A stretch of 64,000 bases of DNA, from NCBI GenBank assembly GCA_013297755.1, contig JAAFIH010000029.1, positions 1 through 64,000 on the forward strand, given 5' to 3'. This DNA comes from Cytophagales bacterium (GTDB taxonomy: Bacteria; Bacteroidota; Bacteroidia; Cytophagales; UBA9547). This document shows, piece by piece, positions 1-64,000 of the stretch. The notes beneath the pieces were generated by a model. The model was not told the DNA's origin, searched no databases, and was given only the letters and a program-made list of their open reading frames with translations. The translations under genes and the position numbers were made by a program. Numbering within the stretch: the stretch's first letter is position 1; every line of letters begins with the position of its first letter.

Positions 1-7
1 TTTTTTT

Positions 8-40
8 AGGGCTTCCGTTGTGGAAGTCCTGTTGGGACTT
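8..40. repeat. Overlapping alternative hairpins
   Basis: Bases 8-16 and 22-30 pair over nine positions (one G-T wobble) around a 5-base loop. Bases 24-29 and 35-40 form a second 6-bp hairpin that uses the right arm of the first, so the two folds exclude each other. The element lies at the window edge after a run of T. It could be a terminator of a gene to the left or part of a dispersed repeat; no neighbouring gene in the window decides this. Confidence 0.3.
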
Positions 41-162
41 GTTATACTTCATATTCGTTTTTTTTTAGTATTTTTATTACACAAATATAAACATAAGTAT
101 CTGATAATCAATGGTTTATTTATTTTATTTTTAAAATATTTTCTTAATTAAATAGTGTTGCA

Positions 163-537
163 TTGCAGGGAGAAGTGAGAGATTTGTATGGACATCAATT
201 TGTGTGTTTAAACCCCAACCATCCCAACGAAGAAACGCCCAAACAGATAAGAGATTGGCTAGATTTAATCTATCAATCTATCCATAGCCCAGAGAGACCC
301 GTTTTGAACACAAAAAATGTAGGGATAAAAAAAGCAGTAGAGTTGATAAGTTTTGAGAATTTAACACCAGAAGAACGAACACAGGCCAAAAATAAAGAAG
401 CATCAAAAATTGTTTTGACAAAAGAAAGAATGTCAGAAAAAATCGAAATTGCTAAAACTATGATAGAAAATAAAGAACCTAACGAAAAAATTGCAAAATA
501 TACAGGTTTGACACTTAAGCAAATAGAAAAGTTATAG
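163..537 (+). pseudogene. Truncated Rpn-family nuclease/transposase remnant
   Basis: The 124-residue frame matches only the C-terminal half of Rpn (PD-(D/E)XK recombination-promoting nuclease/putative transposase) proteins. It shows the helical region around a DWLDLIYQSI-like stretch and a terminal GLTLKQIEKL motif resembling GLTYAQIEEI at the end of the intact Rpn protein at 6339-7238. The catalytic N-terminal half is missing. The only start is TTG at 163, and an in-frame stop lies at 145-147, so the gene is 5'-truncated rather than cut by the window edge. Family members usually have about 300 residues. It is probably a decayed copy with no nuclease activity; a short DNA-binding remnant is possible but unsupported. 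Confidence 0.6.
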
Positions 538-563
538 CCAATTCTAAGACGACAATATTAACA

Positions 564-908
564 ATGAATAACAACCAGAAAATAGTTACAAGGATTCCCC
601 TGAAAAACCTTTGGACAGACATTGAGGATATTTATGCTTACCGTGAAAAATATTTAACGGTAGACAATATTCGAGCTACTCTCAAAAGTTACCCAGTTGA
701 ATTTGTTGTTGCGGAGGTTGGACAAAAATTAAATTGGATTAGCTATGGCAGATCAATTGACTTTTGGAAAAGAGAGGTAAAACAACATTTGGCTAACGAT
801 ATTGATAATATCAACCTTGACAAATTCCCTGACAACTACGCTTACATTGCAAGTGAATGGACAAGAGAAATTCAAACACCCATTGTTCTTTTAGAAAAAT
901 ATCATTAG
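564..908 (+). CDS. Small hypothetical protein, possible cassette gene
   Basis: An ATG-started protein of 114 residues that I do not recognise. It is soluble, with no signal peptide or membrane segment, and is rich in aromatic and charged residues (KNLWTDIED near residue 13, SYGRSIDFW near residue 60). It begins 27 bp after the broken Rpn frame and is followed within about 40 bp by an attC-like sequence. That pattern is what one expects of a captured integron-type gene cassette. Coding is supported by protein-like composition and by the lack of any competing frame. The function is unknown; a toxin/antitoxin or phage-defence role would be guesswork. Confidence 0.5.
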   Translation: MNNNQKIVTRIPLKNLWTDIEDIYAYREKYLTVDNIRATLKSYPVEFVVAEVGQKLNWISYGRSIDFWKREVKQHLANDIDNINLDKFPDNYAYIASEWTREIQTPIVLLEKYH

Positions 909-1351
909 AAAATGACGTGGTGAATAAGCACAGGCTATAACAGCACATTAGCAATATGGGGGGTTTCGTGTTCGATATATAGTTTTGTGGTTACACAAAG
1001 TTCAGTTCTCTTAATGAACATTTGCGTTTAAATGTCTGCCCTTGGCAAATCTTCAAAAATTAGAAATCATAAAAAAATAAAATCAAGAATTTAACCTTCA
1101 ATTAAGGCTTCCCTTTAAATTAGTTTTGAAAATCAATACAATATTCTGTTTTAATAAATTATTCATTAGTATAGTAAATATTATTTTGAATTTATAAAAT
1201 CCTTTAAAATATTATATTGTTAAAATTCTAATAATTTTTAAAATTCAATTGTATAGGAACAATTTATTACCTATACAATTTATAAAACATTGATAATCAG
1301 CAGTTTACGTTGTTAAAGTGAATCCTTAGTAATTCTACTATTTCAAAATTA
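909..1351. other. Non-coding stretch with attC-like left arm
   Basis: No gene was found. Bases 930-965 carry a TATAACAGC-type start followed by a G-rich block and GTTTCGTG. This resembles the left arm of the attC-like recombination sites that follow small orphan genes in Bacteroidota, as I recall them. A partly complementary right arm around 1022-1052 (TGCCCTTGGCAAAT) is degenerate. The remainder is AT-rich. A separate perfect 11-bp inverted repeat lies at 1247-1280. Confidence 0.3.
1247..1280 (-). terminator. Hairpin downstream of the transglycosylase gene
   Basis: A perfect 11-bp inverted repeat (AATTGTATAGG at 1247-1257 and its complement at 1270-1280) with a 12-base loop. It lies about 70 bp past the stop of the minus-strand gene ending at 1352. 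The tail beyond it is AT-rich but has no clean U-run, so termination is plausible rather than clear. Confidence 0.35.
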
Positions 1352-3298
1352 TCAATATTTAATTCTCAATAATTCGCCTTGTAATAAAAATCCATTTTTT
1401 TTGTCGTTCCAAATATATAAGTCTTCTATGCTTTTGCTAAGTTCGGCCGAAGCATCTTCTATAGTACATGTTTGTTTTACGATATAAGTTTTATATTTAG
1501 ATTTGAGAGCTGTTGTTTTCTTAGAAGTTGTTATTTTTTGGTCATATTGCAGGCCTTCCATGCCTATATTATTCCAAATTTTGATGCTGTCGGCTTTTGT
1601 AGCATAGTGTTTGGCAATAGAAAACAGGGTTTGTTGCATACATACAACATGGTATATTTTTGACGAATCTTTAATAATGTCTTTGTTTGTATTTAGTTTC
1701 AAAAACGATTTTGAGGGTAAATTTGTATTTACAATAGTTTGAACACTGTCTTTTTTAGCAATTACTGGTGGCTCTATTTTGACTGTTTGGGTTATGCTAG
1801 GTTTGTTTTCAGTATTTTCTGGTTCTGTGGCGGCAGGTGCCGATGTTGTAGTTAAGGTTGTTTGTAGGGTTACTTTATCTTTATTAAGTGCTTGGTTTTG
1901 AGGAACTTGTAGCAAAGATGTATCTTTTTTTGGAACAGAAATAGGCTGAGGGTCTGTTTTTTGTATTTCCTTTTTTGGAAAATTAAAGATGATTGGCTCT
2001 TCGGGTGGTCGTTTGTTTTTGAGATACAAAACTCGTCCTTCTTGTAGTCCTTCATTCTCTTCCATTCTATTTTTCTTATAAAGATGTTTGAGTTTGATAC
2101 CATATTTTTGCGAAATGTCCCACATAGTTTCACCTATTTGTACAGTGTGTTGCAGTATGACGGCTTTGTTGTTTTTTGATTCTAAATAATAAATTTTGCC
2201 ACCTCTTACTTCTTCAAATTTGAGCATATCGTTGTATTTAAAAAATTTTTCTGGGGAAATACCACCTGCAAAAGCTAGCTTTGCTGGAGTATCGCCAAGT
2301 CGAGCTTGTATGGCCTCAAGTTCGTTGTAGGTAATCAACAATGGTACATCTTGTGTGCTTGTTTTGGGCATCATCAATGGTGTTGTGTTGCTTGATGGCA
2401 TTTGTTGTGGCGTTTTTGAATCTACATTTACAACCGTTTTTTTATCCAAAACTATGCCCAGTTGGCTGGCTATTTGGTCTCTTTCGATAAAAGTTGTAGG
2501 CAATAAAACGGTATAGTTTTTGTCATCGGGTACTCTGGCGTTGGTCAGCCATTTGTTAAAATTTTTGAGAGCATCCACATTTACCCCAGTTTGGGCCGCA
2601 ATTTCGGTTAAGGTTTTGCCTTTTGTGTCTGTTTCGTAAGGTAGCAATGTAATATCAGGGCTTGGGTTATAGCCCACTTTGTCTTCGTAAGCTATTTTAT
2701 GGGCCAAAAATTTGATGGCATACCAATGAGTATCAGTAGATAAATTCATTTCTGCTGCTCCTGAGTGTTCGGGTTTCAAAAACTGTTTTACCCCACCAAG
2801 CCCAGTGTTGTAGGCAATCAAAGCATATAGCCAGTTGATGGTAAATTGGTAATTTTTTTTCAAATATTTGGCCGCTCCATGTGTAGATGCAATGATGTGT
2901 TTGCGTTCGTCTATATCAGCATTTACAGTTAAACCCACCTCTTGGGCGGTTTCTTTTTTGAACTGCCAATATCCTACGGCATTGCTTCCAGAAACGGCAT
3001 CAGATTGCATTCCACTTTCTTGAATAATCAAATATTTGAAATCAGTGGGGATGTTTTCTTGTTCTAAAGCACTTTCGATAAATGGAAAGTAGGTGTCGGT
3101 AAGTTTTAATTTATTACTAAAATAATTTTTATTTTTGGCCAAAGCCAATACTTGTTTTTGTAGTTCGTATCTTAAATCATTTGTGAGATTAAGTTGAAGT
3201 CCAGCAAAATAAATGGTTTCGGGGATTTCGATTGATTGAGCAAAAATGCTCGAAAATGCAAATAATATTACACGATTAAAAATTTTTTTTATTGTCAT
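1352..3298 (-). CDS. mltD: Membrane-bound lytic murein transglycosylase D-like, multiple LysM
   Basis: A predicted periplasmic enzyme that cleaves peptidoglycan glycan strands non-hydrolytically. Residues 1-20 are a signal peptide. An SLT (lysozyme-like) domain spans about residues 65-200, with the catalytic Glu94 in QESGMQS, GYWQF at 109-113 and AYNTG at 162-166. These are the standard family-1 transglycosylase motifs. Four LysM-like peptidoglycan-binding repeats follow, at about 221-267, 383-427, 548-592 and 604-648. They are separated by Pro/Thr/Lys-rich linkers, longest at about 431-545. The last two LysM units are weak. The length of 648 residues is usual for Bacteroidota MltD. The start is ATG at 3296-3298, just before the signal peptide. 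It lies 21 bp after the pentapeptide-repeat gene on the same strand, so the two may be co-transcribed. Confidence 0.9.
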   Translation of the reverse strand: MTIKKIFNRVILFAFSSIFAQSIEIPETIYFAGLQLNLTNDLRYELQKQVLALAKNKNYFSNKLKLTDTYFPFIESALEQENIPTDFKYLIIQESGMQSDAVSGSNAVGYWQFKKETAQEVGLTVNADIDERKHIIASTHGAAKYLKKNYQFTINWLYALIAYNTGLGGVKQFLKPEHSGAAEMNLSTDTHWYAIKFLAHKIAYEDKVGYNPSPDITLLPYETDTKGKTLTEIAAQTGVNVDALKNFNKWLTNARVPDDKNYTVLLPTTFIERDQIASQLGIVLDKKTVVNVDSKTPQQMPSSNTTPLMMPKTSTQDVPLLITYNELEAIQARLGDTPAKLAFAGGISPEKFFKYNDMLKFEEVRGGKIYYLESKNNKAVILQHTVQIGETMWDISQKYGIKLKHLYKKNRMEENEGLQEGRVLYLKNKRPPEEPIIFNFPKKEIQKTDPQPISVPKKDTSLLQVPQNQALNKDKVTLQTTLTTTSAPAATEPENTENKPSITQTVKIEPPVIAKKDSVQTIVNTNLPSKSFLKLNTNKDIIKDSSKIYHVVCMQQTLFSIAKHYATKADSIKIWNNIGMEGLQYDQKITTSKKTTALKSKYKTYIVKQTCTIEDASAELSKSIEDLYIWNDKKNGFLLQGELLRIKY

Positions 3299-3319
3299 TT
3301 TTATAAATTATGATAAAAA

Positions 3320-4231
3320 TTATTTAGGAGTATTTGGTGTAATCGAAAAAGCTTGGGCTTCTTCAGTGTACAAATGTGGAGCAAAAGCCTTGAGTTGCTC
3401 TTCCATGCCCACATCTAGTTTTGCCTGATGTATGTTTCTGCATTTCGATAATTGCTCGATAGTTAGCCCTTTGCAACCAGTGAGGTCGGCCTTAAAAAGG
3501 TTGGCATCAGTAAAATCAGCTCCAGCCACCATGCTGCCCGAGAGTACGCAATCTATCATAACTGCACCCGTAAACTTAGTTTTGATCAAGTTGGCATCTC
3601 TTAAATTTGCTTTTATAAGGGTAGTAAATTTTAAATTAGCACCACTAAGTTGCGAACCACTAAGGTCGGCTTTTTGCAATTTTACATTCAAAAAACTAGC
3701 TTGATTGGCTCTAATGTTCTTTAAAACAGCATTTTGGAGCGTACTTTCTTCTAGATTTATATTGTTCATATTAGAACCAGTAAGAATAATATTATTTAGA
3801 TTTACATTTTTGAGATTACAATTATATAATTCTAAATTAAAAACACCATCTTTATTGAGCCTTTTGATGTCTCCAGCAATTCTAAAACTGGCTTCTTCGT
3901 TGATCCAATGCCTAAAATCATCAATCTCTTCTTGGTGTCTTTTGATACGAATTCTTTTTTCGCCAATTTTATTCAACCAAACCAAAAGCATACCAATAAT
4001 TAGAATGTCAAAAATCATGCCATGAGCCTCTGATAATAGATTGACATAAAAATAGTTGTCGTTGCTTTGGTAGTGAGGGTAGCTTAAAAAAACAACTACT
4101 GTACCCAAAATAACCAAAACTATGGAAGTTGTAAGCAATTGTCGCTCAGTAACGCTATTAATAATTTGCGTAAAATTTTTCCAAAATAATTTTATTTTTA
4201 CTCTTATCAACATCTTGTTGTATATATGCAC
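3320..4231 (-). CDS. Membrane-anchored pentapeptide-repeat protein
   Basis: A 303-residue protein. Two hydrophobic segments lie near residues 33-52 and 72-90. A charged helical stretch follows (about 91-130), then roughly 140 residues of pentapeptide repeats of the A(D/N)LXX type (NLKNVNLNN, ADLSGSQLSGANL, ANLRDANL, ADFTDANLFKADL). Such repeats fold as a right-handed quadrilateral beta-helix. The topology suggests an inner-membrane protein with a cytoplasmic or periplasmic repeat domain. The biochemical role is not known; gyrase protection, as in Qnr, is not implied because those proteins lack membrane segments. The first codon used here is GTG at 4231; ATG at 4211-4213 (residue 7) is an equally good start. 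A CAAAAATA at 4245-4252 fits a reverse -7 element. Confidence 0.8.
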   Translation of the reverse strand: MHIYNKMLIRVKIKLFWKNFTQIINSVTERQLLTTSIVLVILGTVVVFLSYPHYQSNDNYFYVNLLSEAHGMIFDILIIGMLLVWLNKIGEKRIRIKRHQEEIDDFRHWINEEASFRIAGDIKRLNKDGVFNLELYNCNLKNVNLNNIILTGSNMNNINLEESTLQNAVLKNIRANQASFLNVKLQKADLSGSQLSGANLKFTTLIKANLRDANLIKTKFTGAVMIDCVLSGSMVAGADFTDANLFKADLTGCKGLTIEQLSKCRNIHQAKLDVGMEEQLKAFAPHLYTEEAQAFSITPNTPK

Positions 4232-4355
4232 ATTAATTAGAATCCAAAAATAATATATAATAATTAAAACTTACCTCACTTTAATTTAATATTATTTTAT
4301 TATTTTTGAAATATACGAAAAAATTTAGTTATTTTACAAATAGTTTAAAAAAAAT

Positions 4356-4766
4356 ATGGCAGCAGTGGCAAATAAAATTGGTTTTGTAATGTTAGTAGAC
4401 GACAACGAAACAGATAATTTCATAAGCGAAAAAATTATTGAAATGTCTAATTTTGCGGATAAAATCATTGCTATGGATTCTGGCTCTAGTGCTTTGGAAT
4501 ATTTGCAAGCAAATGCTAATAATGAAGAAAATATACCTGATATTATATTTTTGGATATAAATATGCCCTTTGTAGATGGTTTTGTGTTTTTGTTTGAGTT
4601 CGAGAAATTTAATTCTCTAATCAAATCAAAATCAAAAATTGTAATTTTATCAAGTTCTGACAACAAAAAAGATATTGATAGAATTGTCGATAATCCTTAT
4701 GTAATCAATTATGTAGTAAAACCATTATCACCAGAGGCTCTCAAAAAAATTGAAGGTTTATATTAA
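4356..4766 (+). CDS. Single-domain response regulator (receiver only)
   Basis: A 136-residue CheY-like receiver domain with no output domain. The key residues are present: the acidic pair Asp15-Asp16, phosphoacceptor Asp67 in IIFLDINMP, the Ser switch in ILSSSD (about 97-102) and conserved Lys122 in VVKPLSP. It should accept phosphate from a histidine kinase, and none is encoded in this window. Stand-alone receivers of this kind are very numerous in Cytophagales, often as phosphorelay intermediates. It is followed 9 bp later by the YtxJ-like gene on the same strand, so the two are likely co-transcribed. A TATTTTTG at 4301-4308 is a candidate -7 element. Confidence 0.9.
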   Translation: MAAVANKIGFVMLVDDNETDNFISEKIIEMSNFADKIIAMDSGSSALEYLQANANNEENIPDIIFLDINMPFVDGFVFLFEFEKFNSLIKSKSKIVILSSSDNKKDIDRIVDNPYVINYVVKPLSPEALKKIEGLY

Positions 4767-4775
4767 TACATCAAT

Positions 4776-5111
4776 ATGATTTGGAAAAATTTAGAAACAC
4801 TAGCACAGTTTGAATCCATTATTGATGATTCTTTTTCACAAACTATTTTGATTTTTAAACACAGCACTCGTTGCGTGATAAGTATAAATGCCAAAGATAG
4901 GCTTGAAAGACAATGGAAACCCGACAAATCTCAAAACATAACTTGCTATTACCTCGACTTATTACAATATAGAGATATTTCCAATACTTTAGCTTCAAAA
5001 TTAGAAATTACACATCAATCGCCACAAGTATTAATTATTAAAAATGGTGTAAGTGTTTTTGATGTTTCGCATATTGGTATACAATTTGATTCTATTCAGA
5101 AATTTTTTTAA
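4776..5111 (+). CDS. ytxJ: YtxJ/BrxC-type monothiol redox protein
   Basis: A 111-residue thioredoxin-fold protein of the bacillithiol-system YtxJ family (PF11009). A beta strand runs into KHSTRC (cysteine near residue 33, in TRCVIS), followed by a YYLDLLQYRDIS segment. QSPQVLII carries the residue preceding the conserved cis-Pro strand, and an alpha/beta C-terminal half follows. Only one cysteine sits in the active-site loop, as in the family. The known relatives are thought to remove bacillithiol from mixed disulfides, so the gene implies bacillithiol in this organism. It is directly downstream of the receiver-domain gene and converges on the M20 peptidase gene, whose stop lies 11 bp away. 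Confidence 0.8.
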   Translation: MIWKNLETLAQFESIIDDSFSQTILIFKHSTRCVISINAKDRLERQWKPDKSQNITCYYLDLLQYRDISNTLASKLEITHQSPQVLIIKNGVSVFDVSHIGIQFDSIQKFF

Positions 5112-5122
5112 TTTCATTTTTA

Positions 5123-6307
5123 TTACTCCATCAGTTCGTTATAAGCCATCCAAGCCATAAAACCAGCACCAATTTCTAGGGCGTTTTCGTCTATATCAAA
5201 AGTGGGAGTATGTACTGGCGAAACGATATTTTTGGATTCATTTCTTACGCCAAGCCTGTAAAAACAGGCATCTACATGGTGTGTATAAAACGCAAAATCT
5301 TCTGACGCCATCCATAAATCTAAATCTATAATATTTTGTGGACCTACATATTCTAAAGCATTTTTTATTGCTCTAGAGGTAAGCTCTGGGTTGTTTTCTA
5401 AGTAAGGATACCCAGGAGCAAACGTAAGCTCACAAGTAGCACCCATGCTTTGAGCCATGCCTTCGGCCATTTTTTTCATTTTAGATTTGGCATCTTCACG
5501 CCATTTTTCATTGAGAGTTCTAAATGTACCCTCTATGAGTACTTCGTTGGGGATAACATTGGTGGCTCCATTGGCAGTCATTTTGCCCAGCGATAATACA
5601 GTTGGCATTTTGGGGTTTGCAAATCTACTTACAACTTGTTGCAGTGCAATAATGATATGAGCAGCAATTACAACAGGGTCTACACTTGTATCAGGCATGG
5701 CTGCATGGCCACCTTTGCCTATAATTTTGATATACACTTCGTCTGCACTAGCCATATAAATTCCACTTCTGAAACCTAGTTTTCCTACTGGAATTTGTGG
5801 GGCCACATGTTGGCCTAGGATGACTTTGGGCTTAGGATTTTCTAAAGCTCCTTCTTTTATCATTATAGATGCACCACCAGGCGATTTCTCTTCGCCTGGT
5901 TGAAAAATAAATTTCACTGTTCCCGCTATTTGATCTTTGATATTGTGAAGAATAAAGGCTGTTCCTAGCAACGATGCTGTATGCACATCGTGTCCGCAAG
6001 CGTGCATGATGCCCTCGTTTTGTGATTTATAAGCCACATTATTGATTTCTTGGATGGGCAATGCATCCATGTCTGCACGTAAGGCAATCGTTTTTGAGCT
6101 ATCATTTTTACACTTTAGCAATGCAACAATCCCTGTACCAGCAATATTTCTAGTTACTTCAAAGTCTAGTTTTTGTAATATATTTGCTACATAATCAGAA
6201 GTTTTAAATTCTTTAAACGACAATTCTGGATAGGTATGTAAATATCTACGATGTGTAACAATGTCAGAAAAAAAGTTTTTTGAGAGTGATTTTATTTTAT
6301 CAATCAT
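5123..6307 (-). CDS. M20D-family amidohydrolase (hippurate/N-acyl amino acid hydrolase-like)
   Basis: A 394-residue metallo-amidohydrolase predicted to hydrolyse N-acyl amino acids in the cytoplasm. Metal-site and catalytic motifs are visible: ADMDALP at 78-84, HACGHDVH at 102-109 (with the Cys and His ligands typical of the hippurate-hydrolase subgroup), and the glutamate pair Glu139-Glu140 in QPGEEKSPGG. A GHAAMPD lid-domain motif lies near residue 200 and a C-terminal SEDFAFY motif binds metal. There is no signal peptide. Length and motif order match M20D enzymes annotated as N-acetyl-L-amino acid amidohydrolases. The exact substrate cannot be read from the sequence. It starts at ATG 6305-6307 and lies 31 bp from the Rpn gene upstream on the same strand. 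Confidence 0.9.
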   Translation of the reverse strand: MIDKIKSLSKNFFSDIVTHRRYLHTYPELSFKEFKTSDYVANILQKLDFEVTRNIAGTGIVALLKCKNDSSKTIALRADMDALPIQEINNVAYKSQNEGIMHACGHDVHTASLLGTAFILHNIKDQIAGTVKFIFQPGEEKSPGGASIMIKEGALENPKPKVILGQHVAPQIPVGKLGFRSGIYMASADEVYIKIIGKGGHAAMPDTSVDPVVIAAHIIIALQQVVSRFANPKMPTVLSLGKMTANGATNVIPNEVLIEGTFRTLNEKWREDAKSKMKKMAEGMAQSMGATCELTFAPGYPYLENNPELTSRAIKNALEYVGPQNIIDLDLWMASEDFAFYTHHVDACFYRLGVRNESKNIVSPVHTPTFDIDENALEIGAGFMAWMAYNELME

Positions 6308-6338
6308 TTATATATAGGAATAGATTTATATTAATAGA

Positions 6339-7238
6339 CTACATCTTGTTTTTAATCTCTTCAATTTGTGCGTAAGTTAATCCTGTACCCTGCACTATTA
6401 AATCGTTGTTTAAACCTAATTTGATAAGATTCATTGCAATTTCTAAAGCTTTTTTAAGTTTTATTTTATCCTCAGCTTCAGCCATTTTCTTTTCCATCAA
6501 CTCTTCTTGTTGTGCTTGGAGCGAAATTATAGCACTTGCTTTTACGTGTAAGAAATCTAAATATCTATTATAACCATATTGTTGCTCTTTGTTGAGGCAC
6601 ATAATGTCTAAAATATTTTTGGCTTCTGCCAATCCTTTGGCCTTGAAGGTATCTTTAACTTCACTATTTTTTAAGAAATAAATCCATTCATCGAGGGTAT
6701 CTTTGGCCTCATCGTTGAAAGTATTTACTTTGATAATGTAATATTCTGGAAAAATATCTGATACCTTGGATTTCACAAAAGTATCTTTTTGTTTTTTGGA
6801 AAGTTGTAAAATATCTTGTTTGTGAAGGCCTTCAAAATTTGTCAAACCTTTGTACACATAGTCTTTTCCTTGGCCAAGTTCAAAATATACAATATGGATA
6901 GATATTACTTTTTTTACATGTAAATAAGATTCTCCACTATCAATATTTTCGGAAATGGCTTTGCTGGCACTAAAGGCCATTCTTTGAAAATAATCTATTT
7001 CATACGTATTTTGTATTTCTATAATGATGAGTTCATTTTTAGAGTTTTGAGTAAGAATATCAACTCTGTTATACTTATCGTCAATATCGTCTTTGTTGGA
7101 TTCGCTCTCCAGAATTTGCTTTATTTGGATGTTGTCAAACAACAATTCAGACAAAAATCCCTCCAAGACAACAAAATTTGCTTTGTTGCGCAGCAATTTT
7201 TTTATTGCCCAATCAAATCGAATTAGTTTTTTTGTCAT
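6339..7238 (-). CDS. Rpn-family PD-(D/E)XK nuclease/putative transposase, intact
   Basis: A 299-residue member of the Rpn/PDDEXK_2 family, whose E. coli relatives are DNA endonucleases that promote RecA-independent recombination. The N-terminal nuclease core is intact: FDWAIKKLL at 8-16, Asp60 in RVDIL, and Glu74-x-Gln76 in IIIEIQ. A long helical middle and a C-terminal GLTYAQIEEIK motif follow. A coiled-coil-like Glu/Lys-rich stretch sits near 240-270. It starts at ATG 7236-7238. CAAATATA at 7260-7267 is a candidate reverse -7 element. It may be co-transcribed with the M20 gene, but no functional link is known. A 5'-truncated relative lies at 163-537. Confidence 0.85.
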   Translation of the reverse strand: MTKKLIRFDWAIKKLLRNKANFVVLEGFLSELLFDNIQIKQILESESNKDDIDDKYNRVDILTQNSKNELIIIEIQNTYEIDYFQRMAFSASKAISENIDSGESYLHVKKVISIHIVYFELGQGKDYVYKGLTNFEGLHKQDILQLSKKQKDTFVKSKVSDIFPEYYIIKVNTFNDEAKDTLDEWIYFLKNSEVKDTFKAKGLAEAKNILDIMCLNKEQQYGYNRYLDFLHVKASAIISLQAQQEELMEKKMAEAEDKIKLKKALEIAMNLIKLGLNNDLIVQGTGLTYAQIEEIKNKM

Positions 7239-7596
7239 GATGGATTGATGTATTTTCTACAAATATATAAAGATTGTAGTAAAAAAAACAATCATATTTA
7301 AAGGCTCTTTACTAATAATTAAAATAATATTTTCTTAAAAAATAATAAAAATAGATATTAAAATAATATTTTAAACAATGAAATAGATAAATTAAGACTA
7401 ATTTCAAAATTAATTTTAAATTTGAAATTATTTTATAAAATTACATACAGGCAATATCTAAAAGACTTCTATTTGTTTTCAAAAACCTTACTCTAGGTTT
7501 TAGTAATAAAGTGAGAATCAATAGAAAATGGGTTTTTAGATATTTATTAATTTTTATAAAATTTGAATTAAAATATTGTAAAAACAACCTTATTAG
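7239..7596. other. AT-rich divergent intergenic region
   Basis: No gene or RNA was recognised. It separates the minus-strand Rpn gene from the plus-strand TPR gene and must hold both promoters. Two copies of TTAAAATAATATTTT-like sequence, each nearly palindromic, occur near 7318 and 7357. In DNA this AT-rich they are weak evidence for an operator. Confidence 0.4.
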
Positions 7597-8754
7597 ATGC
7601 TTAATTCTATTTACAAAAAATCTTTTATATTTTTATTTTTAACAATTTCTGTTGCTTTTTCACAATCTAAAATCTTATTGACAGATCCAGAAATTCAATA
7701 TGAAGTTACAGAAATGGTCAATTTAATGTATAATTTTAAATTTGCTACATCTGACAGTCAATATCAAGCATTGAAAAAAAAATATCCAAAACACCCTTTG
7801 CCCTTTTTTTTGCTTGGATATAGCCAGTATTGGCGAATTCTTATGAATGAAAATTATACTGGATACGATAATTTATTCCATGCTTACATGGATAGTGTCA
7901 TTTATTTTGCAGACGAGTTGTACGACAAAGACAACAAAAATTACGAAGCTATTTTTTTTCTATCTGCTGCCAATGCTTTTAAAGGACGCAGATATTCTGA
8001 TGTAGAAAAATGGGTGCCTGCTACAAATGCTGGTCGAAAGGCATTAAAATATCTCAACAAAAGCAAAGAATACAATGATTTCTCTCCAGAATTTTTGTTT
8101 GGCGAGGGCTTATATAATTATTTTAGAGAGTGGATACCCGAAAACATGAAGGCATTTAAACCTGTGATGTGGTTTTTTGCTAAAGGTAATAAAGCCAAAG
8201 GAATATCTCAGCTTAAGCAATGTTCTGAAAATGCTTTTTATACAAGAATTGAAGCACAACACTATTTATCAAAAATATACATGATGGAGTCAGAAAGCAC
8301 AAAAGAAGCCTTGCCGATAGTAAAAAATCTGTATGAAACCTATCCTGATAACCCTATTTTTCATAGATTATATGGCCGTGTTTTGTTTCAAATGGGCAAT
8401 TCTTTTGAAAATGAAAAAGTTTCTAAAGATATTTTAAAACAAATTGAAAATAATAAGTTTGGATATTCGAGCATGGATGGCAGATATGCAGCGTTTTTTG
8501 TAGGTTGGAATCAACAAAATAGAAATAAAGATACTTGTAAATTATATTATGAAAAATCAATAAAATTTTGTGAAGACGCTCAAGCTCTAAATATGAATTA
8601 TTGTTTGATAGCTTGCTCAGAATTAGCAAAAATGGCCGAACAAGATAAAGACACCTCTAAAGCATTGTTCTACTACAAAAAAATAAAAGAAAACGCTAAA
8701 AAAAGTAATGATTTTTATAAAAATGCAAAAAAATATATAAGAAAAAACGAGTAA
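7597..8754 (+). CDS. Exported TPR-like protein of unknown function
   Basis: A 385-residue protein starting at ATG 7597 with a Sec signal peptide (MLNSIYKKSFIF, hydrophobic core to about residue 22, ending in AFSQ). There is no lipobox, so it is probably periplasmic or secreted. The rest is alpha-helical with tetratricopeptide-like repeats: aromatic and alanine positions spaced every 34 or so residues, for example AQHYLSKIYM and PIFHRLYGRVLFQMGN. I do not recognise a named family. TPR proteins of this layout in Bacteroidota usually act as periplasmic scaffolds. It stands alone: the next gene starts 330 bp downstream after a weak 6-bp hairpin at 8780-8796. Confidence 0.75.
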   Translation: MLNSIYKKSFIFLFLTISVAFSQSKILLTDPEIQYEVTEMVNLMYNFKFATSDSQYQALKKKYPKHPLPFFLLGYSQYWRILMNENYTGYDNLFHAYMDSVIYFADELYDKDNKNYEAIFFLSAANAFKGRRYSDVEKWVPATNAGRKALKYLNKSKEYNDFSPEFLFGEGLYNYFREWIPENMKAFKPVMWFFAKGNKAKGISQLKQCSENAFYTRIEAQHYLSKIYMMESESTKEALPIVKNLYETYPDNPIFHRLYGRVLFQMGNSFENEKVSKDILKQIENNKFGYSSMDGRYAAFFVGWNQQNRNKDTCKLYYEKSIKFCEDAQALNMNYCLIACSELAKMAEQDKDTSKALFYYKKIKENAKKSNDFYKNAKKYIRKNE

Positions 8755-9084
8755 TATTCTTTAGGTTTTATTTGAATTAAATCATGTACAATGATTCGTT
8801 TTCTGACATAAAAGCAATTCAAATTAAAAACTTAGCAATCAAAAAATATAAATTTAGAATAAAAAAAGTATTTCGACTAAGATTATTACTTCTCAATCTT
8901 GATATAAAAGTAATAAAATTTGTATTATTTATAGATGAATAATAAAAACAAATTTAACAAGTTGATTTTCTCAAAGTCATAATTCATGGAATAGATACCA
9001 AATCCAAAAATACCGTTTTAATAATAATCTTTTTTTATAGTTTCAAAATATATATTTTTGTGTTGATTTTATAAATATTTTATT
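8755..9084. other. Non-coding gap upstream of nuoL
   Basis: No gene was found. A 6-bp hairpin (AATCAT/ATGATT, 8780-8796) may help end the TPR transcript. The right end holds the nuoL promoter candidate at 9053-9060. The remainder is AT-rich without visible repeats. Confidence 0.45.
9053..9060 (+). promoter_or_regulatory. Candidate -7 element of nuoL
   Basis: TATTTTTG matches the Bacteroidota -7 consensus TAnnTTTG. No TTTG lies at the usual distance upstream, so only half of the promoter is visible. Its position implies a leader of under 20 nt before the TTG start at 9085. Confidence 0.35.
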
Positions 9085-11067
9085 TTGATTTTGACATTAG
9101 TAAGTCTATTAGGGCTTCCTTTTATAGTTTTTTTGGTGTCGTTATTTTTACCAAAATCAAGTTCAAAAAACTGGGCATGGCTTTGGGTAATTTTTTTTAT
9201 ATTTATATTATCAAATTGTATTATTTTGATACAATTTAATACATCAGACTTGCCATTAAACTTTGGTTATAACTGGTTTTCTTTACCTTTCAAAACAGAT
9301 TTTAAGGTTGTATTTAGAATCCATAATTATGCAGCTTGGTTGCTTTTTGTGGTACAATTCGTAGCTCTAATGGTGTTGATTTATTCCATAGAATACAAAA
9401 AAAACGATGCTCATTACCACAGATATTTTTCTTTTTTGGGCTTGTTTATTTTTGCTATGAATGGATTAATTGTATCAAATAATCTGTTGATAATCTTTAT
9501 TTTTTGGGAATTGATGGGCTTTGCTTCTTACTTATTAATCGGATTTTGGTATGACAAACCCAAAGCAGCCTCTGCTAGCAAAAAAGCGTTTTTGGTAAAT
9601 AAAGTTGCTGATGTCTTTTTTTTGATTGGGATATTAATCATTTGGGCAAGTTTGGGCAATTTAGATATAACACAAATATTGAAAAGTATAGAAATAAATG
9701 GTACAATTCCAAGTTCGGTTTCAATAGCGGGATTTTGTATTTTTTTGGGATGTATGGGCAAATCTGCTCAATTTCCTATGCAAGTTTGGTTGCCCGATGC
9801 CATGGAAGGGCCCACACCAGTATCAGCCTTGATACATGCGGCTACTATGGTAGCAGCTGGCGTTTATTTAATGATAAATATTACTTTTATGTGTTCCATC
9901 TCTACACTCCAATGTATTACAGTTATTGGATGTGTTACAGCCGTTTCTGGGGCAATTTCGGCCATGAGTCAATGTGATATCAAGCGAGTTTTAGCGTTTT
10001 CTACCATTTCTCAACTTGGTGTAATGATGGTTGCCATTGGATTAAACTCACCTGAAGCTGCATTTTTTCATCTTTTTACACATGCTTTTTTCAAAGCAGG
10101 CTTGTTTTTGAGTGCAGGTTCGGTCATTCATATCATGCACCACGCCCATGATGCACTACCCATTGGGCCCAACAAATATCATTATGACAAACAAGATATA
10201 CGAAACATGGGTGGGTTGCTCAAAATAATACCTTTTAGCTCTATTTGCTTTATTATATGTAGTTTGGCTTTGGTAGGGTTGCCTTTGTTTTCGGGTTTTT
10301 CTTCTAAAGGTGCCATTGTTACTTTATCCTATATTAATCTAATCAATGGGAATTTCTTAGATTTTATGGTCTTTTTATGTTTACTTATTACGGCTTTTCT
10401 TACTGCATTTTATGTTTTCAAAACTATTTTTAGGACATTTTTTGGCGAACTTAAAATCAAAAATTTATTAGAAAAACACCAAATTAAGTTACACGAAAAC
10501 GGTATTTTGATATTGATTTCGATTTCGATTTTGGCAATTATGTCATTACAGTTTAATCCTTTGGTAATGCAATTATATGATGGTTTAACACTATTTTCAG
10601 AAAACGCAAATGATTATGAGTTAAAAACTGAAATCTTAGTTTTATTAGTAATATTATCAGCTATAATATTCTGCTATGTTTTATTTAAAAAAAATATCAT
10701 GCTTCGTACCAAAATACCAAGATGGTTGTTTTCGGCTTCTTATCAACATTTTTTCCTTGACAATTTCATTGCAAAATATATTGTAACGCCTACATTAATT
10801 ACCTCAAAAGGAATTTTGTGGTTTGAAAATGATGTTTTAGATAAGTTTGTCAAATATCTATCAATCTCTCAGGTAATATTTGCAAATATTATTGCCTTTT
10901 TGGATAAATTTTTGGTAGATGGTTTTGTAAATGTGCTTATAGGGGGTGTTCGGGGGTTTTCTTACGGCATCAAAACATTTCAAAAAGGAAAAATACAGAT
11001 TTATATACTTTTTGCACTTGTTTTTTGGATAGTATTGGGTTGTTATTTGATTTTTCTAAAAAAATAA
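9085..11067 (+). CDS. nuoL: NADH-quinone oxidoreductase subunit L (proton-pumping), orphan
   Basis: A 660-residue polytopic membrane subunit of respiratory complex I and one of the antiporter-like proton channels. The proton-translocating domain shows the family stretch MQVWLPDAMEGPTPVSALIH around residues 232-251, the functional FWELMGFASYLL segment near 140, and HAFFKAGLFLSAG with HxxFKA near 340. The long C-terminal part holds several more membrane segments and the lateral-helix region expected of subunit L. No ATG occurs before about residue 96, so TTG at 9085 must be the start; a TAnnTTTG lies just upstream. No nuoK or nuoM gene flanks it: its neighbours are a TPR protein and hflX. A related MrpA/NDH-family role is possible but less likely. 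Confidence 0.88.
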   Translation: MILTLVSLLGLPFIVFLVSLFLPKSSSKNWAWLWVIFFIFILSNCIILIQFNTSDLPLNFGYNWFSLPFKTDFKVVFRIHNYAAWLLFVVQFVALMVLIYSIEYKKNDAHYHRYFSFLGLFIFAMNGLIVSNNLLIIFIFWELMGFASYLLIGFWYDKPKAASASKKAFLVNKVADVFFLIGILIIWASLGNLDITQILKSIEINGTIPSSVSIAGFCIFLGCMGKSAQFPMQVWLPDAMEGPTPVSALIHAATMVAAGVYLMINITFMCSISTLQCITVIGCVTAVSGAISAMSQCDIKRVLAFSTISQLGVMMVAIGLNSPEAAFFHLFTHAFFKAGLFLSAGSVIHIMHHAHDALPIGPNKYHYDKQDIRNMGGLLKIIPFSSICFIICSLALVGLPLFSGFSSKGAIVTLSYINLINGNFLDFMVFLCLLITAFLTAFYVFKTIFRTFFGELKIKNLLEKHQIKLHENGILILISISILAIMSLQFNPLVMQLYDGLTLFSENANDYELKTEILVLLVILSAIIFCYVLFKKNIMLRTKIPRWLFSASYQHFFLDNFIAKYIVTPTLITSKGILWFENDVLDKFVKYLSISQVIFANIIAFLDKFLVDGFVNVLIGGVRGFSYGIKTFQKGKIQIYILFALVFWIVLGCYLIFLKK

Positions 11068-11203
11068 TTTTTATGTTAATATACTTTAAATATACTATTT
11101 AATAGTCAATATGCCTTTTGATTAAAAAAAATTTTGTAACGAACTTTTGTTAATTTATTCCTCTTAATTTTTAAATTTATTTATTCATCAAATATAAATA
11201 AAC

Positions 11204-11211
11204 TAAGTTTG
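11204..11211 (+). promoter_or_regulatory. Candidate -7 element of hflX
   Basis: TAAGTTTG matches TAnnTTTG. Transcription would begin around 11218, about 9 nt before TTG 11227. An in-frame stop at 11215-11217 rules out any earlier start, so promoter and start codon agree. No -33 TTTG is evident. Confidence 0.4.
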
Positions 11212-11226
11212 CAATAAAAAACAACA

Positions 11227-12450
11227 TTGAAACAAAAAACTTACGATACAGCACCAAAACAAGAAACGGCCGTTTTGGTGGCCGTATCTAACAAGTCGCA
11301 ACCCGAACAGGTAACCAAAGAGTATCTCTTGGAACTAGATTTTTTGGCTCGTACCCTAAATATAAAAGTAATCAAGCATTTTACTCAAAGGCTCGAACGG
11401 CCTGTGCATGCTACTTATATTGGAAGTGGAAAATTAGACGAAATACGCCAGTTTGTAGAAACTGAAGACGTAGATTGGGTAATATTTGACGATGATTTAT
11501 CGGGATCTCAAGTAAGAAATATAAATACTGAATTAAAACGAAATATCCTCGACCGCAGTTTGCTTATTCTATATATTTTCGAACAAAGAGCCAAAACTGT
11601 ACAAGCCAAAACCCAAGTTGAACTAGCCAAAAATCAATATTTATTGCCAAAACTTACCAATATGTGGACCCACTTAGAGCGACAAAGAGGTGGTACTGGC
11701 ACTAGAGGTGGTGCAGGAGAAAAAGAAATAGAAACCGATCGTAGGGTAGTCAAAGACCGTATTTCGCTTCTCAAAGACAAATTAAAAGAAATAGACAAGC
11801 AAAATCTTACCCAGAAAAAAACCAGAACTGGTATCGTAAGGGTTGGTATTGCAGGATATACCAATGTAGGAAAATCAACACTAATGAATTTGCTTACAAA
11901 AGCAGATGTATTTGCCGAAGACAAACTTTTTGCCACAGTAGATAGTACAGTACGTAAATTGGTGTGGGACACTATACCTTTTTTGATTTCTGATACAGTT
12001 GGTTTTATCCGAAAACTGCCACATCAATTGGTCGAGAGTTTCAAGTCTACCTTAGACGAGGTTTCAGAAGCTGATATTTTACTCCATGTAGTTGACATAT
12101 CGCATGCTGGTTTCGAGGCTCAAATCGAAGTTGTAAACAAAACTTTGGTCGAGATTAAAGCCAATGATAAGCCTGTAATTTTAGTTTTTAATAAAATTGA
12201 TAACTATCAAAATCAAATATTTGATAATTTAGAAATTGAAAACACAACAGAGGTTTTTAATGAAAAAATTACTTATCTTAAAAACACTTACATTGGCAAA
12301 AAAAGTGATGTAGTGTTTATTTCTGCTACCGAACGTAGCAATATAGAAGAATTGAGATCAGTAATACTCAATAAAGTTAAAGAACGACATTTCGAGATTT
12401 ATCCAAATTATATACACAATCCTGCCAATGATTGGCAGAGTTTGGTTTAA
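11227..12450 (+). CDS. hflX: Ribosome-associated GTPase HflX
   Basis: A 407-residue GTPase that splits stalled or heat-damaged 70S ribosomes. The N-terminal HflX domain (about 1-180) carries the signature block RGGTGTRGGAGEKEIE at 154-169. The G domain follows, with P-loop GYTNVGKS at 210-217, switch II DTVGFIRKLPH near 255-265 and NKID near 303. The C-terminal tail is short. It starts at TTG 11227 because a stop at 11215 closes the frame upstream and the next ATG is far inside the domain. It is monocistronic, ending at the hairpin terminator at 12458-12498 shared with the convergent gene. Confidence 0.95.
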   Translation: MKQKTYDTAPKQETAVLVAVSNKSQPEQVTKEYLLELDFLARTLNIKVIKHFTQRLERPVHATYIGSGKLDEIRQFVETEDVDWVIFDDDLSGSQVRNINTELKRNILDRSLLILYIFEQRAKTVQAKTQVELAKNQYLLPKLTNMWTHLERQRGGTGTRGGAGEKEIETDRRVVKDRISLLKDKLKEIDKQNLTQKKTRTGIVRVGIAGYTNVGKSTLMNLLTKADVFAEDKLFATVDSTVRKLVWDTIPFLISDTVGFIRKLPHQLVESFKSTLDEVSEADILLHVVDISHAGFEAQIEVVNKTLVEIKANDKPVILVFNKIDNYQNQIFDNLEIENTTEVFNEKITYLKNTYIGKKSDVVFISATERSNIEELRSVILNKVKERHFEIYPNYIHNPANDWQSLV

Positions 12451-12457
12451 GTCACAT

Positions 12458-12498
12458 AAAAAAAGACATCTATATAGGAGTTTAAAGATGTCTTTTTT
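12458..12498. terminator. Bidirectional rho-independent terminator
   Basis: A 13-bp stem, AAAAAAGACATCT at about 12459-12471 paired with AGATGTCTTTTTT at 12486-12498, around a 14-base loop. It gives a U-run on either strand and lies between the convergent hflX and the gene at 12515-13066. Confidence 0.85.
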
Positions 12499-12514
12499 AT
12501 AAATCTGCTAAAAA

Positions 12515-13066
12515 TTATTTATTCTTACCTTTTTTGTTTTCTTTAGTTTCTTTTTTATCGTCCTCTTTTTCGTTGTCATCGTCATCATCATTGTTGTCAT
12601 CGTCATCGTTTTTTTTGTCTTTTGTGTTGCCACGAACTTTGCCTTTGTTATTTTTTAATTTTTCTCTATTATTTTTTCTCATGGATTTCAATTTCTCAAA
12701 TTGAGCCACAGTAAGAATTGCTTTTAATTCTTGGTTTGATTGTGCAAAAATAGGCTTTATTTCCTCTTTGCGACTTAGTTTATTGTTTGAATTTGCTTTT
12801 AATGCAGCTATTTTAGTGGCTCTAGCCAAAAAAATAGCCTTTATTTTTGCTTCTTGTTCGGCAGTGATGTCTCCACAAGCCGATTTTAATTTTTCGGTTT
12901 GCAAAGTAGCTTTTTCTTCAGGTGTTTTCTTTACTTTTTCTGTGTTAATATTTTTATCTGTTTCTTGGCCTACTTGTTCGGCTGAGGGTGCAGTTGTAGG
13001 TAAGTTTTGGGCGTTTATTAATAGTGTTCCCGCCAATAATGTGCTTGTTAAAATTGATTTTATCAT
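12515..13066 (-). CDS. Small exported protein with Spy/DUF4890-like core and Asp-rich tail
   Basis: A 183-residue protein starting at ATG 13064-13066 with a signal peptide (residues 1-19, ending LINAQ). The middle part (about 45-130) contains TAEQEAKIKAIFLARATKI and LTVAQFEKLKSMR. This is a helical pattern seen in periplasmic Spy/CpxP-like and DUF4890 proteins of Bacteroidota (my recollection, not searched). The C-terminal 50 residues alternate Lys- and Asp/Asn-rich blocks with DDDDNNDDDDDNE. The tail is encoded by a GTC/ATC trinucleotide repeat (12575-12610), likely to vary in length by slippage. The acidic/basic tail could bind metal or polyanions. Function unproven. Confidence 0.7.
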   Translation of the reverse strand: MIKSILTSTLLAGTLLINAQNLPTTAPSAEQVGQETDKNINTEKVKKTPEEKATLQTEKLKSACGDITAEQEAKIKAIFLARATKIAALKANSNNKLSRKEEIKPIFAQSNQELKAILTVAQFEKLKSMRKNNREKLKNNKGKVRGNTKDKKNDDDDNNDDDDDNEKEDDKKETKENKKGKNK

Positions 13067-13139
13067 TTATTATTTTATTTTAATGCCTACGTTGTTGTTT
13101 GCATTTGTAAAGATTTTAACGAATATAATATTAAAAAGT

Positions 13140-13147
13140 TATTTTTG
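13140..13147 (+). promoter_or_regulatory. Candidate -7 element of the rsmB-like gene
   Basis: TATTTTTG matches TAnnTTTG 24 bp before ATG 13171. No -33 TTTG at proper spacing was found. If real, it could drive the rRNA methyltransferase and the first two type IIG genes. Confidence 0.3.
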
Positions 13148-13170
13148 TAATTCATTTTTAATCTTAAAAT

Positions 13171-14373
13171 ATGTCTATTCACAAAAATGTAGCACAGGCT
13201 GTAGTTGAGGCTCTAAGTCAGATTTTTATCAAAAAAGGCCATGCTGATATTGTGGTAGAGAAATTGTTAAAATCAAATCCAAAATGGGGTAGCAGAGACC
13301 GCAGATTTATTGCCGAAAATGTATATGATATTACTCGTTGGTGGCGATATTTGCATTTTATAGCCTCTAAAGACGAAAACAGAACAGATACTGTGGCTAT
13401 TTGGCTAGTTTTAGGTATTTGGCTTACGCTAAAAGACGAAATATTGCCTCAATGGGACGAGTTTGCAAAAATCAAAGACATAGATATTGGCACAAAAAAG
13501 GCTGATGCTGCTCTTGTACCTCAAATTTTGTATTCGTTCCCAGATTGGATGCACGAGCGTGGGTATGCAGAGTTGGGCCCTCAATGGACTAATCAAATGA
13601 AAGCCCTCAACGAACCAGCTCAGGTTGTATTAAGGAGCAATTTGCTAAAAAATAGTGCTGCTGATTTGAAATTAATTTTGGACAAAGCCAATATTGAAAC
13701 CCAAACTATTGATGGCTTTGCAGATGCTTTGGTACTGAAAAAACGTCAGAACTTGATGCAAAACGATGGATACAGAAATGGATTGTTTGAAATACAAGAT
13801 GCATCTTCACAACTGGTAGCTCCATTTCTAAAGCCAGAATCAGGTATGTTTGTAGTAGATGCTTGTGCTGGGGCTGGTGGCAAAACATTGCATTTGGCGG
13901 CCTTGATGAAAAATAAAGGTAAGATTATAGCATTAGATACCGAAAAATGGAAACTCGATGAGCTAAAAAAACGTGCCGCAAGAGCCAATGCTACTATCAT
14001 AGAAACGCATGAATTTGTGCACCCACAATTGATAAAACAATGGGCTGGCAAAGTAGATAGACTCTTACTAGATGTGCCATGTACTGGATTGGGTGTAATA
14101 CGCAGAAACTCTGACGCCAAATGGAAACTATCGCCCAAAACACTGGAGGAGTTGTTACAAAAACAGCAATTTATACTCCAAAACTATACATCTATCGTAA
14201 AAACGGGTGGCCTTTTGGTATATGCCACTTGTAGTATTTTGCCCAGCGAAAATCAAAACCAAATAGAAGAGTTTTTGGCAACCAATGATAATTTCTCGTT
14301 TATTGAAGAAAAAAAAATTATGCCTTCTGAAGGTTTTGATGGTTTTTATATGGCAGTCTTGGAGAGAAAATAA
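13171..14373 (+). CDS. rsmB: RsmB/NOP-family rRNA (cytosine-C5) methyltransferase
   Basis: A 400-residue SAM-dependent m5C RNA methyltransferase. A NusB-like/leader N-terminal part (1-150) precedes the Rossmann methyltransferase domain. Motif I is VDACAGAGGKT at 229-239, motif IV is DVPCTGLG with Cys304, and motif VI is ATCSILPSEN with Cys354. Both catalytic cysteines of the RsmB/F type are present. The target is presumably 16S rRNA C967, by family; other m5C sites are possible. It starts at ATG 13171. The first type IIG gene follows after 30 bp on the same strand with no terminator between, so read-through into the restriction array is likely. Confidence 0.88.
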   Translation: MSIHKNVAQAVVEALSQIFIKKGHADIVVEKLLKSNPKWGSRDRRFIAENVYDITRWWRYLHFIASKDENRTDTVAIWLVLGIWLTLKDEILPQWDEFAKIKDIDIGTKKADAALVPQILYSFPDWMHERGYAELGPQWTNQMKALNEPAQVVLRSNLLKNSAADLKLILDKANIETQTIDGFADALVLKKRQNLMQNDGYRNGLFEIQDASSQLVAPFLKPESGMFVVDACAGAGGKTLHLAALMKNKGKIIALDTEKWKLDELKKRAARANATIIETHEFVHPQLIKQWAGKVDRLLLDVPCTGLGVIRRNSDAKWKLSPKTLEELLQKQQFILQNYTSIVKTGGLLVYATCSILPSENQNQIEEFLATNDNFSFIEEKKIMPSEGFDGFYMAVLERK

Positions 14374-14403
14374 AATAAAGAAATTATAGTCATAAATCTT
14401 ACT

Positions 14404-16854
14404 ATGAAATACGCCAACATCAGAGAAGAAGAGCTAAAAAATAAAATCGCACAGGAATACTTTTGGATGCTAGATTGCTCCAAAATAGTAGGAAATGTAG
14501 ATTTTTGTGTATCACTGCATAGTTCTGAAACAGAATTATCTGATATTTCTACGCTCCTGTGGGCTGAGGCCAAAAAAGGTTCAGCAGATATTCAAAAATC
14601 TATAAGCCAACTCATTCTTACTATCGGCAAAGCCCGTACTTTTGATAAAACGCTGCCTCCAGCTTATTTGGGTGCGTTTGATGCCGAAAAAATCGCTTTT
14701 GTGCCATACAGCGAAATTACAGATGTTTTTTATCAAAATGATTTTAATTGGAATGTAACCCCATCCAACCACGAAACACGAGAATTTAAACTTATTCTTA
14801 CCAAAGTAAAAGATACGCTCGATGCACAAGCCTTGATATTTTATTATGAAAAAGACCAAAAAGAGCTACAATATTTTATAAAACAAAACTTTGTAGCTGG
14901 CAAATATGGCATTACCAAAACTCGCATTGACAAAAATAATTTTATGGTCATTTACAACAAATGGCTTACAGCAGTAAAACCAAGCATTAGTGCGGATTGG
15001 GACGCTGCCAAAAAAATAGGAATTATTGACGGTGATTTTTATCTTGCTGATTTGCTTTCAAAAGAAAATAATACGCTCAAAGATAAACTTTTTGTACTCC
15101 TCAAAACTGATACCTATCATTTGGATAGGAAATTAGATGACGCAGGGTTTTTTAGTACAAAAACCGTTTCTTTCAAAAAAAATGACCAAACCGCTCACAC
15201 CCAATTTTGGAACAAATACGAAAGACCGCCCAAAGAAGAATATTGGGATTATATCGTAGGACGTAGGGATTTGCTTGTTCCGCAAGATGTAAGGGAGCGA
15301 AAAGGGAGTTTTTTTACGCCTCAAATCTGGGTAGAACTTTCCCAAAAGTACCTCGCAGACGTACTGGGCGAAGATTGGCAAGATGAATATTACATCTGGG
15401 ATTGTGCTTGTGGTACAGGTAATCTACTCGCAGGACTTACCAACAAATACCATATTTTTGCCTCTACTTTGGATAAGCAAGATATTGACGTGATACACGA
15501 CCGCATACAAAACGGTGCAAATCTTTTGGAAAAACACGTTTTTCAGTTTGATTTCTTAAATGATGATTTTGATAAACTTCCAAAAAATCTACAAGAAATT
15601 ATCAATAATGAAGAAAAAAGAAAAAAATTAGTCGTGTATATCAATCCGCCTTATGCGGAAGCAACAACTGCAAAAACTATAACAGGCACAGGCGAAAATA
15701 AAGCAGGTGTAGCCAAAGACAGCAAATTAAATGATTTTTATAATGCAAAAATTGGAAATGCCTCCAACGAAATGTTTGCCTTATTTATGGCAAGAGTTTA
15801 TGATAAAATTCCAGATTCTAAATTCGCATTATTTTCAAAATTAAAATTTGTACAGGGTACAAACTTTATTAAATTTAGAGATTTTTTTCGAGCAAAATTT
15901 TTAGGTGGTTTCATAGTTAGAGCTGATACATTTGATAATGTAAAAGGCAACTTTCCTATAGGATTTACGACTTGGGATTTAAGTGTTAAAGATAAAATAA
16001 ATAATACAGTTTGCAATATAATAGCCAATAATGGCAAAAAAGAAGGTAAAAAAACTTTTTATGGTGAGTTACCTGAAAGTATCAATAAATGGATAAAACT
16101 TTTTGACAATGGTAGCAATATACATTTTGGTTATATGGGAAATCCCGCACCTGATTTTCAACACAATAGTCAAATGTATTTAGCAAATCAAAAAGGTATT
16201 GAACATTTTAATTTTTGGTCTTTTACCAAAAATAATGTAATTATGGGGAGTATCTATTTTGCAGTTCGACAAGTAATAGATGCTAGCTGGTTAAATGATC
16301 GAGACCAATTTTTATTTCCAAACGATGGCTGGAAATCAGACAACGAATTTCAAAATAACTGTTTGGCTTATTTGCTTTTTCACGGACAAAATAGAATTAC
16401 CGCAAAAAATAGTACAAACCATTTTATCCCATTCACAGAGCAGGAACTCGAGGCAGGGGAGAAGTTTGAGAGTAGTTTTATGATTGATTTTATCAAAGGA
16501 AAATTAAAACCTGACCCTAAAACCAATCTTTTTGGAATAATTGAAACCTTACGAACCACACCTCTTATATTTTCTACAGAAGCCAAAGCAGTATTTGATG
16601 CAGGGCGAGAACTTTGGCGATATTACCACAAAACCATCAACAATTCAAGTAGTTTTTTGAGTACAAAACCCAACGCAAATGCGAGTTTGTATGATATACG
16701 AGAGTATTTTCAGGGCAGAAACACCAAAGGCACCATGAAACACAAAAGCGAAGACGAAAATTATACACTTTTAATTGCAGATTTGCGAGAAACTTTAAAA
16801 CTTTTAGCAAAAAAAATAGAACCAAAAGTATATGAATATGGATTTTTGAAATAG
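14404..16854 (+). CDS. Type IIG restriction-modification protein, array copy 1
   Basis: An 816-residue apparent single-chain restriction endonuclease and N6-adenine methyltransferase. The N-terminus (1-190) fits a PD-(D/E)XK nuclease: Asp33 in NVDFCVS, Glu55-x-Lys57 in WAEAKKG, then a QLILTIGKA helix. The methyltransferase part has FFTP at 303-306, motif I DCACGTGN at 333-340 and motif IV NPPY at 414-417, the N6-A class. Residues from about 420 to 700, between NPPY and WLNDRDQFLFPNDGW, differ strongly from the paralogues and are the presumed target-recognition region. The last 90 residues (NASLYDIREYFQGR onward) are conserved. Motif I differs from copies 2 and 3 (CACG against CAAG). It lies 30 bp after the rRNA methyltransferase gene and 11 bp before copy 2. 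Recognition sequence unknown. Confidence 0.85.
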   Translation: MKYANIREEELKNKIAQEYFWMLDCSKIVGNVDFCVSLHSSETELSDISTLLWAEAKKGSADIQKSISQLILTIGKARTFDKTLPPAYLGAFDAEKIAFVPYSEITDVFYQNDFNWNVTPSNHETREFKLILTKVKDTLDAQALIFYYEKDQKELQYFIKQNFVAGKYGITKTRIDKNNFMVIYNKWLTAVKPSISADWDAAKKIGIIDGDFYLADLLSKENNTLKDKLFVLLKTDTYHLDRKLDDAGFFSTKTVSFKKNDQTAHTQFWNKYERPPKEEYWDYIVGRRDLLVPQDVRERKGSFFTPQIWVELSQKYLADVLGEDWQDEYYIWDCACGTGNLLAGLTNKYHIFASTLDKQDIDVIHDRIQNGANLLEKHVFQFDFLNDDFDKLPKNLQEIINNEEKRKKLVVYINPPYAEATTAKTITGTGENKAGVAKDSKLNDFYNAKIGNASNEMFALFMARVYDKIPDSKFALFSKLKFVQGTNFIKFRDFFRAKFLGGFIVRADTFDNVKGNFPIGFTTWDLSVKDKINNTVCNIIANNGKKEGKKTFYGELPESINKWIKLFDNGSNIHFGYMGNPAPDFQHNSQMYLANQKGIEHFNFWSFTKNNVIMGSIYFAVRQVIDASWLNDRDQFLFPNDGWKSDNEFQNNCLAYLLFHGQNRITAKNSTNHFIPFTEQELEAGEKFESSFMIDFIKGKLKPDPKTNLFGIIETLRTTPLIFSTEAKAVFDAGRELWRYYHKTINNSSSFLSTKPNANASLYDIREYFQGRNTKGTMKHKSEDENYTLLIADLRETLKLLAKKIEPKVYEYGFLK

Positions 16855-16865
16855 AAATAATAATA

Positions 16866-19310
16866 ATGAAATACGCCAACATCAGAGAAGAAGAGCTAAA
16901 AAACAACATTGCCCAAGATTATTTTTGGATGTACGACTGTGCCAAAATCATTGGAAACATAGATTTTTGTGTGTCTATCAGACAAGAATCAGTGGAGTTT
17001 GCATCTCAGTCGCTCCTTTGGGCTGAGGCCAAAAAGGGCGTTTCAGATATATACTTGTCGCTAGTGCAGCTTATTTTAACGATTGGCAAAGCCCGCACTT
17101 TTGATAAACATTTGCCACCACCCTATTTGGCGGCCTTTGATGCCCAAAAAATAGCTTTTGTGCCATACAGTGAAGTGAGCGAAATTTTTTATATGAACGA
17201 TTTTAATTGGAACGTAACCCCCTCTAATTATGAATCCAAAGAATTTAAGCTTCTGCATCAAAAAGTAAAAAATACGATTACCGAAAAATCGCTATTGTAT
17301 GACTATCAAAAAAACGATCGAGAGCTACAAAATTTTATAAAATCAAACTTTGTAGTTGGCCATTTTGGGGTAACCAAAACCAGAATCGACAAAAATAATT
17401 TTATGATTATCTACAACAAGTGGCTACAAGCAGTAAAACCAAAAATTATCGTAAACTGGGAAATTGCCAAAAAAGTAGGCATCATAGATGGCGATTTTTA
17501 TTTGGCAGATTTATTAAGTCAAGACAATATTACATTAAAAGAAAAACTATATGTTTTATTAAAAAATGATAAATATGAATTAGATCGAAAATTTAATGAC
17601 ATGGGCTTATTTAATACAAGTTCGGCTACTTTTTCGGATAAACAAAAAGCCCACACCCAATTTTGGAGTATTTATGAGCGTCCACCTTTGGAGCAGTACT
17701 GGGATTATATCATCGAACGTAGAGATTTGCTGGTGCCACAAGACATACGTGAGCGAAAAGGCAGTTTTTTTACGCCTCAAATTTGGGTAGAACTTTCTCA
17801 AAAATACCTCGCTGATACTCTGGGCGAAGACTGGCAAGATGAATATTATATCTGGGATTGTGCCGCAGGCACAGGCAATTTGCTGCATGGGCTTACCAAT
17901 AAATACAACATTTGGGCCTCTACCCTCGATAAACAAGATGTAGATGTAATGCACGACCGCATACAAAATGGCACAAACTTACTCGAAGACCAAGTATTTC
18001 AGTTTGATTTTTTGAATGATAGTTTTGATAAATTGCCAAAAAAATTACGTGAAATACTAAATAATGAATCAAAACGAAAAAAATTGGTCATTTATATAAA
18101 CCCACCCTATGCAGAGGCGAGCAACAAAAAAACCCTAAAAAAAATAGAAGGCAACAAGGGTGTAGAACAAAGTATGGTAAATAAAAAATATAGTAAATAT
18201 CTTGGACAAGGAAATGCCGAGCTTTTTGCTCAATTTCTTACTAGAATTTATTTTGAAATCCCAGACTGTTTAATTGCAAATTTTTCAAAACTTAAAATTA
18301 TTTCAGGTCCTCATTTTATAGATTTCCGCAATTTTTTTAAAGCAACCTTTAAAAAAGGATTTATCATGCCTGCAAATTCATTTGACAATGTAAAAGGTAA
18401 ATTCCCAATTGGGTTTATGATTTGGAATACTTTTGAAAAAAAATCTTTAACTCATATAGAAACAGATGTTTACATTAATAGTAAAATATTATTTAGTAAA
18501 AAGAATTTTTATACGTATTACGACAATCAATATATTAATGATTGGATAAAACCATTTAGAGCTGATATTAAAAAGAATCAATTAATTGGAAAGTTTCCAT
18601 TTAAAGGCAATGATTTTCAAAACCAAAATATGATTCAAATTGTGCATCATAAAATGAATTATAATGTTGAAGCAGGTCAGTTTTTAATAAATCAAAAAAA
18701 TGTACTTACAGCATCTATTTATTTTGCAGTTCGCAAATGTATAGCAGCATCTTGGCTTAACGATAGAGATCAATTTTTATTTCCAAATGATGGATGGTCA
18801 AAAGATATAGAATTTCAAAATAATTGTTTTGTTTATTCCCTTTTCACAAACAATATTCAAGCAAAGTATGGCACTAATCACTGGATTCCGTATTCAGAAA
18901 TTGAAGTAAATGCAAGAGAAAAATTTGAAAGCGATTTTATGTCAAAATACATAGCTGGCAAAATAGATACCGAAATTACCAATGATTTATTTAGCAAAGT
19001 GGATAAAAAAGAACAAAAAGCTCTTAAATTCAGTCCTCATGCCCAATTAGTATTTGATGCTGGCAAAAAACTGTGGCAATATTATCATCAAGAAATCAAC
19101 AAAATACCTGTATCAGAACTCAAAAGTGAGCTTGTAAATGCCTCTTTGTATGATATACGTGAGTATTTTCAGGGACGTTCTGCATCAAGAATGAACAATT
19201 CCAGCCAAGACGAAACCTACACTCAGTTGATGGACAACCTAAGAGAGACTCTCAAAGACTTGGCTGCCCAAATAGAACCAAAAGTATATGAATATGGATT
19301 TTTGAAATAA
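16866..19310 (+). CDS. Type IIG restriction-modification protein, array copy 2
   Basis: An 814-residue paralogue with the same order of parts. The nuclease motif is Asp33 and Glu54-x-Lys56 in WAEAKKG. FFTP lies at 301-304, motif I DCAAGTGN at 331-338 and NPPY at 412-415. Its N-terminal 200 residues are clearly diverged from copies 1 and 3, which are almost identical there. The first 38 bases and the last 40 coding bases, however, match copy 1 exactly. The presumed target-recognition region (about 420-690) is unlike either neighbour apart from FSKLK and FDNVKGxFPIGF anchors. This suggests a separate specificity. It is translated in the same direction with an 11-bp gap to copy 1, so it is probably on one transcript with it. 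No frameshift or missing catalytic residue was seen. Confidence 0.85.
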   Translation: MKYANIREEELKNNIAQDYFWMYDCAKIIGNIDFCVSIRQESVEFASQSLLWAEAKKGVSDIYLSLVQLILTIGKARTFDKHLPPPYLAAFDAQKIAFVPYSEVSEIFYMNDFNWNVTPSNYESKEFKLLHQKVKNTITEKSLLYDYQKNDRELQNFIKSNFVVGHFGVTKTRIDKNNFMIIYNKWLQAVKPKIIVNWEIAKKVGIIDGDFYLADLLSQDNITLKEKLYVLLKNDKYELDRKFNDMGLFNTSSATFSDKQKAHTQFWSIYERPPLEQYWDYIIERRDLLVPQDIRERKGSFFTPQIWVELSQKYLADTLGEDWQDEYYIWDCAAGTGNLLHGLTNKYNIWASTLDKQDVDVMHDRIQNGTNLLEDQVFQFDFLNDSFDKLPKKLREILNNESKRKKLVIYINPPYAEASNKKTLKKIEGNKGVEQSMVNKKYSKYLGQGNAELFAQFLTRIYFEIPDCLIANFSKLKIISGPHFIDFRNFFKATFKKGFIMPANSFDNVKGKFPIGFMIWNTFEKKSLTHIETDVYINSKILFSKKNFYTYYDNQYINDWIKPFRADIKKNQLIGKFPFKGNDFQNQNMIQIVHHKMNYNVEAGQFLINQKNVLTASIYFAVRKCIAASWLNDRDQFLFPNDGWSKDIEFQNNCFVYSLFTNNIQAKYGTNHWIPYSEIEVNAREKFESDFMSKYIAGKIDTEITNDLFSKVDKKEQKALKFSPHAQLVFDAGKKLWQYYHQEINKIPVSELKSELVNASLYDIREYFQGRSASRMNNSSQDETYTQLMDNLRETLKDLAAQIEPKVYEYGFLK

Positions 19311-19353
19311 TTACTTTATGATATATCTTTCTAATTTTTATTTTATAAATCAG

Positions 19354-19378
19354 TATATTTGAAATGATTTTATCATTT
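19354..19378 (+). promoter_or_regulatory. Candidate promoter and operator before the nuclease gene
   Basis: TATATTTG at 19354-19361 matches the -7 consensus. It is followed at once by a perfect 7-bp palindrome with a 3-base centre (arms AAATGAT 19362-19368 and ATCATTT 19372-19378), where transcription would start. A palindrome there is well placed for a repressor, such as a controller protein of a restriction system. No regulator gene is visible nearby. This is the only sizeable gap in the array. Confidence 0.4.
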
Positions 19379-19391
19379 AATAGAAAAAATT

Positions 19392-19994
19392 ATGGCTTAT
19401 TCAAACTTTACATTAGCAAAACTAGAAAAAGATTACGGGTTGATGCAAAAAGATACTTTTTTGTTTAAAGATATAAATTTACCATTAATAGATGCAAGCC
19501 AAAGACTCAAAGACGATTTGCAAGATGCAAAAGAAGTTCCTATGATGTCCGAAAAGGCAAAATCGGAATACATTATTGCCCCAATTACTCGCGAGTTGAA
19601 ACGAAATAATGCTTTTATTACTATTTTTTCAGGCTATACTTTTAATATAGAAAGCGATAAAGAATTAAGTGGTTCGCCCGATTTTTTGATTTCTGCAAAA
19701 TCGGGAATTGTAGAACCCCAACGACCTGTATTTTGCTTGTTTGAGTCCAAAAATAAAGAAGCAACTGAAGGATTTGCCCAATGTGCAGCCGAAATGTACG
19801 CAGCCAGACTGTTTAACCTAGAAAATAATGAGCCTTACGAAACTATCTATGGTGCAGTTACCAATGCTTACGACTGGGTTTTTTTAAAACTTGAAGGAAA
19901 TACAGTTTTTATAGACAAAGAAAGGTATTTTTTGAATGAATTGCCAAAATTACTCGGCATTTTGCAATTTATTGTAAACCAATACAAAAACTAA
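19392..19994 (+). CDS. Stand-alone PD-(D/E)XK nuclease-like protein within the type IIG array
   Basis: A 200-residue soluble protein whose residue pattern fits the PD-(D/E)XK fold: Glu59 in EYIIAPI, Pro96-Asp97 in SGSPDFLIS, Glu118-x-Lys120 in LFESKNKE and Gln130 in FAQCAAEM. Proteins of this shape occur as hypotheticals in cyanobacteria and Bacteroidota (recollection). It has no methyltransferase or helicase part. It starts at ATG 19392, 81 bp after copy 2, with its own candidate promoter/operator, and is followed after 15 bp by copy 3. It is therefore likely made together with copy 3. It might be an accessory cleavage subunit, a methyl-directed nuclease, or an unrelated passenger. The active-site residues look intact. 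Confidence 0.7.
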   Translation: MAYSNFTLAKLEKDYGLMQKDTFLFKDINLPLIDASQRLKDDLQDAKEVPMMSEKAKSEYIIAPITRELKRNNAFITIFSGYTFNIESDKELSGSPDFLISAKSGIVEPQRPVFCLFESKNKEATEGFAQCAAEMYAARLFNLENNEPYETIYGAVTNAYDWVFLKLEGNTVFIDKERYFLNELPKLLGILQFIVNQYKN

Positions 19995-20009
19995 AAATCT
20001 TATTTCATA

Positions 20010-22439
20010 ATGAAATACGCCAACATCAGAGAAGAGGAGCTAAAAAATAAAATCGCACAGGAATATTTTTGGATGCTTGATTGCTCCAAAATAGTAGGAA
20101 ATGTAGATTTTTGTGTATCACTGCATAGTTCTGAAACAGAATTATCTGATATTTCTACGCTCTTGTGGGCAGAAGCCAAAAAAGGAGCAGCAGATATTCA
20201 AAAATCTATAAGCCAACTCATTCTTACTATCGGCAAAGCCCGTACTTTTGATAAAACGCTGCCTCCAGCCTATTTGGGTGCGTTTGATGCCGAAAAAATC
20301 GCTTTTGTGCCTTACAGCGAAATTACAGATGTGTTTTATCAAAATGATTTTAATTGGAACGTAACCCCCTCCAACCACGAAACACGAGAATTTAAACTTA
20401 TTCTTACCAAAGTAAAAGATACGCTCGATGCACAAGCCTTGATATTTTATTATGAAAAAGACCAAAAAGAGCTACAAAATTTCATAAAACAAAACTTTGT
20501 AGCTGGCAAATATGGCATTACCAAAACACGCATTGATAAAAATAATTTTATGGTCATTTACAACAAATGGCTTACAGCAGTAAAACCTACCATAAATGTA
20601 AATTGGGACTTTGCCAAAAAAGTAGGCATTATAGATGGTGATTTTTATTTAGCAGATTTGCTTTCTCACGAAAACGAAACCCTCAAAGACAAACTCTATG
20701 TTTTGCTCAAAAAAGACCAATACCAATTAGACCGAAAACTGAATGAATCTGGACTTTTTAGTAGCCAATCCACAGGTTTTAATGACAAACAAAAAGCCCA
20801 CATTCAATTTTGGAATAAATACGAAAGACCTCCCAAAGAAGAATACTGGGATTATATCGTAGGACGCAGAGATTTGCTCGTACCCCAAGATGTGCGTGAG
20901 CGAAAAGGCAGTTTTTTTACACCTCAAATTTGGGTAGAATTGTCTCAAAAGTACCTTGCAGATACCCTTGGCGAAGATTGGCAAGACGAATATTACATTT
21001 GGGATTGTGCCGCAGGCACTGGCAATTTATTGCATGGGTTGACTAATAAAAACAATATTTTTGCCTCTACATTAGACAAACAAGATGTAGATGTGATGCA
21101 CGATCGTATCAAAAATGGAGCTAATCTCTGGGAAAACCAAGTTTTTCAGTTCGATTTTTTAAACGATAATTTTGATAAACTGCCAAAAAATCTAAAAAAA
21201 ATTATCGATGACCCCGAAAAAAGAAAAAAATTAGTGATTTATATCAATCCGCCTTATGCGGAGGTTTCTAGTTTAGGAATCAAAAGTAAAGCTGGAGTAA
21301 ACCAATCAAAGTGTCATGAAAAATACATAAATAAAATTGGAACTGCAGGAAGAGAAATATACACATTATTTTTAGCAAGAATTTATGACGAATTATTGGG
21401 ATGTAAAATTGCAGAGTTTTCAAAACTAAAAATCTTACAAGGTTCGGCATTTATTTTGTTTCGCAATTATTTTAAATGCGAATTACTTAAATCGTTTGTA
21501 ATACCAGCTTGGACTTTTGATAATGTAAAAGGTAATTTTCCAATTGGGTTCAAAATTTGGAATACAAATAGTGAAAGTACTTTTGTTTCAACAATTTCTG
21601 ATGTCTATGATCACAACAAAAAACTAATTGGAGAAAAAACATTTTATGTTACAAATAAAAAAGAGTACATTAATAAATGGATTTCTCAATTTAAAGTTAA
21701 AGAAAATGCAATTGGCTTTTTAGCTGGTACAAATGGCAATGATTTTCAGCAAAATGGAATTGTTTATATTTTAAATGAAAAAAAACAAATGGCAAATCCA
21801 AGAGGAATGTGGATTAGCTTTGAAAACATAATTCAAATTTCAATCTATTTTTCTATTCGCAAAGCAATTTCTGCCACTTGGCTCAATGACAGAGACCAAT
21901 TTTTATTTCCAAATGATGGATGGAAAACTGATGTTGTATTTCAAAATGATTGTTTGGCTTTTACCCTTTTTACAAATAATATTCAATGTAAATATGGTAC
22001 AAACCATTTTATCCCATTTACAGAGCAAGAGGTAGGGGCTCAAGAGCGTTTCGAGAGTAATTTTATGGCCAATTTTATCAAAGGAAAATTAAAAAAAGAC
22101 AATACAAATGATATTTTTGGGAATACAGACACATCATGCACCACACCTCTTACATTTTCTACAGAAGCCAAAGCAGTATTTGATGCAGGCCGAGAACTTT
22201 GGCGATATTACCACCAATGCCTCAACAATACAAATACTTTTTTGAATACCAAACCCAACGCAAATGCGAGTTTGTATGACATACGAGAGTATTTTCAGGG
22301 CAGAAACACCAAAGGCACCATGAAACACAAAAGCGAAGACGAAAATTATACACTATTAATTGCAGATTTGCGAGAAACTTTAAAACTTTTAGCAAAAAAA
22401 ATAGAACCAAAAGTATATGAATATGGATTTTTGAAATAG
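20010..22439 (+). CDS. Type IIG restriction-modification protein, array copy 3
   Basis: An 809-residue paralogue. Residues 1-190 are nearly identical to copy 1 (two substitutions noted, Ala60 and Asn157). The segment at about 193-350 reads more like copy 2, including KKVGIIDGD and DCAAGTGNLLHGL. The C-terminal 65 residues are again identical to copy 1, so the gene is a mosaic of its neighbours. The nuclease motif is Asp33 and Glu55-x-Lys57. FFTP lies at 302-305, motif I at 332-339 and NPPY at 413-416. The region between about 420 and 700 is its own, giving a presumed third specificity. It follows the PD-(D/E)XK gene by 15 bp and ends the array. No attachment site or transposase borders it. 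Confidence 0.85.
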   Translation: MKYANIREEELKNKIAQEYFWMLDCSKIVGNVDFCVSLHSSETELSDISTLLWAEAKKGAADIQKSISQLILTIGKARTFDKTLPPAYLGAFDAEKIAFVPYSEITDVFYQNDFNWNVTPSNHETREFKLILTKVKDTLDAQALIFYYEKDQKELQNFIKQNFVAGKYGITKTRIDKNNFMVIYNKWLTAVKPTINVNWDFAKKVGIIDGDFYLADLLSHENETLKDKLYVLLKKDQYQLDRKLNESGLFSSQSTGFNDKQKAHIQFWNKYERPPKEEYWDYIVGRRDLLVPQDVRERKGSFFTPQIWVELSQKYLADTLGEDWQDEYYIWDCAAGTGNLLHGLTNKNNIFASTLDKQDVDVMHDRIKNGANLWENQVFQFDFLNDNFDKLPKNLKKIIDDPEKRKKLVIYINPPYAEVSSLGIKSKAGVNQSKCHEKYINKIGTAGREIYTLFLARIYDELLGCKIAEFSKLKILQGSAFILFRNYFKCELLKSFVIPAWTFDNVKGNFPIGFKIWNTNSESTFVSTISDVYDHNKKLIGEKTFYVTNKKEYINKWISQFKVKENAIGFLAGTNGNDFQQNGIVYILNEKKQMANPRGMWISFENIIQISIYFSIRKAISATWLNDRDQFLFPNDGWKTDVVFQNDCLAFTLFTNNIQCKYGTNHFIPFTEQEVGAQERFESNFMANFIKGKLKKDNTNDIFGNTDTSCTTPLTFSTEAKAVFDAGRELWRYYHQCLNNTNTFLNTKPNANASLYDIREYFQGRNTKGTMKHKSEDENYTLLIADLRETLKLLAKKIEPKVYEYGFLK

Positions 22440-22468
22440 AAATTTTCCCTATCCAAAAATATTACACA

Positions 22469-22498
22469 TTTGAAAAACAAATTCATTCAATATATTTG
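22469..22498 (+). promoter_or_regulatory. Promoter of the GH3 gene
   Basis: TTTG at 22469-22472, an 18-base spacer and TATATTTG at 22491-22498 give both halves of the Bacteroidota sigma-ABfr-type promoter. Transcription should start near 22505. The upstream TTG at 22470 lies inside the promoter and is therefore excluded as a start codon; ATG 22536 is preferred. Confidence 0.65.
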
Positions 22499-22535
22499 CA
22501 ATCAGTATTTCAATTATAACTTAAAAAAACATAAA

Positions 22536-25055
22536 ATGAAAAATATTTTTTTATCCATTACTTTAGTCAGTTTTGGTATTGTAGCCCAACCCTACAAAAA
22601 TGTTACATTACCCTTAGAAAAACGCATTGACGACTTAATGTCTAAGATGACAATAGAAGAAAAAATAGCCCAATTATATGGCGATGGTTTACGAACCAAA
22701 TCCAACGAAAGATTAGGAATTCCTGGCTTTGAAATGTCAGATGGCCCCATAGGTGTACGAACAGGCAAAGCCACCTCTTTTGCTTGTGGCGAGGCCATTG
22801 CTAGTTCTTGGGACACCCTTTTGATTGCCAAAGTTGCTCGTGCCATAGCCATAGAAGCCAAAGCTAAAGGTATAAATATCATGCTTGGGCCTACTGTAAA
22901 CAACCACAGGCTACCAAGTGGTGGACGCAATTTTGAAAGCTACTCCGAAGATCCTTACTTGGCTAGTCGCATGGCAGTAAACTATATCAAAGCCATGCAA
23001 AAAGAAAAAGTGGCCGTTTCGCTCAAGCATTTTTGTTGCAACGACCAAGAGTGGGAACGTATGCGTGTAGACGCTCAAATTGACGAGCAAACCATGCACG
23101 AAATACATTTACCCATGTTCAAAGCAGGTGTAACAGAAGCCAATGCCCTCACTGTGATGAGTGCATACAATAAAATAAACGGCACTTGGGCTAGCGAAAA
23201 CAAATACTTACTGAATGATGTACTCAAAAAAATGTATAAATTCAAAGGATTTGTCATCTCAGATTGGGAAGCTACTCATAGCACTTTAGCATCTGCCAAA
23301 GCAGGTTTAGATTTAGAAATGCCTAATCCAGTCTTTTTTGGCGATTCTTTGCTCAATGCAGTAAGAAAAAACAAAGTTTCTATCTCTGAAATTGATGATA
23401 AAGTACGCAGAGTTTTGAGAGTAAAATTTACTCTGGGCTTGTTTGATACCAAAAATACACCAAACGAAAACCTTGTAAATACGCCAGAATTCAAAAAACT
23501 AGCCTTAGAGTCCGCTCAAAGTGGAATGGTTTTATTAAAAAATAATAAAAATATATTACCACTAGATAAATCCAAAATTAAATCCATAGCCATCATAGGG
23601 CCAAATGCAAATATAGCTCGAACTGGTGCTGGCGGTAGCTCTTTGATAGCACCATATTATAGTGTAACGCCCAAAGAGGCCATAGAACAAAAAGTGGGTA
23701 ATGCTATAAAATTAAATTTTGCTCAAGGCGATGTCATAGATATCAAAGGTCTTACTACAATAGATGCTAAATATTTGATTGCCGAAAATGGGGAAGAAGG
23801 CCTCACTGCCAAATACTGGGACAAAGCAACCCTCCAAGATTGTATTGATGCCAACCTAACTGCACCACCCACAGTGATTCGTGTAGACAAAAACATGAGC
23901 CTTAGCTGGCCCGACCCACAGTCGCCTGATAGCAAAATAGATAAAGATTATTGGATAACTCAATGGACTGGCAAACTAAAACCACCCATTTCTCGAAAAT
24001 ATAAAATTTATACACGTACAGACGATGGTGCTAGGGTTTGGTTTGAAGACAAGCTAGTGATAGACAATTGGTATGTGCATGGCGCCCAAACGGATAGTTT
24101 TGTAGTAGACATGGAAGGATTCAATACATATAAAATTCGTATCGAATACTTTGAAGGAAACATGGGAGCCGATTTTCAATTTGCTTGGGATTTGCCCAAA
24201 GATGGTGCCACAGCAAGCAATGGCTCACTTATAGCTGAGGCCGTAAATGCTGCCAAAGCATCAGATGTGGCAGTAATATTTGCAGGAATGTCGAGCCAAT
24301 ACGAATCCGAGGGATTTGATACCAAGACTGGTCTTAAACTTCCTTCTTTTCAAGATTCATTAATTTCGGCAGTGGCTACAGCCAATCCCAAAACCATTGT
24401 TTGTTTGACAAATGGAAACGTCATAGAAATGCCTTGGCTCTATAAAGTACCAGCTGTGGTCGAGGGTTGGTATTCTGGTCAAGAAGTTGGCAACGCATTT
24501 GCAAATATTTTATTTGGAGATTACAATCCTTCGGGCAAATTAACACGTACTTTTGTATCAAAAAAATCAGATTCGCCTGCCTATACAGGATACATGGCCG
24601 ATGACATATCTGCAAAATATAGCGAAGGTATATTTGTAGGGTATCGATTTTTTGAAAAAATGGAAATCCCTACGCTTTTTCCATTTGGTCATGGTTTATC
24701 ATATAGTAGTTTTGAATATAAAAACCTCATAATCAGTGAATTAGGCAATAAAATCAAAGTAACACTTTCGGTAAAAAACACTTCAACAATAGCAGGCGAT
24801 GAAGTGGTGCAGGTCTATATAAAACCCAAAATTGAATTAGAAACAAGACCAGTCAAAGAACTAAAAGGATTTAGTAAAGTAAGTTTATTGCCTGGTCAAC
24901 AAAAAAACATAACTATTTATTTAGACAAAAACAATGCTTTTTCAATTTACGATACCAAAGTTCATGCTTTTGTATTACAAAAAGGAAATTATCAAATATG
25001 TGTCGGCAAATCTAGTGCCGATATCGTATTAAGTAGCGATTATAAAGTAAAATAA
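22536..25055 (+). CDS. bglX: GH3 beta-glucosidase with PA14 insert, exported
   Basis: An 839-residue glycoside hydrolase family 3 enzyme, probably periplasmic. The signal peptide MKNIFLSITL... ends near AQ18. The (beta/alpha)8 domain carries MSDGPIGVR at 68-76, SGGRNFESYSEDP at 128-140, the KHFCCND substrate loop at 164-170, and nucleophile Asp243 in GFVISDWEATH. The second alpha/beta domain is interrupted by a PA14 carbohydrate-binding-like insert (about 420-545, with AKYWDKATL and YTRTDDGARVWFEDKLVIDN). The C-terminus is fibronectin-III-like (GDEVVQVYIKP, FSKVSLLPGQ). The layout matches beta-glucosidases of the BglX/KmBgl type with a PA14 insert. The aglycone or linkage preference is not readable. 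The start was chosen as ATG 22536 because of the promoter position and the signal peptide. Confidence 0.9.
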   Translation: MKNIFLSITLVSFGIVAQPYKNVTLPLEKRIDDLMSKMTIEEKIAQLYGDGLRTKSNERLGIPGFEMSDGPIGVRTGKATSFACGEAIASSWDTLLIAKVARAIAIEAKAKGINIMLGPTVNNHRLPSGGRNFESYSEDPYLASRMAVNYIKAMQKEKVAVSLKHFCCNDQEWERMRVDAQIDEQTMHEIHLPMFKAGVTEANALTVMSAYNKINGTWASENKYLLNDVLKKMYKFKGFVISDWEATHSTLASAKAGLDLEMPNPVFFGDSLLNAVRKNKVSISEIDDKVRRVLRVKFTLGLFDTKNTPNENLVNTPEFKKLALESAQSGMVLLKNNKNILPLDKSKIKSIAIIGPNANIARTGAGGSSLIAPYYSVTPKEAIEQKVGNAIKLNFAQGDVIDIKGLTTIDAKYLIAENGEEGLTAKYWDKATLQDCIDANLTAPPTVIRVDKNMSLSWPDPQSPDSKIDKDYWITQWTGKLKPPISRKYKIYTRTDDGARVWFEDKLVIDNWYVHGAQTDSFVVDMEGFNTYKIRIEYFEGNMGADFQFAWDLPKDGATASNGSLIAEAVNAAKASDVAVIFAGMSSQYESEGFDTKTGLKLPSFQDSLISAVATANPKTIVCLTNGNVIEMPWLYKVPAVVEGWYSGQEVGNAFANILFGDYNPSGKLTRTFVSKKSDSPAYTGYMADDISAKYSEGIFVGYRFFEKMEIPTLFPFGHGLSYSSFEYKNLIISELGNKIKVTLSVKNTSTIAGDEVVQVYIKPKIELETRPVKELKGFSKVSLLPGQQKNITIYLDKNNAFSIYDTKVHAFVLQKGNYQICVGKSSADIVLSSDYKVK

Positions 25056-25065
25056 ATAGGCATTA

Positions 25066-25139
25066 AATTTCATAAAATTACTTGTTTTTGTATAAAAGCC
25101 CAAAATAAAATCCAAGAATATAAGTAATTTTATGAAATT
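25066..25139. terminator. Long perfect inverted repeat after the GH3 gene
   Basis: An 18-bp perfect inverted repeat (25066-25083 and 25122-25139) encloses a 38-base loop, beginning 11 bp past the GH3 stop. It would form a strong RNA hairpin and may terminate the transcript or protect its 3' end. It has no adjoining U-run, and its length is also compatible with the ends of a tiny mobile-element relic. Confidence 0.5.
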
Positions 25140-25175
25140 ATTTTAATAATTTCAAATCACATTTTTATTAATAAA

Positions 25176-26564
25176 TTGATTATTAGAGGCAAAGAAAAAC
25201 ACATTTTCTCGATTTTTTTTGTTTTGCTATTTATTGTATTCAAAGACAATCCCTTTTTTTGGGATTCTACACAATTGGCTTCATTACAAGCACATTTTTA
25301 TTATGATGCTCATTTTAGTACATTTTTTCTAAGCGATACGATTGATAGTGGCCATCCTCCCACATTAGGAATTACTTTAGCTTTTTTATGGAATATTTTT
25401 GGCAGAACTCTCATCGTTGGTCATGCTTTTATGCTTTTGTTTTGTGTAGGCATAGTATATCAGTTATATACTTTATGTCAAATTTTATTTCAAAAATACC
25501 ATTTTTGGATCATGCTTTTTGTGCTATCAGAGGCCACATTTTTGGCTCAAAGCAGCCTAGTTTCTCCAGATATTTGTGTTTTATTCTTTTTTATTTTAAC
25601 TATAAATGGTATTTTATTACAAAATAAATGGTTTATTTTTTTAGGAAACATTGGTTTGTGTATCGTTAGTACAAGAGGGGCTATGCTTGGTGGCGCCTTA
25701 GCCATTTTTACTGGGTGGCATTGGTATTGGTCTAAAAATTTTAAATATAATATTATATATTTCTTTTTGGCTGGATTTATACTTGCTATTACATATCAAA
25801 TGGCTCATTATTATCAAAAAGGATGGATTTTGTATCACCCCAATTCGCCTTGGCAACAGTGTTTTGAAAAAACAAATGGCTTAGGTTACGCAAAAAACTT
25901 ACTTATTATGGCTTGGCGTTTTTGTGATAATGGCCGAATTTTAACTATGGTTGTTTTCTTTTTAGGAGTTTTATTTTATTTTAAAAAATTAAAAAAATCT
26001 CCCATATTTCAAATGCTCATATTTGTATTCTTATGCACAGCTCTACCATTACTGCAATACAAAAACTTACTTGGACATAGATACCTATTGCCCTGTTATT
26101 TTTTAATAAACTTACTTATTTGTGGTTTAATTTTAGAAGAAAAATATAGATATAAAATTCTGATATTTATTATTTTTATAATCGTTCAAATAAGTGGCAA
26201 TTTTTGGATTTATCCTGATAAAATCGCCAAAGGATGGGATGCTTCTTTGGCTTATTTTAGTTATTCAAAATTATTAAAAAATAGTTCTAATTTTATTACT
26301 AAACATGCAATTCCAAAAACTGATATATATACTTGTTTTCCATTACTTTCTAGCACATATCACACCCATTTAGATCAAGATAAAAGCACTTTTCAGGAAT
26401 TTACTTCTATCAAAAATTCAAAATATGTGTTGTATTCCAATATTATCAACGATTTCTCAGATCCTCAAATAGATAGTTTAAACTCTGAAGGTTTTAAGAC
26501 TATATTTGCTGATAGTAATTATTTTATTACATTTAAAATATTAGTAAACCGTAATATTAAGTAA
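25176..26564 (+). CDS. Polytopic membrane glycosyltransferase, GT39/ArnT-like
   Basis: A 462-residue membrane protein with about ten hydrophobic segments, and a first lumenal loop with WDSTQLASLQAHFYYD and SGHPP motifs. Early acidic residues (Asp near 20 and Asp39-like positions) followed by GHPPTLGI are typical of dolichyl-/polyprenyl-phosphate-mannose:protein mannosyltransferase-like (GT-C fold) enzymes. Such proteins move a sugar from a lipid-phosphate donor to a periplasmic acceptor. The acceptor is unknown. No ATG precedes residue 80 or so, hence TTG at 25176. It stands alone and converges on purB. Confidence 0.65.
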   Translation: MIIRGKEKHIFSIFFVLLFIVFKDNPFFWDSTQLASLQAHFYYDAHFSTFFLSDTIDSGHPPTLGITLAFLWNIFGRTLIVGHAFMLLFCVGIVYQLYTLCQILFQKYHFWIMLFVLSEATFLAQSSLVSPDICVLFFFILTINGILLQNKWFIFLGNIGLCIVSTRGAMLGGALAIFTGWHWYWSKNFKYNIIYFFLAGFILAITYQMAHYYQKGWILYHPNSPWQQCFEKTNGLGYAKNLLIMAWRFCDNGRILTMVVFFLGVLFYFKKLKKSPIFQMLIFVFLCTALPLLQYKNLLGHRYLLPCYFLINLLICGLILEEKYRYKILIFIIFIIVQISGNFWIYPDKIAKGWDASLAYFSYSKLLKNSSNFITKHAIPKTDIYTCFPLLSSTYHTHLDQDKSTFQEFTSIKNSKYVLYSNIINDFSDPQIDSLNSEGFKTIFADSNYFITFKILVNRNIK

Positions 26565-26627
26565 GAAAAGTATTTATAATCCTAAAATATATGCTTACAT
26601 TTTTTTTTATTACAATTTAGAAAAATA

Positions 26628-27977
26628 TCAATTTACGATACCTATGTAATTAAATGGAGTAATAGCTCTCAATTCTTTTTTTATGGTAAAACTTACTTGT
26701 AAATTATCTATAAAAGTAGAAATAGTATGTTGTGTTATTTTCTCACCAGTTCTAGTGAGGTCTTTTAATGTTTCATAAGGGTTTTCATAACCTTCTCTTC
26801 TCAAAATTGTTTGTATAGCTTCAGAAACTACTGCCCAGTTTTGCTCTAAATCGTGGTTTATGGCTTCTGGGTTGAGTTGCAGTTTGCTCATTCCTTTTAA
26901 AATAGATTCTAATGCAATAAACAAATGGGCAAATGGTACGCCAATATTTCTTAATACAGTACTATCAGTAAGGTCTCTTTGTAACCTTGAAATGGGTAAT
27001 TTTGTAGAAAAATGTTCAAATAGTGCAATAGCAATACCAAGGTTACCTTCAGAATTTTCAAAATCAATGGGATTGACTTTGTGAGGCATGGCCGATGAGC
27101 CAGTTTCGTTTTTATTTACTTTTTGTTTAAAATATTCCATAGCCACATATTGCCAAATATCTCTATCAAAATCGATTAAAATAGTACAAATTCGCTTAAA
27201 AACATCGCATAAAGCCCCTAAATTATCATAATGTTCGATTTGAGTAGTATATTGATTTCTTACTAATTGTAATTTTTCGTTTACAAATCTATTGGCAAAA
27301 GTAATCCAATCTATTTCTGGGAAAGCCACATGATGAGCATTGAAATTGCCTGTGGCTCCGCCAAATTTGGCCGAAAATGGAATTTTTCTGATGTAGCTCA
27401 TCTGATTGTGAAGTCGCTCTACAAAAACCATCAATTCTTTGCCCAAACGAGTAGGCGATGCTGGTTGCCCATGGGTGTGGGCCAACATTGGCACCGCCAT
27501 CCATTCTTTGGCATGGCCTTTGAGTATGGCCAATACATCTGTAAGTTTTGGCAAAATTTCGTTTTCAATACTATCTCTTAAAAGCAATGGAATGGCAGTA
27601 TTATTGATGTCTTGCGAAGTAAGACCAAAATGTACAAATTCTATGTATTTGTGTAGTCCTAGCTGTTCTAGTTTATGTTTTACAAAATATTCAACTGCTT
27701 TTACATCATGGTTTGTTATTTTTTCTTTTTGTTTAATGTATAGTGCATCTTCTTCAGAAAATGAAGTTACAATTTCGATAATTTGTGGATACAATTTTTT
27801 ATCGAAATTTTGGAGTGGCGTTATACCAGATTCGCACAAGGCTATAAAATATTCTACTTCTACAATCACTCTATACTTGATGAGAGCATATTCAGAGTAA
27901 TATGTTGATAAAGTTCTCGTTTGCTTAGAATAGCGTCCATCTATTGGTGATATTGCAGAGAGTGCAGAAATTTCCAT
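26628..27977 (-). CDS. purB: Adenylosuccinate lyase
   Basis: A 449-residue enzyme of the fumarase/aspartase superfamily that releases fumarate from adenylosuccinate and SAICAR in purine synthesis. It shows AISPIDGRYSKQ near the N-terminus, the catalytic AHTHGQPASPTRLGKE region (about 165-180) and the superfamily signature GSSAMPHKVNP with the flexible-loop serine (about 292-302). Length and motifs match the E. coli-type PurB subgroup. It starts at ATG 27975-27977. CAAAATTA at 28001-28008 is a candidate reverse -7 element. It is monocistronic. A second purine gene, purN, is far away at 59.5 kb, so purine genes are dispersed here. Confidence 0.95.
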   Translation of the reverse strand: MEISALSAISPIDGRYSKQTRTLSTYYSEYALIKYRVIVEVEYFIALCESGITPLQNFDKKLYPQIIEIVTSFSEEDALYIKQKEKITNHDVKAVEYFVKHKLEQLGLHKYIEFVHFGLTSQDINNTAIPLLLRDSIENEILPKLTDVLAILKGHAKEWMAVPMLAHTHGQPASPTRLGKELMVFVERLHNQMSYIRKIPFSAKFGGATGNFNAHHVAFPEIDWITFANRFVNEKLQLVRNQYTTQIEHYDNLGALCDVFKRICTILIDFDRDIWQYVAMEYFKQKVNKNETGSSAMPHKVNPIDFENSEGNLGIAIALFEHFSTKLPISRLQRDLTDSTVLRNIGVPFAHLFIALESILKGMSKLQLNPEAINHDLEQNWAVVSEAIQTILRREGYENPYETLKDLTRTGEKITQHTISTFIDNLQVSFTIKKELRAITPFNYIGIVN

Positions 27978-28215
27978 CGTTAATTTTTTAGAAAAGATTG
28001 CAAAATTACATATTATAAATATTCTATTAAAATTAAAAATAAATTTTCTAACATTTTTTTAAATGTATTGTCATTTTACAAATTTGATTTAATTGCAAAA
28101 ATTATAGATTGAAGTATGCGAGAAAAAGATTTTATTTTCATTATTTTTATTTTTTTTTATAAAAAAATTTGTATATTAAATAATCTTATATACTTTAGCA
28201 GATATTTTTAATATT

Positions 28216-28264
28216 AAGTTATTTAATAAGTTATCTAAGTTATTTAAGTTATCTAAGTTATCAA
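28216..28264. repeat. Tandem AAGTTAT(C/T)T repeats before gldJ
   Basis: Five AAGTTAT units, each followed by TT, CT or CA, run head to tail with a 9-bp period and one 3-base insertion. They end 10 bp before the gldJ ATG at 28275. They sit in the expected leader of the mRNA and may change in copy number by slippage. Confidence 0.7.
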
Positions 28265-28274
28265 AATTCTCATT

Positions 28275-29492
28275 ATGCTTAAAAGAGAGGTACTAGCAAA
28301 GTACATACCAACATTATTTATTGCAGGTGTTATGCTTGCAGCCTGCTCTAAAGGTGGCAATCCTACAAGTTCTGAACCAGGAGCTGTAAGTAAAACTACA
28401 GGTATGGCTTATAACGATGAAGATAGTAGCTTTAAAGTTGAACCTTATGCAGGCCAACCAGAGGGACCCAATTTAGTTTTTATTGAAGGTGGACGTACAA
28501 TTCTTGGCTCTTTTGAAGAAGATGTAATGAATACTCGCGATAATGTAGAACGTACAGTTACGATTACATCCTTTTTTATGGATGAAACAGAAATTGCAAA
28601 TATACATTGGTTAGAATATTTATATTATATAGCTAAAGATTCTGGTGGTTATACATCGCCAGCATATATCAAAAATTTGCCTGATACTACTGTTTGGCGT
28701 CAAGCACTTTCTTATAACGATCCTTATGTAGACCACTACTTCCGTTATCCAGGATTTAGATATTATCCAGTAGTGGGTGTGTCTTGGAATCAAGCCTTTA
28801 GCTATACTAAATGGAGAACTAGCGTTGTTAATATGCAATTAGCAAAATCTGCACAGAGAGAAGACTTAGTAGAAATCTCTAAAGCTGGTGGACGTATTCC
28901 TTTAGAATCTGGTTTAGTTTTGCCTGATTATAGATTGCCTTCTGAAGCTGAATGGGAATATGCAGCAAAAGCTCTTGTAGGTACTCAGTGGTTGGACGAA
29001 AACCAAACCCACGCTCGTTTGTACCCTTGGGATGGTCATGCACTTAGAAATCCGTTTGGCAATCAAATGGGTACATTCCTTGCTAACTTTAAAAGAGGTC
29101 GTGGAGATTATGCTGGTATAGCTGGTAAGCTAAATGATGGAGCCATGATTACTGAATATATATATGCTTATCCACCAAACGATTATGGATTATATAATAT
29201 GGCAGGTAATGTAAATGAATGGTGTGCAGATTTGTATCGTTCTAGTTCGTTTCAAGACTTTGATGACTTAAATTCATTCAGAAGAGATGGCGTGTTTGAT
29301 AAAAAAGATAATTATGACAAGAAAAACTGGTTGTCTTTGATTGATGATTCTGTAAGAGTATATAAAGGTGGTTCTTGGAAAGATGTGGCTTATTGGTTGG
29401 CTCCTGGTACTCGTAGATTCCTCGACCAAGATTCTAGTACATCTGCTATTGGCTTTAGATGTGCCATGATTCGTGCAGGTACTAATAATTAA
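28275..29492 (+). CDS. gldJ: Gliding motility lipoprotein GldJ-like (FGE-sulfatase fold)
   Basis: A 405-residue lipoprotein. The lipobox LAAC gives lipidated Cys24 after a hydrophobic signal. A formylglycine-generating-enzyme-like domain fills most of the chain: PNLVFIEGGRTILGS near 65-80, MDETEIANIHWLEYL, YPVVGVSWNQAFSYTKWR, LPSEAEWEYAA, GNVNEWCADLYR and IGFRCAMI. In Bacteroidota this combination is typical of GldJ and GldK, outer-membrane lipoproteins of the gliding/type IX secretion machine. The SKTTGMAYND stretch and overall length point to GldJ, by recollection of the family. The fold is probably structural, not enzymatic. It starts at ATG 28275, is monocistronic and ends at the terminator at 29517. 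Alternative: GldK. Confidence 0.8.
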   Translation: MLKREVLAKYIPTLFIAGVMLAACSKGGNPTSSEPGAVSKTTGMAYNDEDSSFKVEPYAGQPEGPNLVFIEGGRTILGSFEEDVMNTRDNVERTVTITSFFMDETEIANIHWLEYLYYIAKDSGGYTSPAYIKNLPDTTVWRQALSYNDPYVDHYFRYPGFRYYPVVGVSWNQAFSYTKWRTSVVNMQLAKSAQREDLVEISKAGGRIPLESGLVLPDYRLPSEAEWEYAAKALVGTQWLDENQTHARLYPWDGHALRNPFGNQMGTFLANFKRGRGDYAGIAGKLNDGAMITEYIYAYPPNDYGLYNMAGNVNEWCADLYRSSSFQDFDDLNSFRRDGVFDKKDNYDKKNWLSLIDDSVRVYKGGSWKDVAYWLAPGTRRFLDQDSSTSAIGFRCAMIRAGTNN

Positions 29493-29516
29493 TATCACTT
29501 TTGTTTTTTTTGTCTT

Positions 29517-29541
29517 AAAGGGAGCTATTGCTCCCTTTTTT
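29517..29541 (+). terminator. Rho-independent terminator of gldJ
   Basis: A 9-bp GC-containing stem (AAAGGGAGC 29517-29525 with GCTCCCTTT 29530-29538), a TATT loop and a T-run to 29541, placed 25 bp after the gldJ stop and before radA. Confidence 0.9.
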
Positions 29542-29580
29542 GTTTCATTTTTGTTTTCTTTTCATTATTTATTTTAAAAA

Positions 29581-30972
29581 ATGGCCAAAGTAAAAGCCTC
29601 TTTTTTTTGTCAATCTTGTGGATATCAATCAGCAAAATGGCTTGGCAAATGCCCTACATGTGGTGCTTGGAATACTTTTGTAGAAGAGTTAATACAAAAA
29701 GATGAACCACAACAAGGCTCTTGGAAAACATCTACCTCAAAACAAATATCGGCTAAGCCAATCGAAATCAAAGAAATTCAAGCGGATACTCAAGAGCGAT
29801 ACAAAACTATTGACAACGAACTCAATAGAGTACTTGGAGGAGGTATAGTGGCTGGCTCACTAATACTGATTGGCGGAGAGCCTGGCATAGGCAAATCTAC
29901 CCTAATGCTGCAAATATCGTTGAGCTTTAAGGACAAAAAAGTGCTTTATATCTCAGGAGAAGAAAGCGATTCGCAAATAAAAATGCGTGCCGAAAGGGTC
30001 AATTTAAGTGAACAAATATCTATGATTGATTCTAATTGTTATATTCTTACTGAAACTAATACTCAAAATATTTTCAAACAAATTGAAATTCTTGAACCAC
30101 AAATTGTAGTTGTAGATTCTATTCAAACGATGACTTCTACCTACATAGAATCTTCGGCAGGTAGTATTTCGCAAGTCCGTGAGTGTACGGCTGAGTTTAT
30201 GAAATATGCTAAAGAAACTGGAGTACCTGTATTTTTGATTGGCCACATTACCAAAGAAGGCACTTTGGCTGGCCCAAAAGTATTAGAACACATGGTAGAT
30301 ACTGTGTTGCAATTTGAAGGCGATAGGCACATGACCTATCGTATTTTGAGAACTACAAAAAATAGATTTGGCTCTACTTCAGAACTTGGAATTTACGAAA
30401 TGCACGCTCAAGGCTTGAGAGAGGTTAGTAATCCATCAGAAATTCTTATTTCTCAAAAAGATTCAGATATTAGTGGTGTAACTATTGCTGCTATGATTGA
30501 GGGAAATAGACCTTTGTTGATAGAAATTCAATCCTTGGTATCTGTGGCTACGTATGGTACTCCACAAAGAAGTAGCACTGGTTTTGATTCCAAACGCCTA
30601 AATATGTTGTTGGCAGTACTCGAAAAAAGAGGTGGCTTTAGACTTGGCCAACAAGATGTTTTTTTGAATATTACTGGTGGTATTCGTGTAGATGATCCAG
30701 CCATAGATTTGGCGGTTTGTGTGTCTATTATCTCTTCTTATAACGACATGAGTATTCCTCAATATTGCTGTTTTGCGGCCGAAGTAGGGCTTGGCGGAGA
30801 AATAAGAGCCGTAAATAGAACCGAACAGCGAATATCTGAAGCCGAAAAACTTGGTTTTAAGCAAATTTTTGTCTCCAAATTTGCCATGAAAGGCATAGAA
30901 TCAAAAAAATACGCCATCAAAATATCTTCTGTGGCCAAACTTGATGATGTTTTTTCAGAATTATTTGGTTGA
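29581..30972 (+). CDS. radA: DNA repair protein RadA
   Basis: A 463-residue RecA-like ATPase that drives branch migration during recombination. An N-terminal zinc finger has Cys10, Cys13, Cys24 and Cys27. The Walker A motif GGEPGIGKST is at 98-107, the Walker B-like IVVVDSIQTM near 175-184, the RadA-specific KNRFG motif at 260-264, and a C-terminal Lon-protease-like domain contains DPAIDLAV. All diagnostic parts are present at the normal length. It starts at ATG 29581, 40 bp after the gldJ terminator. No partner gene is adjacent. Confidence 0.96.
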   Translation: MAKVKASFFCQSCGYQSAKWLGKCPTCGAWNTFVEELIQKDEPQQGSWKTSTSKQISAKPIEIKEIQADTQERYKTIDNELNRVLGGGIVAGSLILIGGEPGIGKSTLMLQISLSFKDKKVLYISGEESDSQIKMRAERVNLSEQISMIDSNCYILTETNTQNIFKQIEILEPQIVVVDSIQTMTSTYIESSAGSISQVRECTAEFMKYAKETGVPVFLIGHITKEGTLAGPKVLEHMVDTVLQFEGDRHMTYRILRTTKNRFGSTSELGIYEMHAQGLREVSNPSEILISQKDSDISGVTIAAMIEGNRPLLIEIQSLVSVATYGTPQRSSTGFDSKRLNMLLAVLEKRGGFRLGQQDVFLNITGGIRVDDPAIDLAVCVSIISSYNDMSIPQYCCFAAEVGLGGEIRAVNRTEQRISEAEKLGFKQIFVSKFAMKGIESKKYAIKISSVAKLDDVFSELFG

Positions 30973-31245
30973 TTTTTGATAACACATTCCTAAAACTTTT
31001 ATGCTTTCGATTACCTTTCTATATGGGCAAAATAAAAAGTTCTAAATTAATTTTTGCCAAAGCTAGGTAAAAGCAAAAGTAGTTTACTAAAATATCTATC
31101 TTTGATTTGTTTTGCCCTTCAATCTACATTTTGTATAGTTGAAAATGTAGACTATTCTTTGACTAACATAAATAAGCAAGGATTTTTGTTTTATAATTTC
31201 AAAAATATTACTTATTTAAACGCCATATCTTTGCTAGTATAAATT

Positions 31246-32169
31246 TTACTTAGTTGTTTTATTTTTAATGTTTCTTACTGTATCTATGCTTGCATTAATT
31301 TCAAAACCTATCAATAAAACAAGTGAAGTGATATAAAACCACAGCATCATGCCTATAAGAGTGCCAATAGAACCATAAAGTTTATTATAAGACGAAAAAT
31401 TATTGATATAGATAGTAAACGAAACAGAAGCAACTACATTCAACAAAGTAGCTATAACAGCACCATACGAAAAAAAACTCCAACGTATGCGCACAGCAGG
31501 TGCCAAAAAATAAATCATAGAAGTAGCAAAGAAAAACATAGTTACCAAAATAATATATCTAAAAGCATTGATAAGATAAATAATGTATGATTTGATATAT
31601 TCTAAATTTTGTAAATAATTGATCAAAAATTCGCCAATATTTAGCACTATAATGGCCACCAAAAGTGAAACAACCAACAAAAGTGTGAGGCCAAGAGCCA
31701 CCAAACGTGTTTTGATAAAACCACGTTTTTCGACAGTATTTTTGTAGCATTGATTAAAGGCATTCATCATTGAAAGTGTGCCATTCATGGCTGCAAAAAT
31801 CGACAACAAAAACCCAAATGATAGCAGACCGCCACGTGGTTTCGACAAAATATCGAGAATAGTACCCGACATCATTTCATACATATTGGTAGGCATTGAT
31901 TGACTCATAAAGCTCAATATCTCGGTGGTATAATCGCCAATGGGTAGATATGGAATTAAAGTAAACAAAAAAATAATTGCAGGAAAAATGGCCAGTATAA
32001 AATTAAAAGCCATCGATTGGGCTTTGGATTGGATATCGTCATGAATAATTTCTTTGACAAAATCTTTTAATACCAATCGTAAACTTAAATTATATTTGGT
32101 AATAGTTGTTTTGTGCAAAAATAACACTGCCTTGTTGTAGGGCTTAAACTTATTTAAAATAGGGTGCAT
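31246..32169 (-). CDS. YihY/BrkB-family inner-membrane protein
   Basis: A 307-residue integral membrane protein of the YihY/virulence-factor-BrkB family (once misnamed ribonuclease BN). Six hydrophobic segments are seen, with the family motifs QSMAFNFILAIFPAIIFLFTLIPYLP near residues 49-74 and the Gly-rich LYGSIGTLIGMMLWFYI near 265-281. Its transport or structural role is not established in the family. The start ATG is at 32167-32169; CAAAAATA at 32184-32191 fits a reverse -7 element. It is monocistronic, and convergent with radA across a 273-bp gap that holds nothing recognisable. Confidence 0.88.
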   Translation of the reverse strand: MHPILNKFKPYNKAVLFLHKTTITKYNLSLRLVLKDFVKEIIHDDIQSKAQSMAFNFILAIFPAIIFLFTLIPYLPIGDYTTEILSFMSQSMPTNMYEMMSGTILDILSKPRGGLLSFGFLLSIFAAMNGTLSMMNAFNQCYKNTVEKRGFIKTRLVALGLTLLLVVSLLVAIIVLNIGEFLINYLQNLEYIKSYIIYLINAFRYIILVTMFFFATSMIYFLAPAVRIRWSFFSYGAVIATLLNVVASVSFTIYINNFSSYNKLYGSIGTLIGMMLWFYITSLVLLIGFEINASIDTVRNIKNKTTK

Positions 32170-32644
32170 AGTAAGTGTTTTAGCAAAAATATAAAATTAG
32201 AGTTATTTTGAATAAAAATTAAACAAAAAAATAATTTCAATATAGAAAAAATATATCAGATTTTGTAGATTTTGATAATTTTTTAAACAAAATCAATCAA
32301 TTTTTTTTGTATCTTTTAAAATTTCATAAAGACACATCTAAGCACAAAAGTGCTACCTAATACAAGAAATGTGTAGTAATATTCGATTACTAATTTCTAA
32401 ATTAGGTGCATTGGTGCAAAACGAAAGTTTTGAGCCTGGCAGTAGGGTTGTAAAATTGGTTAGGGTGGGGGTTTAGGCTAGAATTTTTATTTTAACTGAG
32501 ATTTTCAGAAAATTTATTTTTCTATGCCATAAATTAGCACTAATTGAATTAAAATTAAGAAAATGTTAATAAATACATCAAAAACTCTTTTATTTGTAAA
32601 TTGAATTTTTTTAAATAAATAAAATTTATTTTATACCATCATAT
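32170..32644. other. Non-coding region with a structured element
   Basis: No gene was found. The middle (32341-32480) folds into consecutive hairpins and is listed separately as an RNA candidate. It is visibly more GC-rich than its AT-rich flanks. The right flank (32490-32644) leads to ctpA without a recognisable TAnnTTTG. Confidence 0.5.
32341..32480 (+). ncRNA. Candidate structured RNA, five consecutive hairpins
   Basis: Reading 5' to 3': AGCAC/GTGCT with an AAAA loop (32341-32354). Next comes a long three-part stem with ACCTAAT 32355-32361 against 32401-32407, AGAAAT 32365-32370 against 32393-32398, and TAGTAAT 32374-32380 against 32386-32392 around ATTCG. Then a short GCA/TGC stem (32408-32417), AAAAC/GTTTT closed by a GAAA tetraloop (32418-32431), and AGCCT 32433-32437 against AGGCT 32475-32479 around a G-rich segment. 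It matches no rRNA, tRNA, tmRNA, SRP RNA, 6S or RNase P signature I know. It could be a small RNA, a ctpA leader element, or the remnant of a mobile element. The strand is assigned only because of the GNRA loop and ctpA direction. Confidence 0.4.
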
Positions 32645-34279
32645 ATGTCAGAAAACAAAAATTCGAGTTGGGCCATACGCCTTCCAATTATAGTAGCAGC
32701 TACCTTAGCTTGTGGTGTTTTTATAGGAGCAAAAATGTTTGGCAACGAAACCAAAGCCAACGACCCCATGAGTGCAGCCAGCAAATTTAGAGATATTATC
32801 CACATCATCAGTAGCGACTATGTAGATACTGTAAATACGGACGAACTCACTGACGAGGCCATTTCTAAAATGCTCGAAAAACTCGATCCTCACTCTGTAT
32901 ATATTCCACCAAAGGATATAGATATGGCAAAATCTCAACTTAAAAGCGATTTTGAAGGCATAGGTATAGAATTTCAGATTCTAAAAGATACCCTCATGGT
33001 GTCGGGTGTAATACCAACTGGGCCATCAGAACAAGTTGGATTAATGGCTGGCGACAAAATATTGAAAGTAGATGATAAAAATATTGCTAATGTAAAACTA
33101 ACGAATGAAGATGTTTTTAAATATCTGAGAGGTAAGAAAGGTACTAAAGTTAAAATTGGAATTAAAAGAAGAAATGAATCAAAATTACTAGATTTTACGA
33201 TTACAAGAGACAAAATTCCTACTTTTTCGGTAGAAGCAGCTATCATGGTAGACGACAAAACTGGGTATATCAAAGTAAATAGATTTGCAGAAAAAACGTA
33301 TGATGAGTTCAAAAAAGGATTGACAGAATTGAAAACAAAAGGCGTAAAACGAATGATTTTGGATTTGAGAGGTAATCCTGGAGGTTATATGGATCATGCC
33401 ATTCGTATGTCAGACGAATTTTTAAGTGGCGACAAAATGGTGGTTTTTACCAAAGGCAAACAAGCCAGGTACAACCAAGAACATCGTTGTATGTTTCCTG
33501 GCGATTTTGAAAAAGGCCCAGTGATAGTGTTGGTAGACGAGGGCAGTGCATCAGCATCAGAGATTGTATCTGGAGCGTTGCAAGACAACGATAGAGCTTT
33601 GATTGTAGGTAGACGCTCGTTTGGCAAAGGCCTAGTGCAAATGCCCATAGCCCTGGGCGACAATTCTGAAATTAGACTTACCATATCAAGATACTACACC
33701 CCTAGCGGCCGCAGTATCCAAAAACCATACACCAAAGGCGATGGCGATGCCTACGAAATGGATTTGGCCAATAGATACAAAAAAGGCGAGTTCTTCTCTT
33801 CAGATAGCATCAAATTTGACAAAAAATTACAATATTTTACCCTCAAAAATCGTAAAGTTTATGGTGGGGGAGGTATCATGCCTGATATATTTGTGCCACG
33901 AGATACAAGTATGTTTTCGTCTTATCTAGGCGAATTGTTCAATCGTGGGTGCATACGAGATTATACATTTGAATACATCGTAACCAATAAAAAAACACTC
34001 GAAAATATGCCATTTGCAAGTTTTAAATCTGATTTTAAAATTACTGATGATATGCTCAAAGATCTGGTAAAATTGGGAGAAAAAGAGAAAATCAAATTTG
34101 TAGAAAAAGATTTTAATAAATCTAAAGAATATCTTAGAAATGTACTAAAATCGATGATAGCTCGTGGTATTTGGCAGATGCAAGGCTACTACCAAATAGC
34201 ACTCGAAAAAGACGAAGTCTTTTTGCAAGCCATGAAACTATTTGGAAAAGCCGAAAATATAGAAAAAGGTAAGTTTTAG
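32645..34279 (+). CDS. ctpA: C-terminal processing peptidase, S41 family
   Basis: A 544-residue periplasmic serine protease anchored by one N-terminal membrane segment (about 13-33). A PDZ domain lies at about 100-185 (DFEGIGIEF, GPSEQVGLMAGDKIL). The S41 core contains LDLRGNPGGYMDHA at 239-251, the catalytic serine in GSASASE (about 300-306) and Lys328 in RSFGKG, which form the Ser/Lys dyad. The extra C-terminal helical region (about 430-544) is common in Bacteroidota homologues. Likely substrates are envelope proteins with exposed C-termini. The start ATG is at 32645. The GreA/B-like gene begins 5 bp after the stop. Confidence 0.93.
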   Translation: MSENKNSSWAIRLPIIVAATLACGVFIGAKMFGNETKANDPMSAASKFRDIIHIISSDYVDTVNTDELTDEAISKMLEKLDPHSVYIPPKDIDMAKSQLKSDFEGIGIEFQILKDTLMVSGVIPTGPSEQVGLMAGDKILKVDDKNIANVKLTNEDVFKYLRGKKGTKVKIGIKRRNESKLLDFTITRDKIPTFSVEAAIMVDDKTGYIKVNRFAEKTYDEFKKGLTELKTKGVKRMILDLRGNPGGYMDHAIRMSDEFLSGDKMVVFTKGKQARYNQEHRCMFPGDFEKGPVIVLVDEGSASASEIVSGALQDNDRALIVGRRSFGKGLVQMPIALGDNSEIRLTISRYYTPSGRSIQKPYTKGDGDAYEMDLANRYKKGEFFSSDSIKFDKKLQYFTLKNRKVYGGGGIMPDIFVPRDTSMFSSYLGELFNRGCIRDYTFEYIVTNKKTLENMPFASFKSDFKITDDMLKDLVKLGEKEKIKFVEKDFNKSKEYLRNVLKSMIARGIWQMQGYYQIALEKDEVFLQAMKLFGKAENIEKGKF

Positions 34280-34284
34280 TTGTT

Positions 34285-34740
34285 TTGTATAATGTAGAAT
34301 TTAAGTCCAGACTTTTAAAATATTGTATTGATTATTTTGCAGAAAGAGTAAAACTGGCCGATGATTCCATAAAACTGGCACAACAATCGGCTAATGAAGA
34401 GCAAAAAAGCTCGGCTGGCGATAAATACGAAACAGCCAGAGCCATGAGCCAAAATGCAAGAGATATGCACGCCCAGTCTATGGACAATGCCATGCAAACT
34501 TGGCAGTTTTTACAGTCTTTGAATCCTAAAACGAATACCAAAGCAGTGCTAGGAAGTCTAGTTGTAACCAACAAGGCAACTTATTTTGTGGCAGCAAGTA
34601 TAGGAATAATACCATTTGAAGGAAATACAATAGCTATAATTTCGATGGCCACACCCATTGGAAAGTTGTTAGAAAATAAATCAAAAGGCGATAGTTTTGA
34701 TTTCCAAAATCAGAAAATTACTATTATAGAAATTTATTAA
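34285..34740 (+). CDS. GreA/GreB C-terminal-domain-like small protein
   Basis: A 151-residue soluble protein. Residues 10-75 are helical (DDSIKLAQQSANEEQKSSAGDKYETARAM), and the second half (LGSLVVTNKATYFVAASIG, ISMATPIGKLLENKSKGDSFDF) resembles the beta-barrel C-terminal domain of GreA/B elongation factors. The GreA coiled coil with its acidic tip is absent, so cleavage stimulation of RNA polymerase is doubtful. Relatives in Bacteroidota are often mislabelled 3-oxoacyl-ACP synthase. It starts at TTG 34285 (the first ATG is at residue 53), 5 bp after the ctpA stop, which points to translational coupling. Confidence 0.65.
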   Translation: MYNVEFKSRLLKYCIDYFAERVKLADDSIKLAQQSANEEQKSSAGDKYETARAMSQNARDMHAQSMDNAMQTWQFLQSLNPKTNTKAVLGSLVVTNKATYFVAASIGIIPFEGNTIAIISMATPIGKLLENKSKGDSFDFQNQKITIIEIY

Positions 34741-35003
34741 TCTTTAAAAACAAGTAATATTATTTTTTTTATTTTATATCAAACCGAAAAATTAAGATTA
34801 CATTCCTATAATTTTTCTCCCACTTGGGGTGAAATTAAAAGAGGGGTTTTTAGAAGTTCCCTAAAGTATTTTATAAAGTCAAATTACTAATGTTATAATC
34901 TTTTAATTAAATTTGTAAAGTAAGAATTTTTGAAAAAAATGCTTTGTCTTTTTTTGTACTTAAAAATTTTTAACGATATTACTCCCAAAATATCAATCAA
35001 TAC

Positions 35004-36692
35004 ATGGAACGAAAACACATAAAAGAAAAAGTTGCTAAGTTTTTTGGTACTAAAATAAATAGAGATTTTGGAGCCAAATTTTTTGATATTTTTATAGAAA
35101 TACTCGTTTTGCTCAATGTAGTAGCTGTTATTTTAGAATCTTATGATTATTTATATGTACAGTTTGGCGATGTTTTCGATTGGTTTGAGGTTTTTACAGT
35201 TACTATTTTTAGCATAGAATATCTGCTCAGGCTTTGGGTTTCGGATATGAATTATCCACGAAAACTCAAATGGCAAGCCTATAAAAAATTTATTTTTAGT
35301 GCCAATTCTATTGTTGATTTAATATCTATTATTCCATTTTTTATTCCATTTATTACCAATCTTGATTTACGCCATTTACGTATTTTTAGACTAATCAGAC
35401 TGTTGAGGGTTTTTAAACTCAATAAATATTCGCACTCATTATTACTTATTGCCAAAATTATGAGCGAAAAAAAGCAAGAGCTTTTGGCCACTTTGTTGAT
35501 GTTTTTTTCGGTTTTAGTTATAGCAAGCTCACTTATGTTTTATCTCGAACATGCAGCACAGCCCAAGGCCTTTCCTAATATAATGCAATCGTTTTGGTGG
35601 GGCATTATTACTCTTACTACCATTGGTTATGGCGATATATTTCCGATAACGGCTGCTGGCAAAGTTTTGGGCAGTATCATAGCCATGATGGGGGTGATGA
35701 TAGTGGCCATTCCTACGGGTATAATCTCGTCTAGTTTTGTGCAAAAAATGGAAGAATCAAAGCAAAAACGCAGAATGAGCGACATCAGAAACAAATTGAG
35801 GGAGGCTTTTTATAAAAAATATATTCCCGAAATTGCCTGCAAAGTAAGGCGTGGGCAGCTGAGCCTCGAAGCTGTAAAAGTAAATTTGGAGCTGTCTGAA
35901 GACGATATTTATAAAATTGCCGAAGGCAAAAATGAATTTAGATTTAGAATAATGAAAATATTAAATAATGGTATTATGATGGATAAATTGTTTTTAGAAT
36001 ACCGTGAAACAAACACAGATTATGGTACCTTTACACAAAGAAAAAGTAATATTATAATAGTTTCGCCAGAAAGTCTCAACAAACAAGGGATTGGATATTT
36101 TGCTTATTGTTTGTCTGAAAAATTAAGAGCTAATTATATTTCAAACGAATTTTATGGCGATGAGGCTATACCCAACGAAGAAGATTTTGGCGATAAAGGA
36201 TTAGAGTTAGAAAATGCTTTCAATTTTAGGCACAATAAGGCGTATTTTCAAAAAACGGAAGACTTAATACCCGATGGATTTTACTTGTGGCAAGAGCATC
36301 TCAAAAAGTTTTTGTCTCCAAATGCTTTGTATTTGGTGTTTAACACATTTGATGCTGCCAATGGCTCGTTTGTGCATCTGACCTATTTTAAAAAACGAAA
36401 TAGCCAAACACAAACAGATGAATATACTTATGATAATGCAGAACATTTGCAAAATTTTAAAGAGATTTTGATTTCTAAAGCCAATGAAAAATATCAAAAA
36501 CAAGTAAAAGTTACCGAAAATGGTAATTTTCAATCTATTAGAGAAAATAATATTTTACAGTTTATTTCTGATAATTTGCAAGCTCAAGTGTTGCTAATCA
36601 ATATCAATACAGAATTTGTGATGAAAGAGAACCTATTTGTGTTGGTGGGTCTCATGGCCGATGCCATCAAAGAAGAGTTAATTGGATATTGA
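35004..36692 (+). CDS. Voltage-gated potassium channel homologue with large cytoplasmic domain
   Basis: A 562-residue six-transmembrane channel. S1 and S2 lie near residues 27-47 and 58-78. S4 carries a charge ladder, RHLRIFRLIRLLRVFK at 123-138. The pore helix FWWGIITL leads into selectivity filter TIGYGD at 206-211, and S6 is at 219-245. The channel part is usual for KvAP/KvLm-like bacterial Kv channels. The cytoplasmic part of over 300 residues (251-562) is unusual. It has a basic linker, a helical segment (LREAFYKKYIPEIACKVRRG) and a domain with NIIIVSPESLNKQGIGYFAYCLSEKL that I do not recognise and that is not a plain RCK/TrkA-N fold. It starts at ATG 35004. No partner subunit is adjacent. 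Confidence 0.85.
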   Translation: MERKHIKEKVAKFFGTKINRDFGAKFFDIFIEILVLLNVVAVILESYDYLYVQFGDVFDWFEVFTVTIFSIEYLLRLWVSDMNYPRKLKWQAYKKFIFSANSIVDLISIIPFFIPFITNLDLRHLRIFRLIRLLRVFKLNKYSHSLLLIAKIMSEKKQELLATLLMFFSVLVIASSLMFYLEHAAQPKAFPNIMQSFWWGIITLTTIGYGDIFPITAAGKVLGSIIAMMGVMIVAIPTGIISSSFVQKMEESKQKRRMSDIRNKLREAFYKKYIPEIACKVRRGQLSLEAVKVNLELSEDDIYKIAEGKNEFRFRIMKILNNGIMMDKLFLEYRETNTDYGTFTQRKSNIIIVSPESLNKQGIGYFAYCLSEKLRANYISNEFYGDEAIPNEEDFGDKGLELENAFNFRHNKAYFQKTEDLIPDGFYLWQEHLKKFLSPNALYLVFNTFDAANGSFVHLTYFKKRNSQTQTDEYTYDNAEHLQNFKEILISKANEKYQKQVKVTENGNFQSIRENNILQFISDNLQAQVLLININTEFVMKENLFVLVGLMADAIKEELIGY

Positions 36693-36705
36693 AAACGAAA
36701 TAAAT

Positions 36706-36770
36706 GAACTTCTAAAAAACTTACTATATTTTTAATTTAATTTTTTTGATATAGTGTTTTTTAGAAGCTC
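36706..36770. terminator. Long hairpin between convergent genes
   Basis: GAACTTCTAAAAAAC (36706-36720) pairs with GTTTTTTAGAAGCTC (36756-36770) with one mismatch; ACTAT/ATAGT inside extends the stem. It lies between the convergent K+ channel and hsp20 genes and can serve both as a terminator. Confidence 0.6.
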
Positions 36771-36782
36771 ATTTTAGTAATA

Positions 36783-37202
36783 TTACTTAATTGATACTGT
36801 TTTTTTGGTATGCACAATATCAGATTTTGGAATTGTAATGGTAAGAATTCCATTGTCGTAATTGGCCTCTATGTTATCAGTATCTACATTTTCGGGTAGC
36901 GTAAAATTTCTAGTAAACTTACCATATTTTGTTTCTATGGATTTGTAGAGTTTGGTGTTTTCTTCTTTTTCTAGTTTACGCTCACCACTCAAGGTAAGTA
37001 ATTTTTTGTCGATTTCTATTTTGAAATCTTCTTTTTTTATGCCAGGAATAGCTGCCTGAATTTCATATATTTTTTCGGTCTCTATTACATCAACACTGGG
37101 CAAGAAACTACTTGATTTGTGGTACTGATGTTCTGACAAATGATTTTCAAATATATTATCAAATATTTGAACTAACGATGGATTATATTTTGTAATAAAC
37201 AT
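36783..37202 (-). CDS. hsp20: Hsp20/alpha-crystallin small heat-shock protein
   Basis: A 139-residue ATP-independent holdase. An N-terminal arm (1-37) precedes the alpha-crystallin domain from PSVDVIETEKIYEIQAAIPG onward, with KEDFKIEIDKKLLTLSGER, the GKFTRNFTLPE loop and AxYDNGILTITIPK near residues 112-126. The C-terminal tail is short and carries a basic VHTKKTVSIK ending. Length and motifs are typical. It starts at ATG 37200-37202. The upstream region contains two direct copies of a GACAAAATGGCACAT motif 40 bp apart, likely regulatory. Confidence 0.93.
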   Translation of the reverse strand: MFITKYNPSLVQIFDNIFENHLSEHQYHKSSSFLPSVDVIETEKIYEIQAAIPGIKKEDFKIEIDKKLLTLSGERKLEKEENTKLYKSIETKYGKFTRNFTLPENVDTDNIEANYDNGILTITIPKSDIVHTKKTVSIK

Positions 37203-37301
37203 GGCTTTTTAGATTTTAAAATTATACAATAAATGATTAAATGTTCGAACAATTAAAGATGTATAAAAACTGTACCAAAGCATAAAAAGGCCAAAAAATA
37301 A

Positions 37302-37356
37302 GACAAAATGGCACATATTGTTAAAATCAGAACCCAAAAGCGACAAAATGGCACAT
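37302..37356. promoter_or_regulatory. Duplicated operator-like motif upstream of hsp20
   Basis: GACAAAATGGCACAT occurs at 37302-37316 and again at 37342-37356, exactly 40 bp apart. The second copy is part of a 7-bp palindrome, CAAAATG-GCA-CATTTTG. The spacing is about four helical turns, as for cooperative binding of a regulator. The TGGCAC part recalls the -24 element of sigma-54, but no GC follows at the needed distance in either orientation, so an operator is the better reading. Confidence 0.5.
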
Positions 37357-37442
37357 TTTGGTTTTTTTTGCATAAAATATACAATGTGTCAATACTAAGT
37401 ACATTTAATATGATAAAATCCTAAAAGAGGCTCATAGTATTT

Positions 37443-38417
37443 TTAAGCATCCACACCACAGCATTTTTTGTATTTTTTGCCACTTCCACAAGAGCATGGG
37501 TCGTTTCTGCTTATTTTATACTCTTTGAGAAGGGGCATTTGAGGTTCATATTCAATAAAATTATTTTTTTGTTTAATAACAGGATTTTCAGAAAGCATTT
37601 TTATAAAAACCTCATCAATTTTTTTAAGATGTTTTGTTTTTTCTTTGTAAGAAAGATAATCATTCCAAGTTGAGGTAATGTGTTCATACAGCTCAAAAAT
37701 ATCAATATATGGTTTTCTAATATGATTACTATTTTGCTCAAGCATTAAATTTTCATAACTACCATTAAATCCATAGTTTGGAATATCTCGGTCGTAAAGT
37801 TCTTTTACGATTGAATAGAGTGATTCCAGCTTTATCTCAACTACATCAGAACAAACACAAGCTACAAAATCTGAGTCTAAAAGTTCCACAGAAGTTGAAT
37901 TGAAATAGGTTAATAATTCTTTAAAAATTGGCTCTACTATTTGTTTATCAATTTTTTCATGTAAAACCGCCTGTATTATTCCATTTGTGATACCCATTTT
38001 GGTAAATATTTCAATTTCAGAAAATAAAGCATTTTTGACTGCATCCAAATTTGATAACCCCAAATTAAAAAAAACATTCCAAAGTGTTTCCGTTTTGTGG
38101 TCTGAAAGCCAAAACTCTATATTATCTTTATCTGAATGTTTTTCAAAAAATTGAATGATTTTAGGCAAACTTTCATTTGAATTCAAATGATTTAACAAAA
38201 AAAGAGCATGAAGCACAAAGGACGTTTTTTCACTTTCATCCTCATAAATATCTAAATCTAGCGATGTAGATTCTAAAATTAATTCCAAATCTTGAATCAA
38301 GGTTTTCCTCGGCAGAGCTATAATCTGCCTTAAAATTTCATGGTCTATAAGTAAATCATTTTCATATAAATGATGTATTTCAGTGGGGTGATTGAAAGGG
38401 ATTTCGGTATAATTCAT
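37443..38417 (-). CDS. DUF1186-like protein with C-terminal SEC-C zinc motif
   Basis: A 324-residue soluble protein of helical-repeat character ([17 protein letters not shown] start, [14 protein letters not shown], repeated acidic helices), like DUF1186 proteins. The last 20 residues are a SEC-C zinc-binding motif ([17 protein letters not shown]), the same module that tethers SecA to SecB and ribosomes. It probably mediates protein or ribosome binding; the function is unproven. It starts at ATG 38415-38417, 9 bp after the stop of the 2-oxoglutarate oxygenase gene on the same strand. The pair is therefore very likely one operon, and the two proteins may act on the same target. Confidence 0.8.
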
Positions 38418-38426
38418 ATTTTGTTT

Positions 38427-40583
38427 TTATATTTGTTTTAAATCTAGAATTGTTTTTAAATCAGTTTTATATTGTATCAAATCCCTTTCGTAACTTGCTA
38501 CACTTTTGGTAAGAATTAAAGTATGTGGGCTTCCTTTTTTAATAGTTTCGTGCGTAATATCGAGCTGTAAATTTGAGATTATATTCAAATAATTGTCTCT
38601 TATACCTTGAATTTCTTTTATTTCTAGGGTATTTTTTGTTTCATCACTACAAAAATCAAGCAGTACATTTTCTAATTTCCCAATATTTTTTAGCTTAGGA
38701 AAAAATCTTTTGAATGTTGCTGGTTTTTCTGGTTCTGCAGCTGTTTGTAGTTTCAAAAATGAAATTGTGATATCGTAAATACCACTATAAAAACTCGATG
38801 TGGTGTTATCTTTATTTTTAATGATTGGAACAAAAACTTTATCGACAAGATTTCGATTGATGTTGACTTCTATGGCATCTAACAAATCTTTTTCGATTTT
38901 TATCCAAACGATATGGTTGGCAAGTAATATTTCAAATATTTTTATCAAATCATTGTTTGCCTTGAGATACATGGTTGAGGCATATTCTGTAAGAAAATAA
39001 TTTAAAGTAGTAATTATTTTGCTTTTTGTAAATTCAATAATTTCTTGAGCAAAAGTTTGATTTTTAACATTAAAATCGTTTAGAGTCAAAACCCAATGGA
39101 TGAAGCTATTTATATCATTCTTACTAAATATTTCTAATGAAATTTGATTCCATTGGTGTATTGTGCCATTTTCATAAAGTTGGATAAATGCTTGTGGACT
39201 AACACAATCGAAGAAATAGGTAACTTTTTGAATATGGTTTGGATTAGTAAAATATTTTGGAGTATATTTTATATATAATTGAATGAGTGGGTCAGCATCT
39301 CCCATTGATAGATTTTTTTTGTTTGATAAAGTTAATTTTTCTGCTAATGTGAAGCAAAAATGATGTTTATCTTGACTATTTAAGTAATATTTTATCCATT
39401 CAAAAATACTTGAATTTTGTAAAACCACTGTATCGTTTCCTAAGATGTTGAATGGCGACAAAAACACAAAAGCATGGTGATAATAATAGGTAACATCTGG
39501 TCCATAATTGCCCATGTAGCCAGTAGATTCTACTTCTGCTGGCTCTTCGTTTTCGTAATCTAAAAGATTAATGAAGTCTATGTTTTTAAATTCTAATCCA
39601 TTTAAAGAAGGTATTTTTGAATCATACCATTTTAAAAAAGTTGTATATTCCTCATTAATTTCATCAATAACATCAGAATCGCCATCGTTTGGATAGCCCT
39701 CGATGGTATGCGAAACCAGTGCCATATTGCAATACCAACCCAGTTTTGATGCCACAGATGCTAAAATTTCCCATACTTTGGTGTCTGTACTTTTCAATAA
39801 ATAAAAGTCAAAACTTTCGGGTGTGTATTGGTGCTTTAGTTTATAGCCTAATGGTTTTTGAAAATCCATTTCATTGATGTTATTCAAAAAAGTGAAAATA
39901 TTTTTTTCGATATGGCTTGTCGTTGTTGGAGTAGGCAATTCACTATTTGGTTGCGTTTTTATTAAATTATAAACCAATGTCAAACGATAACCAGCTGTAA
40001 GAGGAGCTATGGCGTGTTCGCAATCGGCATAAAAAGCAATGTGATTAAAGGTATCTGGACTGTCGCTAAAATCTATGGTATGGTGTGTTCCATCAAAGAA
40101 AATGTCAAATTCTCCACCTTTGTATTGGCAGGGCAGCACGATGACTAATGTTGCAAACATGCCTTTTTTTCGCTCTGTGTCTTGGTGTTTTTTGAAAAAA
40201 CTACCTTTTTCATAAAGTAATAATTTATATAATGCAGCATCAACTTCAATGTTTTCGATTCCAAAATCAGTTTTTATGGTATGTATACAACTTTGTAAGA
40301 ATTTATCCCATTTGTCTGATTTTAAAGTAATTTCAGAAGCATCAATTTCCCAAGTATTTCTTACTGAAGTGTCTACTATGGTTTGGCTACCTTTGCCAAA
40401 TGGAGCTTGAATGGCCATTTTTTTTATTTTTTCGGCATAAATATCTACTAATGGCAAAGGAACTTCTCCAATGCCATTGATAAACAAATGTGGAATAAAA
40501 AATGGATGTGATTTTGTGCTAAAAAAACTGATTTTCTCGTCAATTTTCTCTAATTCTTGGTTGATGTATTCTAAGTTTGGCAT
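38427..40583 (-). CDS. Large 2-oxoglutarate/Fe(II) oxygenase (prolyl-hydroxylase-like)
   Basis: A 718-residue protein whose first third is a double-stranded beta-helix dioxygenase. LYEKGSFFKKHQD carries the His133-x-Asp135 iron ligands. VIVLPCQYKGGEFDIFFDG follows at about 147-165, with distal ligand His190 in DCEHAI and the 2-oxoglutarate arginine Arg200 in GYRLTLVYNL. The remaining 500 or so residues are helical and of unknown fold. They are much longer than in ordinary prolyl 4-hydroxylases and presumably bind the substrate. It likely hydroxylates a protein. It starts at ATG 40581-40583 and is co-directional, 9 bp apart, with the SEC-C protein. No signal peptide, so cytoplasmic. Confidence 0.75.
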   Translation of the reverse strand: MPNLEYINQELEKIDEKISFFSTKSHPFFIPHLFINGIGEVPLPLVDIYAEKIKKMAIQAPFGKGSQTIVDTSVRNTWEIDASEITLKSDKWDKFLQSCIHTIKTDFGIENIEVDAALYKLLLYEKGSFFKKHQDTERKKGMFATLVIVLPCQYKGGEFDIFFDGTHHTIDFSDSPDTFNHIAFYADCEHAIAPLTAGYRLTLVYNLIKTQPNSELPTPTTTSHIEKNIFTFLNNINEMDFQKPLGYKLKHQYTPESFDFYLLKSTDTKVWEILASVASKLGWYCNMALVSHTIEGYPNDGDSDVIDEINEEYTTFLKWYDSKIPSLNGLEFKNIDFINLLDYENEEPAEVESTGYMGNYGPDVTYYYHHAFVFLSPFNILGNDTVVLQNSSIFEWIKYYLNSQDKHHFCFTLAEKLTLSNKKNLSMGDADPLIQLYIKYTPKYFTNPNHIQKVTYFFDCVSPQAFIQLYENGTIHQWNQISLEIFSKNDINSFIHWVLTLNDFNVKNQTFAQEIIEFTKSKIITTLNYFLTEYASTMYLKANNDLIKIFEILLANHIVWIKIEKDLLDAIEVNINRNLVDKVFVPIIKNKDNTTSSFYSGIYDITISFLKLQTAAEPEKPATFKRFFPKLKNIGKLENVLLDFCSDETKNTLEIKEIQGIRDNYLNIISNLQLDITHETIKKGSPHTLILTKSVASYERDLIQYKTDLKTILDLKQI

Positions 40584-40911
40584 GTTGTTGTTATAAAAAT
40601 TTTACTTATTATTGATGTAAATTTTAAAAAATAAATCAAGAAATTTTAATTATTTTAAAAAAAGTATTGTTTAAATGACCAAAATCTGCATCTATTGTCA
40701 TCAATGGCACATTTATAGTATATGAAATGGCAGCAATCCAAAGGTGGTTCTTACCTAACTTTTATGCAGCTCAAATCAATAAATTACCATTTGTGTCTTT
40801 ATGTAAATGCAGGATTCAAGTCGCAAATGCAACTTTTTGTTTGCCTGATGCAAGCCGCAAATGCAACTTTTGTTTTAAAACTTCTAAAGGATTTTGTAAA
40901 TTATATTTCAA
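40584..40911. other. Non-coding gap with a duplicated 34-bp unit
   Basis: No gene was found. Two copies of CAAG(T/C)CGCAAATGCAACTTTT start at 40817 and 40851 (see repeat entry). The rest is AT-rich. It separates the minus-strand oxygenase gene start from the end of the minus-strand NUDIX gene. Confidence 0.4.
40817..40877. repeat. Tandem 34-bp repeat containing GCAAATGCAACTTTT
   Basis: Copy A at 40817-40842 and copy B at 40851-40876 differ at few positions, with a period of 34 bp. The unit is more GC-balanced than its surroundings and looks like a REP-type dispersed intergenic element. No further copy was noticed in this window. Confidence 0.55.
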
Positions 40912-41487
40912 CTATAATTTATTAAAATCAACTTTTTTTTCTTGTAACCATTTTTCGGCCATCAAAATACCCACCATACTTATACTATCAGTGATTTGGC
41001 TTTTCATTACCATATTGATAGCTTCTTTGAAAGGTATTTTTTTTACAGTAATGTCTTCACAATCTTCTTGGTCGGCTTGTAATTGCGTAAGATTTTGAGC
41101 TAAAAAAATAATACCATCTTCGTTTGTTACAGAGTTAGAAGTATGAATTTTTCCTAATACATGCCACTCTTGAGCCACTAAGCCAGTTTCTTCGAGCAAT
41201 TCACGTTTGGCACAATCAAGAGCGTCTTCTTGGCCTATAGGGCAGCCACCTTCGGGTATTTCCCAACTATATTGATCAAGTGGATAGCGATGTTGTCCTA
41301 CCAAAAAAATATTTTCTTCGTGGTCTATTGGAACAACACCAATGGCTTTGTTTTTGAAAAGTACCTTTCCATAAATTCCAGGTTTGCCAGCGGGGTTGGT
41401 TACCTGATGCTCTTCAACCTTAATCCAAGCATTTTCATACACTTCTTTGCTACTTAATTTAATCCAAGGTTTTTTTGAAGATGACAT
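40912..41487 (-). CDS. nudF: NUDIX hydrolase, ADP-ribose pyrophosphatase-like
   Basis: A 191-residue cytoplasmic pyrophosphohydrolase. The NUDIX box runs from Gly81 through Glu87 to REL-LEE-TGL at 95-103, fitting GX5EX7REUXEEXGU. QYSWEIPEGG directly before the box is typical of the ADP-ribose/NDP-sugar subgroup. It probably cleaves ADP-ribose or a nucleoside-diphosphate sugar to AMP plus phosphosugar; the exact substrate is not decidable. The start ATG is at 41485-41487. It stands alone. Confidence 0.88.
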   Translation of the reverse strand: MSSSKKPWIKLSSKEVYENAWIKVEEHQVTNPAGKPGIYGKVLFKNKAIGVVPIDHEENIFLVGQHRYPLDQYSWEIPEGGCPIGQEDALDCAKRELLEETGLVAQEWHVLGKIHTSNSVTNEDGIIFLAQNLTQLQADQEDCEDITVKKIPFKEAINMVMKSQITDSISMVGILMAEKWLQEKKVDFNKL

Positions 41488-41811
41488 TTGTAATTGATAA
41501 TTTTATTCAAACTTGATATAATTGCTGATATAATCAAATTTTTTAAAAAAATATTTTTAAATTTTTATTATATAAAACTTACTTCCTATTCTTCAATGGT
41601 TTGTTTTTGTGTATCAATTTATATTAAAAGTATCTATATTTGTAATCAAAAAATTATTAATTCTTATTTTTAAAAAAATATGAATATTGTTTATTAAAAT
41701 TTAATTGTAACTGAAATTGTTGCTATTGATTTGAAAAAAAATATTTTAAATAAAATGCTGTAAGAGTAATATTTAATTTTGCTACTATATTAAAACTCAA
41801 ATCTAAATAAT
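41488..41811. other. AT-rich divergent gap
   Basis: Promoter space for the divergent NUDIX gene and the exported protein at 41812. No complete TTTG-N19-TAnnTTTG, repeat, hairpin or small gene could be made out. Confidence 0.35.
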
Positions 41812-42642
41812 TTGTCTATCCAATATTTAAGACTACTTTTAATAAATTTTTTAATTTTTATTACTATCATTGAAAGTAACTGTCAAAATAATTATAAACC
41901 ATTATTAGATACATTAATAGCACAACAAAATTATAGCTCTGCCCTGCTACTAGCCAAGAGAATGTTATATTTTTCAAAGGATTCTACCGAAAACAATGAA
42001 TTAATTATTACTATATCTAAAATTTTAATATCATCTAATCAACCAGTTGAAGCCTACCAAAATTTAGCTTTCATTATAAATAATCCTGTATCAAACGCAA
42101 ATGTTTTTTCAGAGGCCCTCATCTATAGTGCAATTTCGTTTATTCAGCTAGAGGAATATAATACTGCATTGTATTTTTTAGAAACTAGAATCTTTGAAGA
42201 TGTATGGCGTAATACCAGAAACATACTTGCTGCCTATTGTTATTTGATGATTGGTGATAATGTATCTTCAAAATTACAACTAAGTTATATGGGTATTGAT
42301 GATACTGAACTACTTTTTAGTAATAAAAGTATAAAGAAATTAAAAAAATTAAAATTTATAAATAATACAATATCTTTAATTATTCCTGGGTATTCTTATT
42401 TTTCAAATAATAGATTTGGTTATGGTATAACTGCTTTAGCTTTGCATAGTGGTTTATTTTATTGGACACTAACTACTGCCTTAGTTGCTCCTATAGATGC
42501 TACTTTTTTTATTTTACCGCTTACTTTACGTTATTATGCTGGTACTCAAACTAGATCAAACACTATTTATGAAAAAAAATTAAAATTATTGAGAAACAAA
42601 ATTTTCACCGATTTTGTCAAAAAAAATAAAACCATTTTATAA
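41812..42642 (+). CDS. Exported or membrane protein of unknown function, helical-repeat
   Basis: A 276-residue protein. A hydrophobic N-terminus (LRLLLINFLIFITII) ends in ESNCQN, which could be either a signal peptide or a weak lipobox. A helical TPR-like part (residues 30-180) follows, and then a hydrophobic C-terminal region with IIPGYSYFSNNRFGYGITALALHSGLFYWTL. That region recalls DUF5683-type membrane anchors of Bacteroidota (recollection). It begins at TTG 41812, since the first ATG (residue 45) would remove the signal sequence. I do not recognise a named function. It is monocistronic. Confidence 0.6.
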   Translation: MSIQYLRLLLINFLIFITIIESNCQNNYKPLLDTLIAQQNYSSALLLAKRMLYFSKDSTENNELIITISKILISSNQPVEAYQNLAFIINNPVSNANVFSEALIYSAISFIQLEEYNTALYFLETRIFEDVWRNTRNILAAYCYLMIGDNVSSKLQLSYMGIDDTELLFSNKSIKKLKKLKFINNTISLIIPGYSYFSNNRFGYGITALALHSGLFYWTLTTALVAPIDATFFILPLTLRYYAGTQTRSNTIYEKKLKLLRNKIFTDFVKKNKTIL

Positions 42643-42903
42643 AAAGTATTCATCAAATATTTATTTTTTAAACAAATTACAGTAAAAGAATTGAGGAATA
42701 GAAAAATCAATTAGATGATTTTTAAACTACAATAAGCTTTTATCAACAATTATTTTTCGTAATAAAACACTATCTTGTAAGAAGTAGCAACTATTTATAA
42801 TACTCTATTTGTCAAATATATTTTTTGAAATTTATTTTCAATCTCAGGATAATTGATTAAGAAAATAAAAAATTTATTACTTAAATAATTTTTAGCACAA
42901 TTT

Positions 42904-45900
42904 TTAAAACTTACCTGCTACAACAATTTCTGAGGTAAATTTAATTTTTTGGCCAACCAAATTAAATCCTTCTAATAAAATCATATAAGAACCAATTTTG
43001 GCCTTGTTGTTGTTGTCGTCTAAGCCATCCCATTTAAAATATTGGTTTTGAGTTGATAGAACATTGGTAGCTATTGTTTTGATTTTTTCGCCATCATAGC
43101 TAAAAATATAAACTGATATGGTATAACCATTGTCAGGCAACTGGCATTGTAGCATCGAAAAATCTTTGTAACCATCTTCATCAGGCGAAAAAACCAATGG
43201 ATCGGCCAAAATTAATTGTGAAGGTGTTTCAAACTCATTTTTAGATTGAGAGTTTTTGTATCCTGGCGTGGCATACCCTACTGTGGCAGCAGCTGATTGC
43301 CAGTTTTCGGGCAAATTGGTGGCTTTTTCGACACTTATTCTTTCTAGTGATACACCCTCTTTTTTATCTAATAAAGCATAATGATAATCGTCTTTGTAAT
43401 AAAATTTGTCAATCACAGAAGAATCTGCATTTAAAAGTAACACATTTCCATCGTCATCTGCAAATGTTGGCAATGCACTCATTTCTATAAAATTATTTTT
43501 TACTGACTTAGGATAGGTATTAGTAATATTCAACACATTATCGGTAAATACTACAAATGAATTAGGTGCTAAAATATAATTTGAAGTAGTAATATTTTTA
43601 TAATTTGACACTTCACTTTTTGTGTTTAAATTTGCTAATTTTAAATTATTGAGATTGATATTTTTAGACGATTTATTATAAATCTCTACAAAATCAGAAC
43701 CCCCAGTAAATGGATTAAACAATATTTCGTTTATTACTAAATCAGACAGTACTGCCTTTTGTGGCAACACAAAAGACGCTATTTGAGTGTTTTGAGCCAT
43801 ATTTAATGCACAATCTTTTATGCCAGTTGTTGATATTGTATATGTTTTGTTTGAGTTGAAATTAGACGAAACAGTCATATTTATTCTATCCAACAAAATA
43901 GTATACTCATTTACAACAAAAGATATTGGTAATATAATATTTATTTTTGAAAATGAATTTTTGTCGATAATATCATCAAAAACAAGCTCAACTTTATTGC
44001 TATCTGTGGCAAAAGCAGAAATCAAAGTTGGGGGCGTTGTATCAGGGTTTTCGGCAAAAATAGAATTTGGTTTACCTGGTGTTCCACCCTTCGAATTGAC
44101 AGATGCTGCCCAGTTTTTATTGGTTTCGCATGGATTTTTTATATCAATTTTCTCTAACGAAAAACCCCCATCCTGCTTCACTTGATCTGCATACCAAGTT
44201 TTGCTATAAGTTACAGCACTAATTACAGTGCCATCAATATCAACCAAAGAAATACCATCACCATCTGAGTTCAAGCTAGGAAACGAGGGTAATCCAACTG
44301 TTTTTCCATAAACACTATATGCAGAGGCGTTGGCTGTGCTGGTAAGAATAATGTATTCGTTGGGTAATATTTTGGTAAGATTAGGAATAGTTGCCCCAGA
44401 TGTAGTGGTGGCATCTCTGAGTTTGAAGCCACTCAAATCTAACGTATTGTTGGTGGTATTATAAATTTCTACAAATTCGCCAAAGGGTAACCCATTAGAT
44501 GGAGATTCGTCTGCATATATTTCTGTAATTATTACTTCTCCTGCATTAGCTTTTCGTAATATTTGTATTATAATGGTAGTATCTAAAAGAATATTTTGAT
44601 TGCAGTTTTGTATATTTTGTAAACGAATAGGATACCTATTTCCTATTTGAAGGGGAGCATTAAAAACCAATTTGATGCTATCGTTTTGTATGTTTTGAGA
44701 CGAAAAACCAATGGCAGTACTTGTAAAAATAGCATTGCTCGAAAACTCAGCCACAGCTTCTGATACTGCAAAAGTAACAGCAGTATTGGTAAGTTTATAA
44801 TTTTTTATAAAAGGTTTTTGGGCAGAAATAGTTGTTGTGTATATTGAATTTTGTGAGCCTGGTGTTCCTCCCAAATCAGCTACTGACGAACCCCAATTGC
44901 CTGAACCAGAGCAAGTTGTGGTAGGGTTGATGAGTTCTAAACTCCAGCCTCCATCACTTTTGGTAGTTTCGATATGCCAGTTTTGCAAATAAAATACTTT
45001 TGAAATTTCAACATTGGCATCGCTAACCAAAAATAAGTTGTCACCAGTGCTATTCAAGCTAGGAAACGAGGGTAATCCAACTGTTTTTCCATAAACACTA
45101 TATGCAGTGGCGTTGGCAGTGCTGGTAAGAATAATGTATTCGTTAGGCAGAATTTTGGTAAGATTAGGAATAGTTGCTCCAGATGTAGTGGTGGCATCTC
45201 TGAGTTTAAAGCCACTCAAATCTAACGTATTGTTGGTGGTATTATAAATTTCTACAAATTCGCCAAAAGGTAATCCATTAGAAGGCGATTCGTCTGCATA
45301 TATTTCTGTAATTATTACTTCTCCTGCATTGGCTTTTCGTAATATTTGTATTATAATGGTAGTATCTAAAAGTATATTTTGATTACAGTTTTGTATATTT
45401 TGTAAACGTATAGGATACCTATTTCCTATTTGAAGTGGGGCATTAAAAACCAATTTGATGCTATCGTTTTGTATGTTTTGAGACGAAAAACCAATGGCAG
45501 TACTTGTAAAAATTGCATTGCTCGAAAACTCAGCCACGGCTTCTGATACTGCAAAAGTAACAGCAGTATTGGTAAGTTTATAGTTTTTTATAAAAGGTTT
45601 TTGGGCAGAAATAGTTGTTGTGTATATTGAATTTTGTGAGCCTGGTGTTCCACCCAAATCAGCTACTGACGAACCCCAATTACCTGAACCAGAGCAAGTT
45701 GTGGTAGGGTTGATGAGTTCTAAACTCCAGCCACCCTCTTTTTTGGTAATTTCGCTGTGCCAATTTTGCAAATAAAATACTTTTGAAATTTCAACATTGG
45801 CATCGCTAACCAAGAAAAGGTTATCGCCAGTGCTATTCAAACTAGGAAACGAGGGTAACCCAACTGTTTTTCCATAAACACTATATGCAGATGCGTTGGC

Positions 45901-48648
45901 TGTGCTGGTAAGAATAATGTATTCGTTGGGCAAGATTTTGGTAAGATTAGGAATTGTTGCTCCAGATGTAGTGGTGGCATCTTTGAGTTTGAAGCCACTC
46001 AAATCTAACGTATTGTTGGTGGTATTATAAATTTCTACAAATTCGCCAAAGGGTAATCCATTAGAAGGCGATTCGTCTGCATATATTTCTGTAATTATTA
46101 CTTCTCCTGCATTGGCTTTTCGTAATATTTGTATTATAATGGTAGTATCCAAAAGAATATTTTGATTACAGTTTTGTATATTTTGTAAACGAATAGGATA
46201 CCTATTTCCTATTTGAAGGGGAGCATTAAAAACCAATTTGATGCTATCGTTTTGTATGTTTTGAGACGAAAAACCAATGGCAGTACTTGTAAAAATAGCA
46301 TTGCTCGAAAACTCAGCCACGGCTTCTGATACTGCAAAAGTAACAGCAGTATTGGTAAGTTTATAGTTTTTTATAACAGGTTTTTGGGCAGAAATAGTTG
46401 TTGTGTAAATAGAATTTTGACCTCCTGGTGTTCCACCCAAATCAGCCACTGACGAACCCCAATTGCCTGAACCAGAGCAAGTTGTGGTAGGGTTGATGAG
46501 TTCTAAACTCCAGCCACCCTCTTTTTTGGAAGTTTCGCTGTGCCAACTTTGCAAATAAAATACTTCTGAAATTTTAACATTGGCATCGCTAACCAAGAAA
46601 AGGTTGTCGCCAGTGCTATTTAAACTAGGAAACGAGGGTAACCCAACTGTTTTTCCATAAACACTATATGCAGAGGCGTTGGCTGTGCTGGTAAGAATAA
46701 TGTATTCGTTGGGTAAGATTTTGGTAAGATTAGGAATAGTTGCTCCAGATGTTGTGGTGGCATCTTTGAGTTTGAAGCCACTCAAATCTAACGTATTGTT
46801 GGTGGTATTATAAATTTCTACAAATTCGCCAAACGGCAACCCATTAGATGGAGATTCGTCTGCATATATTTCTGTAATTATTACTTCTCCTGCATTGGCT
46901 TTTCGTAATATTTGTATTATAATGGTAGTATCTAAAAGTATATTTTGATTACAGTTTTGTATATTTTGTAAACGAATAGGATACCTATTTCCTATTTGAA
47001 GGGGAGCATTAAAAACCAATTTGATGCTATCGTTTTGTATGTTTTGAGACGAAAAACCAATGGCAGTACTTGTAAAAATAGCATTGCTCGAAAACTCAGC
47101 CACAGTTTCTGATACTGCAAAAGTAACAACAGTATTGGTAAGTTTATAGTTTTTTATAAAGGGTTTTTGGGCAGAAATAGTTGTTGTGTAAATAGAATTT
47201 TGACTTCCTGGTGTTCCACCCAAATCAGCCACTGACGAACCCCAATTACCTGAACCAGAGCAAGTTGTGGTAGGGTTGATGAGTTCTAAACTCCAGCCAC
47301 CTGTTTTTTTTGTTGCTTCATTGTGCCAGTTGAGTGTATAAGTTAAACTATCAATGAGGTTGTCGTTTTGATTTTTTAATTTTAAAGATTCGCCACCATC
47401 TGTCAGTCCAAAACCAGACAAAGTAATAACTTTTATGTTTGAAATAACTGATTCTATGATTGATTTATTACTATTGCTTGCAACAATGATAGCATACTCG
47501 TTTCCTAAAATACTTACTGGATAGTTTATCGTTCTATTTGTGGTGCCATCGACCAATACATAATTTTGCAAATTAAATACTTGAGTTGTGTTGTTGTATA
47601 TTTCCAAATATTCAACGGCAGGCAGTCCTATGGGTGGACTTACATCTGCAAATATTTCATTGATAACAATATCTCTATATTTACTACTTATTATTGGTGT
47701 TGGTGTCGTGTAAGAAAAATTAATTATTGTATTAGAGGCTATTTCATTATTATTCAAATCTTTTATGCCATTTATAGTAAGATTATTTATACCCAAAAAA
47801 GTAATTCCTGAAAAAGAAATAGTTGCAAATCTATTATTTTCAAAAGTAATATTTGTAGGGTTTATTCCATTATTTATTTTATAATTTCCTGTAGTTGTGG
47901 CTGTTATCAAATCTATATTTTTATCAAATTGTATTTTTAAATGATTGAATCCCAACACTGAGGCCCCAATAATTGTTGGAGGAGTGATGTCAGGTAGAGA
48001 CGTTACTGTAATATTATCAAATAGAAAGTTTAATCTATTTGTAGCTGTGTACGTAGTAAGAATACTAAAATAATTAAAAATAGTATTGGTATTATCTTGG
48101 AAGGTGTTTTCTAAAAGTCCAAAATTTGGATTTGTAATTGTTTTTACAAATAATTGCCAAAGGCCTGAGTAAGAACAACTTATTTTTATATCAATATTAA
48201 ATGCACTAGCTATAGTAGTTGTACCTCTCATGAGTGAAGTACGAGTATTACCATTTTGCCTAAATAACTCTACTACATCTGTTGCATTGGCTTCGCCAAG
48301 TTGTAAGTAATATCCTGCCAAACTTCCATTTAGATTGATAGCATTTGAGGCTAAATATATTCTGCTAAAATTTGTTGTCGATGATGCCAAGTTATGCCTT
48401 ACTGATATTTGCCATTCTTTGCCCAATGTAGAGGTGCCGTCAAAAGTAGTTGTAATAAAATAGGTGCCTGCAATGCTACTATTAGAACGCAAAATATTTG
48501 TGCCTAACACTGTAAAATTATCAATATCGCCTTGCCAAGTAGGGTTATTGGTGATGTCGCCATCTGAGAAGTTTTCTATGATTTGTGCTTTTGCAAAAGT
48601 AAAACACAAAATAGATAGGAGTAATATATAAAAATTTTTCATACTCAT
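42904..48648 (-). CDS. Giant cell-surface protein with repeated lamin-tail domains
   Basis: A 1914-residue secreted protein. A signal peptide (residues 1-21) is followed by a jelly-roll-like region (about 25-215) and a first LTD (lamin-tail domain, INEIFADVSPPIGLPAVEYLEIYN near 330). Then come nearly four copies of a 261-residue unit. Each unit has SAQKPxIKNYKL, a cadherin/Ig-like strand region and an LTD with VIITEIYADESPSNGLPFGE. A more divergent LTD near 1660 precedes a C-terminal FSPDEDGYKDF...YIFSYDGEKI...WDGLDDNNNKAKIGSY region, as in gliding-associated/type IX export C-terminal domains. The copies are almost identical at DNA level with an exact 783-bp period. It is likely a type IX-exported surface protein; adhesion or binding of nucleic acid or polysaccharide is possible. 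Confidence 0.85.
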   Translation of the reverse strand: MSMKNFYILLLSILCFTFAKAQIIENFSDGDITNNPTWQGDIDNFTVLGTNILRSNSSIAGTYFITTTFDGTSTLGKEWQISVRHNLASSTTNFSRIYLASNAINLNGSLAGYYLQLGEANATDVVELFRQNGNTRTSLMRGTTTIASAFNIDIKISCSYSGLWQLFVKTITNPNFGLLENTFQDNTNTIFNYFSILTTYTATNRLNFLFDNITVTSLPDITPPTIIGASVLGFNHLKIQFDKNIDLITATTTGNYKINNGINPTNITFENNRFATISFSGITFLGINNLTINGIKDLNNNEIASNTIINFSYTTPTPIISSKYRDIVINEIFADVSPPIGLPAVEYLEIYNNTTQVFNLQNYVLVDGTTNRTINYPVSILGNEYAIIVASNSNKSIIESVISNIKVITLSGFGLTDGGESLKLKNQNDNLIDSLTYTLNWHNEATKKTGGWSLELINPTTTCSGSGNWGSSVADLGGTPGSQNSIYTTTISAQKPFIKNYKLTNTVVTFAVSETVAEFSSNAIFTSTAIGFSSQNIQNDSIKLVFNAPLQIGNRYPIRLQNIQNCNQNILLDTTIIIQILRKANAGEVIITEIYADESPSNGLPFGEFVEIYNTTNNTLDLSGFKLKDATTTSGATIPNLTKILPNEYIILTSTANASAYSVYGKTVGLPSFPSLNSTGDNLFLVSDANVKISEVFYLQSWHSETSKKEGGWSLELINPTTTCSGSGNWGSSVADLGGTPGGQNSIYTTTISAQKPVIKNYKLTNTAVTFAVSEAVAEFSSNAIFTSTAIGFSSQNIQNDSIKLVFNAPLQIGNRYPIRLQNIQNCNQNILLDTTIIIQILRKANAGEVIITEIYADESPSNGLPFGEFVEIYNTTNNTLDLSGFKLKDATTTSGATIPNLTKILPNEYIILTSTANASAYSVYGKTVGLPSFPSLNSTGDNLFLVSDANVEISKVFYLQNWHSEITKKEGGWSLELINPTTTCSGSGNWGSSVADLGGTPGSQNSIYTTTISAQKPFIKNYKLTNTAVTFAVSEAVAEFSSNAIFTSTAIGFSSQNIQNDSIKLVFNAPLQIGNRYPIRLQNIQNCNQNILLDTTIIIQILRKANAGEVIITEIYADESPSNGLPFGEFVEIYNTTNNTLDLSGFKLRDATTTSGATIPNLTKILPNEYIILTSTANATAYSVYGKTVGLPSFPSLNSTGDNLFLVSDANVEISKVFYLQNWHIETTKSDGGWSLELINPTTTCSGSGNWGSSVADLGGTPGSQNSIYTTTISAQKPFIKNYKLTNTAVTFAVSEAVAEFSSNAIFTSTAIGFSSQNIQNDSIKLVFNAPLQIGNRYPIRLQNIQNCNQNILLDTTIIIQILRKANAGEVIITEIYADESPSNGLPFGEFVEIYNTTNNTLDLSGFKLRDATTTSGATIPNLTKILPNEYIILTSTANASAYSVYGKTVGLPSFPSLNSDGDGISLVDIDGTVISAVTYSKTWYADQVKQDGGFSLEKIDIKNPCETNKNWAASVNSKGGTPGKPNSIFAENPDTTPPTLISAFATDSNKVELVFDDIIDKNSFSKINIILPISFVVNEYTILLDRINMTVSSNFNSNKTYTISTTGIKDCALNMAQNTQIASFVLPQKAVLSDLVINEILFNPFTGGSDFVEIYNKSSKNINLNNLKLANLNTKSEVSNYKNITTSNYILAPNSFVVFTDNVLNITNTYPKSVKNNFIEMSALPTFADDDGNVLLLNADSSVIDKFYYKDDYHYALLDKKEGVSLERISVEKATNLPENWQSAAATVGYATPGYKNSQSKNEFETPSQLILADPLVFSPDEDGYKDFSMLQCQLPDNGYTISVYIFSYDGEKIKTIATNVLSTQNQYFKWDGLDDNNNKAKIGSYMILLEGFNLVGQKIKFTSEIVVAGKF
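44260..47310. repeat. 783-bp tandem repeat inside the LTD gene, about 3.9 copies
   Basis: The marker GGGCAGAAATAG occurs at 44820, 45603, 46386 and 47169, spaced exactly 783 bp. Flanking sequence is nearly identical, with scattered single-base changes, mostly silent. The frame is preserved (261 codons). This pattern means recent duplication or continuing gene conversion, and copy number may vary between strains or be collapsed in assemblies. Confidence 0.9.
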
Positions 48649-48752
48649 TTTTAAATTTTTGTATGAAAGTAAAAAAATAAATTCTTATTTAGGAATGATT
48701 ATTGACTTTTAGTTAAAAATTATTTTTAATTTAATATTAAAAATTCTAATTA

Positions 48753-49328
48753 TTACTCATTTGTGAGTTTTTTTGTCAAATCGTTGAGTGTTTTTACCTT
48801 ATGTTGAAAATCGCCTTTTAGTTTATCTCTAAAAGCTCCAAGCGAATCCAACAAATCGTTTATATTGTCTGTGGGTAGACTTTCAGCAAAAATTTCTCTT
48901 AATCGTTTGGCAAAAGTGGGCGATTTGCCATTGGTAGAAATAGCTATTTTCAAATCTCCTTTTTGAACAATAGAGCCTAGATAAAAATCACACAAAGGGG
49001 GTGTATCGGCTACATTGATTAGAATTTTTTTTTCTCTGGCTTTCTCGTAAATTTTTTGATGTAGCTGCTTGTTATCTGTCGTACAGATAATGATATTTTT
49101 TTGCTCCAAATCATCCCATCTAAATGCTCTTAGATGCAACTTTAAAGTAGTATGTTTTTGAGCAATGGTATAAATTTCTTCTTTTATAAATGGAGCCACC
49201 AAGGCTATTTTTGCCTCTGGACAATTATTATATATGGCTTCTAATTTTTCGAGTCCAACATTGCCACCACCTACAATTAGAATATCTAGTTTGTCAAATT
49301 TTACAAATATTGGAAATAGTGTGTTCAT
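48753..49328 (-). CDS. cysG: Precorrin-2 dehydrogenase/sirohydrochlorin ferrochelatase-like
   Basis: A 191-residue protein matching the N-terminal (Met8/CysGB) half of siroheme synthase: LFPIFVKFDKLDILIVGGGNVGLEKLE with GGGNVG at 21-26, VNVADTPPLCDFYLGSIVQKGDLKIAISTNGKSP around 100-135, and the helical SirC/Met8 C-terminus. It oxidises precorrin-2 and may insert iron to give siroheme for sulfite or nitrite reductase. The methyltransferase half of CysG is absent and not encoded nearby, so the symbol refers only to this part. It starts at ATG 49326-49328, 1 bp after the PAP2-like gene, so it is translationally coupled to an apparently unrelated enzyme. Confidence 0.85.
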   Translation of the reverse strand: MNTLFPIFVKFDKLDILIVGGGNVGLEKLEAIYNNCPEAKIALVAPFIKEEIYTIAQKHTTLKLHLRAFRWDDLEQKNIIICTTDNKQLHQKIYEKAREKKILINVADTPPLCDFYLGSIVQKGDLKIAISTNGKSPTFAKRLREIFAESLPTDNINDLLDSLGAFRDKLKGDFQHKVKTLNDLTKKLTNE

Positions 49329-49329
49329 A

Positions 49330-50043
49330 CTAAACCAATTCTTTTTCTTTTCTCGAAGCTGTCATCGACATTTTGCCTTTGTAAACTTTGTCTGGTATAA
49401 ATTGTGTACTTGCATTTTGAAAAATTGGGCTTACCAACCAGTTGAGCTGTGCTATTCTATACCCACCCCAAGTGATAATAATTGCTGCAAATACATCGTA
49501 AGAATAGTGCACATGCTGAATCATCAACAAAAGACCAAGCGAAATACATGCTACCAAAAGCAAATATTTTAATGGCTTGTAAGGCATAAATATAAAAGCC
49601 ATACAGATGGTAGACATGTGTCCTGAAAAAAACAAATCTTTGGTTATGGCTTGACTATCATATACTATCATGGCCAAAAATGGATCTTTGAGTAAGATGA
49701 TTGATGGGTGTGGCTCAAGTGCAATTATATAAATAAGTAAGTATCTTAGCGTAACAACAATATAAAAAGTTTTAACAGCGTGCATAAACTTCATGGGTTG
49801 TGTCAAAAGCACACTCAACGACAAGAACATGGAGCCATAGACGATTGTCATGATGGCGATAGAACAATCTATGGCTGGTAAAGCGTCTAAAATGGGATCG
49901 TAAAGAATTTTTCCTTGTTGATTTTCTACTAAACTCATCCAAAGGGGTGAGTAGTAGAGCATTACAAAGCAAATAATTGAAAATGTGGGCAGTTCTAAAA
50001 GAAATTGTCTGTTATTCAATGCCTCTTTCCAGCGTTTAATCAT
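49330..50043 (-). CDS. PAP2/sphingomyelin-synthase-like membrane phosphotransferase
   Basis: A 237-residue integral membrane protein with about six hydrophobic segments. It has the catalytic PAP2_C pattern: DLFFSGHMSTICM near residues 134-146 and HVHYSYDVFAA with the His and Asp near 174-186. This is the arrangement of sphingomyelin-synthase-related enzymes rather than classical PAP2 (no KXXXXXXRP motif). It probably transfers or removes a lipid headgroup at the periplasmic face of the inner membrane. Some Bacteroidota make sphingolipids, so a sphingolipid role is plausible but unproven. It starts at ATG 50041-50043. CAAATATA at 50093-50100 is a candidate reverse -7 element. Confidence 0.75.
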   Translation of the reverse strand: MIKRWKEALNNRQFLLELPTFSIICFVMLYYSPLWMSLVENQQGKILYDPILDALPAIDCSIAIMTIVYGSMFLSLSVLLTQPMKFMHAVKTFYIVVTLRYLLIYIIALEPHPSIILLKDPFLAMIVYDSQAITKDLFFSGHMSTICMAFIFMPYKPLKYLLLVACISLGLLLMIQHVHYSYDVFAAIIITWGGYRIAQLNWLVSPIFQNASTQFIPDKVYKGKMSMTASRKEKELV

Positions 50044-50226
50044 TTATGTACTATTCGATTTTAAACTTTTTCTATTTTTCTAATATTTTGTGCAAATATA
50101 CTGAAATAATTTTTTTATTATGATAGAATACTTAAAATTTAGTGATAAATTATGTATGTGGCGTTTGTATAATTATAGTTATAAAAGTAATATTTATAAA
50201 TTATTTATATTTTAATTATTATTATT

Positions 50227-51387
50227 TTACACATATTCCATAGCTATTGCTCTTGCTTCTTTATCTGTTTCTAAATAATCGTTTATGGAGCAATTATTTT
50301 TAAATATTACTTTACTTAATGTTTTTTCGTTTATTTTTGCTATGTCCAAAAATTTAATTTTATCGGTCAAAAATGCTTCTACTGCTACTTCGTTGGCTGC
50401 ATTGAGCACACAAGCTGCATTGCCACCACAGTCTAGTGCTTCAAAAGCAAGTTTTAGGTTAATAAATGTGTCAGTATCAGGTTTTGTAAAACTTAGGTTT
50501 GGGTATTGCAAAAAATTGAATCTAGGAAAATCTGATTTTATTCTGCTAGGATAACCCAGGGCATATTGGATTGGTAATTTCATATCTGGCAAGCCCATTT
50601 GGGCTTTCATCGATCCATCTTGAAATTGAACTATGGAGTGAATGATGCTTTGAGGATGCACTATGACATCTATTTGATTTTTTTGGAGTGAAAAAAGCCA
50701 TTTTGCTTCTATCACTTCCAATCCCTTGTTCATCAAAGTAGCACTATCTATGGTTATTTTTGCTCCCATAGCCCAATTTGGGTGTTTGAGAGCTTCATTT
50801 TTAGTAATATTAGTTAATTCTGAAATAGTTTTGCCTCTAAATGGACCACCAGATGCTGTAAGTATTATTTTTTCGATAGGATTATGAAACTCGCCTGCCA
50901 AACATTGAAAAATGGCCGAGTGTTCTGAATCTACAGGTAATATATTGACCCCTTTTTCGTAAGCAAGTTTAGTAATAATATCACCAGCTACTACCAAAGT
51001 TTCTTTATTGGCAAGAGCTATTGTTTTACCAGCTTTTATGGCATTTATGGTAGGTATCAACCCAGAAAAGCCAACCATTGCCGTCAATACCATATCTATA
51101 TCTTGCATTTGTACTACATCTGCTATGGCATTGGCCCCACAATATACTTTTATGGGGAAATCAGCAAGCGCATTTTTTACTTTTTCGTACAAAGTTTCGT
51201 TGGCAATTACGACACAGTTGGGTTCAAATTGTTGGGCTTGAGCTATCAACAAATCAGCGTTGTTTTGTGCTGTAAGCACTTCTATTGCAAATTTATTAGG
51301 ATTGGCTTTTACTACCTCTAGGGCTTGTGTGCCAATAGACCCTGTGGAGCCAAGTATGGCAATATGTCTTTTGGGTTTTGTTTCCAA
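50227..51387 (-). CDS. dxr: 1-deoxy-D-xylulose 5-phosphate reductoisomerase
   Basis: A 386-residue NADPH-dependent enzyme of the MEP isoprenoid pathway. The NADPH fold begins with GSTGSIG at 13-19, and ANKETLVVAGD lies near 124-134. The metal/substrate motif PVDSEHSAIFQCL is near 149-161, and ASGGPFRG, HPNWAMGAKITIDSATLMNKGLE and VHPQSIIHS follow. All hallmark motifs are present at normal length. The start is TTG at 51385-51387; the only ATG codons lie well inside the domain. A complete reverse promoter ends about 17 bp upstream, which supports this start. It is monocistronic. Confidence 0.96.
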   Translation of the reverse strand: METKPKRHIAILGSTGSIGTQALEVVKANPNKFAIEVLTAQNNADLLIAQAQQFEPNCVVIANETLYEKVKNALADFPIKVYCGANAIADVVQMQDIDMVLTAMVGFSGLIPTINAIKAGKTIALANKETLVVAGDIITKLAYEKGVNILPVDSEHSAIFQCLAGEFHNPIEKIILTASGGPFRGKTISELTNITKNEALKHPNWAMGAKITIDSATLMNKGLEVIEAKWLFSLQKNQIDVIVHPQSIIHSIVQFQDGSMKAQMGLPDMKLPIQYALGYPSRIKSDFPRFNFLQYPNLSFTKPDTDTFINLKLAFEALDCGGNAACVLNAANEVAVEAFLTDKIKFLDIAKINEKTLSKVIFKNNCSINDYLETDKEARAIAMEYV

Positions 51388-51403
51388 ATGCTATTTTTTT
51401 ACA

Positions 51404-51434
51404 CAAACATACATCAAATAGTAGTTTTTACAAA
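51404..51434 (-). promoter_or_regulatory. Promoter of dxr
   Basis: On the minus strand TTTG (51434-51431), a 19-base spacer and TATGTTTG (51411-51404) give a full Bacteroidota promoter. Transcription would begin near 51397, about 10 nt before TTG 51387. Confidence 0.7.
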
Positions 51435-51806
51435 AATTGTATAAGTATATGATTGCAATTTATTATTTATATAACAATGTCGTTTACTTTAGCATTATTT
51501 TTGCCTCTATCTTAGGCGCTCTCCAAAAGAGAAAGTTAATAATATTTTTAAGTAAATGATATTGAAATACAAATATTAAATTATTACTAATGCAAACGGA
51601 TTTAAGAATTTTTAAACAAAGATAATTGTTATTTTAAAAGCCCTGACCTACATTCAATGACTGTTACAAAGCCATTGAACCTAAAATGAAAGGACTTTAA
51701 ATCCAACTATACTAAAAACCAAGTTTTTTAGTAATATTTTACTTTTTTATATATTTTTTTTTAGATGAGTTTGCCCTTATTTATTTTTTTAATAAATTTT
51801 ATACAA

Positions 51807-51814
51807 TATATTTG
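51807..51814 (+). promoter_or_regulatory. Candidate -7 element of the HAD gene
   Basis: TATATTTG matches TAnnTTTG 14 bp before ATG 51828. No -33 TTTG at correct spacing was seen. Confidence 0.35.
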
Positions 51815-51827
51815 AAAAAACTTATTT

Positions 51828-52415
51828 ATGCTCACTATATATCCAGAAACCAAAGCTATTATTTTTGATTTAGACGGTACCTTAGCAGATACTATGCCCC
51901 AACACTATTTGGCCTGGAAAAACACTTTGGATGCTTATGGAGTAGATTTTTCGGAACAAATGTTTTATGATTTGGCTGGCTGCTCTGGCCTTAAAATTGT
52001 AGAAATGCTCAACCAAAAATATAACAAAACCATGAATCCTGGCATTGTAGACCATGATAAAGAACAGTATTTTTTAAAAAGCATAGCATCTATCAAACCA
52101 ATACAACCTGTATATGATATTGCAAAAAATTATCATACAAAATTACCTATGTCTATAGGCACTGGTGGAATCCCTGATGTAGTAAAGCAAACTTTAGCTG
52201 CCATCAATGCAACCAATATGTTTGATTTTATTGTAACTTCAAAAGATGTTAAAAATCATAAACCAGCACCAGATACTTTTTTGCTATGTGCCGAGCGTAT
52301 GGGGGTATTGCCTGCGTATTGCCAAGTTTTTGAAGATGCAGATTTGGGAGTAAAAGCCGCCAAAGCAGCAGGTATGATGGTTACAGATGTTCGTTTGTAT
52401 TTAAACAAAAGGTAA
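51828..52415 (+). CDS. HAD-superfamily phosphatase, beta-phosphoglucomutase-like
   Basis: A 195-residue cytoplasmic hydrolase. Motif I FDLDGTLADT with nucleophile Asp14 and Asp16, a four-helix cap (about 20-85), motif II SIGTGG near 109, motif III Lys in SKDVKNHKPAPDTFL near 139-152 and motif IV EDADLGVKAA near 168-177 are all present. The cap and length place it near YqaB fructose-1-phosphate phosphatases and beta-phosphoglucomutases. The substrate is not certain. It starts at ATG 51828. A GC-rich palindromic repeat follows its stop. Confidence 0.88.
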   Translation: MLTIYPETKAIIFDLDGTLADTMPQHYLAWKNTLDAYGVDFSEQMFYDLAGCSGLKIVEMLNQKYNKTMNPGIVDHDKEQYFLKSIASIKPIQPVYDIAKNYHTKLPMSIGTGGIPDVVKQTLAAINATNMFDFIVTSKDVKNHKPAPDTFLLCAERMGVLPAYCQVFEDADLGVKAAKAAGMMVTDVRLYLNKR

Positions 52416-52419
52416 AAAT

Positions 52420-52470
52420 GTAGGGACAGGGTGCGTTGTCATTTGAAGGGACAGGGCATGCCCTGTCCTT
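52420..52470. repeat. Palindromic AGGGACAGGG element
   Basis: A perfect 20-bp palindrome GGACAGGGCATGCCCTGTCC spans 52449-52468. It is preceded by a half copy, TAGGGACAGGGTGCG, at about 52421. GC content jumps against the surroundings. It is typical of a dispersed REP/MITE-like sequence and may also act as a terminator for the HAD gene. Confidence 0.65.
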
Positions 52471-52530
52471 ACTATCATATATGAATAGAGTTATTATCAT
52501 TATATTTAACTTTTCTAAACATCAAAAATA

Positions 52531-53172
52531 TTGTCAATTAAAAAATACTTTAGGCTCTTTTTGCCTATTTTATCTATTTTTATTATACTTTTTTTTACTA
52601 TTTTAATGCTGAAAATTACGATTCCATATTTCAAAAATGATTTTGAAAATGGTTTTATTCTTTCAAAACAAGCCATTCAACATTTAACGATTTGGAGATT
52701 AGCATTTTATATCCATATTTCAACCAGTATTTTACCTTTATTTTTTGGTGTATTTCAGTTTATAGCTAATTTTAGAATTACTTATCCTAAATTGCATCGC
52801 ATTTTTGGATATTTTTATATAGGTACGATACTCTTTTTTTCGGCTCCAAGTGGATTAGTTATGGCAATTTATGCCAATGGAGGGATAGTTGCTAAAATCT
52901 CTTTTTGTATTTTGAGTTTGTTATGGTGGATTTTTTCATTTATATCGTTAAAGAATGCAAAAAATTTAAAATTTAGTCAGCATCAGCAATATGCCATCAG
53001 AAGTTATGCCCTTACGCTTTCGGCTATTTCATTACGAATTTTAGTGTTAGTGCTTCCTCATTTTTTTATTTTACATGCTAGCCAAATGTATTCTCTTATT
53101 GCATGGTTGAGTTGGATTCCAAATCTAATTATCGCAGAATTGATTATTTTCAGCATTAAATCTCATCAATAA
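52531..53172 (+). CDS. DUF2306-like membrane protein
   Basis: A 213-residue protein with about six hydrophobic segments and conserved histidines (FYIHISTSILPL, KLHRIFGYFYIGTI, QHQQYAIRSYALTLSAISLRIL). This is the pattern of DUF2306 membrane proteins, which have a possible heme- or metal-binding His arrangement. The function is unknown. It starts at TTG 52531; the first ATG (residue 27) would delete the first membrane segment. Its last 17 bases overlap the end of the convergent lipoprotein gene, so no terminator fits between them. Confidence 0.7.
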   Translation: MSIKKYFRLFLPILSIFIILFFTILMLKITIPYFKNDFENGFILSKQAIQHLTIWRLAFYIHISTSILPLFFGVFQFIANFRITYPKLHRIFGYFYIGTILFFSAPSGLVMAIYANGGIVAKISFCILSLLWWIFSFISLKNAKNLKFSQHQQYAIRSYALTLSAISLRILVLVLPHFFILHASQMYSLIAWLSWIPNLIIAELIIFSIKSHQ

Positions 53173-54328
53173 TTTCTTCTATTGTTCCATTGGAATTAAT
53201 TTTTAGCTTTTTCGATTTCTCAACAGTTGTATTTAATATTAAATTATCAAAATCGTCATTTTTGTAAGGATTTCTCCAGTTTCTAGTATAATACATGATT
53301 TCAATAGAAGATTTATCTAGCGAATAAGTAGCAAGCTTTGTACCATCTTGATAGCCAATATTTTGATATTGAATCAATTTACCCGTTTTAGTAAAAGTAG
53401 CTAAATAATGAAATATATGTCTAAATGAACTCGGACAAGCAGTAGTAGAAGTATCAACTTTGTAAGTAATGGCTATTACTGAATCATTGATTTTAAGTTT
53501 ATTTGAGAAATTATATTCACAATACTTTTTGTTAAAATCGGTTTTCTTATTTGCAAAAAACTTTTGATACAAACCTATATAATTTAAGTCATAATTTGGA
53601 CCTTCATCATAATCTCTATCATAAGAAAATTTACAAATTGAAGTTTGATTTGTCTGAATGTTTTGACTAGAATCTTTAATAAAAGTAAGTAACCCTTCAA
53701 AGCATTTTACAGTATCAGACTCTATTTGCTTAAGAGAGATTAGATTTTTTACATTTTTTGAAGTTTTTTCATCTTTCAAAATGTCATCATCTTTTAAAAA
53801 TTTTTCTAATATGCCTGTTGAGTCCTTATACAAAAGGTAATCCAATTCATCGTATAAGCTATTTGATAGTAAGCCATATTTGTAATATTCGTAAGTTAGG
53901 TTATCACTATATTTTTCCGTCCATAAAGAAATTTCTTGCTTAATAATTAATCTATAACAATTTGTAACTATTGAGTAATTAGCTTTTTTTTTAGCTAATT
54001 CAGCCAACCTAATGTAATAATTTTGTAATGGATAAATTGTGATAGCACGTTTTGCTAAGTAAATTGCTTTGTCTAAATCAAAAGACGAAATACTGTCCGA
54101 TCTATGAAGTAATTTTTCTGATTTTTCTTTACATAGCAAAAAGTAATTATTTGGTTTATCACTATTTTCTATCATTTCTACTTGTAAAATATCTAAACGT
54201 TCCCAAATTTTATCTTTATTAAAAATTTCAGACTCTTTCAAACAATATAAATATATGAATTCAACTTGCTTTTCTACTTTTGTGCAAGTAATTGAAAACA
54301 ATACAAATAGAATTAAAATATATTTCAT
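53156..54328 (-). CDS. Lipoprotein with TPR-like helices, unknown function
   Basis: A 390-residue protein with a short signal and lipobox SITC giving lipidated Cys15. The N-terminal half is helical with one clear TPR-like unit (LDKAIYLAKRAITIYPLQNYYIRLAELAKKKANY, about 85-118). The C-terminal 150 residues are beta-rich with tyrosine-rich turns. The order of parts (lipobox, short repeats, beta-rich end) matches the gene immediately upstream, so the two look like distant paralogues. It starts at ATG 54326-54328, 4 bp after its neighbour's stop, in one operon. No named family recognised. Confidence 0.7.
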   Translation of the reverse strand: MKYILILFVLFSITCTKVEKQVEFIYLYCLKESEIFNKDKIWERLDILQVEMIENSDKPNNYFLLCKEKSEKLLHRSDSISSFDLDKAIYLAKRAITIYPLQNYYIRLAELAKKKANYSIVTNCYRLIIKQEISLWTEKYSDNLTYEYYKYGLLSNSLYDELDYLLYKDSTGILEKFLKDDDILKDEKTSKNVKNLISLKQIESDTVKCFEGLLTFIKDSSQNIQTNQTSICKFSYDRDYDEGPNYDLNYIGLYQKFFANKKTDFNKKYCEYNFSNKLKINDSVIAITYKVDTSTTACPSSFRHIFHYLATFTKTGKLIQYQNIGYQDGTKLATYSLDKSSIEIMYYTRNWRNPYKNDDFDNLILNTTVEKSKKLKINSNGTIEEIIDEI

Positions 54329-54332
54329 GGAT

Positions 54333-55568
54333 TTAAAAAAAACTGGCTTTAGAAGTGGAATCTAGCAAAGGTTTATTCGATGTTTTGTCAATTATTTGCC
54401 CATCCTCACCAATTTCAAGTTCATAAGAATTTACAAGTGCAATTTCTTTTACTGCATTTTCATCAATCGAAAACTTTTTAATGTCTTTTTTCCAAGTTCT
54501 TTTATGGTCGCTTATTTTTATTGTATTTCCAGAAAAAGATGCTGTTTTGAGTTTTTCATACGAGCAATCGCACGAAAACATTGTTTTTGAAATTTGTTCT
54601 CCTGAATTATTGTTGTATGTAGCCAACATGATATAGGTTGGTGCTCCTTCACTATCATAAAAACTTACTGATTTGTATAAAAGTGCTGTGTAGTTATCGG
54701 TTTGTTTTAAATTTAGTACATAGAAAAAATCATTTGAAACTTCCCTACCGAAACTCGTGTTTTCCATTTCTGGGATATATTTTGCAAAAGAATAGTCAAT
54801 AGATTTGGTATAATTTTTCAAATCAGGGTCTGAAATAGTTGTTGAAAACTCTCCTGCGTTTTTTGGAAAAAGATTTGCAAACTCTAAAAAAGAATTTGAA
54901 AGGGGGTTAGCCTCAACTTTTGTAGCACTTGCCAAATATTCAGCATATTCAGCTTTAAATAATTTGTCAAGTAATAAATTAGAAAGTCTAGGATTTTTAG
55001 AAATTTCTTCAAAAGACAAATTTCCATTTCTAAAACATGAAATTAACAAGGAAATGGCTCGATTTTTAATACTTTCTTTATTCTCTTTCTCTCTGTCTGA
55101 ATCATATAACGAAGTGTAATAATTATCTAAAACTCTTAATAAACTAATATTTGAGCTTGGTTTGTAGTCAAGTCTTTCAAGTATGCTTACTATTTGCCAA
55201 ATATTTTTTATTTCTTCTATATTTTTAGAATCTAATACTGCATTAGCAAGTTCATAATAGGTTTTAGCTTCTGGATAAAGAATTATAGACTTTTTAAAAA
55301 GTGGCATAGCTTCAGTTGGCTTTTTTTTGTTTTTTGCCAAGTCAATAGCTTTAAGAAAATACTTTTTACTTTCTTTTTGCAGAGAATCTATATTTGCTTC
55401 TTGCAAATCAAACATATAATCTGATACATAACGAGTATCAAACATTTTCTTTTCATCAAATGGCTTAATTTTGATTTTAAAAATATATTCTTTTTCAACT
55501 TTCTTATCAGAGCAGCTGTCTAGAATTATTAAAATGAATAAGAAGTAAGCTTTAAAAAGAAATTTCAT
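54333..55568 (-). CDS. Lipoprotein with TPR-like helices, upstream paralogue
   Basis: A 411-residue protein with a signal and lipobox LDSC (lipidated Cys19). A TPR-like unit lies near 83-120 (KAIDLAKNKKKPTEAMPLFKKSIILYPEAKTYYELANAVL). The helical middle is followed by a beta-rich C-terminal part with YALLYKSVSFYDSEG-like and MLATYNNNSGEQISKTMF stretches resembling those in the downstream lipoprotein. It starts at ATG 55566-55568. Role unknown; being tandem lipoproteins they may form a surface or periplasmic pair. Confidence 0.7.
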   Translation of the reverse strand: MKFLFKAYFLFILIILDSCSDKKVEKEYIFKIKIKPFDEKKMFDTRYVSDYMFDLQEANIDSLQKESKKYFLKAIDLAKNKKKPTEAMPLFKKSIILYPEAKTYYELANAVLDSKNIEEIKNIWQIVSILERLDYKPSSNISLLRVLDNYYTSLYDSDREKENKESIKNRAISLLISCFRNGNLSFEEISKNPRLSNLLLDKLFKAEYAEYLASATKVEANPLSNSFLEFANLFPKNAGEFSTTISDPDLKNYTKSIDYSFAKYIPEMENTSFGREVSNDFFYVLNLKQTDNYTALLYKSVSFYDSEGAPTYIMLATYNNNSGEQISKTMFSCDCSYEKLKTASFSGNTIKISDHKRTWKKDIKKFSIDENAVKEIALVNSYELEIGEDGQIIDKTSNKPLLDSTSKASFF

Positions 55569-55775
55569 TTTAGGAGTATTTAATTGCTAGTTAATAAAAT
55601 TTTGTAACACATTTTTAATTTTATTTAAAAAAATATAAAAACTTTCCCCTTCCCTATTCCAAATGATTATACCCAATTACAATACCAACACCAATCACAA
55701 TAATTTAACATTTATTATTAAATTTATACAAATATAGGTAATTTGCATGCCTTAAATTTTACTTTATTTTATTTT

Positions 55776-58106
55776 ATGAAAAATTTTTTTTTATTATTAA
55801 TAGGGATTTCTTTTGGCTTGTATGCCCAAAAAAGTACTGAATCTATTTCTCAAGTCATGTTTGATAATGCCTCAAAAGAGGGTATCAATGGACAAAGTTT
55901 TGTATTGATGCACAACCGAAAGGGCATACGAATTGAACAAAACTTACATAGACAAAAATTAGAATTATGGATTTCGCCCTTAGCTGGCAAATCGCTCAAA
56001 GCTAGCGACCGCAATTTCTCGAATCGTGACGATCAGACTTGTGTTTTTGATAGAATTGGCTTCCCCAATTTGCCTTACCAAAAATTTGTTTCCTGCAATT
56101 ACGATGCTTTTCATTCTACAATCAATTATACCAGCAATAAACTACATATAGTATCCATTTACGACAAGCAAGCTGTGGTTATTTGGTTTGAAAACGATGA
56201 AATCATAGATTTGAAAACCGATAAATTGGATATAATTACATCCAAAACAAATCAAAGTATAGTTACCACACATGCAGAAAGAGGCAAAACGCTTACTTTT
56301 GCAGCACTTTTAGGGCAAGGAAATGGTACATTTACACACCAAAAAATAGTAGAAAAAGGCCGCAGCCACTACAGCCGCATAGCCATAGAGGCCAATCAAA
56401 TGTTGGTTTTTGTTGCCGATGAATCCTCAGAACCAATCCAAAATATAGCATCAGAAATTGCGGCTACAAGCCAAAAATTACTGCTACTTCAAAATGAAAA
56501 ATTGATAGAAAATGGCTTAAATACTGGAATCTTAAAAGTAAGAAACAACCCTGATTTGCAAAAAATAATTGATGTAAATAAACGTATTATCTTATCTATG
56601 CAAGACGAAAGTGGTGCCATGAGGGCAGCCCTTAGATACATTTATTACCTGATTTGGGTAAGAGATGGTGGCATGGTTTTTAGCTACAATGCCTACACTG
56701 GATGGGCTCAACCACTCGAGAAATGGCTCGAATATTTGCTCGAAAACCCTACCATAAACGCCAAAGGCGAACGCTTTTTTGGCCAACTGACAAGCCCAAT
56801 CACCAAAGAAGAAGAGGATGGCCCATTTTACGCCATTTGGTCGGCCTATACTTATTATACACAAACTGGTAAAAACAAATTTTTGACCGATAAATATATG
56901 TCGGTTTTGCAGGACAATATTTTGTGGCTAGAAAACAATTTTTATGATTCCAAAAAGGAGATGTTTTTTAGGTACCATTATTGCGAATCGCCTTATTATA
57001 AAAGCCCAGGCGATGGTTTTGACGATGCCTGTGGCAAACCAGGTGGCAATAATCTATCGCTTTGGGGCAAAGATACCATCGTAAAAGGATACGATCAATA
57101 CATGAACTCGATATGCTATGCCAATTATATAATGATGTCGGCCATGAGCAAATCTCCATTGAAAGAATCTTACTTAGCAAAAGCAAAAAAACTAGGAGAT
57201 AAATGTATGAATTATTACGAAATGACCAAACCTTTTCCATCGTTTGGAATGGTAATGAACAATCGAGGAAAAGAAATAATGACCGATTCTATGGGCTTTG
57301 ACGAAACCGACCACATTTGGGGACTTACAGTACCGCCTTTTTTGCCAAACCAAGCTGATTTACAAGACATAAGACTAGGATTTTATAATCGCCAAATGGC
57401 TAAGCCAAATGACTATTTTTTGTCTGCTTTTTTTTCAAACATAGCAGGTATGGATAGCTACATACATGGCGAAAAAAAATTAATCGCTGCCATAGACTAT
57501 ATCATTCCACAATGTATAAAACCTGGTCAGTGTTTGCCCATGCCCTATACCATCCCCGAAATTGTAGATGTAGCCGATTGCAATGTATACCATGATGTGC
57601 GTCCACAGCCATTTTCGATAACTGCCATGCTTGCCGCCATAGCCAATTTAGGAGTAAGAAGAAGTGCTTTTGGTATTGGTGTTAGACCTACAACATATCT
57701 TACTACTTTAGAAAAATATGCGTATAAAAACAGTATCATTGATTTTAAATTTGAAGGCAATGGAGATAAAATAAAATCAGTTTTTATAAACAACAAACCC
57801 CTATTGGGCAGTTTACAAATTCCAGAAAACTTACTTCTAAATGGCAACAATACTGTAATAGTAAATGGCACTATTGATACAAATAATCAGTCATTATTAC
57901 TAGAATCTACAGTAAAATTATTGTCTATCAAAGCAAAAAATTACGCAATAGAAGCCTTTGGCAAAAATGCTTTGGTATTTGCTAATATCAAAAATATAAA
58001 AGTAACAGATGCCAAAGGCAAAGAGATTGTTTACAGAAAAACCGTAAAAGGAAATATTGTTCACATAGATTTTGAAGGTGTTGGTCTTTATAATATAGCC
58101 ATTTAG
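55776..58106 (+). CDS. Exported six-hairpin glycosidase, GH15-like
   Basis: A 776-residue secreted protein. A signal peptide MKNFFLLLIGISFGLYAQ is followed by a beta-sandwich N-terminal domain (about 20-250). An (alpha/alpha)6-barrel follows, with RYIYYLIWVRDGGMVFSYN near 285-303, where the WVRDGG turn is the glucoamylase-type substrate loop. Further motifs are EEEDGPFYAIWSAYTYY and MDSYIHGEKKLIAAIDYI. The C-terminal segment has small beta structure. The nearest named types are GH15 glucoamylases and related six-hairpin glycosidases; the family number and substrate are uncertain. Start ATG 55776 was chosen over TTG 55743 because it begins the signal peptide. It is not adjacent to the GH3 gene. 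Confidence 0.7.
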   Translation: MKNFFLLLIGISFGLYAQKSTESISQVMFDNASKEGINGQSFVLMHNRKGIRIEQNLHRQKLELWISPLAGKSLKASDRNFSNRDDQTCVFDRIGFPNLPYQKFVSCNYDAFHSTINYTSNKLHIVSIYDKQAVVIWFENDEIIDLKTDKLDIITSKTNQSIVTTHAERGKTLTFAALLGQGNGTFTHQKIVEKGRSHYSRIAIEANQMLVFVADESSEPIQNIASEIAATSQKLLLLQNEKLIENGLNTGILKVRNNPDLQKIIDVNKRIILSMQDESGAMRAALRYIYYLIWVRDGGMVFSYNAYTGWAQPLEKWLEYLLENPTINAKGERFFGQLTSPITKEEEDGPFYAIWSAYTYYTQTGKNKFLTDKYMSVLQDNILWLENNFYDSKKEMFFRYHYCESPYYKSPGDGFDDACGKPGGNNLSLWGKDTIVKGYDQYMNSICYANYIMMSAMSKSPLKESYLAKAKKLGDKCMNYYEMTKPFPSFGMVMNNRGKEIMTDSMGFDETDHIWGLTVPPFLPNQADLQDIRLGFYNRQMAKPNDYFLSAFFSNIAGMDSYIHGEKKLIAAIDYIIPQCIKPGQCLPMPYTIPEIVDVADCNVYHDVRPQPFSITAMLAAIANLGVRRSAFGIGVRPTTYLTTLEKYAYKNSIIDFKFEGNGDKIKSVFINNKPLLGSLQIPENLLLNGNNTVIVNGTIDTNNQSLLLESTVKLLSIKAKNYAIEAFGKNALVFANIKNIKVTDAKGKEIVYRKTVKGNIVHIDFEGVGLYNIAI

Positions 58107-58190
58107 CTAAAAAATCCCTTCAATATTTGCTATTTAATTTTTTTTGATTGTATATTGCTTTTAAATTAATAATTAAACATAAAGTAAACC

Positions 58191-58697
58191 ATGTTAGAAA
58201 ACTTATTAGAATTAGTAAAACAAAATGCTGGCGATGCCATTATAAATAATAACAATATACCTAATCAACACAACGATGAGGCAATAAGTATGGCAGGCAG
58301 TTCGATTTTTGATGCCCTCAAAGGACAAGCCTCTGGTGGTGGCATTGGCAATCTGATAAGTATGTTTCAGGGGGGTGGCCAAGCTAGTAGTGGTTCCAAT
58401 CCTTTGGTTAATGGTATAGTTTCTAACCTAGCAGGTCAGTATGCTCAAAAATTTGGTATTTCGCCAGCTATAGCAAATGGCATAGCATCTTCGCTTATAC
58501 CAATGGTAATGGATAAATTTGTGAACAAAACAAACGACCCCAACGACAATAGTTTTGATTTGAACGGCATAGTAGGCTCCCTTACTGGCAAAGGTGGTGG
58601 CGATATAGCTAGCCTTATAGGGCAATTTACTGGCGGTGCCAACGACAAACAAGGGGGTGGCATAGGTAGCTTGATAGGTAGCTTTTTTGGTAAATAA
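58191..58697 (+). CDS. DUF937/YidB-like small protein
   Basis: A 168-residue Gly/Ser/Asn-rich protein without signal peptide. The N-terminal helix LENLLELVKQNAGDAI, a middle helical pair (NGIVSNLAGQYAQKFGISPAIANGIASSLIP near 90-120) and repeated GG(G)IGxLI motifs fit DUF937 proteins. Its function is unknown. It starts at ATG 58191 and lies 27 bp before the next exported-protein gene in the same direction, probably in one operon. Confidence 0.7.
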   Translation: MLENLLELVKQNAGDAIINNNNIPNQHNDEAISMAGSSIFDALKGQASGGGIGNLISMFQGGGQASSGSNPLVNGIVSNLAGQYAQKFGISPAIANGIASSLIPMVMDKFVNKTNDPNDNSFDLNGIVGSLTGKGGGDIASLIGQFTGGANDKQGGGIGSLIGSFFGK

Positions 58698-58724
58698 TCT
58701 ATTTAATTTATAAATAATAAAACA

Positions 58725-59177
58725 ATGAAAAAACAAATTTTAGTAGTATCATTTTCGGTTGCAACAGCCCTAGTTGGATTTTCGCAATCGCTACCTAGTG
58801 CTCCAGCAGTGCCTGCAGCTCCAGCAGCAGTACCAGCCACACCCGAACAAATGAGTTCTGAGGCCGATAAATTTAAAAAAGAAGGCTTATCCAATGCAGA
58901 AGCTGCTAAAAATGCAGCCAAAAGTGCCGCTCCTGCTGCATCTGTAGCCGACCCAAAAGTGCAAATGGTGATGGGTATGCTTACTCAAAAATTGAATCTC
59001 AAAACCGATCAAGTGGAGAAAGTGAAAGGATTAGTTTCTAAAATGGATATGACAAAACTTACTGACCCCAAAGCACAAGCTGCTGCTCTTGTAAGTTCTT
59101 ACACTCCAGATTTGTCTAAAATTTTGGCAGGCGATCAAATGAGTAAATTAAAAGCAATAGCTGCTGGCAAAAAATAG
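58725..59177 (+). CDS. Small exported Ala/Pro-rich protein
   Basis: A 150-residue protein with a clear signal peptide (residues 1-20, ending FSQS). An Ala/Pro linker (APAVPAAPAAVPATP, about 24-41) follows, then a helical domain (about 75-150) with KVQMVMGMLTQKLNLKTDQVEKVKGLV and a regular heptad pattern. It has no cysteine. It is likely periplasmic; the function is unknown. It follows the DUF937-like gene by 27 bp. Confidence 0.7.
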   Translation: MKKQILVVSFSVATALVGFSQSLPSAPAVPAAPAAVPATPEQMSSEADKFKKEGLSNAEAAKNAAKSAAPAASVADPKVQMVMGMLTQKLNLKTDQVEKVKGLVSKMDMTKLTDPKAQAAALVSSYTPDLSKILAGDQMSKLKAIAAGKK

Positions 59178-59488
59178 TTTTAGTACTAGTCAATAATATA
59201 AAGGCTACTTTTAAATACTTTCACTCCTTTAATTCCCTCACTTCTAAGTCATAATGAAAGTTTTGAGCGAATTATTGGGGTTTAAGTAATTTTTTTGAAA
59301 ATAAACAATACTGATACTGCTAAAAACTTCAACTCTTGTGAATAGTTCTTTTGGATTCTGTGTAATGGGTCTAAACATAAGTTTTGAGTAAAGAATGTGC
59401 AGTTCTAAAATTCAGTTGTAAGAGGTTTTTTGAGAATAAAATTGGGGTTTTGAATAATACCCATAAAATTTAAAAACTCTTTTTCAAC
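59178..59488. other. Convergent gap, no gene recognised
   Basis: A 7-bp inverted repeat (ACTTTCA 59217-59223 / TGAAAGT 59255-59261) is present. Two loosely similar stretches, each with AAGTTTTGAG and a downstream GGGGTTT, begin near 59258 and 59380. Neither has a U-run that would make a convincing terminator. Confidence 0.35.
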
Positions 59489-60070
59489 TTAAAAAATATC
59501 ATAAATAGTTTTTTGTATCACCAAAGGAAAATAGACTTGCTCTAATTGGTGTATTTTGGTGGCCACATCTTGGGCTGTGTCTGTGGGCAGTATTTTTGCT
59601 TTTGCTTGCATCACTATTTTACCTTCATCGTATTGTTCGTTTACAAAATGTATAGTTATACCCGATTCTTGCTCTCTATTGGCTACCACTGCTTGATGAA
59701 CATGATTGCCATACATGCCCTTTCCACCATATTTTGGCAAAAGTGATGGATGAATGTTCAGAATTTTATTGGGGTATTTTTGGATTAAACTTGCAGGTGT
59801 AAGCCACAAAAAACCAGCCAAAACTATAAAATCTGTGTGTAATATGTCTAACTTTTGTAGTACTGCATCTGTATTGTAAAAATCGCTTTTATCAAACACA
59901 GTAGTTGCAATACCTGCATTTTTGGCTCTAGTCAGTACCAAGGCCTCTGGTTTATTACAAAACAGATGATTTATTTTTATACGACTATCATTCTTGAAAA
60001 ATTGAATAATATTGGCCACATTAGTACCAGACCCAGAAGCAAATAAAGATACTCTTATTTCATTTTTCAT
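59489..60070 (-). CDS. purN: Phosphoribosylglycinamide formyltransferase
   Basis: A 193-residue enzyme that transfers a formyl group from 10-formyl-THF to GAR in purine synthesis. It shows FASGSGTNVANI at 10-21, catalytic Asn105 and His107 in LNIHPSLLPKYGG, and Asp148 in QYDEGKIV. All three catalytic residues are present at normal length. The start ATG is at 60068-60070, 46 bp after nuoH on the same strand, so it may be read together with nuoH. Confidence 0.95.
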   Translation of the reverse strand: MKNEIRVSLFASGSGTNVANIIQFFKNDSRIKINHLFCNKPEALVLTRAKNAGIATTVFDKSDFYNTDAVLQKLDILHTDFIVLAGFLWLTPASLIQKYPNKILNIHPSLLPKYGGKGMYGNHVHQAVVANREQESGITIHFVNEQYDEGKIVMQAKAKILPTDTAQDVATKIHQLEQVYFPLVIQKTIYDIF

Positions 60071-60116
60071 TTATTGGCAATAAAAATGTGCATCATCATT
60101 TAAAAACAAACACAAA

Positions 60117-61142
60117 TTAACCAACAAATATAATTACAATACCTGTAATGATAATGTTGATGATAGCAAGTGGAATCAGTGCTTGCCATCCAAGTCGCAT
60201 CAATTGGTCGTATCTGAAGCGTGGAATTGTCCAACGTACCCACATAAATAGAAATATAAAAAAGAAAATCTTAGCAAACAAAAACACAATGCCAAGCACA
60301 CTCATGGTATTTTGCGATAAGCCCAAATCGTTCATAAAAGGAAATGTATATCCGCCAAAATACAGTGTAGCCAAAATGGCAGAAGATATAAACATATTGA
60401 TGTACTCTGCAAATAAGAAAAAGCCTAGTTTCATAGAAGAGTACTCGGTATGATAGCCACCTACAAGCTCGGTTTCGCACTCTGGCAAATCAAAAGGAGC
60501 ACGATTGGTTTCGGCAAATGCACAAATCAAAAATATTACAAATCCTAGGGGCTGACATACCACCATCCATACATGGTTGCCCTGCCATACAGCCATATCT
60601 TTGAGCGAAAGCGAGCCAGTTACCATCACTACAGCAATTATGGATAAACCCATAGCTATTTCGTAACTTATATTTTGAGAAGCAGCGCGTATGGCACCCA
60701 GCAAAGCAAACTTATTGTTTGAGGCCCAACCACCTATCATCATGCCATATACACCAAGCGAAACTACGCCAAATACATACAATATTCCAATATTAATATC
60801 AGCCACTTGCAAATCTACTTTTGTATCAAAAATTGTAATGTAAGTGCCCCAGGGAATCACTGCACTTGTCATACAAGCTGTAAGCATGGCCAAAGAAGGA
60901 CCAAGTACAAACAAAAATGTGTTGGCATCTGTAGGAATAATCTCTTCCTTAAAAAACAATTTACCACCATCGGCCAATGGTTGAAACATACCCCAAGGAC
61001 CTGCCCTGTCTGGCCCAATGCGATCTTGAAAAAAAGACGCAAATTTGCGTTCTGCATAAGTGCTATACATGGCAATAAGTAAACTTACACCAAAAATAAT
61101 TGCGATTAAAGCAAATTTTACTATTATTTCTATTAATTCCAT
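60117..61142 (-). CDS. nuoH: NADH-quinone oxidoreductase subunit H, orphan
   Basis: A 341-residue membrane subunit of complex I with about eight membrane segments that forms part of the quinone chamber. It has the family motifs YAERKFASFFQDRIGPDRAGPWG near 28-50, DGGKLFFKEEIIP near 58-70, GWASNNKFALLGAIRAASQNISYEIA near 137-162 and ETNRAPFDLPECETELVGGYHTEYSS near 210-235. The gene is complete. No nuoG or nuoI gene flanks it; the downstream gene is purN. Together with the lone nuoL at 9.1 kb this shows a scattered complex I gene set. The start ATG is at 61140-61142. Confidence 0.95.
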   Translation of the reverse strand: MELIEIIVKFALIAIIFGVSLLIAMYSTYAERKFASFFQDRIGPDRAGPWGMFQPLADGGKLFFKEEIIPTDANTFLFVLGPSLAMLTACMTSAVIPWGTYITIFDTKVDLQVADINIGILYVFGVVSLGVYGMMIGGWASNNKFALLGAIRAASQNISYEIAMGLSIIAVVMVTGSLSLKDMAVWQGNHVWMVVCQPLGFVIFLICAFAETNRAPFDLPECETELVGGYHTEYSSMKLGFFLFAEYINMFISSAILATLYFGGYTFPFMNDLGLSQNTMSVLGIVFLFAKIFFFIFLFMWVRWTIPRFRYDQLMRLGWQALIPLAIINIIITGIVIIFVG

Positions 61143-61564
61143 TTACAATGAAGATAGTTTAATATTTTTGAATTATGATTAAAAAAGTTTTCATTTTCAC
61201 TTTAAAATCATTTGTGCCGTAAAAATGGTAAATCCAAAACACAAATGCAAGTTTATAGACGCTAACTTCTACGATAAATCATAAATTCATTTAAAATGTA
61301 TTTTAAAAACAATATTTTAATACTAAATGATAACCCTACCTATGGTAATTGATTTAAAAAAATCATTTTAAAGCCAAGTTAATTAATATTTTATTTTTTT
61401 TACTCAACTCAACAAATTCTACGCTATGTGTAGACCCACAAAATATGGGTAATTTTTTTTAAAAGAAGCGTATTTATCTGATGTTTATTAAAAATATTGG
61501 TTTTACAAATTCATTGATTTTTGAAAAATAGAAATTAGTTAGTACATTTGCCAAAAAAATTACC
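61143..61564. other. Divergent intergenic region with hairpins
   Basis: Two small hairpins follow each other, TCTAC/GTAGA near 61419-61434 and ACCCA 61434-61438 / TGGGT 61446-61450, the second followed by a T-run. On the plus strand this looks like an intrinsic terminator with no gene before it, so a short untranslated RNA could end here. The lipoprotein promoter lies at 61520-61550. No gene was found. Confidence 0.35.
61520..61550 (+). promoter_or_regulatory. Promoter of the lipoprotein gene
   Basis: TTTG at 61520-61523, a 19-base spacer and TACATTTG at 61543-61550 give a complete Bacteroidota promoter. The predicted transcript starts near 61557, only about 8 nt before ATG 61565. Confidence 0.7.
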
Positions 61565-62068
61565 ATGAAATTTACTTTTTATAGATTAAGATTTCTGATT
61601 TTACCATTTTTCGTTTTTGTGATTGCTTGCTCCAAAAAAGAAGCCACACCAGAACCTCAAATTACAGAAGGCGACTATTATGGCAATGTCGTTGATGGTT
61701 CTTCAAGCATTGATTTTTTTAATTTTGGCCTTCCTGTTTCCCTCGTAAATGCCAAAATAGTAATTTTACCAGCCACAAATGGTGGTAGCACATCTGGTAA
61801 TAATACTGAATTTACTGTAAATGTAATCAATGACAATACAGGCAAAGCATTACTTAAAAATGTGATTTTTACTAAAAACGGTTCTTCATTTAATGCTAAT
61901 TATCAAAAAATAAGATCTGATTATAATACTCGTGATACCGTATTTTTTGAACTTTTGGCCAAAGGCTCTATCATCGGCAAAACCATTAATATCAACTTTC
62001 AGGCCGAAAATATAGCCAATGGTGGCATATTAGAAGACATTTATATAATCAACGCTACAAAAAGATAA
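61565..62068 (+). CDS. Small lipoprotein, unknown function
   Basis: A 167-residue protein. A signal with lipobox VIAC gives lipidated Cys22, followed by Ser-Lys-Lys. The mature part (about 140 residues) is beta-rich and contains GDYYGNVVDGSSSIDFF and FELLAKGSIIGKTININFQAEN, the pattern of a small beta-sandwich. No family recognised. It has its own strong promoter and a nearly leaderless mRNA. A weak CTTATT/AATAAG hairpin follows the stop at 62073-62087. Confidence 0.75.
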   Translation: MKFTFYRLRFLILPFFVFVIACSKKEATPEPQITEGDYYGNVVDGSSSIDFFNFGLPVSLVNAKIVILPATNGGSTSGNNTEFTVNVINDNTGKALLKNVIFTKNGSSFNANYQKIRSDYNTRDTVFFELLAKGSIIGKTININFQAENIANGGILEDIYIINATKR

Positions 62069-62235
62069 TGATCTTATTTTTAATAAGAAAAGTAATATTA
62101 TCATACTTATTTTTGATTCATTTTTATAAAATATAAATAAATAAATTATACAATTTTTGAATGGAGTTATGATTTTATTTTTAGATTTACAAAAAAAATT
62201 ATACATCCAAATTTATACTAATCAATTAAAATAAA

Positions 62236-63633
62236 ATGTCGTTCAGAATAGAAAAAGATACCATGGGAGAGGTAAAAGTGCCTTCAAATGCCTATTGGGG
62301 AGCCCAAACAGAGCGTTCGAGAAACAATTTTAAAATTGGACCCGAAGCCAGTATGCCCAAAGAAGTGATTTATGCTTTTGCATATTTGAAAAAAGCAGCA
62401 GCTTATACCAATACAGAATTAGGTGTATTGACTGCCGAAAAACGCGATTTAATTGGAAAAGTATGTGATGAAATTTTGACGGGTTCTTTAGATGCTGAGT
62501 TTCCTTTGGTAATTTGGCAAACTGGCTCAGGCACTCAATCAAATATGAATGTAAACGAAGTAATTGCCAATCGTGCACACGTACTAAAAGGCGGAAATCT
62601 TACGGATGATAAAAAGGTTTTGCACCCAAACGATGATGTAAACAAATCTCAATCGTCAAACGATACCTACCCAACAGCCATGCACATTGCTGCTTATAAA
62701 TCGGCAGTTGAAATTACTATTCCTGGTTTAGAAAAACTGAGAGACACCTTAGCAAAAAAAGCCAAAGATTTTGATAAGATAGTAAAAACGGGTCGTACCC
62801 ACTTTATGGATGCCACACCTCTGACGTTGGGACAAGAATTTTCGGGCTATGCTCAACAACTGACCAACTCGATTCGGGCCATAAAAAATGCGTTGGAGAT
62901 GGTAAAAGAATTGGCTTTGGGTGGAACAGCCGTTGGCACAGGTTTGAATGCCCCCAAAGGCTACGATGTATTGGTGGCCAAAAAAATTGCTGAATTTACA
63001 AAATTACCTTTCATAACTGCACCTAATAAATTTGAAGCCCTAGCAGCTCACGATGCCATGGTAGAACTTTCTGGAGCATTGAAACGTGCGGCTGTGGCAT
63101 TGATGAAAGTGGCAAATGATATTCGCATGCTAAGTTCTGGCCCTAGAAGTGGTATTGGCGAGATTGTAATTCCAGACAACGAACCAGGTTCGTCTATCAT
63201 GCCAGGAAAAGTAAACCCAACGCAGCCAGAAGCCATGACCATGGTTTGTGCACAAGTGATGGGCAACGATGTGGCTGTTTCGATTGGGGGCTCGATGGGG
63301 CATTTTGAATTAAATGTTTTTAAACCAGTAATAGCAGCTAATGTGTTGCAATCAGCTCGTTTGATTGGCGATGCTTGTGTGTCGTTTGACGAAAAATGTG
63401 CTCAAGGCATTGAAGCAAATTTGCCAATGATAAAACAACACATGGAAAATTCGCTGATGTTGGTAACTGCACTCAATCCACATGTGGGATATGACAATGC
63501 AGCCAAAATAGCCAAAACGGCTCACAAAGAGGGAACTACATTGCGAGAGGCAGCCATAAAACTAGGTTTGGTAACCGATGAGCAATTTACTGCTTGGGTA
63601 AAACCCGAAGAAATGGTTGGGAATTTGAAATAG
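62236..63633 (+). CDS. fumC: Class II fumarate hydratase
   Basis: A 465-residue iron-independent fumarase of the TCA cycle. [19 protein letters not shown] lies at 96-113, [21 protein letters not shown] at 130-150, the catalytic [10 protein letters not shown] with His189 at 186-195, and the superfamily signature [10 protein letters not shown] at 318-327 with the catalytic loop serine. All motifs point to fumarase, not aspartase. It starts at ATG 62236. A strong bidirectional terminator follows at 63641-63671. It is monocistronic. Confidence 0.96.
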
Positions 63634-63640
63634 ATTTTAA

Positions 63641-63671
63641 AAAAAGGAGGATTTTGCAATCCTCCTTTTTT
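63641..63671. terminator. Bidirectional rho-independent terminator
   Basis: A perfect stem, AAAAAGGAGGATT (63641-63653) with AATCCTCCTTTTT (63658-63670), and a TTGC loop gives a T-run on both strands. It serves fumC and the converging beta-barrel gene. Confidence 0.9.
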
Positions 63672-63700
63672 GATACAAGTAAATACAAAAAATTAATTGG

Positions 63701-64000
63701 TTAGAAACGAACAAAAATATTAAAATTTGGAACTAAAAAATGATTTATATTTGCTCCATCAGCATCCCTAAATTTGGCCTTAGTTATAATAACAGCATAT
63801 TTGTTTTCAATCGAAAATCCAAAATTTCTCGCTAATTCATATAGTAACCCAACTTTTATATTAAAATTTATACCAGGTGCGCCAATGTTAGAACCACCAC
63901 TACCTAAACTACCCCCATACCTCTCACGAGAAAAATTGTAATTGTGACGAGAGAAACCTATGTCGAACCCCCAAACAAAAAAGATTTTACTTTTTGATAT
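63701..64000 (-). CDS. Outer-membrane beta-barrel protein, C-terminal part (runs off window)
   Basis: An open frame on the minus strand enters the window at its right edge and ends with a TAA at 63701-63703, giving 99 residues. The sequence alternates polar and hydrophobic residues as in transmembrane beta strands (IFFVWGFDIGFSRHNYNF, FNIKVGLLYELARNFGFSIE, NKYAVIITKAKF). It ends in NIFVRF, with the terminal phenylalanine that Bam-folded outer-membrane proteins need. It is probably a PorT/OmpW-like barrel; the N-terminus and start lie outside the window. Confidence 0.7.
   Translation of the reverse strand: MSKSKIFFVWGFDIGFSRHNYNFSRERYGGSLGSGGSNIGAPGINFNIKVGLLYELARNFGFSIENKYAVIITKAKFRDADGANINHFLVPNFNIFVRF

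Follow-up and report, generated by a model that had tools for sequence, protein, structure and literature searches.

Three tandem, mosaic genes for predicted single-chain, Type IIG/IIL-like restriction-modification enzymes with divergent recognition regions in a Cytophagales bacterium

The window, a stretch of 64,000 nucleotides of contig JAAFIH010000029.1 from a Cytophagales bacterium (assembly GCA_013297755.1), contains three intact genes which lie head to tail on one strand and whose products share pairwise identities of 61-75% (Table 1). A small nuclease-like gene is located between copies 2 and 3, and the gaps between the successive open reading frames of the array measure 11, 81 and 15 bp. 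An earlier sequence-only reading of this DNA had described three adjacent Type IIG genes with an embedded stand-alone nuclease, and its coordinates, common direction and lengths (816, 814 and 809 residues, plus 200) agree exactly with the open reading frames. The array is flanked by genes for an rRNA methyltransferase and a glycosidase, and further neighbours encode an HflX-like GTPase, a NuoL-like protein and adenylosuccinate lyase; these are housekeeping surroundings rather than a defence island. The relatives of rsmB and bglX in two genomes of the same genus, G001 and G002, are located on separate contigs without the array beside them, and both genomes carry single or dispersed family copies at other sites. 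Since rsmB and bglX are apart and array-free in these genomes, the insertion of the array looks lineage-specific, and conserved synteny as a mark of an ancient island was rejected. The host genome also encodes two more distant relatives of the array enzymes (C37 and C29; 30-34% identity), of which the one on C29 has a stop codon.

Table 1. Positions of the array, its predicted domains, its flanking genes and the half-length genes of related loci
Feature	Position	Strand	Basis or remark
RsmB/F-type rRNA methyltransferase	13171-14373		upstream of the array
Copy 1, predicted single-chain R-M enzyme, 816 aa	14404-16854	+	ORF
Copy 1, PD-(D/E)XK-like nuclease domain, N-terminal, about residues 1-160	14404-14880	+	E8, D33, E55, K57, Q69; order of elements in the AlphaFold2 model
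Copy 1, gamma-class N6-adenine methyltransferase core, residues 286-419	15259-15660	+	FFTP, DCACGTG, NPPY; fold
Copy 1, variable (putative recognition) region, codons 421-620	15664-16263	+	least conserved part of the alignment
Copy 2, predicted single-chain R-M enzyme, 814 aa	16866-19310	+	ORF; divergent framework
Solo PD-(D/E)XK-like nuclease, 200 aa, probable passenger	19392-19994	+	ORF, PADLOC PD_DExK, conserved residues
Copy 3, predicted single-chain R-M enzyme, 809 aa	20010-22439	+	ORF
Terminal coding repeat, last 11 codons	16819-16851, 19275-19307, 22404-22436	+	DNA identical in all three copies
Family 3 glycosidase	22470-25055		downstream of the array
Half-length MTase-TRD copy after a full-length RM gene	L135:4313-5860, L136:5050-6594, L137:7132-8751		
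Half-length MTase-TRD copy after a full-length RM gene	L138:6581-8164, L143:7190-8752		

None of the three copies matched a Pfam, NCBIfam, PADLOC or PHROGs family above chance level, and the Pfam and NCBIfam scans gave no helicase family match. Sequence and profile searches of PDB chains returned chance matches only, e.g., Rab GTPases; MmeI and DrdV were absent among the matches listed, the likeness to such enzymes being one of fold only. The window genes are without a match to the Pfam family Eco57I (PF07669), although 19 other places in the same genome (G000, 70 contigs), all outside the window, do match; the host has many Type IIG-like genes. A scan of contigs revealed 209 stretches encoding relatives of the array enzymes, of which 80 were kept for comparison. 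The relatives belong mostly to Bacteroidota, and a few derive from records titled Comamonadaceae, Methylomonas, Thiomargarita, Helicobacteraceae, Arcobacteraceae, Spirochaetota and others; no relatives were found in phage records. Matches to the array enzymes were obtained in 18 of 97 further genomes sampled from the genus, family or order of the host and, at E ≤ 1e-60, in 3 of 247 other genomes of a phylum-wide draw, which indicates a patchy distribution. Because Pfam, NCBIfam and PADLOC do not detect the family, it is undercounted in defence inventories. An unannotated, broken relative with 46% identity is present in three reading-frame pieces on the Helicobacter pylori plasmid pUM157 (L134:3950-6903).

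Copies 1-3 have in common the residues E8 and D33, the motif W53-A-E55-x-K57, DCxxGTG and NPPY. The residues E8, D33, E55, K57, D333, G337, G339 and N414-P-P-Y417 are invariant in 108 full-length relatives and Q69 is kept in 107 of them; chance would not give such conservation. The motifs to which the sequence-only reading had pointed (D33...ExK, DCxxGTG and NPPY) thus occur in all three copies, and the variable region that it had proposed coincides with the lowest conservation of the alignment, at codons 421-620 or thereabouts. Over these codons, copy 1 has a nucleotide identity of 47-66% with its sister copies. The region was modelled as alpha/beta downstream of NPPY by AlphaFold2 and would be the part of the enzyme that reads DNA.

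The AlphaFold2 model of copy 1, which was built from an alignment of 78 sequences and has a pLDDT of 83, predicts the order nuclease, helical connector (about 130 residues), gamma-class adenine methyltransferase (MTase), recognition region and C-terminal helices. In a Foldseek search against the PDB, DrdV was the first match (E 5.3e-10, probability 1.00), followed by the Type ISP enzyme LlaBIII (E 9.6e-9), CamA, M.BseCI and LlaGI. The matches to DrdV and LlaBIII span 640-730 columns; global TM-scores are low (0.2-0.26), which is expected of flexible domains, so that the fold match supports common parts and their order and not one rigid arrangement. When the N-terminal 200 residues were modelled alone, the elements followed the order H-E-E-H-E-E, with D33 and E55-x-K57 in or beside adjacent strands. 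The best PDB match of this domain is the Type IIG enzyme BpuSI at a non-significant E of 0.066, and many other PD-(D/E)XK proteins follow below it, none significant by itself. Two hallmarks of Type IIG enzymes, which also cleave at a fixed distance from their site and are stimulated by SAM, are found in the array proteins: an N-terminal nuclease and a gamma-class MTase in one polypeptide, as seen in the motifs and the whole-chain fold and as suggested by the N-terminal fold alone, and a putative common recognition domain behind the MTase core, represented by the variable codons after NPPY. The proposal of single-chain, Type IIG-like restriction-modification (R-M) enzymes is well supported by the fold match to DrdV and LlaBIII and by the invariant catalytic residues.

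The predicted architecture is that of MmeI, in which a nuclease is followed by a helical spacer, the MTase, the target recognition region (TRD) and C-terminal helices (PMC4833311). MmeI and DrdV (Type IIL, lone-strand Type IIG) are likewise single chains, usually without a partner MTase gene; however, the array enzymes are shorter (about 815 amino acids; MmeI has 919 and DrdV chains have about 1010), and the tandem mosaic arrangement is a feature of their own. The Type ISP enzymes LlaBIII and LlaGI, to which the fold match is strong, also combine nuclease, gamma-class MTase and TRD in one chain, but they have a helicase-translocase between nuclease and MTase, which is absent from the array enzymes (816 amino acids in copy 1). 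BpuSI, the top, non-significant fold match of the N-terminus, has, unlike the array enzymes, a cleavage domain of the FokI type and two additional MTases (PMC3874165). The array is best read as a known kind of enzyme, Type IIG/IIL-like, in a family and an arrangement that are new.

Type IIL enzymes of the MmeI family methylate a single strand and need no partner MTase. The window array, like most other loci of the family, has no partner MTase gene, half-length or otherwise. In five related loci, however, a full-length gene is followed, with a spacing from overlapping to about 5 bp, by a half-length gene (Table 1). The products of 514-539 amino acids begin near residue 295 and consist of MTase and TRD only, and an alignment revealed that the MTase motifs are kept in all five. 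In four of them, the MTase core is 92-98% identical to that of the full-length neighbour and the TRD is not, its best match being found elsewhere; the L137 half-length gene has a TRD that is 93% identical to its neighbour's. With such an additional TRD, an asymmetric site might be modified on its other strand too, or the half-length gene might contribute a modification of its own. The arrangement resembles that of Eco57I, which is accompanied by a separate MTase (PMC3874165); however, the partner gene in the relatives duplicates half of the enzyme itself and mostly carries a different TRD (four of five pairs). Genes that match the family in part also occur: in L140:5385-7811 (808 amino acids) and L141:4165-6708 (847 amino acids), the first 340 or so residues correspond to the nuclease, connector and MTase start of the family, the remainder has no family or Pfam match, and each gene is followed by an MTase-TRD gene of the family.

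Type IIG enzymes are known, and so are Type IIG enzymes with lone-strand methylation. Such enzymes, and the occurrence of nuclease-less half-length copies in relatives, would fit the idea that the array enzymes are mainly epigenetic MTases, comparable to a phasevarion-like regulator, with weak or secondary restriction. However, the nuclease residues E8, D33, E55 and K57 are unchanged in all 108 full-length relatives, implying that cleavage is under selection, and a mainly epigenetic role is therefore considered unlikely. Restriction together with modification is the preferred reading.

The array is mosaic. In windowed comparisons of DNA, copies 1 and 3 are 95-98% identical over codons 1-170 and 89-99% identical from codon 715 onwards, with values of 66-89% in the connector and MTase core and of 49-60% in codons 443-612, i.e., in the recognition region. 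For most of its length, copy 2 stands further off than copies 1 and 3 do from each other; nevertheless, DNA identity across the copies is 95-97% in the first 13 codons, and all end in the repeat listed in Table 1. At the amino acid level, copy 1 is 94% identical to L054, from a Cytophagales metagenome-assembled genome (MAG), in its MTase core, 84% in its TRD and 86% in the next block, and it matches copy 3 at its two ends with 99 and 92% identity. As judged from these sequences, copy 1 is a chimera with ends like copy 3 and an MTase-TRD segment like the foreign Cytophagales allele L054, and copy 3 combines ends like copy 1 with an MTase core like L056 (96% identity) and a recognition region nearest to L062. 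The recognition region of copy 2 is nearest to alleles of G092, G001 and L059. In a maximum-likelihood tree of residues 1-175, copies 1 and 3 are joined with a support of 99/99, whereas residues 286-718 join copy 1 and L054 (100/100) and reject copies 1 and 3 as a pair (p-AU 2.3e-54); the reverse exclusion, of copy 1 with L054 on the N-terminus, is marginal (p 0.048). Furthermore, the clustering of mismatches was never reached by 200 site permutations in any within-locus pair tested. Divergence has a shared start at codons 418-424; this alone is not proof of a hot spot, since conservation drops there in unrelated pairs too. The suggestion that the genes form a recombining family has gained good support from the mosaic copies and their conflicting trees.

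Two or three tandem copies were also found in at least 7 of the 80 other loci (L056, L076, L080, L095, L110, L111 and L122), a minimum count, since many of the contigs stop close to the gene. The adjacent paralogues of the window, which the sequence-only reading had regarded as unusual, are thus real but no isolated curiosity. The tandem arrays L056, L095 and L122 repeat the mosaic pattern of the window. The two copies of L056 are 97-100% identical in DNA over codons 1-408, fall to 40-65% over the first 170 TRD codons and return to 94-100% from codon 681 onwards, and copies 1 and 3 of L122 are similar; most comparison loci are MAGs, in which misassembly between near-identical copies is possible (more than 1 kb at 100% in L056). 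L080 is the converse, with a TRD common to the copies (90-98%) and different connectors (60-69%). In 6 of 13 within-locus pairs, the framework-minus-TRD gap in identity lies above the 99th percentile (41 points) of 5765 other pairs; copies 1 and 3 of the window, with a gap of 53 points, are one of the six. So large a gap within one pair argues that the divergence of the TRD can hardly have built up since duplication and that the TRD was replaced instead. Had the genes simply duplicated in tandem and then drifted apart where they stand, with positive selection speeding up change in the recognition region and without any swapping of cassettes, the least conservation would also be expected in this region, as is seen in all pairs, unrelated ones included (TRD 42%, N-terminus 63%). 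However, the 84-94% identity of the copy 1 MTase-TRD segment to L054 next to ends of 92-99% identity to copy 3, the strongly supported tree conflict and the permutation tests have already largely refuted such a course, which is very improbable. Cassette exchange remains the preferred explanation.

Recombination in conserved flanks is likewise the means by which recognition domains are exchanged in the S subunits of Type I and Type IIG systems of Helicobacter pylori, known as TRD shuffling or domain movement (PMC3077401). The TRDs of H. pylori move in separate S subunits, whereas the cassette of the array lies inside the nuclease-MTase chain and donors and recipients stand in tandem. Multiple Type IIG copies in one genome are known, up to 20 in Borrelia (PMC3874165). 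The open-access literature searched, outside which many journals lie, contained no description of single-chain R-M genes that stand in tandem and have swapped TRD cassettes.

The separate 200-residue PD-(D/E)XK protein between copies 2 and 3 is borne out by its open reading frame and by a match to PADLOC PD_DExK (2.8e-43), a label for genes from CRISPR neighbourhoods and not a test of function. In an alignment of ten relatives, D97 and E118-x-K120 are conserved and Q130 is nearly invariant. A common origin with the N-terminus of the R-M enzymes was not supported: hhalign gave a probability of 3.7%, and the alignment, although it brings the D and ExK motifs into register, does not convince. The small nuclease family is strongly amplified in some genomes of the host's order, with 32 places in G085 and 21 in G092, where its members at times form small tandem clusters, as at G085 C56:153177-155079. 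Among the loci examined, no close relative adjoins a family R-M gene, and the nearest cases are 3-7 kb off. A relative in a Methylomonas MAG (L065:902-1513) lies 6.5 kb from such a gene, the closest pairing besides one of a distant type in G092 C96 (L150:20-667). The role of the nuclease as part of the system could not be upheld; it is probably a passenger gene and not a conserved partner. That the three R-M proteins and the nuclease form one multi-subunit system, with the nuclease as a required partner or alternative effector, would fit the common strand, the spacing of 15-81 bp and the presence of both families in 12 of 98 sampled genomes compared with about 4 expected (from 19 and 20; lineage and genome type uncontrolled), but it is a very improbable reading, since no close small-nuclease relative adjoins any other family locus examined, amplified genomes such as G085 carry the nuclease elsewhere and single R-M genes stand alone in most loci.

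The three genes are regarded, with a probability of roughly 80%, as encoding independent Type IIG/IIL-like single-chain R-M enzymes that form a multi-specificity array diversified by recognition-cassette exchange. Each enzyme would scan DNA with its own TRD and methylate the adenine of its site as a self mark, and the N-terminal nuclease would cut unmodified DNA, probably once two or more molecules associate, as has been discussed for MmeI-like enzymes (PMC3874165). The PD-(D/E)XK nuclease and the gamma-class N6-adenine MTase of an enzyme would use a single recognition region, so that changing this region would alter cutting and self-protection together; in MmeI-like enzymes, one TRD serves both activities and a replaced cassette alters both at once (PMC4833311). 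The divergent recognition regions strongly suggest more than one specificity, although TRDs may differ without changing the base sequence read. Three enzymes would probably mean three DNA specificities and thus parallel barriers against phages and plasmids.

The array presumably grew by duplication, after which homologous recombination, with alleles that were either incoming or paralogous, would have replaced the segment that runs from the MTase core, or from motif IV (NPPY), up to the conserved C-terminal block. The near-identical gene ends would keep the copies recombinogenic, both with each other and with incoming alleles, and recombination may be the agent that keeps the array variable; duplication with a one-off replacement fits equally well as ongoing conversion. 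A wider proposal can be offered tentatively, as possible more than probable: that such arrays are self-diversifying banks of specificities across Bacteroidota and beyond, in which tandem genes are active simultaneously, cassettes are routinely exchanged via the gene ends and motif IV, and half-length copies serve as modification partners or donors.

A single chain with one recognition segment for cutting and self-marking would allow a change of specificity in one step without death of the host. A set of tandem copies in which different recognition segments are fitted into one framework amounts to a natural recognition-domain swapping experiment, which marks usable swap boundaries after NPPY and before the conserved block at residues 621-650, and the family supplies many natural recognition modules for engineering. 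The array shows how a genome may hold several specificities and renew them.
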